From: Phanerochaete sordida
Taxonomy: Eukaryota; Basidiomycota; Agaricomycetes; Polyporales; Phanerochaetaceae
DNA length: 64,000 nucleotides
Direction of reading: 5' to 3'
Assembly (NCBI GenBank): GCA_019973155.2
Contig: BPQB01000023.1
Coordinates: 62,001 to 126,000 of the forward strand
Shown here: positions 1-64,000 of the stretch, in pieces
How the letters are laid out: each line of letters begins with the position of its first letter
Position numbering within the stretch: position 1 is the stretch's first letter
Notes under the pieces: model-generated
What the model was told of the DNA's origin: nothing
The model's input: the letters and a program-made list of their open reading frames with translations, nothing else
The model's database searches: none
Translations under genes and position numbers: made by a program

Positions 1-557
1 GTCCAATCGTTGCAAACGGTCTCGATGTAGTGTGTCACCGCTCTGCACGAGAAGTCAGCGTTCGAAGACTGCGGAGAGATAAAGGGGAACGCACAGGCCA
101 GCCTTGCTGTACTCTAGGTGATTGTCCGCAATGCATAGCACGCTCTGCCTGATATAGTTCAGACAGTGCTTCCGCAGCGGCGACTCCCGCCTCGAGACGT
201 AGTCTTCTCGCAATATGTCCAGACACCGAAGCTGGTGGAAGAGGGCGGACGTGTACGTCTGTGTCGTGTCTCCGTCTTGGAGATGTATGAGATGCCCTCC
301 GGAGGGCATCAGGTGCGCCCACTCTTCGGCCCCGACCGTCGTGTTGAGCTCGTAGCGAGTGGACGTGTCCAAGACCATCCTCACAGGGCGGTTACCCTCT
401 GTCTCGAGGTACCGCACCTTTCTGTCTGCAATATGCGTTAGTAGAGTTCGCTCGACGCGTTGAATGACTTACCAGAGGCGCTGCACGATGCCCCGGCCGT
501 CTGGAAGGCTAGCAGTGGCACCATAACCAGAGCGAAGAGCCCACAGGCGAGCTTCAT
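1..557 (-). CDS. UstYa/DUF3328-type oxidase-like protein, partial (runs off window start)
   Basis: I read the exons on the minus strand as 473-557, 95-425 and <1-42. Exon 1 encodes a signal peptide (MKLACGLFALVMVPLLAF). The body has the UstYa-family layout: HQLRC at residues 92-96, then HC at 115-116 followed by NYIRQ and IADNHLE. The third exon reads THYIETVCNDW, the usual conserved Cys-x-Asp-Trp tail. Family knowledge: UstYa-like proteins (DUF3328) are secretory-pathway oxidases that cyclise or oxidise peptides in dikaritin RiPP pathways. Oddity: the second His of the HxxHC motif is Arg here, so activity may be changed or lost. The gene is divergent from the intact paralog at 941-1604. The 3' end lies outside the window, so the truncation comes from the window edge. 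The intron joins keep phase. Confidence 0.85.
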
Positions 558-940
558 CGTATGCGCAAGAGTTAGGTGAGTGAGTTCTCGTAGCTATCGC
601 TGCGCGACGAGTGCTGATGATGAAATCCAATTCATGTCAGGGTGTGTCGTAAGGTACACGGGCGCTGCAGACATGCATCCCGTCATCAGCGCCCCCTTTC
701 CTCCGCCCGAATCTCGACTATCATTGCCGTGCTTCCCTGCCGCAGACATCACTCAGATTCTGTCGCGCGTACCGGCTTATTTGGCCCTGACGCCTGTCGG
801 TGAGTGTGCTGCATCACATGTATGGTTCGAAACTGAGAGCGCGGGGATCTTCTGACTGACCGAGGTTATCCCTAAGCTGAGAGACCGAGCAGGGTCTCCC
901 GCCCTCCTCCCTTCTACGCCTTTCTACTACGAGTTCTGCA
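558..940. promoter_or_regulatory. Divergent intergenic region between the two UstYa-like genes
   Basis: These 383 bases separate the start codons of two divergently transcribed UstYa-like genes, so both promoters must lie here. Co-regulation of the pair is an inference from this arrangement. I see no convincing TATA box and no open reading frame with a recognisable product. Confidence 0.5.
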
Positions 941-1604
941 ATGAAGCGCAGTCTACTGCTTGCGTTCGCTCTTTGTCTTGCGATCATAACTACCGGCATC
1001 CGGCTGCATCACCGCTTCACGTCGAAGCCCCTCAACCCTAGGCACGATTATGCCGCCTGTGATGGTACGCAGAGACGTCTGTCGTTTTTCAGTGCACTGC
1101 TCACGAGATACCGCAGAACACAGTCTCGCTCCATGTCTCGCCATCGACCCTCATCCCGTCGAGATGATCCTGGAGGAGACAGTGCGGTACGACGTCGGCA
1201 GCAAGCTCTCCAACCTCGAGTGGCTCTCGACGCGCGCCCCATGGGGCAACGGCGGCTACGTCCGGCTCGGGGCGGACCACAGCGTGTACGGCATCGCGAT
1301 GGTGCACCAGCTGCACTGCGTCGAGATGCTCGCACGTGCGCTCGCGGACGCGACGACGCCCATGGCGACGCCGCCGCACATCGCGCACTGCCTGCAGTAC
1401 CTCAAGCAGCTCTTCCTCTGCGCCACGGACACGACGCTCGAGCCGTACGACTTCGCCAGCCACGACTTTGCGGCATGCCCCGTCGGCGCCGCGCGCACGT
1501 GCCGCGACTGGGCGGCGGTGTATGACGCGGCGGACGAGAACTACGGGCGGTGGACCGCGCACGTCGAGGCGTCCGCCAACGCTTCGGTGCCGGCGCCGGC
1601 GTGA
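941..1604 (+). CDS. UstYa/DUF3328-type oxidase-like protein
   Basis: The exons are 941-1064 and 1117-1604, giving 203 residues. An N-terminal hydrophobic segment (MKRSLLLAFALCLAII) is either a signal peptide or a type II membrane anchor. All three family hallmarks are visible: HQLHC at residues 105-109, HC at 132-133 followed by LQYLKQ and CATDTTLE, and TCRDW at 169-173. The double HxxHC/HC motif is the proposed metal-binding active site of UstYa proteins, which oxidatively modify Kex2-released core peptides in ascomycete ustiloxin, cyclochlorotine and asperipin pathways. The single intron is phase 1 in the same relative place as in the divergent neighbour. Two candidate precursor genes lie within 7 kb downstream. 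The family assignment is strong; the substrate is inference. Confidence 0.92.
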
Positions 1605-2313
1605 CCGACAGCCCGCGTGAGTCCTGGCTCGGGCGGTCCGCACAGCCTGCTGACCCTTCTGCGCAGAACGCGTTGCCCCCTGCCACATAAGCTTTAGTGC
1701 GAATGATGTCGAGAGATCCAGAGGACCTCCCAAGCATCTTTTCCGGAGGGCGATGTCGGCATCGCCGGAGAACCTTGTGCGTGGGCGAGGCGCGGGCGCG
1801 TCGCGCGCGGGCTTTCGGAAGCTGATCCCTCGTGCGACGCGTCGCAGCAACGCCAGGGCCGCGGGCTCTGCGCGGATCGAATACATCATTGCTGTACATT
1901 GCATCAGCGAGCTTCAAAAGAGGGCGGTACTGCGAGCGGGCACCCCGTGGGCGAGAATGGCTATACCTAGACTAGTAGGGTGCCCTGGGATGCCTCCCCC
2001 GTCCCGCGATGTACGCGCGCGCGAGTATCAGCGCCGCCTGTCGTGCGCCGCGTGCACAATCTGCGAGGAGCACCGCTGAGAGTAGCCCTGTGCAGCGCAG
2101 CCGGTAGACTAGCGGGCTCCGCATGGCCGCGAACGTGGCCGTGCGGCTGCGTTCCAGCGGACCTTACGAGCTTCCAGCATGGCGTATTTCTGCATGCACT
2201 TGGATATCAAAAGGCGCGGCTGGTGCCCTGCTCCATCCGGCACCAGTGGTTCGTATATATAACCCGCCATGTGAGCTCCTGCCTCTGACATTTCATTTCG
2301 CGAATTGCCAGTC
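1605..2313. other. Intergenic, 709 bases
   Basis: No coding region is supported. The last 60 bases hold the promoter of the precursor gene at 2314. Small open frames here have no signal peptide or recognisable motif. Confidence 0.5.
2254..2262 (+). promoter_or_regulatory. TATA box of the first precursor gene
   Basis: TATATATAA lies about 52 bases before the ATG at 2314. The second precursor gene has a weaker ATATAGAT at the same distance from its ATG, which supports both being real transcription units. Confidence 0.55.
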
Positions 2314-2531
2314 ATGCAAGCGCTCCTCCGCGTCGCGACCCTTTACACGCTATTCGCGATGGCCTTGGCAGCTGTGAAAGGGCAAGCATGCGATGGTGTG
2401 TCGGGCTTATGGGCTGCGACCTAGGACTCGGTGCTGATGCGGTAGCTCTCGCAGGGGAGCCGGTTTGGCTTGATGGGCCAGAAGACTCCGCCCTCGACAA
2501 ACGTGGCGAATGCACAAAGCCTACGTTCTGA
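2314..2531 (+). CDS. Candidate RiPP precursor peptide 1 (secreted, single Kex2-released core)
   Basis: The exons are 2314-2395 and 2455-2531 (intron 59 bases, GT-AG, phase 1), giving 52 residues. Residues 1-24 form a signal peptide (MQALLRVATLYTLFAMAL and onward). An ACD motif spans the splice site, followed by an acidic spacer with EPVWL. A KR dibasic site at residues 43-44 precedes the last eight residues, GECTKPTF, then the stop. The paralog at 8020-8236 has the same intron position and phase, signal peptide, EPxWL spacer, KR site and PTF end, which argues strongly for a real gene. UstYa genes sit 0.7 kb away. Kex2 release of the C-terminal peptide, and its oxidation by UstYa, are inference. 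There is no CaaX box, so it is not a mating pheromone. I know of no described family with these cores. Confidence 0.75.
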
Positions 2532-3026
2532 AGGTGCGGATCCGCGTGGCGTTCGATCTTGGACTCAGTGAAGCTCATGAACACCCCTCCCGTCAGACAC
2601 GCCACACTCTAGATTACCCTCGAGCCCATGAACCTGTCGTACACGCTACTACAATCACCATAGCCTATAATTCACGACAGCATCCACTTTCTACAGTAGA
2701 TTTAATTCGTGTACGTACCAATCGAATGCTCCTGCTCCTGTCATCCGAGGTTGTAGAGCCGGTTCACCAGGTGTCGTAGAGTGATGTGCGTGGAGCAAGA
2801 TCTGTGAGCGGGGTCTCTTCGAACATCGGACCAAGTGCATGCCATGGCGCGTGCGCAGAATTTGAGGGCCCAATAACCACTGTTGAACTACAGCCTGGCT
2901 ACCACTTTTGTTACATACAACAATGCCAACGAAGAAAGACTATATACACCATAAGACCCATATATCCCAAGAATGAATGATGAACCCAGTGGACGCCGCG
3001 GCAGCAGCCAGATCGCGCAGATCCCT
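2532..3026. other. Intergenic, 495 bases
   Basis: This is the shared 3' flank of the convergent precursor 1 gene and glycine-rich gene A. I see no gene. Confidence 0.5.
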
Positions 3027-3774
3027 TCATGCACCGTTACCACCCTTGCCGCCAGTCGCGCTCCCAGTCTTGCTGATCCCGCCATTCCCGCCCTGCGCGC
3101 TGCCGACGAAAACGCCGCTGCCGCTCGTGTAGACCGAGCCGCCGTTGGCAGAGCCAGAGTTGCCCGACACGGCGCTACCGCCCTGTCCGCCGTTGCCACC
3201 GAGCCCGCCGAGGAAGCTGTTGCCGCCATCGCCGCCGCTGCCGCCAGTCGCGCTGCCGGTGATGCTGGCACCGCCGTTCCCGCCCTTCACTGCTCGAGGG
3301 TCAGCATATGCTCGAGGCGGGGTGAAGGAGAAGACGTACGAGAGCCGGCGAAGATGCCGCTGCCAGAGGTGTAGACGGAGCCGCCGTCGGCGGAGCCAGA
3401 GTTGCCAGACTGCGCGTTGCCTCCCTGGCCGCCGTCGCCGCCGAGGAAGCCGAAGCCTCCGCTGCCGCCGTTCCCGCCAGTGGCGGAGCCCGAGATGGAC
3501 GCGCCGCCGTTCCCGCCGGCCGCTGCAGACATAATGTGAGCTACGGGTCTGCTGCGAGCACGAGGGACTAACCGTGGGCGACGGAGACGGGGCCCCAGCC
3601 GTAGCCGGTGGTGTAGACGTTGCCGCCGTTGGCGCTGCCGGAGGAGCCGCTGACTGCGTTGCCGCCGTTGCCGCCCTGGCCGCTGGCGAAGGGGAGGAAG
3701 CCGCCTGGGGCGGGGGCGGCTACGGTGCTGCCGGCGACAGAGACAGCGATGAAAGCGACGAAAGAAGAGCGCAT
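3027..3774 (-). CDS. Secreted glycine-rich repeat protein A
   Basis: The exons (minus) are 3573-3774, 3340-3522 and 3027-3289, giving 215 residues. The signal peptide MRSSFVAFIAVSVAGSTVAA is followed by APAPGGF and then three imperfect repeats of about 60 residues. Each repeat carries GGNGG runs, a serine-rich SGxSGSAnGG patch and a VYTSGSGxF segment, and the introns fall between repeats. It lacks Cys after the signal and is extremely Gly/Ser/Asn rich, like structural cell-wall or matrix proteins. The close paralog at 6463-7207 is divergent from it and shares exon 1 (202 bases) and exon 2 (183 bases) lengths exactly. The function is unknown. A TATATAAG box lies about 100 bases upstream on the minus strand. 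Confidence 0.85.
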
Positions 3775-4463
3775 TTTGAAAGGTGTGCGAAGTGGAGGAG
3801 AGAAGGCGAGGATGTGAAGACTGATTCAAAGACCCGAAGAGCCTGGTCTGGATGGATGATGGAGGGCACGCTTATATACCTCTGCACAGTGTGCATATGC
3901 TGAGCTTGCGAGGGCCGAGAGAGGCTCAGGAGCGTAAAGACGCGAAAGCCCTTCTGTGTGCCTTGAGGGGCTCAAGAGACTCTGCGCCTCCTCCGCACGA
4001 CACTGGCTGGCCTAGATACTGATCGCGAGGAGATTCTCATGAAACAGGAGCACGCGGCGGTGGCTTCGAGAGCCGGGGATGCTCTGTGTCCTGAACGATC
4101 GCCGTGGCCTAGAACACAACAGCGGCAGCGCGATTGCGAAAGTGGGGCATTATTTTGTGCGAGCATTGCATTTGGAATTGCCAGTCTCAATCGTAGAGGA
4201 CTCGCGGGGATTCTGTACTACTGACTGCAGTAGTCAGCGTGGAGACAGCGAGATATCGTGCCTGAACTCACAGCCTTCGAAGACGAAGAGAGACAGGAGA
4301 GATTGGCGGCTCTGCACTGCGATGCCGTCGCACTGAGTACGCAACTGGAGCACGGTATTCTGCGATTTTACCCTCAGAGTTACGCCAGCTTCATTCTAGG
4401 CCAGCCAGGTCTGTAATTGAGCATAGCTTTCCAAGCGGGAGATGCTGGTTCGACTTGAACTTC

Positions 4464-4655
4464 CATCGGCACAAAGATCCTGACGTTATATCGCATTATA
4501 ACCTGCTGAGGCAAATTTTACCGTGTTTTGGGGGCATTGTCATGCAATATAAACCTTCGGATCGCAATAAGTCGCATTATGATGCGATATAAACCCCCGA
4601 CAGCAGGTTATATTGCGATATTAACCAATATAACGTCAGGGACTTTGTGCCGATG
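4464..4655. mobile_element. Hairpin MITE-like element, 192 bp
   Basis: The terminal inverted repeats start CATCGGCACAAAG and differ at two positions over about 28 bases (ending GACGTTATAT). The inverted repeat continues inward with CGCATTATAACCTGCTG at 4492-4508 matching CAGCAGGTTATATTGCG at 4601-4617. The middle is AT-rich with small direct repeats ending ATATAAAC. There is no coding capacity. I see no clear target-site duplication, so the exact ends and the parent transposon superfamily are open. Confidence 0.72.
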
Positions 4656-6366
4656 TCGCTGCCTCAAGCCAGCGCTTCTCGACACGTGGCGTCCTTTGGC
4701 TCTGTTAGGATCTAAAGCCGTTGCCAAACACAACCAAGCTCGCTCTGCCACGAGCGACTCGGCATCGCTCTGCAGCTGCCCTCAGACCATGCCTACGTGC
4801 ACACTTCGTCCTCGCTCAGCTCTAGCAGAATTATTCTTCTAAAACCTTTGTGGTTACTGCTCTCCTTGATTGTGAGGGACAAAATGAGCGAGGCACGATC
4901 CAGTCTCGACCAGCGATCGGAGAGTTGCGAGACCAACGGATGCCGGGATGCTCTTGAGTCCAAGTGTCGCCGCGTCGAGGCATGGCCCGCTCCTGACTGT
5001 GAGTACGCAGATTTCTGCTCAATATGTTTCATGTCTCTAAAAAGGTAACAATAGTGACCCGAGAGAGTGCTGGGCGTTGGCAAGGCGAGGCCTGCCTGCC
5101 ACTTCCAGCCTCTACTACCCACGGCAGGGAATCCCATGCCAGCCAGGGAGACACACCAGCCCCTGGTTCGACGCTGAGCGGGGATAGAGCGACATTATCT
5201 GCGCCTCCTGGGTAGCCAGCAGCTTGACTTCGGTGTTAACGGACCCGCGGAGGGCGATCGCGTTTATTGCAAGGTTTGCCGAACGCGTGCCGAGCGAACT
5301 CGTCCTTATTCCTGGACCAGATCAGGTACGGAGAACCGAAAAGCCGTCGGCTGCTCGGCTTCTGACGCCCTGCTTCGCTGCCGATCGCTATTCACTCATT
5401 CTGGATAGGGGAACAAACGATCGCACCGCCCCTTCGCCCCCGCGATCCGAGGACGAAACACGACGCGTGTGCCGAACAACCAGACATTCGCTGAAGCTCG
5501 AGCCGTCGAAGAGACGACCGTTATACAAATTATACGAATGGGGAATGCTGAGAGGCTCGAAAGGTAAGCGAGGTCCCCTGACTCCTGAGCAGCAGCAGGG
5601 GGACCGACCCGAGGCAACTACGACTGATAGGACGCGCAGGCATCAACGATACTCAAAATTATCGGAGAACGCGACGATCTGCAGCAAACTACGACGCGAC
5701 GCGTCGTGTGCATGCCCAACGTCATCCCGAGGTCGTATCCGCTGGAGCAGCCATGTGGTGCAAAGCAGCCGGGCCCGACCACTCCTGCTCACCAGCAGGT
5801 GGACAACACAGACAAACAAAGACCGCTTCGAGAGATGCCGCTCCCGTTGCGCCTCGCATATGCTTCCGCGCAGCCTGGGCCTCTCCTCTCTGCTAACTCC
5901 TGGTTGTCAAGGACACCGATCGCTCAGACCGTGGTCCTTGAGTCTCGTAGTCCCCACCTCCTCTCGTCCTAGATAGGTGAGTAATCCCTGCGTGCTCCAG
6001 ACTCTGTCTTTCACGACCTTCTCAGGAGCAAGAAGATCCTATTAGGAGAGCTTGTGACCATAGAGGTGTGTTTCATCGTTCTCTCCTCGGAGAACGCTGT
6101 CCGATATGACCTGTATCTACAGATCTCGCTGTCGGTCTGGTCGAAGTCGTGTTCGTAAAGACGATCGTTCAGGGCATTACTACGATGGCGAAGTGCGCTC
6201 GTGATTGCAGGAAGACCTCCTGACATCAGCCGCACTCAACTGACAATGCCTTCAGCCAGCCCACTCGCGCAGGCCGAGCACAACAGAGGGCCTTTGGGTT
6301 CTCCTAGCAGCCCGTAGCTCTCCTAGCGCATGAGTTCTCTCCCACAGCTCGCAGTGCACGAGAAGG

Positions 6367-6373
6367 TATAAAA
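6367..6373 (+). promoter_or_regulatory. TATA box of glycine-rich gene B
   Basis: TATAAAA lies about 90 bases before the ATG at 6463 and is followed by a pyrimidine-rich stretch typical of strongly expressed fungal promoters. Confidence 0.6.
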
Positions 6374-6462
6374 GCCTCGCAGTCTGCTCACTGCCAAACC
6401 AGACTCGCCAAGTCTTCCGCCTAGTCTTCTCACACTCGCCTCACCACCTCTTCGCCTCCACA

Positions 6463-7207
6463 ATGCGCTCCTCCTTCGTGGCTTTCATCATCCTCTCCGT
6501 CGTCGGCCGCACCATCGCTGCGCCCGCGCCCGGCGGCTTTCTCCCCTTCGTCAGCGGCCAAGGCGGAAACGGCGGCAGCGCGGTCAGCGGCTCCTCCGGC
6601 AGCGCCAACGGTGGCAGCGTCTACACCACCGGCTCCGGCTGGGGCCCTGTCGTCGTCGGCCACGGTAAGCACCTTCATCTCCGCGGACACCAGTGCCGTT
6701 GCTCACGAGTGTCCCTAGCGGCCGGCGGAAACGGCGGCGCGTCCATCTCGGGCTCCGCCACTGGCGGGAACGGCGGCAGCGGAGGCTTCGGCTTCCTCGG
6801 CGGCGATGGTGGCAAGGGAGGCAACGCGCAGTCGGGCAACTCTGGCTCCGCTGACGGCGGCTCCGTCTACACCTCTGGCAGCGGCGTATTCGCCGGCTCT
6901 CGTACGTCTTCTCTTTCGCCCCGCCTCGAGCATGTGCTGATCCTCGAGCACAGTCAAGGGCGGGAACGGCGGCGCCAGCATCACCGGCAGCGCCACCGGC
7001 GGAAGCGGCGGCGACGGCGGATTCGGCATCGTTGGCGGAAACGGCGGCAAGGGGGGCAGCGCCGTCTCAGGAAACTCTGGCTCTGCGAATGGCGGCTCGG
7101 TCTACACGAGCGGCAGCGGGGTCTTCGTCGGCAGCGCGCAGGGCGGGAACGGCGGGATCAGCAAGAGCGGAAGCGCGACGGGCGGCGCGGGTGGCAACGG
7201 GGCCTGA
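6463..7207 (+). CDS. Secreted glycine-rich repeat protein B
   Basis: The exons are 6463-6664, 6719-6901 and 6954-7207, giving 212 residues. The signal peptide MRSSFVAFIILSVVGRTIAA and APAPGGF are followed by three repeats with GGNGG runs and VYTSGSG segments, nearly identical to gene A. The intron positions and phases are the same. The main differences are in the third repeat (GFGIVGGNGG against GNSFLGGLGG). A role as an extracellular structural or hydrophilic matrix protein is inference from composition. The strong TATAAAA box suggests abundant expression. It lies between the two candidate precursor genes, but nothing in the sequence ties it to peptide synthesis. Confidence 0.88.
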
Positions 7208-8019
7208 GGACCGCGTCTGCGCGGTGCTGCTCCTGTCTCAAAAGGCTGAATCAGGGTTCTCGTGATCTATCCGGGCTATCTGTTCTTTTTGGGCTTTTGG
7301 GGATTGTATTCATGGGATGATTCTGCGCAAATATACTTGTCCACGTTAAGGTTGGATCGTGCGGTGGAGTAAATGGAGGGCTCGTTGCGTGGTCGCGCAC
7401 TGCATGTTTGCGATAGGCAATAGGCATCACAGCGAGCTAATATACTGCGAACCTTATACCTGAGGAGGCGCGACAAGCACATCACTCGCCCCGCGGGCAG
7501 TTGCGCTTGGGGTATATTGCAGAAGATCGCTATGATGCGACGCGTAGCGGCTTCACCAGAGCCGAGTGGAGACAAGAGGCGTAGCCGGATCACATGCACC
7601 GCTACCGCACATTGCATACCTGCAGGCGACGGCGACCTGCGGGCAAACAGAGCTAGCCCAGTGATGGCCCGCACTGCGCATAGATTCTATGCACCGCCTG
7701 CGCTGTCTGGTAGCGGATCCGGAGATAGCAGTGGGTGTGCACTCATGCCCAGACTGTGCATTAAACCCAGTCCGGCAGTGTGCTTTTAAGTCCCTCGTAG
7801 CCGCGAACGTTGCCATCGCCATGGGGATGCGCCTGTGGAGGGACCTAGCCGAGCATTCGCCGAGAGGAAACACTGCTGCTATGCTCAGTTAGTCGTTTGC
7901 GGGCGTGTCCAGCATCCTGCTGGCTCCTGGAGGCTATGTAGTCGAAGACTAGCGGTACTCATATAGATCTTGTGTGTCCGCTCACCACATACAGACTGTC
8001 ACAGCTCCCCGCTCCCGCC
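7208..8019. other. Intergenic, 812 bases
   Basis: No gene is supported. It ends with the promoter of the second precursor (ATATAGAT near 7961). The stretch CCGCGAACGT near 7801 recurs near 2125 upstream of the first precursor and could be a shared site or chance. Confidence 0.45.
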
Positions 8020-8236
8020 ATGCAGATACTACTCCGCCTTGTAGCTACGTTCGCTTTGCTCGGGCTGGTCATAGATTCTGTTCAAGCTCTTGAAGCGTGC
8101 GATGATGTCGGTGCGTAAATGATATCAAAATCGAGGGCTATCTATATTCTATAACCACCGTCCAGAGCCAAACTGGTTGGAAGACAGGGACGAGGGTGCT
8201 CTGGGCAAGCGCGGAGCGTGCCGGCCTACCTTCTGA
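8020..8236 (+). CDS. Candidate RiPP precursor peptide 2 (secreted, single Kex2-released core)
   Basis: The exons are 8020-8110 and 8166-8236 (intron 55 bases, GTGCGT to CCAG, with a CTATAAC branch site, phase 1), giving 53 residues. A signal peptide (MQILLRLVATFALLGLVI and onward) precedes ACDD, then EPNWL and an acidic stretch with GALGKR. The last seven residues after KR are GACRPTF. The alignment with precursor 1 is end to end: the same MQxLLR start, ACD, EPxWL, KR and Cys-then-PTF ending, with a one-residue shorter core. Conservation around KR together with core variation is what a family of processed peptides would show. The nearest UstYa gene is 6.4 kb away. The product is unproven; a small secreted effector-like peptide is the main alternative. 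Confidence 0.75.
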
Positions 8237-9034
8237 AGTCTGTTGATGCTTCGAAAGTTCGACGGAGTGCACTCGAGGCTGACATATGCTTCTAGACCTG
8301 CATTGGCCCTGCAATCTCATGTAAATATTCAACGGTAAACGTGTACGAGCTCAACTTCAAGAAACTCTGGTCTTTCGCAACATATCACGCACGTCGGGAT
8401 GGTGGCAGTGTTTTGTAAACGTGTTATGCGAGAATGTTAGTGGAATAGTGATCCTACCAGCGCACGAGGTCGACGGTCGTCTGGCACTCTCGGCGTGCGA
8501 AGATTCATGCCTCTAGAAAGGATTACGTGATACGTACGCGCTCGTCCTTGTGGCGTTCGGCATGGCCGGCATGGCCGGCTGTCGGGCAACGCTCTCTTAC
8601 CGATTTCTGTCATTCTCGTTCGCATCCGTCATCAGCCTCGTTCAAGTTCACGGCATCTAGCCTATCTTGCCTGTTTTATATGCCTCAATACTCTTCCAAA
8701 GATGCCTTTCCTCGGCAGCACGCGAACTCTAAACCGGTTCTTGGCGCGACCTCGTCATCGCTTTGAGTCCTGACGACAGCACCGCATCACCACCCTTGCC
8801 TGGGAGTCCTCCCTTGATCTGCTCTGCCCAACGTGACATTCGAATCTATGTCCGACGAGTGCACACGTTCGAGGGACTGGACAGCGACTGGAACCCCTCT
8901 CCACGGCTCCAGCTGCTCTCGGCGGCCTCGTCCGATCGTTCACAGCGCGCCGCGGCTCGGCCTCCTATATAGCATCCATATAACAGGCTCGGAACAACAG
9001 CGTTACCGTCCCGTCCTCAACGTCTTCCACTACA
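8237..9034. other. Intergenic, 798 bases
   Basis: I see no recognisable gene. CTATATAG at 8965-8972 is a likely TATA box for the gene at 9035. I found no third precursor with a signal peptide and KR end. Confidence 0.5.
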
Positions 9035-9469
9035 ATGTCTACCCCTCTCAGCCGCCCGCAAGGTACCTCCAGCAACGCGCCCTACATCGCGGACGCCGCC
9101 GCAGAGCACGATCCGTCGCACGGTGCCGACATCGAGTGCGCAACTACCCCGTGCCTTTCTCATTCCTGCTCTGATCATTTGGCTCCTTTTCCAGTGCGTC
9201 TCTCGCAAAGGACGGAGCGCGCGCCCTGCAGTCCGAGGAGCAGTCCCGTCTCAGAGGCACGCTGTCGAGCGACGCAACGAAAGCTCAGAGGGCCGTCGAC
9301 GGCCGCGAGCGCGTGTCGGTACGTCCGCGTACAGCCATATCCTACGAATGTGCCGCTGACGATGTGAGTGTATGCACAGAAGGAAGCAGCTGTCGCCCAG
9401 TCTCAGGAGAACGCTAAGGGGGGCCACGATGAGGCGGAAGTGCAGACCTATGGCAGCCTCGGACTGTGA
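9035..9469 (+). CDS. Small hydrophilic protein, hydrophilin/stress-protein-like
   Basis: The exons are 9035-9135, 9195-9318 and 9380-9469, giving 104 residues. The product is highly hydrophilic and rich in Ala, Glu, Lys, Gln and Ser, with no Cys, no signal peptide and no membrane segment. It begins MSTPLSRPQGTSSN and ends with EVQTYGSLGL. Stretches such as LAKDGARALQSEEQSRLRG look amphipathic and resemble conidiation-type or LEA-like stress proteins, but I recognise no specific family. All three exons keep frame and both introns have standard ends. A protective or stress role is inference from composition only. Confidence 0.65.
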
Positions 9470-9876
9470 GCGACTGCTCACGGAATAGGAATCGACGTGT
9501 ACCGTGTATAATATGTCCGCGCGAATGCTTCTGCGAATACCCCAGGAACCCTCCTGTCTCTAAAGCATTCACAATCGAACGTGTTTAGATCGTAAGCAGC
9601 ATATTCGCTGGTCCCTCAGATGAGCCAGTGAGCCGGACATTGGTGGGAGGTCGTCCAACGGTCCTTCACATGTCACTCTCCTGTGCAGTCGAGTGATCTG
9701 GAACGAGCGGTGCGGTTCGGCGGCGCGAGATTTCGTGCGCGAAGTCGTCGCGCACCTACGTCAGATCGCTGCGATACTATCACAATTATTGAACCAAGCA
9801 CAGTGCCTAGACACACTGCATACAAATAGAAGCTACATATATGTAGGGGAAACTAGCTAGAGCTGACACCACTTCC
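9470..9876. other. Intergenic, 407 bases
   Basis: This is the 3' flank of two convergent genes. I see nothing else. Confidence 0.5.
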
Positions 9877-11309
9877 CTACTGCCCCAGCCCGAGTTCAGC
9901 CATCAGGTCCTCAACGGTAGGAGAAGAACCTTGGCCCTGGGACTGCGAAGCCTTCTTCTTCTTCTTTTTGTTCTTGTTCTTGCGCTTCGGGGCATCGTCC
10001 GGGTCGACGCTCTCGCCAGGGTCAGCCTGTATGGCGAGCGGAGGTCGCTCAGGGTAGCGTCTCCACGCCTCGCTCTGCAGTACGTCTCCCAGCAGGCCAC
10101 AATACTGCATCGTCGTGGTCCCGGCGACCTCGATCTCGCGCTCAGTGACAGACCGCCCCGCGACGTCGCGCATGAACGCGCCGATCAGCTCAGCCTCGGC
10201 GTCGTCGAGCCCGTGCTGGATGTAGCGCACCGCGCGGTGCAGGCGCGCGTCGCGCAGCGCCGACACGCGGCGGCGCTCGGTGTAGATGTTCGCCGCGCCC
10301 TTGCGGATCGCGCGGTCGACGAAGTACGCGGGCGCGACGTCGATCGCGTGCGCGGCGAGCCGGGGCGGCGCGTACGGCGCGCTCTGCACGACCATGCACA
10401 GGTTGAACGTGAACACGCTCAGGTCGAGCAGCACCTCCTCGCCGCGCACGGTCGTGAAGTAGAGCCAGAAGTGGTGCGCCGGGTCTTGCCCGCGCACGTA
10501 CGTGCCCGTGGACCGCTTGCGGAACGCGAGGCGGTCGCTCGGATGCACCTTCACGCTGCCCGCGGCGATGCCGAAGTCTGCGATGGGCGAGGTGCGGTAC
10601 TGCAGCCGCGTGCGCACGCCACCTGTGTTGCGCCCAGACGTCGTCGTGTACATCTCGCCGAGCAGCGCGACGCAGAGCGCGGTCAGGAGCGGCAACGCAT
10701 TGCCCTGGCGCATGATGCGTTGCATCATCTTCCGCGCGACGGGCTCGGATTGGGCTAGGGGTGCCCACTGAAATAGGTCCGTGAACAGGCTGGTCCGTGT
10801 ATCGTCGACCTCGAGCAGCTTGGCTTGGAGACCGCTTGGCAGCTGTGAAGGTACAAGCGACGGATTCGGTTCGCTTACAACCTGGGACGTCACCGCGAAG
10901 TGAGGAGGGAGCGTCAAACAGCGCGTGAAATCTGCGAGCACTGCAAGCACTGGGTAGAAGGACTCGAGGTTGATGCGATGGGTTTGGCCTGAGAGCCCCG
11001 GTCAGAGATGGAGGGACACCAAAAGTGTGCCACGACGTACCGCAGTTCAACTTATGCTTCGGCCAGTCCTTGATCTGGCAATCTTCGGAGCAATAGATGC
11101 GCTGTGTAATCTCAACGAAACCCCTGTGTGCCATAGGTAGTCGTACGCACCTCTCCGCAACTTGAGCACAACCTTTGCCTGCCCTCCTCATTCACCCCAC
11201 AGACAGCGCAGCCACTCGACAAGTCCTTGAGCGGCAAGTAAACGGAGCTCATAGCGTGTGATCTGCCGCAATTACAGTCAGCTATCTCAAAGGCGAGAGG
11301 TGTGCTCAT
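9877..11309 (-). CDS. MYND zinc-finger protein, copy 1
   Basis: The exons (minus) are 11151-11309, 11041-11101 and 9877-10988, giving 443 residues. The N-terminus carries CNCGR, then CAVCG, CSSCGE, IYCSEDCQ and WPKHKLNC, the Cys pattern of a MYND-type zinc finger, which usually binds proline-rich partner proteins. The remaining 370 residues are an Agaricomycete-type domain I cannot name. It includes a conserved FWLYFTTVRGEEVLLDLS segment and a Lys-rich tract followed by a tail ending VEDLMAELGLGQ. A tandem paralog lies 275 bases upstream in the same orientation. The Lys tract may be a nuclear localisation signal. The molecular role is unknown. Confidence 0.87.
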
Positions 11310-11584
11310 GGTGGTACGGAGTCAAGCAAGGGAGGTCTCGCTCAGAGGCGCTTACTGGGTGTGCGGCGTGAGAAACTCATGCCTGTCTTGTCCTTGAGAT
11401 CTTGAGACCGGCCGCTGGCTCGCAATGATGTGGCAGGGCTTGGTATTCGTTCCATCCCTTGCATACCCTGGCAGACTCTTCAAGGCACGTTTACACGTTC
11501 TGCACCTGCCATCAACCTCTAATTCGTGAAGACACACCAGATAGTTGGATATAAATTCCACTATACACAGTCCGAGACAATCCC

Positions 11585-13046
11585 TCAATCCCCCGCCGTG
11601 AGCTCAAGCTCACTCATCAGGCCCTCGACGGAGGAAGAGGAACCTTGCGCCGGGGACTACGTGGTCTCCTTCTCCTTCTTTTTCCTCTTGTCTTTGTGTT
11701 TTGGTCGACTGTCCGAATCGAGGCTCTCGTCGGGGTCGGTCTGTATGGCGAGCGGAGGCTCTTCTGGGTAATTCCTCCACAACTCGTCCTTCAGTACGCT
11801 GCCAAGAAGGCCGCAATACTGCATTGTGACGTCGCTCACAACTTCGACCTCGTTCTCCGTTATACTTCGCCCAGCGACGTCGGCCATGAAGGCTGTAATC
11901 AGCCCAACGTCAACCTCGTCGAGCCCACGCTGGATGTACCGCACCGCGTGATGCAGGCGTTCGTCGCGCAGGGCAGACACGCGGTGACGCTCGGTGTGGA
12001 CATCACCCGCGCCCGTGCGCAGCGCGCGGTCGACAAAGTATGCCGGCACGGCGTCGGCGGCGTACTCGGCGAGTTCGACGATTGCAGGCGGCGCGTAGGG
12101 CGCGCTCCGCACGACGCTGCACAGGTTGAACGTGAACACGCTCAGGTCGAGCAGCACCTCCGCGCCGCGCACGGGCTTGAAGTACAGCCAGAAGTGGCGC
12201 TCGGGGTCCTGCCCGCGCACGTACACCCCTGTCGACCGCCGGCGGAACGCGAGACGGTCGCTCGGATGCACCTTCACGCTGCCCGCGACGATGCCGAAGT
12301 CCGCGATGGGCAGGGCACGGTATTGCAGCCGCGTTCGCACGCCGCCGTGCGCGCGTCCCGATGTCGTGGTGTACATCACGCTGAGCAGCGCGACGCAGAG
12401 TGCGGTCAGGAGGGGCAGCGTGTTGCCCTGGCGCAGGACGCGCTGTCTCATCTTCTCCGCGATGGGCTCGGATCTTGCAAGGGGCGCCCATACCCGCGGA
12501 TCCATGCTCCAACATTCCTCCGTGTCGTCGACTTCCAGTACCTTGGCTTCGAGACCGCTCGGCAGCCGCGAGGGTACGAACGGCGGGTTCGGGTCGCTCA
12601 CGATCTGACCTTTGAACGCGAAAGGGGGAGGAAGCGAAGCGCAGCGCGTAAAGTCTACGATGACTGCGAGCATAGGATAGAAGGACTCGAGGTTGATGCG
12701 GTGTGTGGTGCCTAGGAGCCCCTGTCAGACATGAAGCGTACAGGAGCGTATCCAGACGTACCGCACTCGAGTTTATGTTGTGGCCAGTCTTTGAGCTGAC
12801 ACTGCTCAGAGCAGTAGATGCGCTGTGTAGATGTGAGAAAAATATATAGGGACGGTAGAGAATCGCGGGCACCTCGCCACAACTAGAGCACAACCTTTGC
12901 TTGCCCCCGCACATGCCCCCATCCTTGTTCGCTCCACAAACAGCGCAGCCTGTCGACAAATCTTTGAGCGGTAGATGGACAGAGCTCACGAAATGAGCTC
13001 TGCCGCAGTCACAGCTAGCGAGCTCCGAAGGAAAGAGCGTGCTCAT
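11585..13046 (-). CDS. MYND zinc-finger protein, copy 2 (C-terminal tail cut off by in-frame stop)
   Basis: The exons (minus) are 12873-13046, 12762-12822 and 11657-12711, giving 429 residues to the first stop. The intron positions and phases are identical to copy 1. MYND Cys residues are present (CDCGR, CAVCG, CSSCGE, IYCSEQCQ, WPQHKLEC), with a small insertion MCGGK near CAVCG. The coding frame stops at TAG (11657-11659) right after the Lys-rich tract. The same frame continues for 23 codons with GSSSSVEGLMSELEL, clearly matching the copy 1 tail, to a second stop at 11585-11587. Copy 2 has therefore lost the conserved tail by a nonsense change, or the stop is read through. The feature end covers the lost tail. 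Confidence 0.85.
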
Positions 13047-13243
13047 GGCGGTACGCAACTAAGCTAACAAGGACCGAGGGGTAATCGCGAGCGCCCGCTA
13101 GGCATGCGGCGTGAGAAGGTCTTGCCGGTCTGGTTCTCGAGCCCTAGCTTTACAACGTAGGGCCTCAATATATATTCAGCAGGTGTTCAATGCAGCTAGC
13201 TACTACTACACCTGACATAGATGAAAAATATAACAGATTTTCA

Positions 13244-14814
13244 TCAAAGTTGTCTCTCCCGGGCGAGCTCGGACACCCGCTGCGCCAGCACGCGGGCATT
13301 CCTCTCCTGCTTGACATGGTACTCGGCCTGGGAGCTCCTCGCGTGAAGCCACGACGAGCGTACCTCCGCAGCCGGCGCGAGGCGGACGAGGGCTGCGGCG
13401 AACTGTTCGATGCCAAAGTCGGGGACGTACACGCGCCCGAGGTCGAGCAGGCGCAGCGCGGCGTGCGGGACGATGGGGCGCGTGGCGGCCGCGAGCTGCT
13501 CGGGCGCGCTGTGCCCGAGTGCGTTGTGCGCGCGCACGGGCAGCCCGAGCACCGCGAGTGCGGGGAGCGCGTCGAGCAGCGCGTGCAGCATCGTGACCGT
13601 GGCCGTGATGCCAGGGTCGGGGTGCTTCGTGCCGAGGTGCAGCTCGCGCAGGTGCGGCCACGCTGCGCCCATCGTCCGGATTGCGTCGGGAGTGAGGTCA
13701 CTAGGGAGGATCCGGGCGAGCTTGAGTGTGTGGAGTCCGCGGATGTTGCACAGGGGGAGAACGGCGCGCGCGGACGGCTTCCCCTTGTCGGTTGTGATCA
13801 CCAGCGATTCGAGGGTGGGGCAGTGCATGGCGATGCAGCTACACAGCATGTGTAGCTTGTCCTCGTACTGGCTGTGCCACTTGGCTCTGTGGAATTTGAC
13901 CATGAGGCAGGAGAAGGGCATGCACGAGGTCGCTTTCGCAAGAAAGGTGTCGAGAGTGGTGAGAAACTGTTCGATGTCGCCCCTGCCGGCGCCGATGCCC
14001 GTATCGAGGGCAGTACTGCTATATTTGAGGGTGCGCAGCGCCGAGAACGAGCCGGCGGGAAGAGTGGAAAACTGGCTCATCCAGTCCGGCGTCACCCAGG
14101 AATCGTTGATGACGATGGAGAGATATGTGAGTCTCGGCATGCCCGCGAGGAGAAATAGCTCGCTTGACATCGCTTCGTGTGCGCCGACGGACAACTCTTC
14201 AATCCCGTCGAGATCACGTATGATGAGGAGGTTCGCAATGAGGGCTCCGGTGGTGTCGTCGCCACTCTTGCTGTCGAGACGGGCAACGCGAACTGCAACA
14301 GGTGGCTTCAGCAACAGTTGGGCGTCTTTCGTGCATAGACCAATGTGCTCGTTCTCGAATTTGAGCAAGTTGGGCAGCATCGGCCGGTCGCCGAAGTGAG
14401 CGATGATTGCAAGGGACATCGCATGTGATAAATCGAATAGACTGGGATAATAACGATAACCAATGACGACGATGTATTCCCGCACGCGCCATGCGTGCGC
14501 CTCGAAGCGCGCCCAGTCCGTACTGGTCAGCGCACGCGGAATGCACTACAGCACGCCATGCGTTAGCATACATCCACGAAGAATACGCATCCACTTACAC
14601 TATTCCAATCAACGGAGCCATGCTCATCACGCTCGACGGCATCCTCTGGGAGGCACGCGAGCAGAGGGACGAGACTGTGGATCCTGTACCAGAGCGCGTT
14701 CATCGCAGGCTCGTAGAATGTTTTGCAGGCGAGGCCCAAACTGCGCAGCGACGCACGGTCAACAGTGGAGAGGATGTCGACCAAGATTTCGTCGATTTGT
14801 AGCACGGGATGCAT
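13244..14814 (-). CDS. F-box-like leucine-rich protein (long type) 1
   Basis: The exons (minus) are 14599-14814 and 13244-14545, giving 505 residues. The N-terminus MHPVLQIDEILVDILSTV with CKTFYEPAMNALWYR is the degenerate F-box typical of Agaricomycetes, where it would bind Skp1 of an SCF ubiquitin ligase. The rest has irregular leucine-rich spacing suited to substrate binding (for example LPNLLKFENEHIG and WPHLRELHLG). The first exon is exactly 216 bases with a phase 0 intron, as in the relatives at 19254 and 41392. The function is inferred from the family and the substrate is unknown. Confidence 0.85.
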
Positions 14815-15129
14815 TACGCGTGACGATGATGGTACTGCGGGGTAAGACGGACGAAGCCAAGTTGCAATGGAAGGCGCGGGACCCGCGTTGCACACGTGCA
14901 GATACGGATAAAGCCGATCTCTCATCCTCTCAGACGCGGAGCGCAGTCGCGGCGGCGATGATTGGCATTTCGAACAGCATAGGTTACCGGAGGACCACCA
15001 TGATCTAGAATGCCAGCATTATATCTGCTTGTACAGTCAGGAGCGAACGATCGTGTCACTTGTGAGAAGAGCGTACGTGCTATTGATATACCTCTTATCG
15101 TAGTGTAGTTTCAGCGCAGGCATTGACCG
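14815..15129. other. Intergenic, 315 bases
   Basis: This is the upstream region of the long F-box gene 1 and the 3' flank of the next gene. I see no gene. Confidence 0.5.
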
Positions 15130-15880
15130 TCACTGTATCCCGACCGAGGCGCGCTGTCGTTTGATTCGCAGCGCAGGGGAGGAACGCTGAGCACGAGCAG
15201 CATTGGCTCGCTCGAGGGCTTGAGAAAGCGAAGGTGTGACTTCATTGCATGGTCCTAGATGCACGCATTGCTGAGAAACAGTGTTCTGTAAGCATGCCAT
15301 ATCACATTGCATGGAGATAGACAAGTCTCACCAGCTCAGACCAATGCCCAGCAATGACATGCTCTACCGCAGCCATTGCCTCATCCGCTCGCATGCCTCT
15401 GCCCCATGGAAACAGAGGGAAAGCGCGCAGCATACGCGTCATGTCCATGATGAAGACCTCCCTCGGGTTTATGTAAGGTAGGGCTCGGCGTAGGCCCTCG
15501 GCGCGGGCATTGTTCTTCTGGTCCAGGGCGACGTAGAGCCGCTGAATGTTCGGCGTGAGCGCGAGGACGCTACCGAGATCGTCGCCACAGTCGCCCTCGA
15601 TGCGCACGTCGCAGATCACGCTGCCCAGCCCGGGGTTGTTCTTCAGCTGGCGGGCAACGCTGATCGCGTGCTCTGGGTCGGAGAGGCGGAGAGAGGCGAA
15701 GAGCAGGGGTGACCCAATGCGCAGCCACCGACGCGACACTAGGAGTATGTCTGCATTGCGCGACGGGTTCTTGCGAGCACCGTCGGGTGTTGGAAAGCGC
15801 AGGAAGTCTTCCGAGGGTAATTCGAAGCAGAGGTCGAGGATGTAGAGCACGAGCTCTTCGGGGAGGTCTCTTTCAGACAT
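15130..15880 (-). CDS. F-box-like protein (short type) 1
   Basis: The exons (minus) are 15332-15880 and 15130-15285, giving 234 residues. It starts MSERDLPEELVLYILDL, an F-box-like helix pair, followed by LLVSRRWLRIGSPLLF and SVARQLKNNPGLGSV, the conserved core of a large Agaricomycete family. It is closest in this window to the gene at 48380-49220: both have an RxFxLFPWxRGxRADxA segment and an intron after the conserved W..L. The second exon is short and basic and does not match the paralogs well, so the C-terminus is less certain. A role as a substrate adaptor of an SCF ubiquitin ligase is inferred. Confidence 0.75.
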
Positions 15881-16684
15881 GGTGGGCGCGAAGGTCGGTG
15901 TAACACGTATCGCGAGCCGTCTGACAGCTTCTTATATACGAGTGGGCGAGGTCGCTCCGCGGTGTAACCTAAGTCAGGACGCCTTCGAAGGCAGCTCTGG
16001 ACCCGGAATCAGTCATAAGAGGCGGAACGGAAGAACAGACGGGCTGAACTCACGTAAGGTAAAACCTAACGACGCGAGGCGCTCCACTCCGCTAATTTCT
16101 TCCGGTTGCTGAGGACCCTCCGGGACAGGCGCAGCATCCGCGTCGGAGAGGTTCTCAATGGGGTGGATCCACAAGGACCACGTATCATACTTGAGGGGCG
16201 TATTCGAGCACAGCATTCAGGCTGTGCTAGCGGTCAAGAAGCGGATGTCGCGGATTTTGGCGGACTGAACGCGACGTCGGTGTGGTCGTCGCAAACCAAG
16301 CCGACCCCGCGGCGAACCCGGGAAAGTCGGGAAAGCGCTCATACCACGTGTCACTCGCGTGGTTGGCTTCGCCAGCCGGAAACCGCTTTGTTCGGTTCTC
16401 CCTACTCAAGGCGAAGAAATAATCTTGCAGGCACGGACGTCTGTATCGGAGCATGATGATATAAATCACGAGATTTACTTCGTCGAAATCTGTATGGTTT
16501 CCCCCCAGGTCGTCTGTCGGACCCGATTCTCAAGACCCTTGGCAGATGGAGGGCAGAAGGGACTACATAACTTACTACATGATCTAGCCAACCTGCGGTG
16601 ACCGCCACTCTATACCTAGTCAGCCCGACAATTTATATTTATTGTGTGTTCGATATACGCACCAGGATCACAGGCCCGTCAGCG
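15881..16684. other. Intergenic, 804 bases
   Basis: No gene is supported; small frames on both strands have no motif. A CTTATATACG box near 15931 could serve the minus-strand gene ending at 15130. Confidence 0.45.
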
Positions 16685-17603
16685 TTAGTTTGAACCGGCA
16701 ACGAAATCCACTGTGCTCGCATAGCTGATATGTTTGCGGATGTCCTTGAGCTCAGCCTTGAGTAGCTGGCGATGACGGGTCGCATAGAGGACAAGCCGCT
16801 TGAATGGCGGATGAGGCAGATGCTGCGCCCAATGGAACCAGCCCTGGGGCGCGTAATAGGGCGGTGGCGCTGGAATGTGTAACTCTTCAAGAGAGGGAAG
16901 CTGCAGGGCGCCGGTCCACTTGTCCGAGTCGGTAGCAATGCAGTGGTCCGAAAAGTGGAGCGCGGTCTACGGTTCAAAGTCGCTCATACCGTCAGTCTGA
17001 ATGAATTTCGGCGTATGGTGATTGAGATATACTCACTACCGATGTCCATGCCTCGACAATAGTCCTCAAAACCATCTCGTTGGTTGTGCGGGTCATGCTG
17101 GGGTCGTAGTAGTTGTAGCCGCCACCCAGCGGATTGTTTATGTACAGTGTCGTCGGACGCAGGAAGCACATTGCGCGCTGCAGCCCATCGTACGAGTGGC
17201 CTTCGCGAAGGCATGCTTCAACATACAGCGTGTGGATAGCTGGTGCATGTTTTGCTATCGTCACGAGCTCGCGGGTCATGCTCCCACTCTCGAGGCGCAG
17301 GTATCGGATCGTCCGGCCAACGGCGGGATTGACTTTGACGAGACGTGCAACGGCGGACGTGTGTGATGATTTTCGTAACACGACGCCTTTATAGAATAGT
17401 GGCGTCCCGATGCGCAGCCATCGCTTTGAGACGGAGAGAATGGCGACAGGCCAAACGGTTCCAGCTGTTGTCGATTGCTGCTGCGTGTGCGAATCTATGT
17501 TGACATTTCGATCGAACTTGAGGAATGTCTTCGGGCGGAACCGCGGAAGAGAGAGGATGATGATATCGCGGATAACCTCCTCAGGAAGCCTTGCCTCCGT
17601 CAT
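16685..17603 (-). CDS. F-box-like protein (short type) 2
   Basis: The exons (minus) are 17037-17603 and 16685-16966, giving 282 residues. It begins MTEARLPEEVIRDIIIL and has LSVSKRWLRIGTPLFYKGV, then ARLVKVNPAVGRTIRYLRL. The second exon has no ATG of its own. I placed it by similarity to the neighbour at 18020: both continue after EAW(S/T)SV with T(A/E)(L/I)H, then LPxLxExHxPAP. The intron is 70 bases and phase 0. It forms a tandem pair with the next gene (MTEA(R/K)LPEEVI starts). An SCF adaptor role is inferred. Confidence 0.8.
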
Positions 17604-18019
17604 TGGTCACACTGCGTCGTAATGGTCCCTACATATCACCACTGAGTCAATTATTTGAGGATATGGCTCTCGCACTCACTGGGCAAAAGAGGATCGATGT
17701 TGTCAAGAGTCGACCATGCATTCGCTGCTGTGGTCGTCGTACACGGAACGAATGTCACGACTCACGATGATGATGATCGATTACTGTACCAGTCCTATCA
17801 GTCACGGCATATGATACTGCGGCGCCTGCATCTCATGGCGCGGCCTGCGAATAGCCGATGGAGGTATTCGGAATTCCACATGTCTGGAGTGCGTTCAGTC
17901 CACAAAGTGCCTGTGAAGCATGCTGAGTCCTATGATGCCATCTAGACAGAACACTGAATGCGCGCTGCACACCACAAACATAATAATACAATCATGCACG
18001 CCGTAATTCTCGAGTGCTA
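17604..18019. other. Intergenic, 416 bases
   Basis: This is the promoter side of short F-box 2 and the 3' flank of short F-box 3. I see no gene. Confidence 0.5.
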
Positions 18020-18914
18020 TTAATTATCATCTGCAAACACTATCCTCGGAATGTAACCCCGTAGGCCCTCTTTTATAAGCGCAGCGTCGAGGGCCTTCCT
18101 GTCCTCTTCCCCGTGAAAGACGAATCTCTCAAAACCCGGTGCTTCCGCCACCCATTCCAGCTGGGTCTCGTTCTTCCAGTACTGGTTGCGTGTGAGCCAG
18201 GGGAAACGTGTCCAACGAAGGTCCCCATTAGGTGCAGGCACGTGGACCTCTCGCAGGAGCGGAAGCTTGTGCAGCACGGTCGCCCAGCGGTACCCAACGC
18301 TTTGCGAGTATGGGGAATGGATCTCCGTCTGGAACAGATCTGTCAGCGGACGGAGAGTATTCGACGCATACACAGTTACTCACCACCGAGGACCACGCCT
18401 CGACGATGCCCTGGAGTACCAGCTCGTTCTGCTCCCTGCTTCCGTCAACAAAGCCGCTCGCGTCGGCGTAGACGTACAACGTCGTCGGACGCAGGTCGGG
18501 CACGGCGTCCTGCAGCTTCTCGAGCTGCTGGAGACTGTCTGTTAGGCGCGGAGGCGTGGATACGTAGACGGTATGGATGTCTTTTGCATGGCGCGCGAGC
18601 GTGCGAAGCTCGCGTGTCATGCCGCCACCCTCGAGACGTAGGTAGCGGATCGCGCGCCCGACGCCGGGGTTCGCTTTGACGAGGCGAGCAAGGGCAGATG
18701 TGTGCCTGGATCCAGAGAGCGCGACGCCTTCGTAGACCAGCGGTATCGCAATGCGATACCAACGCTTGGACACGCGCAGCGCGCCGGGGCGTTCTTGCGT
18801 CCAGCACGGCCCGCCATCATTAGGGTACTTCAAGAACGACTTTGCAGTGAAAGGGGGTATGGCGAGGGTCAATATCGTATGGATGACCTCTTCAGGTAGC
18901 TTCGCCTCAGTCAT
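18020..18914 (-). CDS. F-box-like protein (short type) 3
   Basis: The exons (minus) are 18384-18914 and 18020-18328, giving 279 residues. The start MTEAKLPEEVIHTILTLAI and LRVSKRWYRIAIPLVYEGVAL match the tandem neighbour. The second exon begins TEIHSPYSQSVGYRW and continues LPLLREVHVPAPNG. Two acceptor sites are possible 12 bases apart; the downstream CCAG keeps the conserved frame. The product ends RIVFADDN. A degenerate F-box with short repeats suggests a ubiquitin-ligase adaptor; the target is unknown. Confidence 0.83.
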
Positions 18915-19253
18915 GCCTGGCTGCTGAGAGGCGCGTTTGTAATGAGCGACGGTGGGGTGCGTACTACGGCGGGACGTACTAATGTTGTCTCTGAACCGCC
19001 TTTTTCAATATGTACGTGACTCGATATCAAGCCAGAAAATACACTGACCTTGTGCTAGACTTCTGCTTTTGCTTTGTCGCGGTAAGTGGCAACCTACACG
19101 TCCCAGCCGCGTCACCGTTCTTGCACACGAGGCGGCTAATTTACTGCAGTCCACGGACTGGCGCGCCACGCGAGCTCCACGTGGATTGTCCGTAGGCCGC
19201 TATACGGCCCTCTCGTAACTCTTAAATCTCACCACCACCGAACACTATTGGCC
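18915..19253. promoter_or_regulatory. Divergent intergenic region, 339 bases
   Basis: This lies between the starts of a minus-strand short F-box gene and a plus-strand long F-box gene, so it should hold both promoters. I see no clear TATA box. Confidence 0.4.
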
Positions 19254-20784
19254 ATGCATCCTGTTGTCCAGATTGACGAAATCTTTGTGACGATTCTGTC
19301 ACAAGTAGCGCATGCTTCTATGCTCAACATGGGACTAACATGCCGAGCATTCTACGAACCCGCCATGAACGCGCGTTGGTACAGACTCAACAGCTTTGCG
19401 CCCTTGCTCAAGTGTCTCCCAAGCGATGCCATTATGGCCACTTATGACGAGTCTTCCGGCCAGAAATACGTGAGTTCTTATTCACGCACAGCGTGTTGTA
19501 TGCTGAAACACCCGGGCCCCTCGACAGCATATCATCCGCGAACTCATCCCCGCGGATTGGGTGCGCTTCGAGGCACATGCGCGCCGTGTCAAGGAGCTTC
19601 TCATCCGCACCAATGGGCTAGGCAACATTCATGACTTGGGTTTGTCTGGATCCGATGTGTCTATCGTTGCCCAACACTTCGGTGACCGGCCGGTATTACC
19701 CAACCTTCAGAGGTCCGAGAACGAATTCATTGGTTGGAGAGAAGAAATTAGGCTGCTCCTTCGCTGCCCCGTCCGTACCATACGCTTGGATTACAGGCGC
19801 GATCCCGAGTTGTATAGCGGAGCGCTGACATCGGAACTCCAGCTCGTGCGCAGGCTTGACACTGTCGAATCTCTTTCCATGGGCAGCCGACTCCCGATAG
19901 CACACCAGCTATCCCTCTTGGCGACTATGCCGAATCTCTCATACCTGTCCATCATGGTTGATGACCAGCGTGGATCGATAAGCTGGATGAGCGACCTCGC
20001 GGCGCTTCCAGCCGGCTCATTCCCAAAGCTGCGCACTCTGCAACTCAGCAGCGTTGCAATGGAGTGGTATCGGAGCAGCACGCAGGCTGTATCCACCCTC
20101 GAAACCTTCCTGGGAGCAGTCAAATCACACATGCTATTCTCACAGCTCGTGGTCAGATTCCACAAGTCTCAGTCGCACCCTGAAGACTACGCCGACGAAC
20201 TGCGGAAGCTGTGTAGCTGCATCGCAAGGGACTACCCCACCCTGGAGTCACTGGAGATCGTAACCCTGTGTATGCCAATCACACCCTCCGTCGTCTCTCC
20301 CCTATGCGCCCTACGAAATCTTCACATTCTCAGGCTGCCATGGCTCATGATAGATCCGAGACCCGGCACCATCCAGCATTTCGCTTCCTCCTGGCCGCAG
20401 CTGACAGAGCTTCAATGGGGCACGCGCTACGAGAGCAGCCAAGGAGCGCTCACGACCATCGCGACGCTGCGCGCCGTCCTCGATAGCTTCCCCGGGCTAG
20501 AGGTCCTTGGAATGCAGCTTGATACGTCGAGCACGCTTGGGCGCCGCGCGTTTGAGGAGTTGCCGCTGGGAGAGGTCGTGCAACACCGGTCGCTCTTGTC
20601 TCTCTCTCTGGGAAAGAGCTACATATCCGAGGACGTCATAGAACCCCTGGCTTTAGCCTTAGCGCGAATGGTACCCGCGACACAAATCAGCCTGCTTCAC
20701 GTGTCGCCGAGAAGACAGTCTGTCACCGAGGAGGGTGTATTGCCCAGGATCGTGTCGCGCATGCGTGAGCTAGCGCAAGCTTGA
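19254..20784 (+). CDS. F-box-like leucine-rich protein (long type) 2
   Basis: The exons are 19254-19469 (216 bases) and 19528-20784, giving 490 residues. MHPVVQIDEIFVTILSQV and CRAFYEPAMNARWYRL match the other two long-type genes. After the intron comes HIIRELIPADWVRFEAHARR, the conserved second-exon start. The body shows leucine-rich segments such as PNLSYLSIMVDD and WPQLTELQWG. I chose the ATG at 19254 because upstream frame extension lacks an ATG. It is probably an Skp1-binding substrate adaptor. It shows clear common descent with 13244-14814, in inverted orientation. Confidence 0.86.
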
Positions 20785-20944
20785 CTTACTATGTGAGCTA
20801 TTTTTCGCGTAAACTGCTCACTTTTGCTAAAAGTAATTCGGCGTAGTAGCGTGCACCCGGTGAGATCGCCGTCTCACCGTTCAGGCGCGTCGATTGAAAG
20901 ATGATACTACGCTGGGAGGGATCCAACATGACCAGGCGAGTGTG

Positions 20945-22009
20945 CTACAGTGTATTCCCAGCCTTCCCATACAGTTCGTCCTCCCTTCCGCGCATCTCAT
21001 CCCAGCCAGGGAGCCCGAAGGCCTCCGGAACCTTGTCCCAGGCCTCCTGCCGCATCTTCTCGTAGCGCTCCTGGACGGCCGCGCGGCACGGTGCACAAAA
21101 GGTCGAAGTCGTGCTCCCCGGCTGGAAGGAGAGCGGCGCGACGGGGTTGACGAGCGCCGGCGCGACCTCGAGCTGCGCTTTGAGCTTGTGTCGGCTCCGG
21201 AAGCACACTCCGGAAGAGGTAGACGTGCACTTGGACGCGACGTGCATCTGGTCAGAGAAGAGCGGCTCGAAGGCGAGGTCCTTGGCGAGCGCCCACATTT
21301 TCGGGATTGCCTTGAACAACACGTCTCTGTTCAAAGGTTGCAGCGCGCCCGAGCTGCCCGCGTCGACGATGATGTCCACTCCCGCGGAGTACAGGGACAG
21401 CAGGGCGGCGGGTAGCAAAAGCGCTGCGTCGGCGTCTCGAGCTGCATTGGCAACTGCGGCGTCGAGCTCCCATCCTGAGCCGCGCACTCCACGAGGAATA
21501 GAGCACTCGCATCCGTCGCCCATGATGTGGTCGTATTTCGGTAGCGAGTCTGGATAATCATGCTGGAGGAACGTGCAGATTTGCCGGCGAAGGGGATACG
21601 CTTGGTATTTCGCGGCGAGGCGGAGAAGGATGGCATATTCGTAACCGGTACACGTCTCACTGAGCAGATAGCTGAGGACGCAGGTGCAGGTGGTGAGCGT
21701 CGGTCACCACGATCATGGACACGGGGCGTACGTTGGGTCGAAAATCGCTTTGAGGAAAACTGCCATATATCCTGCTTCTTCCTGCACTCGAATTAGGATA
21801 GACCCTTCGTATTGCTCTTGCTCCTCCGCAGTCGACAGAGGTAGAGAAAATATGTCCTTGAACAGTTGGGCGTGCTTCGACAAGATAGACCTGAAGACTT
21901 TGAAAACAGTCTTTTCGGCCTGTAAGACGATGTTTCCGTCTTCGAACCATAGCTCTGTGTGGCGGAAAGGGGCCGTCGTCAGCGCCTGATGACCCGGATC
22001 TGCCTCCAT
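20945..22009 (-). CDS. BTB/POZ domain protein
   Basis: The exons (minus) are 21732-22009 and 20945-21671, giving 334 residues. The N-terminal 90 residues are a fungal BTB/POZ domain: HTELWFEDGNIVLQAE, then FRSILSKHAQLFKDIFSLP. The splice joins FDPT to YLLSETCTGYEYAILLRLA, restoring the usual BTB continuation (the intron removes the stop in the first frame). The C-terminal part has CAPC in STFCAPCRAAVQERYEKM and ends DELYGKAGNTL. Such proteins are numerous in Agaricomycetes and may act as Cullin-3 adaptors or transcription co-regulators; neither is shown here. Confidence 0.87.
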
Positions 22010-22537
22010 AGACTATGCCTGCAGCAGGGCGTACTTGTCAGAGCGTCGCTTGGCATAGAAAGTGGGAGGAAGTTCACCTGTGACCCCCTGCACAATATCT
22101 GTTTAATGTTCGAAACGATGCCAGGATACGCAGGCGCGGTCCTGGAGAAGGTCATGCGATGAACACGCGGCTTTCGTGAGGCCATGCATAAGCTTTGCGC
22201 ACTGCCACACGGTATGTGTCATGCGGAAATCAGGAAGAGCAATGACGGGAACTATTCATAAGGGATGCTCGTGTCCTTGTCCACAGGCGTAGTGCAATCA
22301 TTAATACACGAGCTGCTATCGTGCTCGAGCATGCACCACCTACAATCTGTATCGTCAGCTATCGCTATCCATAGAATTCAAAGCAAACGCACCGAGTATA
22401 ACGAGACTACGAAGCCGCAGATATGGGGGCGCGGAAACGGACAACACACGTAGGGGTAGGTATCAAGCAATCCATAGCACCAAACGTTGAATCTATATGC
22501 GAGAGATACAAGTATCAATAACCCATTAATGCCTGCT
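22010..22537. other. Intergenic, 528 bases
   Basis: This is the BTB gene promoter and the 3' flank of the farnesyl diphosphate synthase gene. I see no other gene. Confidence 0.5.
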
Positions 22538-23822
22538 TTACTTTTGCCTCTTGTAGATCTTTTCGAGGAAGCTCACGAAGACCTCGCGCTTCAGCTTAAC
22601 CTCGCCCTCGACACCGAGGCCAGCCTCGGGGATGGTCTGGATAAGACCCATGATGCGCTTGTACGCGTCCTCCTCGTACTTCGCGTATTTCTCGTGCACG
22701 CCGACGGCGTTGAAGATGTCCTTGACGCGCTGCTCGGCCGCGGCGTCCTTACGGCCGTAGCTCGCGTCGAGGACAGCGCGCTGCTCGGGGTTCGCGACGG
22801 CGAGCGCGGTGTTGATGCACCACGAGCACTTGTTGTCGACGATGTCGGTACCAATCTTGCCAATCTGCTCGGGCGTGCCGGCGTAGTCGAGGTAGTCGTC
22901 TTGGATCTGGAAGTACTCGCCGAGCGGAAGGAGGATCGAGGACGCGAGCGCGTACGGGTCCTGCGCGTCGCGGTGCGAGATGCCGCAGAGGTACATCGCG
23001 AGCGCGACGGGCAGGTAGAAGGAGTAGTACGCGGTCTTGTAGAGCACGATGAGGCGGTGGCGCTCGAGCGAGAACTTGCTCAGGTCGACCTTGTCCTCGG
23101 GTGCAGTAATGAGGTCCAGGAGCTGGCCAATCTCGGTCTGGAAGCTCGTCTGCAGATCCGCCGTCAGTTGGGACGCCAGAGTTCAGATGGGTGATGGCGC
23201 ACCTCGTGGAAGAGCTCGATGAGGTTCACGTACGACTTGTCGGCGCGGAAGTGCTTCTTCAGGAGCCAGTAGATGGCGGCCTCGAGCAGGAACGCGTCGT
23301 TGATCGCGATGAGGCCGACGCCCTCGTTACGGTACCAGCACGGCTGGCCGCGGCGGGTGATACTCGAGTCCATGACATCGTCGGAGACGAGGAAGAACGC
23401 TTGCAGCTGCCGGAGAAGTCAGCCCGGGCAAAGCGAGAGACGGCGTGGCACGCACCAGCTCGACACACCAGCCCAGCACAGCGCTCTTGAAGTACTCCTC
23501 GTCCGTCAGCGCGCGGCCCTTGAGGATCTCGACGGTGTCAACAACAGACAGGCCGCGGTTCAACTTGCCACCTGGGACGTTGTAGTCGAGGTTCTGTCGG
23601 GGTACGCCGTAAGTACATGCTATCGACCGCGCCAGCACATCGTGCCTCCCATCGCAGGGAGGCTCCCAGGAGTGGATCGTGGCTCTGAAAGTGCTAACAC
23701 ACCTGGGTGAACCATGCCGTCGCGTCCGCGGGCATGCCCTGGCTCTTGAAGTATTCGACGAGCTCATCGCGGATGGCGGTGAAGACGGCCTCGAACTTGG
23801 CGCGTTTCTCAGCTTTCGACAT
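22538..23822 (-). CDS. ERG20: Farnesyl diphosphate synthase
   Basis: The exons (minus) are 23703-23822, 23456-23593, 23203-23406 and 22538-23149, giving 357 residues, the usual size. The enzyme condenses isopentenyl diphosphate with dimethylallyl and then geranyl diphosphate to make farnesyl diphosphate for sterols, dolichol, ubiquinone and prenylation, in the cytosol. Both aspartate-rich motifs are visible: DDVMD in exon 3 (first) and DDYLD in exon 4 (second). Two Phe residues stand four and five positions before the first motif, the signature limiting the product to C15. GQPCWYR and [10 protein letters not shown] are also typical. This is a single-copy housekeeping gene with no sign of clustering with terpene genes. 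Confidence 0.97.
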
Positions 23823-24258
23823 GGCTTGGTGCGAGACTGACGTGGCAGAAGGTCAAAGGAGAGGCTGGGATGGGTCGGAATGGGCAAGAGCAAGTCGCGT
23901 ATAAGAGCCTGCAGGCATCGTGCCACACTGGAATAAAAGATCGCCCGCCGCCCGTCGAGCCCCCCACATTTCATTGCAAGCGCTCCGGAAGCATATCTGT
24001 TCTTCATAATGCCCACATCGTCTCCGGAATCGTCAGACGTTGAGCGTGCGTGCGAATGAGTAAATCGTGAGCGGTGGTTGCATTGCAGAAAAGACAGATG
24101 ACTAATATAAACATTACAGTACACGAACAGCATTGCGACGACAGAGTGAGAATGCGAGATGAGGAACGACGAAGGTGAGATGCAGCAGGGTAAGCTAGAA
24201 TACTTTTTAGTCCCAGAATCTATCCAAAGGCCTAGCGGTGTTCAGCTCGCGGCGGGAC
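23823..24258. other. Intergenic, 436 bases
   Basis: This is the FPP synthase promoter and the 3' untranslated region of HSP60. I see no gene. Confidence 0.5.
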
Positions 24259-27112
<2,854 letters not shown>

Positions 27113-28183
27113 CTACAGCGTCTTCTCAAACCAAGCTGCGGTCTGGTCGAGTGCGCCATGGTATGCCTCAACGATTTCGGGAACTTCAAGGTTAGGGCGC
27201 GCAGCGAAGCCGTGGCAAGTGCCTGTTTGACCAGATCAGTCCCATAAAATTGGATGACAGAAGATGAGACACACCCTTGTAGTCCTTGAACTCGTACTCG
27301 ACGAACTCCGGCTTATCCTTGCGAGAAGCGAACAAAGCTTCAGCCTCATCACGCAGAGGCTTCTTGAAGCTCATGTCCTCTGCAGAACGGGTCAGAGTGG
27401 CTCGCGCTGTAACAGCCTAGACTTACCCTCGGCACACGCCCAGGCAGCAGGCTTCTTGATAGCCTTGATCTGCTCAATGGTGGTGTTTCCCGGGTGCAGG
27501 ATGACGAGGGAGTCAAAGAGGTCGGTTGCGCCCAGGCGTATGGCGATGGTGCCCCCGAGGCAGTAGCTGAAGCCACAGGTCAGCAACTAATTTGTCTGGC
27601 CGAAATACAGGTAGACCCACCCAGCGGCTCCGACCCTGGTGTATCCCTTCTCCTTCCTGATCTTCGTGACGAACTAAACATACATGCAGCGTCAGACTCA
27701 GAGACGTGCCACCAGTCAGATGTAGTTCACCTCTGTCACACGCGGGTCGATGACAGCGGCGCGCAGGCCAAAAAGCTTGAATCCCCGGGTGAGTAGGAGC
27801 CAGAAGACGCGCAACTTGGTAGTAAACGGCATCGTTTGTCCTGGGCGGTAGGGCATGAGGGGCTCGAGCTCATCGACAGTGACGGGCGGGGCTCCTGTAG
27901 TGTTCGCAGCCTCACGTCAATTGTAAAGACACAGCGCGATTTCAGCGGCAGGCGCACCGGCAAACAAGTCTGGAACCCAAACGTCGCACTTGACACGCTT
28001 CGACAGCTCGTCCGCGATGAGCTTGCAGTTTTTGAGCGGGAGACCGAACACATCTGTGAGGATGACGATGGCTTTGGACGGGTCCGCGCCCTCGGGGCCC
28101 GCGCGGAAGTACGCGCCGTCGACCATCGCGCCGGTAGGCTCGCCCGTGAGGACATAGCCCTGTGTGCACTGTTCGCAGCTCAT
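27113..28183 (-). CDS. Dienelactone hydrolase family protein
   Basis: The exons (minus) are 27958-28183, 27731-27894, 27621-27673, 27427-27566, 27275-27379 and 27113-27222, giving 265 residues. The alpha/beta-hydrolase fold is recognisable. MSCEQCTQGYVLTGEPTG is the usual fungal N-terminus. The nucleophile motif GYCLGG supplies catalytic Cys, CHGFAARP supplies His, and the Asp is probably in the EEDMSF segment. Bacterial relatives open dienelactones in chlorocatechol breakdown; fungal members have broader, mostly unknown ester or lactone substrates. The splice after FAG to APPVTVDELEPLMP restores the family consensus. Confidence 0.92.
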
Positions 28184-28668
28184 CGTGTCGGGGCTGGAAA
28201 GGAGTGGGGAACGTCGTCGAACGTTCTCATTGTATCCACGCGTTGGTTTATATAGTCGCGAGAAGCTGGAATCGACCGAAGCGGGTGAGTAAAAGCAAGG
28301 TTGTTCTCAAGCGTGCATCCGCGCCGAGGGCGAGAGCGCGCTGACCGGATCGGCCTCCGTCACTCCGCCCAGATATCCCGCCGATCACTTCAGTCTCTCT
28401 TCGCACTCTGGTCGTTCACTCAGAGTCAAACTGGCACAGTCATTGTTGACCATTGCGGGAATATTGGAGCAGCTAAAGACTATTCGAGAAGCTGCGCATG
28501 ACGTCGCACGCAGCTGCAGTCGCAAATACGGGATCAACTGAGGTGCGTATGCTACACGCAGTCGCGGCAAGGTCCCTCGTATCAGCCAGGACTCCGTAGC
28601 GGCGGAGAAGCTCTGGATTCTCGTTGAAAAGAACAAAAAAAACAGCACTGCCACCCCGACACGGAGGG
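28184..28668. other. Intergenic, 485 bases
   Basis: This is the dienelactone hydrolase promoter (TTTATATAG near 28247) and the 3' flank of the first PEBP-like gene. I see no gene. Confidence 0.5.
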
Positions 28669-29474
28669 TCACGGTGACACCAGAACAAAGCTTCCACCGA
28701 TAGGATCTCCCATGCCAACCTCCTCCGCGAACTGGCTGATGTTGAAGTACTCGCGCGCCGGAATAGAGTCGTTCGGCGCGACGAAAGTCTGGCTGTCGAA
28801 CCCCTTCGGCTGCTGGTACAGCAGGAAGATGTATCTGGGCCATGCAACGTCAGAACAGCGACGCCGTGTTCCCGGGAGGCCCTCACGTACCGGTGCGGCG
28901 GCGAGTCCGCAGGCGGCTCGGGCTGGATCCAGTCCGTCAGAGCCGGAGTCTCGTTAACGAGCTTGTATGTCTGGGAACCGAGGGCGGGGCCGAGAACGAG
29001 GTCACCTTGGAGAATGTGTCGCACTTGGGCGACGTTTGGGTCCTGAGGATAAGGCGCGTCGGGGTCGACTGCAGCGAGGACGAACTTATGCGTGTCCTGC
29101 GACAGGGCGCCGCGAACCGCAAACTGTGGCGGTCCGGCAGTATCTGATACGGCGGATTATACATCATATAAACGAATAAATAGCGCGTGCTGAAAGGTCG
29201 TACCATTCAGCGGGAAGGACTGGCCTGCGCGGGTAGTGATCGACCGGCCTGAGGGCTGCGGCCAGATGACTTCGAGGAGCACCAAGGGCTTGAGCTGAAT
29301 TTGAAGGTCCTTTGGAATCTAAGCGATTCGTCAGAGGTGGACAAAGGCTAATGTGAATGCAAAGCTCACATTAGCATTGTTGAAAGCCGTCTCGACAGCC
29401 GCCAAAGACGTATCCTGTGCAAACACAATCGTCAGGCCGCAAAGGAGTGAAGTCGCGGCGATAGGAATGCGCAT
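28669..29474 (-). CDS. Secreted phosphatidylethanolamine-binding-protein (PEBP) family member 1
   Basis: The exons (minus) are 29370-29474, 29204-29318, 28891-29143 and 28669-28834, giving 212 residues. A signal peptide MRIPIAATSLLCGLTIVFA precedes the PEBP fold. The ligand-pocket motifs are VLAAVDPDAPYPQDPNV, then RHILQG, and PPHRYIFLLYQQPKG. PEBP proteins include the yeast carboxypeptidase Y inhibitor Tfs1 and bind anionic groups. This secreted type is common in basidiomycetes and its role is uncertain. A tandem paralog lies just upstream with identical exon count, exon 1 length and total length. Confidence 0.92.
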
Positions 29475-30108
29475 CACGGTGGATCTACGAGTGTCCCGTG
29501 CAGCTACAATATGGAATGAGCCATGTCTGCGTTTATATACGCCTAGCGCACACTTCTCTCGGGGCCCGTGAAGACATCGCCTGCAGGGGAGATTTTGATG
29601 CTACGAGACAGACGGCCAGATTCCCGATTTCTAGTGGCGCAGTTGAGCTCGCTTACTACAACGGCCTCATGACAGCAACGAGGTACCAGCCGTAGAGCAC
29701 TGCTCTTCTTGCAGTACGCACTGCGCGGTAACCCCGGTTTTTCTTGCGCTAAAATCAAGGCAAAAGTAAGTCAAAGAACAATAGGTTAGACACGGTTTGC
29801 CGTGGATGGAAAACCGAGGGCAAAACAGCCCCTCCACCAATCACCGCTGCCACCCGGCCAGTTTTTCTTTGTTTTCATTACACGGTAAGCCGAAGGCAAA
29901 CCGTTGTTTCATTCTCCAATTTTCCCACAATTTGCCTTGCAAAAAAACTGAGCTTACCACGCTGTGACGGAGAACGATCTCCGTAATACCGAGGTCGAAA
30001 ATAACACGCGGCAGCCACGACATTCCTCTTAACGAAAAATAACGTCGCAAAGGCGCGAGCACCGTCCAATACAACGCGGAGACTCTATTCATGCAGAAAG
30101 ACATAAGA
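29475..30108. other. Intergenic, 634 bases
   Basis: This lies between the tandem PEBP genes. It contains a candidate 240-bp inverted-repeat element at 29723-29962 and no gene. Confidence 0.5.
29723..29962. mobile_element. Possible MITE-like inverted-repeat element
   Basis: GCGCGGTAACCCCGGTTTTT on the left pairs with the reverse complement of the right end, GCGTGGTAAGCTCAGTTTTT, with four mismatches over 20 bases. Inside, ACGGTTTGCC near 29792 is inverted as GGCAAACCGT near 29895. There is no coding capacity and no clear target-site duplication. It could be an old non-autonomous transposon or a chance AT-rich hairpin. Confidence 0.45.
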
Positions 30109-30918
30109 TCAAGGGCCCGGGCCTACCAGAACGAAGCTCCCTGCGATCGGGTCTCCCATCCCGACCTCCTGCGCAAACTGGGAGATGTTGAAGAACTCGC
30201 GAGCCGGAATGGAGTCATTTGGAGCAACGAACGTCTGGTTGTTGTATCCCTTCGGTTGTTTGTATAGGAGGAAGACGTATCTGCGCCCCATCCTAAATGA
30301 GCAAACAGAGCTGCCTTCCCAATATCATCTCACCCACCGATGCGGCGCCGAGCCAGCACCAGGCGCAGGCTGGATCCAGTCGGTCACAGCTGGGGTCTCG
30401 TTCACGAGCAGGTGCGTCCGGAAGCCTACAGTGGGACCGCGCACGACATTGCCCTGGAGGAGGTGCCGAATTTGCGACACGTTCGGATTCTGTGGCGTCA
30501 GGGCGTCGGGGTCGACGGCGGCGACCACGAATTTGTGGACTTCCGGTAAGATGCCGTGTACTGCAAACCGCGGCGGACCAGCGGTCTCTGTGTGTAAAAA
30601 GCATTCAAATCTGAATGGGGCCGCGACGGGTAGAGGGGTAGCGTACCGTTTTGCTGGAGGGTCTCGCCGGTGCGCGTCGGGACCGTGAAGCCGGGCTCCG
30701 GCCAGATGACATCGAGGAGCACCGACGGTTTGAAGGTGATTTGGAGGTCCTTAGTGATCTAGGCGGTCATTTGATACATATATACGTCGCTAACGTGACT
30801 GGAAGAGACTCACGTTTGCCTTCTTGAAAGCAGCCTCGACAGCTTTCAAAGAGGTGTCTTGCGCGAAGATAGCGGCCGAAGTGCAGAGGAGCCAAATCGC
30901 GAGAAGTAGCCCGCGCAT
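30109..30918 (-). CDS. Secreted PEBP family member 2
   Basis: The exons (minus) are 30814-30918, 30647-30758, 30338-30587 and 30109-30280, giving 212 residues, exactly as in the paralog. The signal peptide MRGLLLAIWLLCTSAAIFA is followed by QDTSLKAVEAAF. The pocket motifs are VAAVDPDALTPQNPNV, RHLLQG and APHRYVFLLYKQPKG. The DPDAL in place of DPDAP is a small departure from the consensus. The last intron can use two acceptors; the downstream GCGCAG restores HRYVF. It arose by tandem duplication. The role and ligand are unknown. Confidence 0.92.
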
Positions 30919-31687
30919 TGTGTTGCAGGTATTCTTCAAGCTCGAGGACGAATATCTTGCTCTGTTATATAGAACTAGCTTGAGTTAATTTGACGGTTTC
31001 TCCGAGCGGGGCGTCGGGAGGATCAATCCCGATGCTGTGGGGAGGAACAGGTTTATACTCTTGCCGAGCAGTCGGCTGATGAGTTCGCTCGCTACGATGG
31101 AGTAGCGCAGCTATAAAGGGGCATTACGAAAGCATACAGATCCTCACGCTGTCCCAAGCGCAATCTCCGTCATGCTTGCTGCAATACTGAAGCAACGTGC
31201 ACCCGTGCCAAAAGCGTGTCGTTGACAGTAGCTTGAACGGGCAGATCTTTCATGAGGCTGAAGCTTGCCCACGGAGGTGAGACTGACTGTGCACGCACCC
31301 CATATGACCACGCCTCCCTCGGTCTGCATCAACGGCCGCGGCGAGCTCCAGTTCGTGTACCTGAAGGCATTAAGTAAACGATCGCAGTCCAGGCGCATGT
31401 ACGTTTCATCGACGGCGCCGGTAAGGATCAATGACGGCCCTGCGGTCAGGGGCGTTCATGGGCCCCGTGGTGGCGTCGGGTGCGGTGCCAAACGCCGGAT
31501 AGCAGGCTACCGTCCGCAGGTACACGCACCCCGCTCGAGGGCTCTAGGGTAGGCAGCACGATAATCATGGAGGAATCAGCGCCGAGGCGAAGCAATGCGA
31601 GTCTCTCGTCCACCTCCCATCAGCTATTGATATATGTGCGTACCCTCTAAAAATACAGCTGAGAGCACAACTCGCAGGTACCGTCAC
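30919..31687. other. Intergenic, 769 bases
   Basis: No gene is supported. A 95-codon minus-strand frame at 31144-31431 has no motif or splice partner that I can see. Confidence 0.45.
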
Positions 31688-32890
31688 TCACGGCTGCGGC
31701 TCCTGCCCGGCGCCCACGGGAGCCCTGCCAGCAGGCGGAGGCTGCACAACCTTGCCGTCGACGAAGACCGCCGGGCCCTTAGGCATCTCGCCGATCGCCT
31801 CGCGCGCGGGCGCGTCCAGCGCGGGCTCGTCCTCAAACGTCCACTCGAAGTCGCCGCCGTACGGCTTCGGGAGGTCCTCCGCGGCGATGAGCGTGCGCAG
31901 CGTTGGGCCGGGGTCCTTGCCCAGCACGAAGACCTTGTTGCGCGTGCCCTCATCGAACCACGGCTGTGCGCGAGTCAGGCCTGGTGCGGGCGCGAGCGGG
32001 CGAGCGGACGCACCTTGATCCAGCCCCACACCGTCGGGAAGAACGACGGTGAGTTTACGACGGCGATCGTGCTCAGCGTCTCGGGGTAGTTCGCGGTCGC
32101 GAGCGTCGACGCCTCCTGCAGGTGCTTGCGCCAGTTCCAGAGCGTGCTCAGCGAGACGTCCTCGAGGTCGATGATGGTCGTGACGGAGGAGATCGGCGTC
32201 GGAGCCGTGGCGTGCGGGAGGTATGTGCAGAGCGGAAGCACAAAGCGCGTCATAGTCTCGTACAGGGCGACTCTGGACGAAGATCGTTGATGAGAAGTCG
32301 CCTAAGCATGCGATAGGGTACGTACATCCGCTGGTATCTCCGTTCCGAGGGAACCGCGTTCAGCTCCTTCTGGAGAGTGCTGTCGAGAGATCCTATCCGA
32401 TAGACATAGACCGGAAGCCCGTTCTAAAGACATGTTTCAGTGAGAAGACACCGCATATACAGCATCCGTGCACGCAATGCGCACCTTGTCCCTACGGCCC
32501 GTCCAGCGGGGATAGAACCTCTTCGACGCCTCAAACTCGTCTGCAGGAAATGTAGCATACAGCTCGTCTACGTTGTTCTTCGCGCGCCACGCTTCAGCAT
32601 CAGCAAATTGTTTCTGTGCCTTCTTGGGGTCAAACCGACGAGCCCGCAGAAAGCGTCTGCGATGATGTCAGTCTGTTTGATAGTCAGTACGCAGCAAAGG
32701 CAACGCACAGCAATGTAGGCTCGTCATGAGACGGATGCTCCGAGGTCCCCTCTTCGGCCGGCTCGTACAGCTTGGCTTCTGCGAGGTTCTTGCGGAACGA
32801 GGCGAACGCCTCTTGCTGTGTCTCGGTGAGATGGCCGAGATGCCCTTGCAGGACGTCGACTTTGACGTCGGAGGTGGGCTGTATGGACAT
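31688..32890 (-). CDS. Sec14-like CRAL-TRIO phospholipid transfer protein
   Basis: The exons (minus) are 32709-32890, 32485-32656, 32326-32423, 32014-32272 and 31688-31963, giving 328 residues. The N-terminal CRAL-TRIO-N helical region is followed by RFLRARRFDPKKAQKQFADA, a standard Sec14 signature. The lipid-binding lobe shows TTIIDLEDVSLSTLW, then NYPETLSTIAVVNSPSFFPTVWGWIKPWFD and VFVLGKD, the gate-helix region. It exchanges phosphatidylinositol and phosphatidylcholine between membranes and supports Golgi trafficking. The join WIK to PWFDEG uses a CACAG acceptor that restores the consensus. The C-terminal tail is proline-rich. Confidence 0.95.
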
Positions 32891-33402
32891 CGTACAGTGT
32901 GTTCAGTCTATGCCGGAGCAGCCGATGGGTCGCCGACGTGGAAGTAGATGGGAAAGGTGGGAGTTCATGGTGAAGCAAGTGTGGAGGGCGCCAGGCTGAC
33001 AGACACGGACCACGGTGACACTTCCGGAACCCATCTCACGCATTTACACTCGCGTTCGACGGCTACGCTGAGATTCTTTGCGGACTCTGTGGGATGCGTA
33101 CAACGGCTTGAGATGATTGAAGATGCTGGAGTACAAGTACAGAAGCAAATTGGGATAATTAACGGCCGGCGGTTTGGCGGCGGGGATTCAGGTATACACG
33201 ACCACAACATACACACAGGCACGGAGGAAGACGAAGATAAATCATAGAAAATCCGGCCGAGTCGAAGACACTAGTACAATGGGTGGCACAGTAGGCGATT
33301 CGGGAGATCCAAGCAGGGACGTTGTTCTTGTATTTGGAGGTCGCGCGACCCTTGGGAAGGAAGCATAGAACAATCCACCGCACCTGAAGACCCTGACAGA
33401 CA
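32891..33402. other. Intergenic, 512 bases
   Basis: This is the Sec14-like gene promoter and the 3' flank of the endosulfine gene. I see no gene. Confidence 0.5.
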
Positions 33403-34036
33403 CTACTCGGCCTTGTCTTCAGCTTCTGCCTCTACAGGCATGGCCGAGGTTTCCGTGGCAGCGCCCTCGGCGGCGAGTGCGGGCTCGGCCTCCTGGAAGG
33501 CTGCGCGGTCGGGATCGGCCAGCGGACTCTCCTTGATTGGACTGGTCGCACTGTTGTTGGTGGGAGACGAGGACAGAGTGTGGCTCACGGGTGGTGAATT
33601 CGCATGAGGGATGCTGCGATGGAGACACCTGTCAGCGACACGGCCGTAGCACAGGCCAAGCGAGACATACTTCTCGGGGCTTGGGATGGTAGTGCCAACT
33701 GTGTTCTGCGGCGCCTTTCCTGCCTTGGACAGCGCGTAGTCGCCAGAGTCAAAGTACTTGCGATCCTGCGAGATGACACCGGATGTAGGCAAGTCCGAGG
33801 GAGGAGACATGGACTGTGCGCACCTTCTGCATCTTGTTGAGGACATTCTTGTGTGTGGGGAGCTTGCCGTACAGCCGGAAGAGCTTCTTCTCTTCCTCCG
33901 ACAGATTCTAGATTGGGCCGAGTGAGCATGAGAGCGTTGTGCAGGCGTGCGCGGAAGCATTTGGGACGACGAGGAGGGGGTCAATCTGGGCGATACTCAC
34001 GCTGATGTCGACTTTGTTCCTCTGCGCGGGGAGCAT
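33403..34036 (-). CDS. Endosulfine (Igo1/Ensa/ARPP-19 family)
   Basis: The exons (minus) are 34001-34036 (only 12 codons), 33824-33907, 33671-33765 and 33403-33613, giving 141 residues. The diagnostic core KLPTHKNVLNKM is followed by RKYFDSGDYALSKAG. Ser47 in FDSGDY is the residue phosphorylated by Greatwall/Rim15 kinase; the phosphoprotein then inhibits PP2A-B55, controlling mitotic entry and quiescence. The C-terminus is a disordered Ala/Glu/Pro tail. The tiny first exon ending KVDIS joins LSEEEKKLFRLYG through AAT. The assignment is firm from the FDSGDY motif. Confidence 0.96.
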
Positions 34037-34364
34037 GGCAGCAAGGAGCGAAGGGGTTTGCGAGGGTTGGGCTTGGGCCACGAGAAAAAAGGCGAGTGAG
34101 ACACAGGAGACTGGACGGCAAGCTGCACACAGCCAAGTTATAGCGGTCACCCAGTCACACCACAAACACGTGGTGACGCAACGCGTGACAAGTGGCCCTT
34201 CGTGGCGCATCAGGCGCATCACCGTCGCCCGTGGCGGGGCCGGTCCGGGCTCACCGAGTTGGCCATCCTCCGCCTCCTCCTGGCCTCCTCCGCTCATCTT
34301 CCCGCCGTAGCGTTTTACAGTACTTTCATAGCGCTTTGAGTCTGGCTCAACCTTCTATGAACAT
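34037..34364. promoter_or_regulatory. Divergent intergenic region, 328 bases
   Basis: This lies between the starts of the endosulfine (minus) and HIT (plus) genes and must contain both promoters. I see no TATA box. Confidence 0.4.
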
Positions 34365-35056
34365 ATGACTTCGTTCATAATCCAAGCGCACGAGAACAGG
34401 GAGTTGCCGCAGTCCTGGCGCGACCATCCAGAATGCCCGTTTTGCAGGATCATCACGGGCGAAGCCTCAGCTTTCAAGGTATATGAAGATGAGAAGGTCA
34501 TCGCGGTATTGGGTAGGTGAAGCTTCATCCAAATAGAGAGGATCTGCGCGCTGACACCCTTGGACGGCCTAGACATCCTGCCGCTGCGTCCGGGACACAC
34601 ACTCGTCATCCCGAAGACGCATATCTCTCGTGTATCAGAGCTCCCAGAAGACTTCGCTGCTGCGACGGGTATCGCAATTACCAAGGTATCTCATGCACTC
34701 ACGCAAGGCAAGTCACGAGCCCTGTTCTCATCATGAGACCCCGCTAACGGACAGCAGCCCTGGAACATACCGCTTTGAATGTCGTCTGCAACCAGGAATA
34801 CGCCCAAGCCGTGCCTCATGTCCGTCATTCGCCGTGCCCTTCCAATATATCTCACGCTAATGTGTGGTCATAGGTTCACTACCATATCATCCCCGCTCCA
34901 CGATTCGACGGGACATCGCCGCAGGCTTTCCCAAGAGACCGCGTTACTCTGGCCCTGAGTCAGCAGGAGATGCACAAGAAGGAATTCGAGGCACGCGAAG
35001 AGCTAGACGACGAAGACGCAAATGCTCTCCTCGCGAAGATCCACGCAAAGCTTTAG
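34365..35056 (+). CDS. HIT family nucleotide hydrolase/transferase
   Basis: The exons are 34365-34512, 34573-34707, 34758-34819 and 34874-35056, giving 175 residues. The N-terminal CPFCRIITGEASAFKVYED, then LRPGHTLVIPKTH and LNVVCNQEYAQAVPHVHYHIIPAP, contain the histidine triad HVHYH (His115, 117, 119), whose middle His is the nucleophile. The second intron needs a GC-AG splice (AAG then GCAAGT) to keep VSHALTQALEHTALNVV. The acceptor is CAGCAG, so two isoforms differing by one Ala are possible. The triad itself is split by the third intron. HIT proteins hydrolyse AMP-linked or dinucleotide substrates; the exact substrate is not evident. Confidence 0.93.
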
Positions 35057-35845
35057 AAGACGTCCCGCTCGTGTCACGCGAGTTCCCGACGGCGATCTAG
35101 GACCTCGCTGTATGCATAGCCCGGTTAGCCACCTCTATTCCCCTGGTTCAAACGTAACAACACGAAGACTTCAAAGCATCATCTGTGCCCAGCGCGCCCC
35201 GGTCCCTGCTCTCTGGCCGCTGCCCGTGTGAGACCCAGCCAAGCGTGTCCATGACCACACCCGCGACCCTGACGGACCCACCTTCACCTTGCCGGCATGC
35301 GCTCCCGCTCCGTCATCGTGTCAGCCCTGCACGACTCTCAACAGCGCTCAGCAGCATCTTGCCGCGTTTCTATATCGCCCCGCGCAGTGCAGTTATCGCG
35401 GTCTGGACTCTGGACGGCGTATGTATCAGAAGTTGCAGCATGGACGCCACAAGTTGGGTCGCGGGTTTGGCCATTACGCGAACCCCCTATGTGACGGCGA
35501 ACGACGCGCCGCGAAGTGCACTATCACCGGTCTGACACGTTTGTAGACGGCGATGCACGACAGCTAGATGTAGTGTCGCCCACCAAAGCGAAGCCTTGTC
35601 ATGTGTACGCTCTCATCGTGGCGAAGAACTTAGACCAGAGCAGGGTCAGGATTTATCCCCGTCGCGCTGTGAAGTGCGCCGAGACTGAGAGACACGCATA
35701 CTCGCCAGACTTTAGCAGCCAACGACTTGTGATGAAAGGCTCGTTAACGATACATGTCAGTGAGAGTGCATGATACAGCATGGGGATACTGGTAACAGAC
35801 CGCACAGGCAGAAGGATGTAATGCGATGGACTTGTCCGGAGTCCC
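35057..35845. other. Intergenic, 789 bases
   Basis: The 3' flanks of two convergent genes take up part of this. Overlapping plus-strand frames at 35185-35546 have no motif or paralog, and I do not call them. Confidence 0.45.
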
Positions 35846-37193
35846 TTAGGCGAGCTCCTCTTCCTCCTCGTCGCCGGAGACCTCGGCGTTCTCCTGCCCA
35901 GCCTTCGCCATGAGCTGCGCGAGGTCGTGTTCTTCCGTCTCGGAGACGGCCTTGGGCTGAGAAGAAATGTATCAGGACCACCGAAGCGTAGAGTCGCGGA
36001 GCGCCACTAACCTTCATCTTCACGACCAGTGAGCCACCCTGACCCTCGATGGTGTTCTGGATAGCCTCGATTGCACGCTCAAGACGGTCGACAGCAGCGT
36101 ACTGGGAATATAGGTAAGCCTAGTTTACCTCAAAAGGATGCAGCAGAAGCGTACCTTGTCCGTGGCGTTGGTGCTAAGGACGTACAGTGGTGGCGCCACA
36201 AGCTTCGCCTTGATAGGGACGGCATCACTGCTCTGGGCTTCACCCGAACGAAGGGCTTTCTTGATGGCGTCGATACCGGCAGGAGTGTAGCACGTAAGCT
36301 CGATATCCGCACGAAGCTTGATGGGCTGAGGTGTGAGACGGCGAGCAATGGTGGACATGAGGATGTCTTTGACGTGGTCGGGGATAGCGTTGGGAAGCTG
36401 GGAGAAGACGACGTCTGGCTCACTGTATATATATACAGATTGCAGTCAATAAAGGGCCGTTGTCGTGAAAGGATATAGCACGCACGTTAATGCAAGCTTG
36501 AAAGCATCGTATGGGTGGCCGTAGATCTTGCCCAGTGGCCATCCAATAGTGTCATACAGCTGCTCGCAGCGCTCCTCCTCGCTGGCGTTGGTGGCAGCAC
36601 CGTCCTCCTCTGGGAGCTCCTCGCCACGCTCCTGCGCCTCTTTCCGCTGCGCGCGGCGGGACCTCTTGGCCTCGTGCTCCTTCTCCTCTACCTCAGCAGA
36701 TTTGCCCTCTGGCTGACCCTGGGCATCGAGCGAAGGGATTTTTGACGCGACATGGCGGATGATGGATGCGACAGTCTTCGACTTCATGTATCTCTCTTCG
36801 CACTTGATGATATCCTCGGGCGAGACACGACGTTTTGACAGATCAATGTAACCTTCATTACAGTTTTTTGTGAATACCGCTATATAAAGCTAAGAAGACA
36901 ATGCACAACGTACCCTTCTCCTTGTCGACACGGAGGACGACGACGACTTCATTGCGTCCGACACGGATAAGCTTCTGAATAGAACGAATACGTCTGCGAG
37001 ACAGCTCGGAGAGCAGAATCATTCCCTCGATGTTGTCGTACTCCAGCTATGCCACGGTCAGCAAACGACGTAATCGCAGTCATCGCTGCAAGTGACATAC
37101 AAGCTTGACATAGGCACCCATCTCAGCAATTTGCCGGACCTGGACCATGACCAGCTCGTCGACCTCGGGGTATCTCTGCTCGTAATAGCGCAT
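35846..37193 (-). CDS. SUI2: Translation initiation factor eIF2 alpha subunit
   Basis: The exons (minus) are 37101-37193, 36914-37046, 36486-36852, 36155-36422, 36012-36101 and 35846-35956, giving 353 residues. [17 protein letters not shown] starts the S1 RNA-binding fold. [14 protein letters not shown] contains the regulatory Ser (Ser47 here, equivalent to yeast Ser51), phosphorylated by Gcn2-type kinases to lower translation. [21 protein letters not shown] follows. A basic/acidic insertion around residues 120-155 ([15 protein letters not shown]) enlarges the helical domain. The acidic C-terminus is typical. An upstream minus-strand ATG at 37351 cannot be joined in frame, so the start at 37193 is preferred. 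Confidence 0.97.
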
Positions 37194-37349
37194 TTTGGCG
37201 GTGCCGCTCGGTGACCCAGGAAGTGTAAGGATGAGTGGGCGGCCGAAAGGCAGTGAAGGTGGTGGTCAAGAGTCAACTCAAAATCACCGCAGAAGCCGAT
37301 TCCAGCTTTGGGCGCTAAGTCCATACTGACCTCCTCGCCCTCGACCTTC
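37194..37349. promoter_or_regulatory. Short bidirectional promoter of eIF2-alpha and Prp2
   Basis: Only 156 bases separate the two start codons of divergent essential genes. Transcripts and 5' leaders probably overlap. No TATA box is visible, as expected for housekeeping genes. Confidence 0.6.
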
Positions 37350-40300
37350 ATGTCCTCGGACCTCGAACGCTACATCAGCGACAACAGTCTCAGGGTAAGT
37401 ATTTACTTCAAATAAACCAAGTCTCCTGTGCTTATGTGCTCGATTTATTCAGCTGTTTGGTCTCGCCGACCGTAGCATCATCAACTATGTACTAGCTTCA
37501 GGTCCGTCCCGCGTATGCTTGTCTCCTCGGCCTTCCCGCTGACCACTCGATTGCAGCATCATCCGCGAAGTCTCCTGACGCTCTCTTTTCAAGTCTACAC
37601 GCCTCAGGCCTCCCTGACACTCCGGACGCTCATCAGTTTATCAACGAGGTCTGGCAGCGCGCACCGCGCAAGGGCAAGAAGAAGGACAGTGCTCGGAAGC
37701 AGGCCGAGCAGGAGGCCAAGGCACTCCGCAGTCAGAAGTTTGACTACCTCCTCGACGATGACGCAGGGCAGAGCGAGCAGGTTGAGCTGAGCGGGAAGTC
37801 GGCGTCGAAGAGCAGGGACAAGAAGGAGCGGCATACGAGAAAGCGCGAGAGCGACGCGCGGGAATGGGAGAGCGACGAGGAGGAGCAGGCGCGGAAGCGG
37901 AGGAGACCAGATGAGGACTACGAGAGGCGCAAGGAGGAGGACCGCGACGAGGACGAGGACATGCGAGACCTACCGGAGGAGGAAGACGAGGAGACAAGGA
38001 GGGAACGGGAGCGGCTCCTGGATCTCGAGGAGCGAGACGCGTTTGCCGAGCGTGTCAAGCAGCGGGACATGGAGAAGACCAAGCGCGTCGTCGAGGATCG
38101 GTCCTCGAAGACCTCTGGGGCTGCCGCTGAAGCCGCGGAGCGAAGACGACTGGCGGACGACAGCTACGCGCGAGAACGAGCCATGCCCTCGCTTCGCGAG
38201 CGATCCCGCCAGGAGTACCTCGGCAAGCGCGAGCTTCAGCAACTCGAGCTTCTCAGAAGGGAGATAGCAGACGATGAGGCTCTGTTCCACGGCATGAAGA
38301 TGACGAAACGGGAGCAGAGAGAGCTCGAGAAGAAGAAGGAGCTCCTGCGTCTGGCCGAAGAGCGGCTGAAGATTGACGACAAATATGAGGGCTACCAGCT
38401 ACCCGAGGACTACTTCACCGAACAGGGGAAGATCGACAAGAAGAAGAAGGAGAACCTCCTCTACCGTCGGTACGAGGAAGCTAAGCCAAAGGACGACCAA
38501 TTCTCCACCGATGTCGATCAATGGGAAGCGGCCCAGACGAAGCACAGCACGTTCAAGACCGGTGCCCTGGACAAGCGGGAGCTCGTGGACCAATACGAGT
38601 ATGTATTCGACGAGAGCCAGACTATCAAGTTCGTCATGGACGCGACACTGAGTGGAGAAGGTACGATGAGCGCGAAGGACAAGCTTCTGCAGCAGCAGAT
38701 CGAGGAAGCGGAGAACCGAGGTTCGTGACAATTTATGAACTATGCGTCCCCATAGCTGATGTCCTCTCAGCCAAGAACATCGATGATACCCGGAAGTCCC
38801 TGCCAATCTATACGTACCGCGAACAACTGCTGGAAGCCATCAAGGAACACCAAGTGCTCATTGTCGTCGCCGAGACTGGATCGGGCAAGACAACGCAGCT
38901 GCCTCAATACTTGCATGAAGCCGGCTACACTGCCGGCGGCCTGAAAGTCGGCTGCACGCAGCCGCGTCGTGTCGCTGCCATGTCCGTCGCTGCCCGTGTG
39001 GCGGAAGAGATGGGTACCAAGGTCGGGTACGAGGTCGGGTATTCCATCCGTTTCGAAGACTGCACGAGCGACAAGACCGTGCTGAAGTACATGACAGACG
39101 GCATGCTCCTTCGAGAGTTCCTCACGGAGCCCGATCTGGCGGGCTACTCGGCGCTGATTATCGACGAGGCACACGAGCGGACGCTGAGTACGGATATTCT
39201 CTTTGCTCTCGTGAAGGTGCGCTTTACGCTATCTGAATTATCTTGTGCAGGTCTGACGCTCGTCTTCTCACAAGGATATCGCCCGCTTCCGACCTGAGCT
39301 CCGGCTACTCATCTCGAGTGCTACGATGGACGCTGAGAAGTTCAGCGAGTACTTCGACGGAGCACCAATCTTCTACGGTAAGCCCCACATCGCAGTCGCA
39401 GATGTACCTTTTCTGACCATCTCGCGTAGTTCCTGGCCGTCGATATCCTGTCGATATCCACTACACCCCGCAGCCCGAAGCGAACTACCTACATGCCGCC
39501 ATCACCACTGTCTTCCAAATCCATACGACGCAGCCGAAAGGTGACATCCTGGTCTTCTTCACTGGTCAAGACGAGATCGAAGCGGCGCAGGAAAACTTGC
39601 AGGAGACCGCCCGCGCGCTGGGGAACAAGATACCCGAGCTCATTGTATGTCCCATCTATGCGAACCTTCCGAGCGACATGCAGGCGAAGATCTTCGAGCC
39701 GACACCAGAGGGCGCGCGGAAGGTTGTTCTGGCCACGAACATCGCAGAGACGTCCATCACCATCGACGGCGTTGTGTTCGTTATCGACCCCGGTTTCGTC
39801 AAGCAGAACTCGTATAACCCGCGGACGGGTATGTCCTCTTTGGTCGTTGTGCCGGTGAGTCTAGATTTTCCTGCGTCGAATCGTACCGACTGACTTACAC
39901 GTGTCCTGTCACAGTGCTCCCGTGCCTCTGCGAACCAAAGAGCCGGTCGTGCCGGCCGAGTTGGCCCCGGAAAGGCATTCCGGCTGTATACCAAGTGGGC
40001 GTACGCCAACGAACTCGAAGAGAACACGGTGCCCGAGATTCAGCGCACCAATCTCGGCATGGTCGTCCTCTTGTTGAAGTCACTCGGTATCAACGACCTC
40101 ATTGGGTTCGAGTTCATGGACCCACCACCCGGCGAGACGCTGATGCGCGCGCTGGAGCTGCTCTACGCGCTTGGCGCTCTCAATGACCGAGGCGAGCTCA
40201 CCAAACTCGGTCGGCGGATGGCGGAGTTCCCGGTGGACCCGATGTTGTCGAAAGCCATCATCGCGAGCGAGAACTACTCGTGTACGGACGAGGTCCTCAC

Positions 40301-41031
40301 GATCATCTCCATGCTTCAGGAGTCTTCGTCATTGTTCTACCGGCCGAAGGACAAGAAACTGCACGCCGACCAGGCGCGCCAGAACTTCGTCCGGGCTGGG
40401 GGCGACCACTTCACTCTGCTCAACGTCTGGGAGCAATGGGCGGAGACGAACTACTCTCAGCAGTTCTGCTACGAACAGTTCTTGCAGTTCAAGAGCTTGA
40501 CCCGCGCACGCGATATTCGAGACCAGCTGGCGGGCCTCTGCGAGCGGGTGGAAATCGTTGTCGAAAGCAACCCGAACACCAACGACATCACACCGGTGCA
40601 GAAAGCGATCACCGCCGGCTATTTCTACAACACTGTAAGTTGCTACCCAAGGCCACCTCATGCACAATTGACTTACGGTTTACCGTGCAGGCCGCGCTCC
40701 AGAGAAGTGGTGATTCATACCGCACGATGAAGACCAACCAGACTGTTTATATCCACCCCTCGTCCAGTCTGTTCCAGCAGACACCCCCTCCAAAGGCCGT
40801 GTTGTACTACGAACTGGTACAAACATCAAAGTCATATCTCAGGTATGTTGTTAATTGTAATGAATTTGACCCAGCCACTGACAAACGATTGACAGACAAA
40901 TCATGGAGATCAAACCCCAGTGGCTGCTCGAGGTCGCACCCCACTACTTCAAGCCTGCGGATCTGGAACAGCTCGCGAAAGGAGATCGGAAAATGCCCAA
41001 GGCCCTTGGCAAAGAGGCGGAAAAGGCGTGA
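37350..41031 (+). CDS. PRP2: DEAH-box pre-mRNA splicing helicase Prp2/DHX16
   Basis: The exons are 37350-37394, 37453-37501, 37557-38720, 38771-39216, 39275-39377, 39430-39854, 39915-40634, 40691-40842 and 40896-41031, giving 1079 residues. The first 400 residues are a charged N-terminal arm ([11 protein letters not shown], then long Glu/Arg/Lys runs). The helicase core has motif [13 protein letters not shown], motif Ia TQPRRVAA, motif II DEAH, motif III SAT, motif [11 protein letters not shown] and motif [10 protein letters not shown]. The winged-helix, ratchet and OB-fold domains follow (PVDPMLSK, then YIHPSSSLF). Prp2 uses ATP to remodel the activated spliceosome before the first transesterification. 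YIYA-type and EMTE segments and the N-terminus fit DHX16/Cdc28 better than Prp16, Prp22 or Prp43. Confidence 0.95.
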
Positions 41032-41391
41032 CGCTATCTTGACTCGTGCTGTGTATTTGCTCCAACTACCTCTCGTGTCCTCTTACTGATTCATCGCAAC
41101 TTCATCCTCCATTCGCGTTCTGCTATGAATGCGAGCAGTATTGCCCCCGACTTATTTTGTTGTGCGAAACGTACCTCGGCCTCGAGTAGAGTAAATTTCT
41201 CTCTGAGAGGTCGCGGCCGCAGCGTCTATTTCTACCGTCTTTAATCCACCGGCTCCCAGGATATTTTGCGGTCGGGGGAGCGTGCAGTCGCTGGCAGCCT
41301 CGAGGCAATGCACGTGCTACCTCCCCTGCCGGCGCCTCGTAGCGTTCCCAAGCATGGCAGCCTCTCGCTTCCTCCTCCTGCCCCCACCACC
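41032..41391. other. Intergenic, 360 bases
   Basis: This is the 3' flank of the helicase and the promoter of the next F-box gene. I see no gene. Confidence 0.5.
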
Positions 41392-43046
41392 ATGCACGCT
41401 GTGCTGTCAATCAATGAGATCCTCTCAGCGGTCTTCGCCGTGACACCCCGATGTTCTCTGCTGAGCGCAGGGCTGACATGCAAAACCTTCTACGAGCCTG
41501 CGATGGATGCGCTGTGGTACACCATCGACAGCATTATACCCCTGCTCATGTGCCTTCCTGCCGACGCCCTTGGTCCGAGCTATCCGGGGTTTGCAGGGTG
41601 GAAGCATGTCAGTGATTAGGACTCGCGTCTATTGTGTGCTCATAAAAATCCGCAGCGCATCACACGCGAGCTGACAAGCGAAGACTGGCTGCGATTCCAG
41701 GCGGCCGCACGTCGCGTGCGAGAGTACATCGTTGTTAACGAAATCACCTCCATCCGCGCCTATGGCTTCGATGTCACACATCCCATCGTTTTGATGCTTG
41801 CGGAGCATTTTTCCGAAGGCCCCATCCTGCCCAACCTCAGGAGATTCAAGAATGTGTGTATGGAAGCTCGAGGCGATCAGCTCCTGCTTCCGCGAGCTCC
41901 CGTGCGTATAGTAGAACTCAACTACGGCAGTTCGTCCAGGTGGTTGAGAGTCCTCAACCCGGAGTTGATCCCGACAACATCGCTGGGTATCATACGCACT
42001 ATCGACAGTGCGGAAAGAGTTCTCCTGGGCGGTGGCCTGCCCATCACGAAGGAGGTATTCCTGTTCGCAGCCATGCCCAGGCTCAGCCATCTCTCCTTCA
42101 CTATTGACGACGACATCCCTCTCAGCTGGGTGCAAGACTTCGCCACACTTCCCGCCGATTCTTTTCCCGCGCTACGTTCGCTCGAACTGACCTGCAAGTC
42201 TCTTACACGTCTGCTCTACGACACCGCGCAAGCGCTGCTTACATTGGACAACTTCCTGGAGCACGCCAGACCTCGCATGCATTTCTCACACCTCATCATC
42301 ATATTTCCGACCGTATTCATAGACTTCGAACGGTCCGGGTTCTTCCATCGACTGTGCCGTAGCATCGCGAGGCACTGCCCGACCATCGATCGTTTGGAAA
42401 TTCCGGTAGGGAGCTGCCTTGCGGACGAGTCGGCCCTTCTTCCCCTGTGCGACCTACAAAGCCTTTGTGCTTTGATAATCCCTGGTGTAATAATCGCAGA
42501 GTCCATGGCACCAGAAACATTGCAGCTCATGGGTAGTGCCTGGCCACGCCTCACGGAGCTGCGCGTGAACCCTCACAACGGCCCTGCAACAATCTCCACG
42601 CTGCGCCACATTCTCGACATCTTTCCTAACCTCACGACCCTCGCAATGTCGGTGGCTCCGGAGCACGACGCAGAGGACGAGCTTGACAGGCTTGAGTCAT
42701 CCGGAGGGGCACGCCAGACACTACAAACCTTTGATTTGGGAAGTTCGCTGTTCGGTGAGCGACGTTCCCTCGCACTATGTATCGGTACTGACATGCACGA
42801 AACCGGAACACTGCAGGCTACACGACCCCCACCGTGACTCAGCCCATGAAGCTGAAGTTGCCCACGGAGCAGAGCGTAGAGCAGCTCGCGAGGGCGTTAG
42901 CGGTACTTTGTCCGGCGGCAGACATTTCCTGGTCGTTCGCGTGGCTTGAAGGCGACCAATCTCGCGCCGACCGGACGCGTATCATTCCTATCATGCAGAG
43001 GGTCGTGCAGCGCAAGCGCGAAATCGTGGCGTCCAGGCAGCTGTGA
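41392..43046 (+). CDS. F-box-like leucine-rich protein (long type) 3
   Basis: The exons are 41392-41607 (216 bases, as in its two relatives), 41656-42754 and 42817-43046, giving 514 residues. MHAVLSINEILSAVFAV with CKTFYEPAMDALWYTI is the degenerate F-box. RITRELTSEDWLRFQAAARR opens exon 2. Leucine-rich segments include PRLSHLSFTIDDD and WPRLTELRVNP. Unlike its relatives it has a third exon; splicing at 42754/42817 removes frame-ending sequence and joins SSLFG to YTTPTVTQPMKLKLP. It lies 21 kb from the other long-type genes, so the family is dispersed. The substrate is unknown. Confidence 0.84.
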
Positions 43047-43435
43047 CACTCGTATCCTGATCCTGCAAATATTGTGCGTGCGATACGACACACGACAGCT
43101 CATTATAGAACAATAGACCTCCTAACGACAATTTCTAGCACTGGCGTTCGAAACCTCGTCACGCACAGAGGCGTTGTTGGCCGGAGCCGTGGCTGCCGAG
43201 CTGGCGCGGGCAAGGAGCGAGTGGTGGAGCGGGGAACGGAGAACGGATTTATATGAACCGACTACGCTAAATACATAGCTCAGGTGAAATACCTCGTCGG
43301 CCCAGGGGCTGGCTGGTCAATGGCAGGGCGTTATCGCACGCACATCTCGGGTGGAGCGTGAACCCCCTGTGGCGTACATTGCCGCAGGGCGGTCTATCGT
43401 CCATTGTGTAGCTGGGGTTCTGGGCCAACTTTTGG
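43047..43435. other. Intergenic, 389 bases
   Basis: This is the 3' flank of two convergent genes. I see no gene. Confidence 0.5.
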
Positions 43436-46025
43436 CTACAGCGTCCGTTCGCCCTGCATCCCACCCGTCTCTGTCGCGATAGTGTCGCTCATCGCCTCCC
43501 CAATGCTACTTCCCGCGCGGCGCAACCGCAGCGGCATCTGGTTGCCCATGTGCGGCTCGGACTTGACGCACGGACGGGTGACGACACTGGCGGCGGCACG
43601 ATCAACATCAGCAACACCGAGAATGAGGAACGGCGAAACACGCACTTCACGCGCTTCTCGACCTCTATCCACGGGTCGATCGCAAACTCGATGTCGCGCA
43701 CGAGCGCGAAGAGAAAGAGCTTGATCCTGATCGCGCGTCAGCACCATCACAACACCCACGCCGAGTCCGCGCGACGCACTCGTTCACCGCGAACCGGTAC
43801 CCAATACACGACCGGTTCCCGCTCACGACGACGCCGGTGCCAAACGTCATGACGCCGCCCCAGAGGCCCTTCGCGTCTCCGCGCGCCCCGTCCTCGAGCC
43901 AGCGCTCGGGCCGGAACACGCCCGCGTCCGCGCCCCACGCGCCCGCGCTCTTGTTCACGGCCTGCAGCGGCACGGTCACGATGTCGCCGCGGTGCAGGCG
44001 GATGTGGCGCTGGGGGCGCCCGCGCGCGTCGCGGAACGGCGCGGCGACGGGCACGGCGGCGTCTGCGGCCGCGACGCGCATCGTGCTCGTCACGGGCGCG
44101 TGCACGCGCAGCGCCTCGCGCACGACGGCGTCGAGGTACGGGAGCGCGAGCACGCGCTGCAGGGCGTCGGACGAGGGCTCCGGAGGGAGCGCGAGGGACT
44201 GCAGCTCGGCGCGCAGCTTGTGCTGGGATGCCGGCGCGCGCGCGAGGGCATAGAGCGTCCATGTTAGTGCTGAGGAGGAGGTTTCGTGGCCGGCTGCGAG
44301 GAAGGTGGCTATCTGACACAGCATCTCGTTTGTCGAGAGCTGCTGGGAGGGATCCGAGCTCAGGCTCGATTTGACTGTGACGATCCGAATACGATAAGTT
44401 TGCTTCTGACAAAAGCGAGGGTCGAGGCGTACTCATAACGGTCAACAAATCCCTCCCGTCCATCGCTTCTTGTGAGGCATACATCTTGTCTTCGAGCACT
44501 TCGCGTCTGCGCTCCGCTATAAGATCGAGGCCGATGCGGTTCATAGTCGCCCGCGCGCTATCCTCCGCGGCACTGTTCCGACGCTACTTTCCTCCTGTCA
44601 GCGACGCATTTCATCTCACCGTATCCAGGACGGGCGCAGGGGAGGGATGCTTACGAAGCGACGCAGAACCGGGAACCACACCTGCAATATGGTGGCCACG
44701 CGGAACTTGCGCGCGGTGCTGAAGATGACGGCGAACGCGCGCGCGAGCTCGTCTTCGCCTTTGCCGCCAGTCGTGTCCGACGCGGCGCTGAGCGAGTTGA
44801 ACGCATAGCCGAAGCCTGCGATGCGATTTTGTAAGCGTTTCTGCGCGTATATGCGCTCAAATCGCGAGAGAACCATACCGGCTTCACCGATCACGTCCAG
44901 CGTCGCGCGCGCAAGCCATGCGAGGACGTCGACCTTCGCGCCAGGGCTCGCCGTGCGCTCTTCCGGGGGAGCCGCTGTGGCCGGGGTAGGCGCGGCTCGC
45001 GGACGCGCCTTCGAGCTCACGAATGACGCGAACGGGTTCGGCAGGAAGCCTGTTGCTCGCGCGCACGGCGGCAGCTTCTCATCCGTGCCAGATGTGCTGG
45101 TCTCCAGTGCAAATGGGTCCGGAGGCGTAGACAGTGTTGAGGACGAGGACGAATTTATGACGTCCAGCCATATGTCGCGTAACTAGATGGCGTATGTGAA
45201 ATGATTGAAGATATCTTGTACGGAAGCAATTATGTTTGCTTACCTGTGTAGCCTTCTCCCAGATGATGGGTGAGAGAGACTTGATGTGCGGTGTTGCAAA
45301 GGCGGGTGACTAGAGAACCAAAAATGGGTGAGCTGGCTGGACAATGTCAGTGAGAGGATCGAATAAGGCCAAGTCGGGGATTGCAAGGTTTGGGGAGCAA
45401 AGTTGTGGGGATACCGTGGCGAAGGAGCGGTGTGCACGCTCGATAAAGTCTACCGAAGAACATGACGCGGGAAGGATTCGAATAGTCGGCCTCACAAGCG
45501 TCGGAGGCCGGTCCGAACGCAATACGGGACACTCACCAGTATCTTTCTCTGCACGCCGTCACGGCAAAACAAAGCGTCAGGGCATCCTGTAACCTTCAAA
45601 GCAAGCGCACGATCACGGACCTGTCTCCTGTGATCTTCACCTTCGACGACCAGCAGCCCTTCGTGCCCCGCGGCCATGCTGGCCAACGCGTCTCTGATGA
45701 AGTCGGGCTTCGGGAACTCGTATCCACGCCCGAGGATATGTGCGACCGCGACGGGGTCGGTCGTGAGGAGGCGTGCGCCGCCGATGAAGCCGTGGTAGAC
45801 GAAGGTGCTGCCGTACGCGGCCTCCCAGCGCGCGAAGAGGCCGGTGTTCTCCTGGTCGTGCATCTCGCGGAGGTTGCCCATGAAGAACGAGGGCGAGGGC
45901 GGGCCGCGGAGGCGGCGGAGGGGCGAGCGGGCCTGCCGCACGAGCAGGGCGAGGAAAGTCCAGAGGACGTAGAGCGCGACGGCCGCGAGCGGGAGCGCGA
46001 CGAGGAGGGCGGCGGAGGAGAACAT
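43436..46025 (-). CDS. Cytochrome P450 monooxygenase
   Basis: The exons (minus) are 45621-46025, 45537-45548 (12 bases), 45244-45309, 44655-45182, 44433-44583, 43780-44374, 43646-43726 and 43436-43586, giving 662 residues. The start at 46025 gives a membrane anchor; an ATG at 46064 is possible. Motifs are the C-helix HRRQRKIL, the I-helix AAGHETSS (oxygen activation), EALR (ExxR), FRPERW, and heme Cys in SGNRSCIGYRF. The protein is about 100 residues longer than usual because of a Ser/Pro/Ala-rich insertion around residues 185-255. The heme loop reads MTFGTGVVVSGNRSCIG, so the usual Phe spacing is broken by about six residues. The substrate is unknown. Confidence 0.92.
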
Positions 46026-48379
46026 GGCTGGCAGGGCGCTGCGGGGCGCGCGCGACGGTAGCATGGGCACAGGCCGGGCGTGATAGATGGCGGATGGCGA
46101 GGTGAGCCCAGCTCAAGCAAGAACTTCCCAGGTGCGCGAGTCGCACGGGTGTCGGGGGCTGCGGGTGCGCCGTGGCCTGTCGCCGCAGCTGATGGAGCAG
46201 AGGGCGAGGGGGAGGCGGGGAGAGGAGGAAAGGAGAGAGCACATTTGTGCTTGGACGATAGCCTTTGAGGAGGACGAGCTCGCGCGGAGCGGCATCGAGA
46301 AGCCAAAGCGGACGAGATGATCTCTCCGGTCTCCTCGGTGATCTCGGGGCATTCTCCCTGCGCCTCTTCTGCCGCCCCGGCATCGTCGCCACCACGCCGA
46401 CATCTCCGCTCTGCCCGCCGCCCCGCCGCCCAGGCTGGAGATCCATGCTCAAATACCGCGCCGACTGCTGCTCGTTGGGGCACCCGCGTTGCCCCACAGG
46501 CCCCGCTCGGGCTCAACTGTCGCCGCCCAGCAGTGTCTGGCCAGCGCGGACTGCGATCCGACGTGTCCTCGCCTGATACTCGCACTTCTTCTCATGCTCT
46601 GTGCGCGGACGCGCGCCGGCATTGGCACGGCCAGCACCCCGTTTGCACCGCACACATGCATTTGTTTTCCAGGGCAACAATGTCCCACGACATTGCACGC
46701 TTGCGCACATGCGCGGTTCGCAAGGCGCGCGCGTGCGCTCGCCCGCGCGCCAGGCCCGTGCTCGTGCTCGTGCGACGCAGCCTGCGTCTGGCCAGGTGGC
46801 GGCGGCCGAGCCTGTGCCTCGTCGCCAGAGGGCCCGCATCACGTTCAGCCTGTGTGCCAATCCTCCGCGGACGCCAGGTACGATCCTTCGGGGAAACCCC
46901 TCATGTCGAGTCGCCGTCCAGGGCCCTCCATATCGCAGCGTTTTCGCGGTCCGCGCCCGCGCGCGAGGGCCTGTATCGATCGGGACGCTCACGGTACGTA
47001 CGCCTTACGTACTGGCCTCCTCCCTCGAATTCAACCACAGACGTGCCTTGCCAGGATATCTGCAGCCGCGCCGCGGGCCCACGCCAGGCCGCCAGTGCGC
47101 GCAGCCTCCGGCTTGCGTATTCCGTAGCCTTTTCGCAAAGCCCAGAGCTGTCGAGGCAGCTCGACGTGCTCAGGTACGGCCAAAATACGAGGTGGGCCTC
47201 CGCCACCTCCGCAAATGCTTCTCCTATGACCTCCCCACATCTGTCGCCAATTTTCAGCGGCGCTAGGTCGCGACCGCACTCCCGAAATGCAAAGCGCGAC
47301 AGCCCGCTCCACCGCACACGCAGGCGCATCGAACCATAATATGCCTCCATACCACCACGCGGTGGCGACACCCGCAACGGCAGTCGCTGCACCAAAGCAA
47401 GCAGCTGGCGCGTGCGCGTGCCACGCCCCTGGCCCTGGGCTTGTGGTGTGGCGTCGCACTCCAAAGCACCGGCGGCGAGGGCAGCGGCGAGGCGGGACAT
47501 CTGGCGACAGATTCGCTGGGCGTCGCCTCCTCGCGCCTACCGACAGCTGTCGTCGCCGCTCGGGTCCAGCGAACAGGTAGGTTGGCCGCGGCCGCACCAT
47601 TGCAAATCCTCGGGCAAGCTTCAGGCCTCAAATCTCGCAATCTACATCGCTCTCGACAGCACGGGCCTCAGGCCTCATGAGGGCCCCCAGACCTGCACGT
47701 TCGTCCCTGTGCAGCGGCCCTGCGGTCGGGTTCCATTCATCGGTGGGTGCGCGAACAGCTGACCCAGCGCACCCGCGAACATTGTGAGCGGCGCAAGCAG
47801 CGCCGCGGGAGCGCAGCTCTCTTAATTGCTTTTGATATGAGAGGTGCCTCGCCCGATATTACCCTGAGAAAGGATGTGTAGCCCGAGCTTGGGTTTCTCT
47901 CGTCATCCATATTGAAATTGACCAAGCACTGCTGTCTCGAGTCGAAGTGATGGGCTGCCCCGCCCAGCGACGGCGCAGGAGTGTGTGCGCGGCGAAGAAG
48001 AGAAAACTGCGGTCAGCAGGAGGACGCGAAGGACAAGTCGTGTCTTCCGCGTGCCGGAGTGCCGCCGGGGAACGCCGACGCCACGAAGGTGAGACGAGAA
48101 GCCCGTGGAGCGCAAGCTCTGGCTCTCGACGGCCCTTGGCCTCCTAGCATACTGCTCATTCAGCAGCACGTGGTAGAGCGTCGCGTCTGCAGGGGTCGAT
48201 TGCGGCTGCAACACAGTCATCCACCAGCGACTATGTAAAGCGGCTACTGACTCAGCGGACAGGGTCAACGGTCTCCGAGCACGGAGCCCGGTCGGATCGA
48301 CCACCAGCCAATACGAATTGTGAAGGATGATGAGGTTGACATTAATGTTCGCCGAAGGCCGGTCTGTGGAATCCGATTT
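46026..48379. other. GC-rich gap of 2.35 kb without a supported gene
   Basis: The P450 promoter lies at the left edge. The rest, especially 46.3-47.7 kb, has overlapping open frames in all six frames, a sign of high GC rather than coding. None has a signal peptide, domain or paralog support. A non-coding RNA or a fast-evolving gene cannot be excluded. Confidence 0.4.
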
Positions 48380-49220
48380 CTAGATCCCACCTTGCGGCTT
48401 CCCAGTCTCATTCTTCGTCGCCACCGCCCCGCCCACTACGCCCCAACCCTGCCCGACGGCCCCCTCGCCCATCATCGGCTGCACACCCCCATCTAGCGCA
48501 CAACACGCAACATCGAGGACTCTGCTCGCACCAGTGTGCACGCCGACGCGCGCGAGTTCCAGCGCGCGCGACATCGCGGGGCTGACGACGAAGCACGGCC
48601 CGAAGCGCACGCGCTCCTGGAATGCAGCCACGGCGTCAGCGCGTCATACACCGCTACGCAAGCACGGCGCGCACCAGCGTCGTCCAGCACGCGACCGCGC
48701 GCTCGAGCGCGCCCACCGCGTCGTCCGCGCGCGTGCCGCGCGCCCACGGGAAGAGCCCGAACGCGCGCATGACGCGCGTCATGTCGACGGCGCAGAGCTC
48801 GCGCGGGCGTAGGTGCGCGAGCGCCGCCGCGAGGTGCGCCGCGCCGAGGTTCGACGCGCGGTCGACGGAGAGGTACAGCCGCGCGACGCGTGGAGTGTGC
48901 TTTGTTATTATGGCGAGGCCCGCGCCGCAGTCGCCCTCGATGCACAGGCTCGTGACCGCGGCGCCGAGGCTGGGGTCCGCGGCGAGCAGCGCGGCGACGG
49001 CTGTGGCGTGGGACGCGTCGCTGAGCTTGAGCGAGGCGTAGAGGAGGGGCGCGCCGATGCGGAGCCACTGCTTCGAGACGAGGAGCAGGCCGGCGGTGCG
49101 CGAGGTGCGGTCGGGGTGATCTGCGAGCGTTGGGAAGCGGAAGAACTCGGTGGGTGAGATGGTGAGGCATAGCGAGAGGATTTCGCGGATGAGCTCTTCG
49201 GGGAGGTCTGATGTCGACAT
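48380..49220 (-). CDS. F-box-like protein (short type) 4
   Basis: The exons (minus) are 48675-49220 and 48380-48616, giving 260 residues. MSTSDLPEELIREILSLCL starts the F-box-like region. LLLVSKQWLRIGAPLLYASLKLSD and LFPWARGTRADDAVGALE match the gene at 15130-15880 closely, more than 33 kb away. The intron falls after TTL as in the relatives. The second exon ends GGAVATKNETGKPQGGI. Exon 1 is Ala-rich and strongly GC-biased compared with its relative. An SCF adaptor role is inferred from the family. Confidence 0.8.
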
Positions 49221-50198
49221 CGTGCGCAGGGCGGGGAGGGGGCTAGAGGGGCGCAAGGCGCACAGAGGGCCTGTCTTTATAACGGGCATCGTCCCGCCGC
49301 TATTCGCGACCGAGGATTACGCATGCCATACGTGTCCGGCGAGCCCCTGCGTCTGAGGTGTGATCACCAATCCGAACCCTGTGCTGAGGTGCACGGGCAT
49401 GCATTCCGAATTACCAAGTCTGCAGATCAAGTAGGGAGATTGAACTCAAGTCTCCTGCAGAAATGGCAGTCAGTTGGGACGACCCTTGCTGGACGTAAAG
49501 ATAACACTCGCTGCTCGATTTCTGCAGGCCGCTCTACAGCGCGAGGGTCGTCGACAACGGCAACTGCGCTGTCGGAGCGCACGCCAAGTGAAGGTGTAAA
49601 TGTAGCGACTCGGAGCGGAAGTGTCGCAGCGGCACTGGCCAGTGACAAAGCTGCGGCGAGCGCTGTACTGCGCTGTATCAGGGTTAGGTTTGCGCCACGT
49701 GCTCTGCGGCGTGGGAGGAGCGCCGACCCGCCCTCCCCAGGTTGTGTCCGTACCATGGTCCCTCTGCCCGTCGTCGACGCCATCGACGCTGAAGCTGTCA
49801 TTCATGCATCTGCCTCTGCTCATACACATTGTCCCTCGTTGATACCGGCGCTGGGGCTGTCTACGACGGTAGCTGTCGCTTCAGCATTCTCCAGGGTGTC
49901 CCAGGTTTCCAGGCTCGCCAGGCATCCCAGGCATCCCAGGCACTCCAGGTTACTCTTCCCCGACCAGGCATCCCAGGTCGTGCCGCCAGAACAAATGGCC
50001 GCCTTTCGCGATCCTATCCTTCGATATCTCTGTTGCCGACAAGAGTCAGGCCTTGGAGTGCCCCGGCTGCCTCGCATGCCTAGCTGAGCCTAGCTAGCCC
50101 AATTTGACCTCCAGTCCGGAACTCTGCAAATTTCTGGAGTCCAATCGTCTCTTGCTCCTGAACGCACAGCTTACGGCAGCCCGCGCCGCTCCAAGAGC
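49221..50198. other. Intergenic, 978 bases
   Basis: These are divergent promoters for the two flanking short F-box genes. A 254-codon open frame at 49323-50087 has no motif. A short tandem repeat occurs at 49891-49980. Confidence 0.45.
49891..49980. repeat. Short tandem repeat, CCAGGCATC-like unit
   Basis: About eight imperfect copies of a 9-10 base unit built on CCAGG(C/T)xxxC are visible, for example CCAGGCATCCCAGGCATCC. It lies within about 300 bases upstream of the F-box gene at 50199. It is probably a minisatellite and could vary between strains. Confidence 0.7.
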
Positions 50199-51079
50199 AT
50201 GGACAGCAGTTTCCCCGAAGAGCTCCTGCAGGAGGTCCTGCGACACGCGATAATCCGCCCTATGGACGACTTCAGCCAGCTTCCGCATCTGCGCTACTTG
50301 ACCAGACGCGTCCACGGACACGCGCCGGGCTCCCGCCGTTCGTGCATTCTGGTCGTCTGCCGGCGATGGTACCGCGTCGCCCTCCCGCTACTCTACACGC
50401 GCGTCCGCCTGGCCGAACCCGAACACACCAAGGCGGTCGCACGCGTCGTTCAGCACCGGCCCGAGCTCGGCGGAGCCATCCGCCACCTCCGGCTCGACGG
50501 CGGGCACGGCAAGGAGCTGTACGCGCTGCTGAAACTCGCGCCGAACGTGGAGTCGCTGTACCTGAGCCTGGACGCGACGTCGAAGGACTCGGTCGCTGGT
50601 TTCCGGAGGGCCGTGAAGGAGGGTGTCTTGAGAGCGAGGGTGTTGTACTACACGGACGCTTCCTCCGGCAGCGAGAGGAACAAAGTCCTGACTGAGCTTC
50701 TCGCCATCGCCCAGACACATATCGCGCAATCAAAATCCTTGGTGCGTAGTGTCTTGATCCTGTGCGACCTCCTCGCAGACCGAGTGTTCAGACGCATGTC
50801 ATCCTCAACTCTCACGAGAAAATTCGGCCGTCGTTGGCTGAAGCGCTCCAGAAGTCCCCGTCACTCACGGACGTGACTTTGTACGCAGACACTATCCTGG
50901 AAACCCTGAAGACCGGTCTGTTCCAGAAGATTGCGACGAACCCTAGCGTGCGGATAGTCCACTGCAGAGGACAGCGCGACAAGGCTAGGATAGAGAAGCA
51001 CATCGCCGAGCATGGTGTAGCGGAGCGCGTCTTAAATCTCATAGCGTTTGAGCACGACGAGGACGAGGTCACGCTGTGA
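50199..51079 (+). CDS. F-box-like protein (short type) 5
   Basis: The exons are 50199-50741 and 50792-51079, giving 276 residues. MDSSFPEELLQEVLRHAI is the F-box-like start. LVVCRRWYRVALPLLYTRVRLAEPEHTKAVARVV and GGAIRHLRLDGG match the short-type family. The intron after SKSL leads to THVILNSHEKIRPSLAEALQ. The second exon has regular hydrophobic spacing, then an acidic end (EHDEDEVTL). It is the most diverged short-type member here. An SCF ubiquitin-ligase adaptor role is inferred. Confidence 0.82.
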
Positions 51080-53458
51080 GCCTACATCTGAACGTACTGC
51101 GACAATCCTCTGACGGCGGTTTGACCACAGACGCGAGATGTGGGCGGAGGAGGAGCATTGTCATTTCAACTAAGGTCGAATCAGGCGTGTACGCGAAGTT
51201 CGTGCACCTCATAATGAACGTTTTCGCCTTTCAGTTGCAATTCTTGGGTCCCGGGGGAGGTGGGGGGCAATCTGGTATTCGTTGGGGACTGAGTCAAGAA
51301 CTCCTTGCCGAATCTGACGGTATATATTTGCTTTCATGGTGCTGACACACTCGCGCGCATGTACGCGCTTATCCCTTCGCCGCCGACCCCAGTATCCTGA
51401 CGTTCCGTGCAGAAGTTCGCATTACATGTCCACATGTTGGGCTTGCAGCGCACTTGGCGTCTCAAGGAAGCTGCGAGCCTGGGGCATTGCACGATCCCCA
51501 GACTGCTCATAATGGTGAGTAATGCTCCGGCTGTCACACCACCTCCTACGATCGACTCACTACATGTACAGACGCAGACGCATGTCAAAATTGACTCGTC
51601 TTCTACCTTTCTGCGACAGGCGAGGGGCGAGTAGGCGCTGATTCTTTGCGAACAAGGTCCTCCGTCCTTTGATCCTGTCGCAGATCCGCCACATCTCGGA
51701 GGTTCGCACAGTGCCCGTCGACACCACATCCGCCGCGTTCCAAATCTTCCGCCACAGACGCCCAGCGCTCTCACGTTGCGGTGCAGCTCTGGGGCGGCGG
51801 ATTACGTGCTTCGTGTTCCATGGGCTGTCGAGTTGAAGTTGTGCATAGGCTGATCGGGCTCGGTCGAGTCAAGCCTCTGCAAGCAACTCGCTCTTTGGTC
51901 ACACTGGGGCCGTGGTCCCTACGGAGGAATAGTAAGTGTGTCTAGCTCTGCTGTCGTCCCCGCTTGTCTCACTGGATCTGAAGATCACTTTCGCTTATTG
52001 AGGCTGCGTGCAGCCAGCCTTGGAGCGCCACCCGGCGACACATACGTAAAAATACCGACGCCACACACGCCGATGCCTGTGCAGAATAGGCGTATCGCAG
52101 TGGCAGAACCATATGGTGTCGCGGGTATAGGATCGCCGCCGCGTCTGCTGCGGTCTGTGCGTAAGGTCAGTATACTCCATGGACGGAGGCCCCAAGGAGC
52201 ATGTGAGTCTCCAAAAGCCTTGATAGAACCGTTCGTAACGCTTCGACTGACACATCACGCTCCATAGATACGCTGCTTCTTCTCTGCAAGCTGCCCGCAG
52301 AAGGTGATGCCGAGGAGTTCGTGGCAGCGTGGCGCCACAAATATTTGTCGCCAAGGACAACCTCAGCTTATTCCAAAGGGCCGTGGACATAAAGTGGATC
52401 TGCTGCTCTTCTCGCCGCAGACGAGATCGCGTTCTCGATGGGCTGGGGACACGGACAACGCTCGTGTGCAGTGCAACTATTCCAGACGGAGATGGCGGAC
52501 CGAACGCCCACGGACATGATACCTCGACTCGACCGGCCATCATTAAGCTTCGTAAGTGCGGTTGCTTCGTTTACTTCCGCGTTCGAGGTCGTTTCCAGGC
52601 GTATGGGAAGAAGGGTTGTTGTGGTAGGAAATATCTTTCACCCTTCGGGTGCGATCAGCGAGGCCGGTGCTTCTCAGGCCCCAGGGCAGCTCAGGCTCTT
52701 TATTGCACGCCTTTTGTGGCTGTTCGGATGGCGCAGAAGCATCCCAAGCTTAGTCTGAATTTATTACAGCTGAGGGAATGAGATCCTCGAGGGAACGGCG
52801 AAGTCGAGGAGCTGGAGTCAGTCCGAAAGCGGACTGCATCTAGCGCCAGATCACGTGTTCTGACGCGAGTCTTTATTTTCTTGTCCCCACGGGGCGCATA
52901 TTTCTTTCTTATTCTTCTTCACCGTCCTTCCCTCCGCCGTCGCTGCCGTCGTCTTCGAGCGCAACCTCGTCTTCGCCCCTCTTCACACTACTTGGCATCG
53001 TTTACGAGGGGTTTCTCTGCGGAGGTCGCTGCGGGACCGGGTAGCGCGAAAAGGTGTCTGTACTCTGTACTCTGCGTGTAGGTACGAGCACCATCCTGTC
53101 CACCAGCCCCAATCCAAGAGCCACAGCTTATTGTCGCACGGAAAAACAACAGCCTCGGCGGGCATCTCGAAAACCCCACCACCGGGCTTTTGGCATCTCA
53201 CTCGCGAGACCGCCGATCGGGACGCTCTGTACCTAGCCGGCGGTGCAGCACGGACCGCCTGTCCAAGCTCAGAGCTATAAAGACTAAACGCCCCCTTCGG
53301 TGAGACAACACTCTCCTCATCCCACTCGGCCGTCGTCGTTGACCATCTCGAAAATCTTCGCTACGCAAGATAGCAAAGCAGTACGTCCTTCCCAATTGGG
53401 CCATGCGCATACAGTCCTGACTATATGCGTCCACGTTGCAGCAGCACTTGCACTTAAC
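51080..53458. other. Gap of 2.4 kb without a supported gene
   Basis: Several open frames are scattered here (51407-51634, 51938-52267, 52329-52781). Some adjoin plausible splice signals, for example an acceptor near 52266 followed by TLLLLCKLPAEGDAEEFVAAW. I could not assemble a continuous protein or recognise a domain. A decayed or unrecognised gene at 52.2-52.8 kb is possible. Confidence 0.4.
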
Positions 53459-54604
53459 ATGGCCGCTATAACCGCACCTCCGCTACGCCATAGCGCCACC
53501 ATGCGAGATACACCGTTCAAGTCGACCGCACCCATCCCCATACCGAACCTCCGCAGGGTCACTGACCCGCCGCCGCGCTCGCCGACACGATGTTTCGACG
53601 CATCGAACGACTTCATCTTCGAGATGTCTCCCCATTCTGGCGCCGACACACCATTGACGCAGCATAGAGACCCTCCATCTGTTTTCCCCCACACTTCTAC
53701 GCACTACGCCCGGAAGCCTCTCGCCTTCAACACCCGCTTTGCGGCCGCCAAAAGCCCGCCTGTGGAGCGTCCCCCTTACTGGGAAGAACCCTTCCTCTAC
53801 TCGGTGCCACGTTTGCCCCCTCGCGCACCGCTGGGACACAGCCGGACACAGTCCGCGAAGGTCAATGGCTCTGACTCATTCGAAGAGCATGACTCGACGC
53901 AGGCCCAGTCTTCGTACCCTTCTTCATCCTCTCTGCGCTCGATCTCCCAACCACGAAGGACAAGACCCGATGTCCACGACCCTGAGGTTGCGAAAGCAGT
54001 CCAAGACTCTGTTCATGTGCTCACCGCCGCGTTCCAGCAGTCCTTCACCACCGCCACCTCCTTCACGCAATCCCTCGAGTCCCCGATATCCTCGCACGTC
54101 CAGTTCAAGGAGCCGTTATCGCCACCCGACTCCATGCGTGGTTGGGGACTGCCCCCACGATCTCGCCGCGCCTCGCCGTCACGACACAAGCGTACTCTGA
54201 CGAAATCGAGCGTCATCTCGGGCGTGCCGCGCACGAGGGCCGCAGAACCCGTTGTTTCATTCGCCCAGGCGGAACTCAAGCACTCTCCAAGCTCCGGCCT
54301 GGTCACGCGCGTCGTGAAAGTGAAGCGCACGACGCCGACAAATTCGCTTCGCGCGAAATCTCCGTACCCCGTCGCGCGCGGGCGTCGTGCGTCTACACTT
54401 CGTGGGCAGCCCGCGGTGCTCTCGGACGAAGACATCGCTAGCACGCTCGAGAAGGACCATGCCACTGGGGAGAAGTTCGGCCTCGACAAGTTCTTGCTGC
54501 ACCCGTTTCCCCGCGGGCGCGGCCTCGACGAGAACGTCAACGCTGAGGACGAAAACGTCGAGCGCGGCCGGACCCGCAGCCGCGTCAGAGGCCGCCGCGC
54601 GTAA
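53459..54604 (+). CDS. Unrecognised basic, largely disordered protein
   Basis: This is a single exon of 381 residues starting MAAITAPPLRHSATM; upstream in-frame sequence lacks an ATG. It is rich in Ser, Pro, Arg and Thr and has SP/TP sites, with short putative conserved patches: DPEVAKAVQDSVHVL (possible helix), FLLHPFPRGRG near the end, and VARGRRAS. The C-terminus is an Arg-rich tail (RGRTRSRVRGRRA), which could bind nucleic acid or act as a nuclear signal. There is no signal peptide or membrane segment. The long uninterrupted frame and codon use argue for a real gene. The function is unknown. Confidence 0.75.
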   Translation: MAAITAPPLRHSATMRDTPFKSTAPIPIPNLRRVTDPPPRSPTRCFDASNDFIFEMSPHSGADTPLTQHRDPPSVFPHTSTHYARKPLAFNTRFAAAKSPPVERPPYWEEPFLYSVPRLPPRAPLGHSRTQSAKVNGSDSFEEHDSTQAQSSYPSSSSLRSISQPRRTRPDVHDPEVAKAVQDSVHVLTAAFQQSFTTATSFTQSLESPISSHVQFKEPLSPPDSMRGWGLPPRSRRASPSRHKRTLTKSSVISGVPRTRAAEPVVSFAQAELKHSPSSGLVTRVVKVKRTTPTNSLRAKSPYPVARGRRASTLRGQPAVLSDEDIASTLEKDHATGEKFGLDKFLLHPFPRGRGLDENVNAEDENVERGRTRSRVRGRRA

Positions 54605-57600
54605 TTGCACTTCTTTCGACCGCACCTATGAATATTTATAACATATAGAGTGCGTTTTTCCTCGCTGCTTGATGGCTTCGTCACTGACTCCTGCGCAGAA
54701 ATATAGCCATCCTCCACGCATCTCTCCTCATTGATCACGCCACGGACTTCTGTCTCATCACATTCACATCGCATGGCCTGCAGCATCGTCTTCGTCTCGT
54801 TCACTGGATCCCGTGTTGGACGAACTCCGCCGCACCCATCAACCGTCACGCTTGTAGACGTCCTCATCGTTGCCTGTAGCTATTCTCACCCATCGCATCT
54901 CGTCTCGCTCATCGCATCATCTTCTGCATGTCTTCAATACCATTTGGGCCTCGTTTTCCGCTGTCGCATTCTTTTCTTATTCAAAAGCATGGTCCCAGAT
55001 ACCTGTCGCAATCCTTTGTCATCTTCGGTCGTTACCCCAATACTTGGAACCTTTGTCTCATTAACATCTGTCTTCGCTCGCATCTCGTACGATGATGATC
55101 ATTTTTCTTCCCGTGCGTCTTTGCACGTTGTGGCCATAGCTCCAGTCATTCATTTCATCTCCCAAACAACTCCATACAAACCCTCATCGGACATACGTTA
55201 TCGTCACACTAGTATCTACCTTATAGGAATAAAATTCAACGCTTCAATACATCATACATCAATACTGTCCTGTCCGCTTTGTGACCGTCGGTTGTCGACG
55301 TCTGCCAGTCGAGGCAAGACCTCGACGGAAGCTGAGCTCGTCGCGAACAATCAAAGCGAGGTGCGTCCGCTCATCTGTCAAATAGCCTGGTCGCGATGAG
55401 CACTGCGTAGATCTAACTAGGGTCGGATCGCTGCATTGGCAGGCCTGCCGAGCGGCTGACATGCGAGGACTCAACGCCTGCGACGACACGCCCTTGACGA
55501 GGAGCTCAGCACCATCATGGTGGCGTACTTGGGCGGGCCGCCGGCATGGCAAGGCTGGGAGCAGCGCTGCCAGCCGCCGAAGCCGCGAATGTTACCGCCG
55601 CAGCGGCGTGCGCGCCCCAGCGACGTCCTGGACGGTGGCAGACCCGCGAGCGAAACCGTAAAATAGCCTCGCGCTGTCAACGCGGTGCCCGCCGCCAGTG
55701 GCGCGTGCACAAGGCCTGCAGCCTGGACACCGTGCTGCCGCGAGGCGTGCGCCGCAGGCAAGGTTGGGGGGCTGCCGCGAGCGCGCGTGCGCGTTGAGGG
55801 CCCCGCGGGAGGCAGCCGTGCGCTGTGCCGAGCCACGTTCGTCGGGCTGCCGGCGACCGCAGCGGCGGCGCGCGGTGGCTATCTCGTCGTGGTGATAGCG
55901 TCCTGCGCCACAGACGCCACGAGGGGGCCGGCGTGAGGCCTGTCGCACGCGCGCGGTCAGCGGGCGAGCGAAAAACTTCGGGGGCGTGCGCACCCGTCGT
56001 GTGCGTGAACGCAAATGCGCCTCGGCGGAGGCTCGGGCGTGCGCTGCGCGAGGACCTGCGTAGCCCCTCGCGCTTGCGCCATCGCGAGCCCGAGCCGCGC
56101 TCCCCGGGGCGCATTGACTGCCCGTCAGGCGGGCTGGTTATCGGCGCAGCGGGCGTGCGCCACCGTGGGACGCCTGCTCGCCATACCGCGGACTCCTGTG
56201 CGTACGCCGAACGCGCTGTGAACTCAGTTTGCGTGGATCAAATGAACGGGCCTCAAGGCAGGACGAGTGCCACGAACAGGGTGCGAGGAGCACGTACGGC
56301 CGCAACTGCATAGCGTAAGCTCGGGGCTGATCCGCGAGGCTGTTGGACCTGGGATAAGGGCGATTAAGAGTAGAGTGAATGGGTGGACCGGGCTCGATAG
56401 CTCCAACAAGCGTACCGGAAAAAAATGATGAACTTGTTTCATTTGGATGACGACAAATCTAGCAAAAACTGCGGAGCAGAGCGGGAAGCCTGGAAAGCAA
56501 ATTAAGCCTCGTGTCTTGTGGTCTCAAGGACCTCTACTTTCGGGAGGAGGCCTGAGCGGAGTGAGACTTACTATCGGATCAGGTAAATTCAATTACCTGT
56601 CACAGGAAGCAACGAATGCTTGCTTGAGTCTGAATCCAGCTTCTTGACTCGCCAGGCGGGCATGTCGCCGAGCATTTGGCACAAATTGGGTACCACTTGT
56701 CCCCACGAGCTAGAACCTGCCGAAGAAACAAGATCAGCAGTGACCCTTGCATCATTGTCCGCGTTCGGACAAATTCGATACGATGAAAAGCCTCCACTGA
56801 GGCACAGATCTGACCCCTAGCTCGACGAGCCTGTACAGTGCAGAACGCTGAATGGGGTACTGACCTCCACTTTGAGCCAGCAGCGGCGCATCCAGGTACT
56901 GCGAGCGGTGTTCAGGCACGCCCATTCATTGTGCACCGTATCGCCGAGGGGGGCATCTGCCGGCGGATCAGCGCCTCAAGGCCTGCTGACACGACGACGG
57001 CCGCAGGGCGACGGACATGCGCGATTCGCTCCGTAACAGGTTACGTCTCTGCCCCACGGCCATCCATGTCGTCGTGGGCGTGACAGGCAGACAGCGGCAT
57101 CACAGATCCTGCAGCAGAGGAGCTGCGCGCTCGAACGATCTGCAGGGCTGTGTGAGTTGGACACGGCCACCCTCGCCGTCGTCAGGGTCCTCGGCTGAGG
57201 ATGTGCGGCGGAGGCACTTGCATCACAATTAATCACTCGTTCTTGGAAGTGGCGGAATGATCCCGTGGGCTCGTGGTGAATATTGCTGATAGTCCTTGGG
57301 TAGGTCCTGCCTGCGTGGAGTGGGCCGATTGTACGCGTGGTCGGGCCGTGCAAACTGTGATATGCACTGAAAAGAGGGGTGTGTGCGGTCCCTGACCGAC
57401 GTGGCGACACTGAGGAGAGTCGATAACGCGGAGAGATTTCGTGGAAAGAGGACGTAAGGGTCCGAGGACCGTATGCATAAAGTTGCAATAGAGGACTGTT
57501 TCCGAGCACTTACGAGAGCCTGGACGCATCAAATGGAGAGGAGTGTGCCTGGAGTGACCAACGTACCCACGAAGGATCGTCGCGAATTGACTGCAGAAGA

Positions 57601-58069
57601 CGGACGAAGACGATAGGCCGGCGTACGCACCCAGGCTGAGCCCTCCGCGGTTCTATCATGATGCGTACGTGGTTTCTGGTGCCTGTTCCACACGAATTTG
57701 CACCTGCAGGCGAGCTTCCGTCCGGAGTTACCGACCTTCGCAGGCTGTCGCAAGATAGAGTCGGTCTGCCTCCGACGAGAACTCAGCGGCGAGCGGGAAA
57801 GGGGTTTATCCGTCGTTTTATGTTTCCTGGGTTGCAAAGCACGAAAATAAATAAATAAAGCACAAACTCCGCTGATGCACCGGCTGGAAAAGGCAAGAAA
57901 ACAAACAAGGACCCACACGAGGTAAACACAGCCCCGAACAAGGCGGTCACGTGCGCGCGCATGTCCAACAACGCGACGACGAGCGTGGCCTTCCCAGCGG
58001 CCACCGCGGCGAGCTCCCCTCGCGCTGCACCCCTTCCTCCTCGACGAGACACCCCGACACGACACGGCC
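54605..58069. other. Gap of 3.5 kb without a supported gene
   Basis: The segment 54.6-55.4 kb is AT-richer and may be 3' untranslated sequence. The segment 55.5-56.3 kb is very GC-rich with frames open on both strands. The segment 57.2-58.07 kb is the promoter side of the Cdc11/Nud1-like gene. I recognise no domain in any frame. Confidence 0.4.
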
Positions 58070-61000
58070 ATGACCGCAAAACCCTCCTGGCAGACCGACG
58101 AGCTCGACGAGGAGTGGATCGATGAAGACAGCGAACAGGCCGACGAGCCGCTCCAGGCCTCCACCTCGCGCGACGCGCACACCACCTCCGACATCTCCTT
58201 CACCGAACCCCTCAAGTCAGTCATCGTGAGCGAAGACGGCAGCGGCGGGCGCCTCTCGCGCTCGTCCTCCAGTGCTGGCACGGTCGTCGTGCATTCCGAC
58301 GAAGAAGAGATACCCATCCTGCCCAAGACGCCCGGACGCGCGAAGAAACTCGCGACCAACGACCTCTTCAGCCCTCTGGCCCTCGAAAAGATGTTTGAAC
58401 CCCCTTCACCTCCCTCTGCTGCCCCACCTCTGCCGCTGCCGCCGCCACGCACGTCAGCACCTGCAGTACCGTCGCGTCTCTCGCAGATGTACATACCCGG
58501 GGAGACGGACTCTAGTGCGGATCTCGATGAAACAGCGGGCTCTCTACCGGGGGATACAGCTGGGCTTCCGCCGTCAGAGCAGTCCCAATCTGGAGAGGAG
58601 CAGCAGTACCTGTTCACATTCGCCGCACCGAGATCAGGCACGTCCCTTACACCGAGTCCCCTACTCAAAGCACAGGGTACACCTCTATATCCACAAACTC
58701 CTATGCCAAGCGCAAACGGCATGTCCCATGCACCGCTCACCGACCCGCGTTTGCGCCTATTCCAGTTTCAATACGATACGTTCACGCGCGAACACCTGTC
58801 CGCCATGGTCGATACGATAGCTGTCAACACACCCTCCGGCGGGGGCGGCATCTCGGCGTCAGAAGAGAGCACCCCTGCAAGCTCGGCCCAGGACGAGCGC
58901 AGCCTGTCACGTCTGCGGAGCGCGAAGCGGTTGAAGCTCAGTCCTGCGAGCGACTTTTCGCCACAGGGCGATGGTGCGGCGCACATCATCCGCCCCCAAA
59001 GCCGGAGAGATTACGTCGCAGAGTCGACGAATCTCATGGAGAAGATTAGGCAGGCGCGGGACTTTTCGACGATCTCGACCCAGGGTATCACCGCAACAGC
59101 GGGCGGCCAGAAGGATGCGTCGGGCGCAACACAGCACAACGCAGATCGTGCGTGTGATCTCACTCTATGTATGCTATTCACTCATGCTTCCCGCGCAGAT
59201 GATGCGCCGCTGCTCGCTGTGCCAAACTCTCGCATTCCAAGCGAAGGGTCGTCGGCTTGGACAGCTACATCGAGCCAACGCGCGGGGTACTCGTCCCTTG
59301 CGATACGAGAGCAGGCTGCCAGCCTCATGAATCAGATCAGGAGCGACGTAAAAAGTCACAAGCGGCTTTTTTCCGTCGATTCGGACGGGTCAATGATACG
59401 AAACGAGATGCCTGCGCTGGCCGCAGTACAGCAACCTTCAGATCAAGAGCATGTTACCGAGGGCGATACTGAGATCATTGCTCAGATCGGAATCGAGTCC
59501 GAACCCATTGGCCGACGACTTCCATCACTGCTTTCAACTATGGCGTCGAGCCAATCGACGGCACGTCCGACCCCACACGACGATACCGACCATCAGCTTG
59601 CGGAGAGAGTTGCGCGAGTCTCCTTGGATGGCGATAGAGCGTCGGTACCCAGTGGAGCGGACGTGCCTGCCAGCGCACCGCAGGCGAGCACGCTCGCCGC
59701 CGGTCACGAGGGCGCTGGGGAAGCGCGGCCGACGCTGCTTTCCCCGCTGGATGCCGCGGGCCCGGCGCACCCGGCCGGATCGCTGCGTGCGGGGCGCAAG
59801 GAGGACCTCGCACGGTTCGTGAGCTCGAGCACGGCGTCGGGGGGTACGCTGGGCTCGGGCAGCGCCGCGTCGTTCGTGAAGCACCAGGGCCCGCGGCACA
59901 TGACGCACATCTCGCCGAGCGACCTCCCGCCGCTGCCCGACCGCGTCGGGCGCATGGTCTTCGACCACCAGATCATGCGCTGGGTCAAGGCGACCGCGAG
60001 CACGGCGCGCATGGACGTCTCCGAGAGCGAGGACCCGTTCCGCGACTTCGAGAGCCTCCGCGACGACGACACGGCGACGGTGCCGCCGCCGCCGCACGAG
60101 GAGGACGAGCACGAGGTCGACATGTCGCTCGACGCGAGCCGCGCCGAGCCGGCGCAGGACTCCGGGCCCGAGGACGCAGAAGAGGCCGCGCTCACGTCGT
60201 TCTCGTTCGACGCGTCTGCGGCGCCTGCTTCCCAGACGCCGCCGGGCTCTGCGGACAGCTCACATGACGCGGGCGCCGACAGCGGCGACGGCGCCTCGCC
60301 CGAAACGTCCGGACGCCTGTCCGCGATTAACATTGCGGAAAACTCGTTCGACGCGCCGCACGCGGCGTCGCGGGAGCTGCAGCGCGAGCCCGCGCTCGCG
60401 GACACGCCGCCGCACCTGCTCGCGGCGCACGGTACGGACGCCGTAACGCCGCGGGCGGCGCCGGCGCCGACGCCGCTGCGCTCGGCCCTGAAGAGCGGGA
60501 GCGCGACGCCGGTGTCGACGGTGCGCGGCCGGCTCGCGACGCCCGCGCACCGGATTGGGCACCGCCGCTCGGTGAGCTTCTCGGACGGGAAGCACGAGGG
60601 CCCGATCGCGGGCCTCGGGCGCAACGTGCCGACGCCGGATCCCGACGCGAGTGCGCTCAGCGACGATAGTGCTGCGGAAGAGGGCGGCGAGGGTGAGATG
60701 CAGGCGAGCAGCGCGCTCGTGCCGAGTGCGCGTTCGAAGCGCATCGCGGAGATGCTCGACGGGCTCGAAGAGACATGTACGTGAGCTGAGAGTCCCGCTG
60801 AGCACGCTGCTGACGGTTTGGTGTGCAGCGTACGACGACGACAGCCCGTCAAGGGCGAACGCGGCGCCCAGCACCGCGGAGCTGCAGCCGCTCGGCTCGC
60901 GGCGCAGGGGCGGCGGCAGCGGGCGGCGGAGCGCGTCCCGAAGTGGCTCCCGACAGAACGCGACGTTCCTGACGGAGTGCTCGTTCGGCGTCGCGCACGA

Positions 61001-63664
61001 CCGGCTCGTCGCGGTCATCACGGACGTGCAGCCGTTCGAGCCGTACTGGGAGCAGCTCGCGGGCATCGACCTGAGCGGGCGCGGGCTCGACAGCGTCGCG
61101 CGGCTCAAGGAGTTCCTGCCGCGCCTCGACTCGCTCAACCTGTGAGTCCCGTGGTGCATGTGTCGTGCCACCCCGCGCAGCGCCCGCGTGCGGGGCCCGG
61201 GCAATCGCCGAGCACGCGCTGACGAGCGTTGCATGCTTTGCGCAGGAACCACAACCAGATTGCGTGGCTGAGCGGTGTGCCGGGCACGGTGCGGACGCTA
61301 TCGATCGCCTCGAACGGGTGCGTCGCACGATTCTGCATGCTTTTCCCAACGTAGCTTGTTGACGAATTCATTCGTGTGCTTCTGCGGCTTGTGCTTCGGT
61401 GGGGATGGGGTGCGCGGGTGCAGGCTCAGCGCGGTCACGTCATTCAGCCATCTGCTCAACCTGGAGAGCCTGGACATCAGCCGCAACAACGTGGACTCGC
61501 TCCGCCGTGAGTTCTGTTCTTCTGTGCTTCTGCGCTCCGTTGGTGTGGTGCTGACCGGGTGCCTCCGCAGAACTGGAGTGTCTCCGCCACCTGCGCGAGC
61601 TGCGTGCGGACGGGAACGCGGTGGCGAGCCTGGACGGGCTGCAGAAGATGGACGGGCTGGTGAAGCTGAGCGTGCAGGGGAACGCGCTGGCGGGGACGCT
61701 GGACCTGAGCTGCTTCCGGTGGTGCGTGCCTGTGCTGGGATGTGTGCGGCGTGGCGGGTGCTCACGCGGACGGGGCCTTTCACAGGTCCCGGCTGGAGAT
61801 GCTGAACCTGAGCCAGAACGGGCTAGCGGCCGTCGTGGGACTCTCGTCCCTCCCTGCCCTGGCCGCCCTCAACTTGGGTAAGTCACGCCCGCGTCACCGT
61901 CACACCTGCGCACGTTGCCGGCACGGGCGCCTGTGCGTTAATTGAAGCGTCCCGTTCTGGCGGGTGCGCAGGCGGCCACCCTCGAGGCCGATGCTGATGC
62001 TTCTGATTCCTCTCCCCAGACAACAATGCGCTCACCGAGCTCGGCGTCGACGGCGTCGTGCCCCGCCTCCGCATCCTCCGCCTCAGCGGCAACCGCCTCC
62101 AGGAACTCAACGCCGCGCCCTTCCCAAACCTTCGCACGCTCTACGCGGACAACAACGCGCTGGGCCCGGTCCACAAGGCACACCGCCTCACCCGACTCGA
62201 GAACCTCAGCCTCCGGAACCAGGGCGGCCGCAGCACTCTGTGAGCACTGCTCTATCCCCGGCGATCGTCTCCCGCCGGCGTGCGCACAGCTTTCGTGCCT
62301 GGCTCTAGACAGGGCCGCGCTACCCGCGCATGCCGGCGGTTCGACGGTCTGCGTCCGTGCGTGCCTGACGATGCTGACGTCGCTCCCTCCCCGCACAGCG
62401 CTCTCTCGCTGCACGACGTCCGCGACGCCAAGCGGCTCTATCTCTCCGGTGCGCCTCCCCTCCGGGCGCCCCGCGCCCCCCTGCTCACCGCGCCCGCACA
62501 GGCAACCCACTCAAGCCCGGCTGGCTCGTCGACCCGTGCTACAACCTCGTGTACCTCGAGCTCGCGGCGTGCCGCCTCACGCACCTGCCGGCGAACCTCG
62601 CGCGGCTCGCGCCGAACCTGCGCAACTTGAACCTCAACTACAACTTTCTCGACGACGTGCGCCCGCTCGAGGGCCTCGTGCGCCTGCGCCGTCTCACGCT
62701 CATCGGGTCGCGTGTGCAGCACACGCGCCAGCTCGTGCGCGTCCTGCGCGGGATGCTCGACATCGAGATGCTCGATTTCAGGTACGCACGACCACCCCCG
62801 TTTCTGTGCCTCCCTTGTGGCCACACGCGCGCCGCGCGCAATATACTACCGCACGAGGCGTGCTTCGCGTTCGCTGCGAGCCGTCACCGAGCAAGCGTGC
62901 CTGCCCGAACTCTATCAGCGCCGCCCTGGGCCTTGTTCCCGCCGCGCCCTTGCCTTGTCCATGGCCTCGCGCTCCGCGCCGCGTTCTCCGTGCGCCTTCT
63001 GTTCGTGCGCCCCCCGTTCCTGCGCCTTGTCCGCCGCGCTTCTCCTCGCTTCCGCCCCGCGAACGCACACAGTTTCTGATTCCGCCCCCGCGCATTCTCA
63101 CACAGGATGAACCCGTGCACGCTCGGCTACTACCTGCCCCTCCTCGTGCGCGACGTGCCCGGCGCGCTGCAGCCCGCAGACGGCGAGCGCCCCACGCTGC
63201 CCCGCCGCGGGCGCAGCGCCGACGCGAGCACGAGCGCGATGCAGAGCCTCGGCACCGCGCTGCCGTACTCGCAGGGCAAGCGGCGGCGGAGCCTCTCGCC
63301 GGCGTCCGGCGCGCGCCGCGACGAGCCCCCCGCGGCCCACCCCGCAGGCCACCCCGCAGACCCGCACGCGCGCGACCCGGAGAAGGCGGGCTGGAAGGAG
63401 CTCGACGCCAAGTTCCGGCGCGACCTGCCCGACGGCGCGTACGCGGCGCGGCTCGCGTACCGCGGGCTCGTCATGCGCGCGTGCCCCGCGATCCGGCTGC
63501 TCGACGGCGTCGAGGTCGGCGAGAAGGAGCGCGAGAAGGCGGAGCGCCTCCTCCGGAGCGTGTTCGACGCGCCGGGCGCGCGGCCGGCGCGCGGCGGCGG
63601 CGAGGCTCGTGCGCAGAGGGCGGAGCGGGCGGGGCGCGCGCAGGCGCAGGGGCGCGGGAGCTAG
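58070..63664 (+). CDS. Nud1/Cdc11-type leucine-rich scaffold of the septation/mitotic-exit network
   Basis: The exons are 58070-59147, 59199-60776, 60829-61141, 61246-61317, 61424-61506, 61571-61721, 61786-61877, 62020-62239, 62399-62448, 62502-62781 and 63106-63664, giving 1491 residues. The first 900 residues are disordered and acidic/Ser-rich with many SP/TP phospho-sites and a conserved LPPLPDRVGRMVFDHQIMRW patch near residue 605. The C-terminal 500 hold leucine-rich repeats (IDLSGRGLDSV, LESLDISRNNVDSL, LEMLNLSQNGL, LRILRLSGNRLQEL), a typical LRR layout. Cdc11/Nud1 anchors network kinases and GTPase regulators at spindle pole bodies. The tail RRDLPDGAYAARLAYRGLVM is also family-like. Intron 1 is 51 bases and stop-free. 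Confidence 0.9.
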
Positions 63665-64000
63665 GCTGGGCGTGTGCGGGGCGCGCGATTGGCGTGTTGA
63701 GACGTTTAGGCTTTTTTCGAACACTTCTTGCTAGCACACACACCGCTGTACATACCCAACTGCCACCCGCCGTTGCCCATCTCACCACGTCCTCCGCGTC
63801 GCTGCACGACGCCCCGGACGATCTGCCTGCACGCGCACGCACCACCTCTCGCCGAAAATCGCTGGCAGATCGCCAGGGCAAATTGGCGAGGGTGGTGCGC
63901 CGCCCGCGGGCGAGGCCCGAGGCCTCCGACGGCGCACGGAGCACGCTGCGCGGGCTCCCGCGCGCGGATCCGCGCCGCGCCGCGTGCGTGCGCGGCCGCA
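63665..64000. other. Right end of window, 336 bases
   Basis: This is the 3' flank of the Cdc11/Nud1-like gene in GC-rich sequence. I see no gene. Confidence 0.5.

What the first reader, a model, noticed from the sequence alone, without database searches (positions are those of the whole stretch)
941..8236. Candidate undescribed basidiomycete RiPP system: UstYa enzymes with two single-core Kex2 precursor peptides
Seen: two paralogous 52/53-residue genes with a signal peptide, ACD motif, EPxWL spacer, Lys-Arg site and short C-terminal peptides GECTKPTF and GACRPTF, lying beside two UstYa/DUF3328-type genes. Known: in ascomycetes UstYa proteins modify Kex2-released core peptides (dikaritins), whose precursors usually carry many repeated cores. 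Inferred: the C-terminal peptide is released by Kex2 and oxidised or crosslinked, possibly through Cys, Thr or Phe. A single core at the extreme C-terminus and a basidiomycete host would both be new.
Basis: partly seen in the sequence, partly recalled or inferred. Interest (0 to 1): 0.93.

Follow-up and report, generated by a model that had tools for sequence, protein, structure and literature searches.

The report
Single-core Kex2 peptides beside UstYa oxidases
A wood-rotting fungus carries small, unannotated genes that look like precursors of short secreted peptides, each with one peptide at its end, next to enzymes of a family that modifies such peptides in other fungi; if they work together, searches that look only for repeated peptides would miss this kind of gene.

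Summary
In Phanerochaete sordida YK-624, P1 (2314-2531) and P2 (8020-8236) are apparently unannotated paralogues: 45% identical, each with a phase-1 intron near the conserved Cys, diverging mostly at third codon positions. A probable third member, P3 (core SRCPYGPF), lies 18 kb left of the window at the matching end of an inverted 4-kb duplication; its sequence similarity alone is weak. The cluster has three UstYa genes: two canonical, one that has lost two of four HxxHC histidines. That canonical/degenerate pairing occurs at five loci, each with a But2-like gene nearby; the search found no sixth.

Kex2 precursors beside DUF3328/UstYa genes are already known in basidiomycetes (103 counted). 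The new element is the single, non-repeated C-terminal core, which published repeat-based mining would miss. Two other UstYa loci carry unrelated pairs of single-copy secreted-type peptides, with a KR site in three of those four genes.

That UstYa enzymes modify these cores is inferred from proximity alone. No product or homologue in another species was found, and no expression data were available. A plain secreted Kex2 peptide remains a serious rival.

The parts
2314..2531 (+). P1, single-core precursor gene: exons 2314-2395 and 2455-2531, 52 aa, core GECTKPTF after KR
   Evidence: only its own exons were found genome-wide; not in the protein database
8020..8236 (+). P2, single-core precursor gene: exons 8020-8110 and 8166-8236, 53 aa, core GACRPTF after KR
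941..1604 (+). UstYa-A (PsYK624_079260), 203 aa, N-terminal hydrophobic segment, two HxxHC motifs; exons 941-1064 and 1117-1604
   Evidence: exon ends read by eye
1..557 (-). UstYa-B (runs off the window's left end): degenerate motifs HQLRC and LRKHC; head-to-head with UstYa-A across about 383 bp
   Evidence: start codon placed by eye
3030..3774 (-). G1, glycine-rich protein with a hydrophobic N-terminus, one of four copies in the cluster
   Evidence: no Pfam match for the pieces tested
6463..7207 (+). G2, glycine-rich paralogue, divergent from G1; the G1-G2 block is an inverted copy of a block at C23:39427-43420 (84-86% over the main pieces)

Best explanation
P1 and P2 (and probably P3, 18 kb left of the window) are precursors of a single-core, Kex2-released peptide family made by a UstYa-type gene cluster. 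The hydrophobic N-terminus sends the precursor into the ER; the acidic segment from ACD through EPxWL acts as leader. The membrane-anchored UstYa-A/UstYa-B pair, perhaps with the adjacent But2-like protein, oxidises the short C-terminal core, most plausibly at the invariant Cys (core position 3) and/or the C-terminal Phe. Kexin then cuts after KR and a modified 7-8-mer is secreted. Shown by sequence: gene structures, paralogy of P1 and P2, coding constraint, hydrophobic N-terminus, KR site, UstYa neighbours, repeated A/B/But2-like association. Inferred: secretion, Kex2 cutting, and all modification chemistry.
For: Paralogous precursors with coding constraint. P3 has the same architecture: phase-1 intron after the Cys, WL, KR-xxC, final Phe, at the end of the inverted glycine-rich block that corresponds to P1. 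UstYa-A stop to P1 start is about 0.7 kb. Of 15 UstYa matches in the genome, 10 keep both HxxHC motifs and 5 have HxxRC plus loss of the first His of the second motif; one degenerate copy sits at each of five loci beside a canonical one. But2-like protein: 5 matches in the genome, one at each of those five loci, within 1.8 kb of a UstYa match (such counts are lower bounds). Kexin P-domain present. Other UstYa loci have their own single-copy secreted-type pairs: C2 (48%, E 1.7e-23, KR in both) and C74 (45%, E 2e-16, KR in one).
Against: No homologue in another species was found and no transcript or peptide data were available. The nearest paralogous A/B pair (C50) has no detectable P homologue in the 20 kb read. 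P3 is not significantly similar to P1 or P2 once the signal peptide is removed (1033 of 20000 shuffles reach the P2-P3 score and 2079 of 20000 the P1-P3 score; no hit at E<=1). P2 lies 6.4 kb from the nearest UstYa and P3 15.5 kb. A relative of the C74 peptides lies on C34, where no UstYa was found. P1 and P2 cores lack Tyr, the residue crosslinked in ustiloxins (recalled).
Confidence: 0.5

Rival explanations
1. P1-P3 give plain secreted Kex2 peptides (signals or antimicrobials), linear or with the core tied to the leader by a disulfide between the two invariant Cys (one in the leader, one in the core). The UstYa enzymes act on something else.
For: Each of the three precursors has exactly two Cys, both in aligned columns. 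The agaricomycete Kex2 repeat peptides detected in one study were linear and minimally modified (PMC9769878, abstract). No P homologue near the closest UstYa pair, C50.
Against: Co-location in one cluster; two other UstYa loci also carry their own single-copy secreted-type peptide pairs.
Confidence: 0.32
2. The cluster's oxidases act on another local product, such as the glycine-rich proteins (four copies in the cluster), and the P genes are bystanders carried by the same duplication.
For: The glycine-rich pair is duplicated as an inverted 4-kb block at about 84% identity, with P genes outside its ends.
Against: Glycine-rich relatives also occur on C105, C20 and C94, contigs where no UstYa was found; the other four A/B loci show no glycine-rich match, whose list is a lower bound.
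Confidence: 0.12
3. The open frames are chance or decayed fragments, for example of UstYa 5' exons, and are not expressed.
For: No annotation found; exon 1 of UstYa-A also ends in ACD followed by a phase-1 intron (read).
Against: Coding-type divergence between P1 and P2; intact splice sites; 0 matches to the full architecture in 10 simulated sets against three genes in the real sequence, though that pattern was drawn up after seeing the three genes, and looser patterns separate less well.
Confidence: 0.06

Closest known systems
Dikaritins (ustiloxin, phomopsin, asperipin-2a, victorin; UstYa/UstYb class)
   Same: Secretory-type precursor, Kex2 dibasic site before the core, paired DUF3328/UstYa genes alongside, with two HxxHC motifs in UstYa-A
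   Different: One core at the extreme C-terminus instead of repeated cores; a UstYa partner that has lost two histidines; a But2-like neighbour; no tyrosinase match in the cluster (the one match in the genome is on C15); basidiomycete host
Kex2-processed repeat proteins (KEPs) of basidiomycetes (Umemura 2020, PMC7329392; Vogt 2022, PMC9769878)
   Same: Signal peptide plus Kex2 sites; some lie near DUF3328 genes
   Different: In the 2020 survey KEPs need at least 3 tandem repeats of at least 8 aa and come from annotated proteins; P1-P3 have one core of 7-8 aa and were not found among database proteins
Lichen RiPP clans R1 and R2 (PMC12048977)
   Same: UstY genes with HxxHC motifs in clusters that have secretory-type Kex2 candidates but no repeated core
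   Different: Ascomycetes; a single core was only suggested as a possibility

Membership tests
Dikaritin | DUF3328/UstYa protein with two HxxHC motifs | tested here: met
   UstYa-A: HQLHC and HIAHC, PF11807 57 bits; UstYa-B has HQLRC and LRKHC, so it does not meet the motif itself
Dikaritin | Precursor with ER signal peptide | tested here: inconclusive
   Hydrophobic N-terminus by simple hydropathy only (scripts); SignalP was not available
Dikaritin | Kex2 dibasic site preceding the core | tested here: met
   KR directly before the last 7-8 residues in P1, P2 and P3; cleavage itself untested
Dikaritin | Multiple repeated cores | tested here: not met
   One core per precursor
Dikaritin | Accessory tyrosinase in the cluster | tested here: not met
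   The one PF00264 match in the genome at E<=0.001 is a short piece on C15 (exon-wise search); functional clusters lacking one or more accessory enzymes are reported (PMC12048977)
Dikaritin | Accessory methyltransferase, transporter or peptidase in the cluster | not tested
   only a few neighbouring frames were scanned against Pfam
Dikaritin | Oxidatively cyclised peptide product | not testable with these tools
   needs mass spectrometry
KEP (Kex2-processed repeat protein) | At least 3 tandem repeats of at least 8 aa between Kex2 sites | tested here: not met
   single core of 7-8 aa; definition read
Basidiomycete CaaX mating pheromone | C-terminal CaaX box | tested here: not met
   Cys is at -6 in P1, -5 in P2, -6 in P3 (sequence); CaaX rule recalled

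The most novel reading that the evidence does not exclude
Basidiomycetes have a distinct RiPP class. Non-repeated, single-core Kex2 precursors are modified by a conserved luminal module made of a canonical UstYa, a histidine-depleted UstYa partner and a But2-like protein, present several times per genome with unrelated cores at each locus. Repeat-based mining is blind to it, which would explain part of the low UstYa linkage reported for basidiomycete Kex2 precursors.
Probability: 0.3. Interest if true: 0.85.

Novelty: new variant of a known kind. Interest (0 to 1): 0.64.

Why it matters
Umemura 2020 found DUF3328 genes near only 6.1% of basidiomycete Kex2 repeat precursors against 30% in ascomycetes, and suggested that the cyclisation factor differs between the phyla or that cyclisation might hardly occur in basidiomycetes. 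P. sordida has 15 UstYa matches in eight gene groups whose substrates are unknown. If these are short single-core precursors missed by gene callers and by repeat filters, a set of fungal peptide products opens up, and the pairing of an intact with a histidine-depleted UstYa gives a direct handle on how this poorly understood oxidase family works.

Tried and rejected
Mating pheromone: rejected, no CaaX box. UstYa fold and active-site geometry: AlphaFold model too poor (pLDDT 61.5, pTM 0.33), so no fold search was run; no PDB relative by sequence (best E 0.68). P homologues in the fetched UstYa regions: none convincing by a P1/P2 profile in 8819 frames; the best frames that were not P1/P2 exons scored 12.5 bits (C26, E 0.07) and 10.2 bits (E 0.39), and the latter holds P3's exon 1. 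A six-frame listing of [KR]R-x-C endings was cut in display, so parts of C4, C74 and C26 were not seen there; the all-against-all listing was cut too. Homologues in 5.8 billion proteins: none, but the search needs three shared 5-letter words, so a diverged short peptide would be missed; genome searches with P1, P2 and P3 each returned only the query's own exons, missing the known paralogues, and so do not show absence. A mirror-image fourth precursor left of C23:39.4 kb: looked for by eye, not seen. Precursor-model ranking near versus far from UstYa (30 models; at score 0 or more, 9 near in 142 kb and 1 far in 122 kb) is not used as a test: it was exploratory, counts overlapping starts and pieces of larger genes, did not recover P2, gave P1 a wrong splice, and put P3 in the far class just below zero; one search was a retuned version. 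Simulations with looser patterns separate poorly: real 8 loose and 4 middle matches against 0-6 and 0-2 in 10 simulated sets. C10 candidate ending KRSCLN (C10:479561-) has no paralogue in the fetched regions; the C26 candidate ending LDEPFLKWF (C26:160761+) was not searched; both stay unproven. The inner splice of C2a differs between scans. One relative of the C74 peptides lies on C34, where no UstYa was found (E 9.8e-4, N-terminal half only): evidence against strict linkage.
Full report
WHERE IT IS. The 203-aa UstYa protein at 941-1604 is identical to annotated PsYK624_079260 of Phanerochaete sordida, of the order Polyporales; strain YK-624 is a white-rot fungus (PMC8530024, abstract seen in the listing). 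The window is C23:62001-126000 of a 40.8-Mb assembly.

THE PRECURSORS. P1 and P2 exist as described, with exons 2314-2395/2455-2531 and 8020-8110/8166-8236. They are 45% identical (BLASTP E 8e-13). Over 51 aligned codons, identity by position is 0.67, 0.69 and 0.39, with pN 0.31 and pS 0.74, so both behave as functional protein genes. P1 has a TATA-like run about 55 bases before its ATG, P2 a similar site and P3 a TTAAATAG (read by eye). Neither P1 nor P2 turned up in the protein database search, although the neighbouring UstYa did.

A THIRD MEMBER. Gene-model scanning found P3 at C23:43749-43971(-), 18 kb left of the window: a hydrophobic start, SCTSD with a phase-1 intron, WL, KR and SRCPYGPF. 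In the alignment of the three, the leader Cys, WL, KR, the Cys at core position 3 and the final Phe are invariant. Sequence similarity alone is weak: P2-P3 E 2e-7 with the signal peptide in a nine-sequence comparison without composition correction, nothing at E<=1 without it; 1033 and 2079 of 20000 shuffles reach the P2-P3 and P1-P3 scores. Position helps: a block of two divergent glycine-rich genes (C23:39427-43420) recurs inverted at 65027-69253 at about 84% identity, and P3 and P1 lie just outside corresponding ends in corresponding orientation. In 10 simulated sets of the 284 kb, 0 models had the full architecture against three genes (four models) in the real sequence, but that pattern was written after seeing them, and looser patterns occur in the simulated sets too.

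THE ENZYMES. The genome has 15 PF11807 matches. Ten keep both HxxHC motifs. Five have HxxRC and lack the first His of the second motif, one of them also the second His. Each of these five sits near a canonical copy: C23, C50, C10 and two places on C26. In the window, UstYa-B(-) and UstYa-A(+) are head to head over about 383 bp. A protein with a borderline But2 match (PF09792 21.9 bits, cut-off 24.2) has 5 matches in the genome, one at each of these five loci, 0.6-1.8 kb from the start coordinate of a UstYa match. A multi-span membrane-type family (no Pfam match over cut-off) also recurs at UstYa loci (C23 twice, C50, C10), but has three weaker matches elsewhere. I propose that A, B and the But2-like protein form one luminal machine; this is inference from co-location.

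OTHER UstYa LOCI. C2 has a tandem pair of single-copy secreted-type peptides with DKR before the last 33-36 residues (48%, E 1.7e-23). C74 has a pair (45%, E 2e-16), with KR in C74a and only AR in C74b, plus a weaker third (E 0.21 to C74a without the signal peptide). The C2 family was found only at C2; the C74 query also had one weak match on C34, without a known UstYa. C10 and C26 have single, unproven candidates. So single-copy secreted-type peptides at UstYa loci may be a general pattern in this fungus, but it was found by exploration, not by a preset test.

MECHANISM. Best reading (0.5): ER entry, oxidation of the core by UstYa-A/B, Kex2 release, secretion of a modified 7-8-mer. A kexin P-domain match is present. 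Nothing beyond sequence is shown. The main rival (0.32) is an unmodified or disulfide-linked Kex2 peptide; the agaricomycete Kex2 repeat peptides detected in PMC9769878 were linear and minimally modified (abstract and passages).

LITERATURE. Umemura 2020 (PMC7329392; abstract, passages, section 13): 103 of 1680 basidiomycete Kex2 repeat proteins have DUF3328 genes nearby; detection needs at least 3 repeats of at least 8 aa in annotated proteins. eLife 2022 (PMC8893723; passages): 16 UstYa-like genes in Pleurotus, probably involved in dikaritin production. BMC Genomics 2019 on Kex2 repeat proteins (PMC6339444; passages). Lichen RiPPs 2025 (PMC12048977; passages): clusters without repeated cores, single core suggested as a possibility; two HxxHC motifs proposed as the mark of RiPP-related DUF3328 proteins. 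Trichoderma RiPP mining (PMC7099791; passages). I found no description of single-core UstYa precursors, of the A/B/But2-like association, or of these peptides in the listings (open-licence PMC papers only) and the passages read.

VERDICT. The claim is a new variant of a known kind, strong as gene anatomy for P1 and P2, weaker for P3, and unproven as chemistry.

Noticed in passing
window 1-557 (-), C50:192742+, C10:476658-, C26:115158+, C26:159435-: Five UstYa paralogues share loss of HxxHC histidines (HxxRC in all five), each beside a canonical copy: a possible regulatory or structural partner subunit.
   Followed up: partly
C23:60453-60800 (-), left of the window: But2-like protein family with five matches in the genome, one at each of the five canonical/degenerate UstYa loci.
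   Followed up: partly
C2:1059640-1060902 (+) and C74:670-1639 (-): Two unrelated pairs of single-copy small secreted-type peptides next to other UstYa genes, with KR sites in C2a, C2b and C74a and AR in C74b.
   Followed up: partly
window 3030-3774 (-) and 6463-7207 (+); C23:39427-43420: Glycine-rich gene pair duplicated as an inverted 4-kb block, about 84% identical; further relatives on C105, C20 and C94.
   Followed up: partly
window 941-1116 and 2314-2455: Exon 1 of UstYa-A and of P1 both end in A-C-D followed directly by a phase-1 intron; precursor exon 1 may derive from the enzyme gene, or it may be chance.
   Followed up: no
C23:46696-47503 (+), C23:55693-56502 (-): Two inverted copies of a multi-span membrane-type gene in the same cluster (68% DNA identity), with relatives at C50 and C10 UstYa loci: a possible peptide receptor.
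   Followed up: no
window 9877-11001 (-) and 11657-12724 (-): Two adjacent paralogous genes with lysine-rich ends; the second had no Pfam match at E<=1, the first was not scanned.
   Followed up: no
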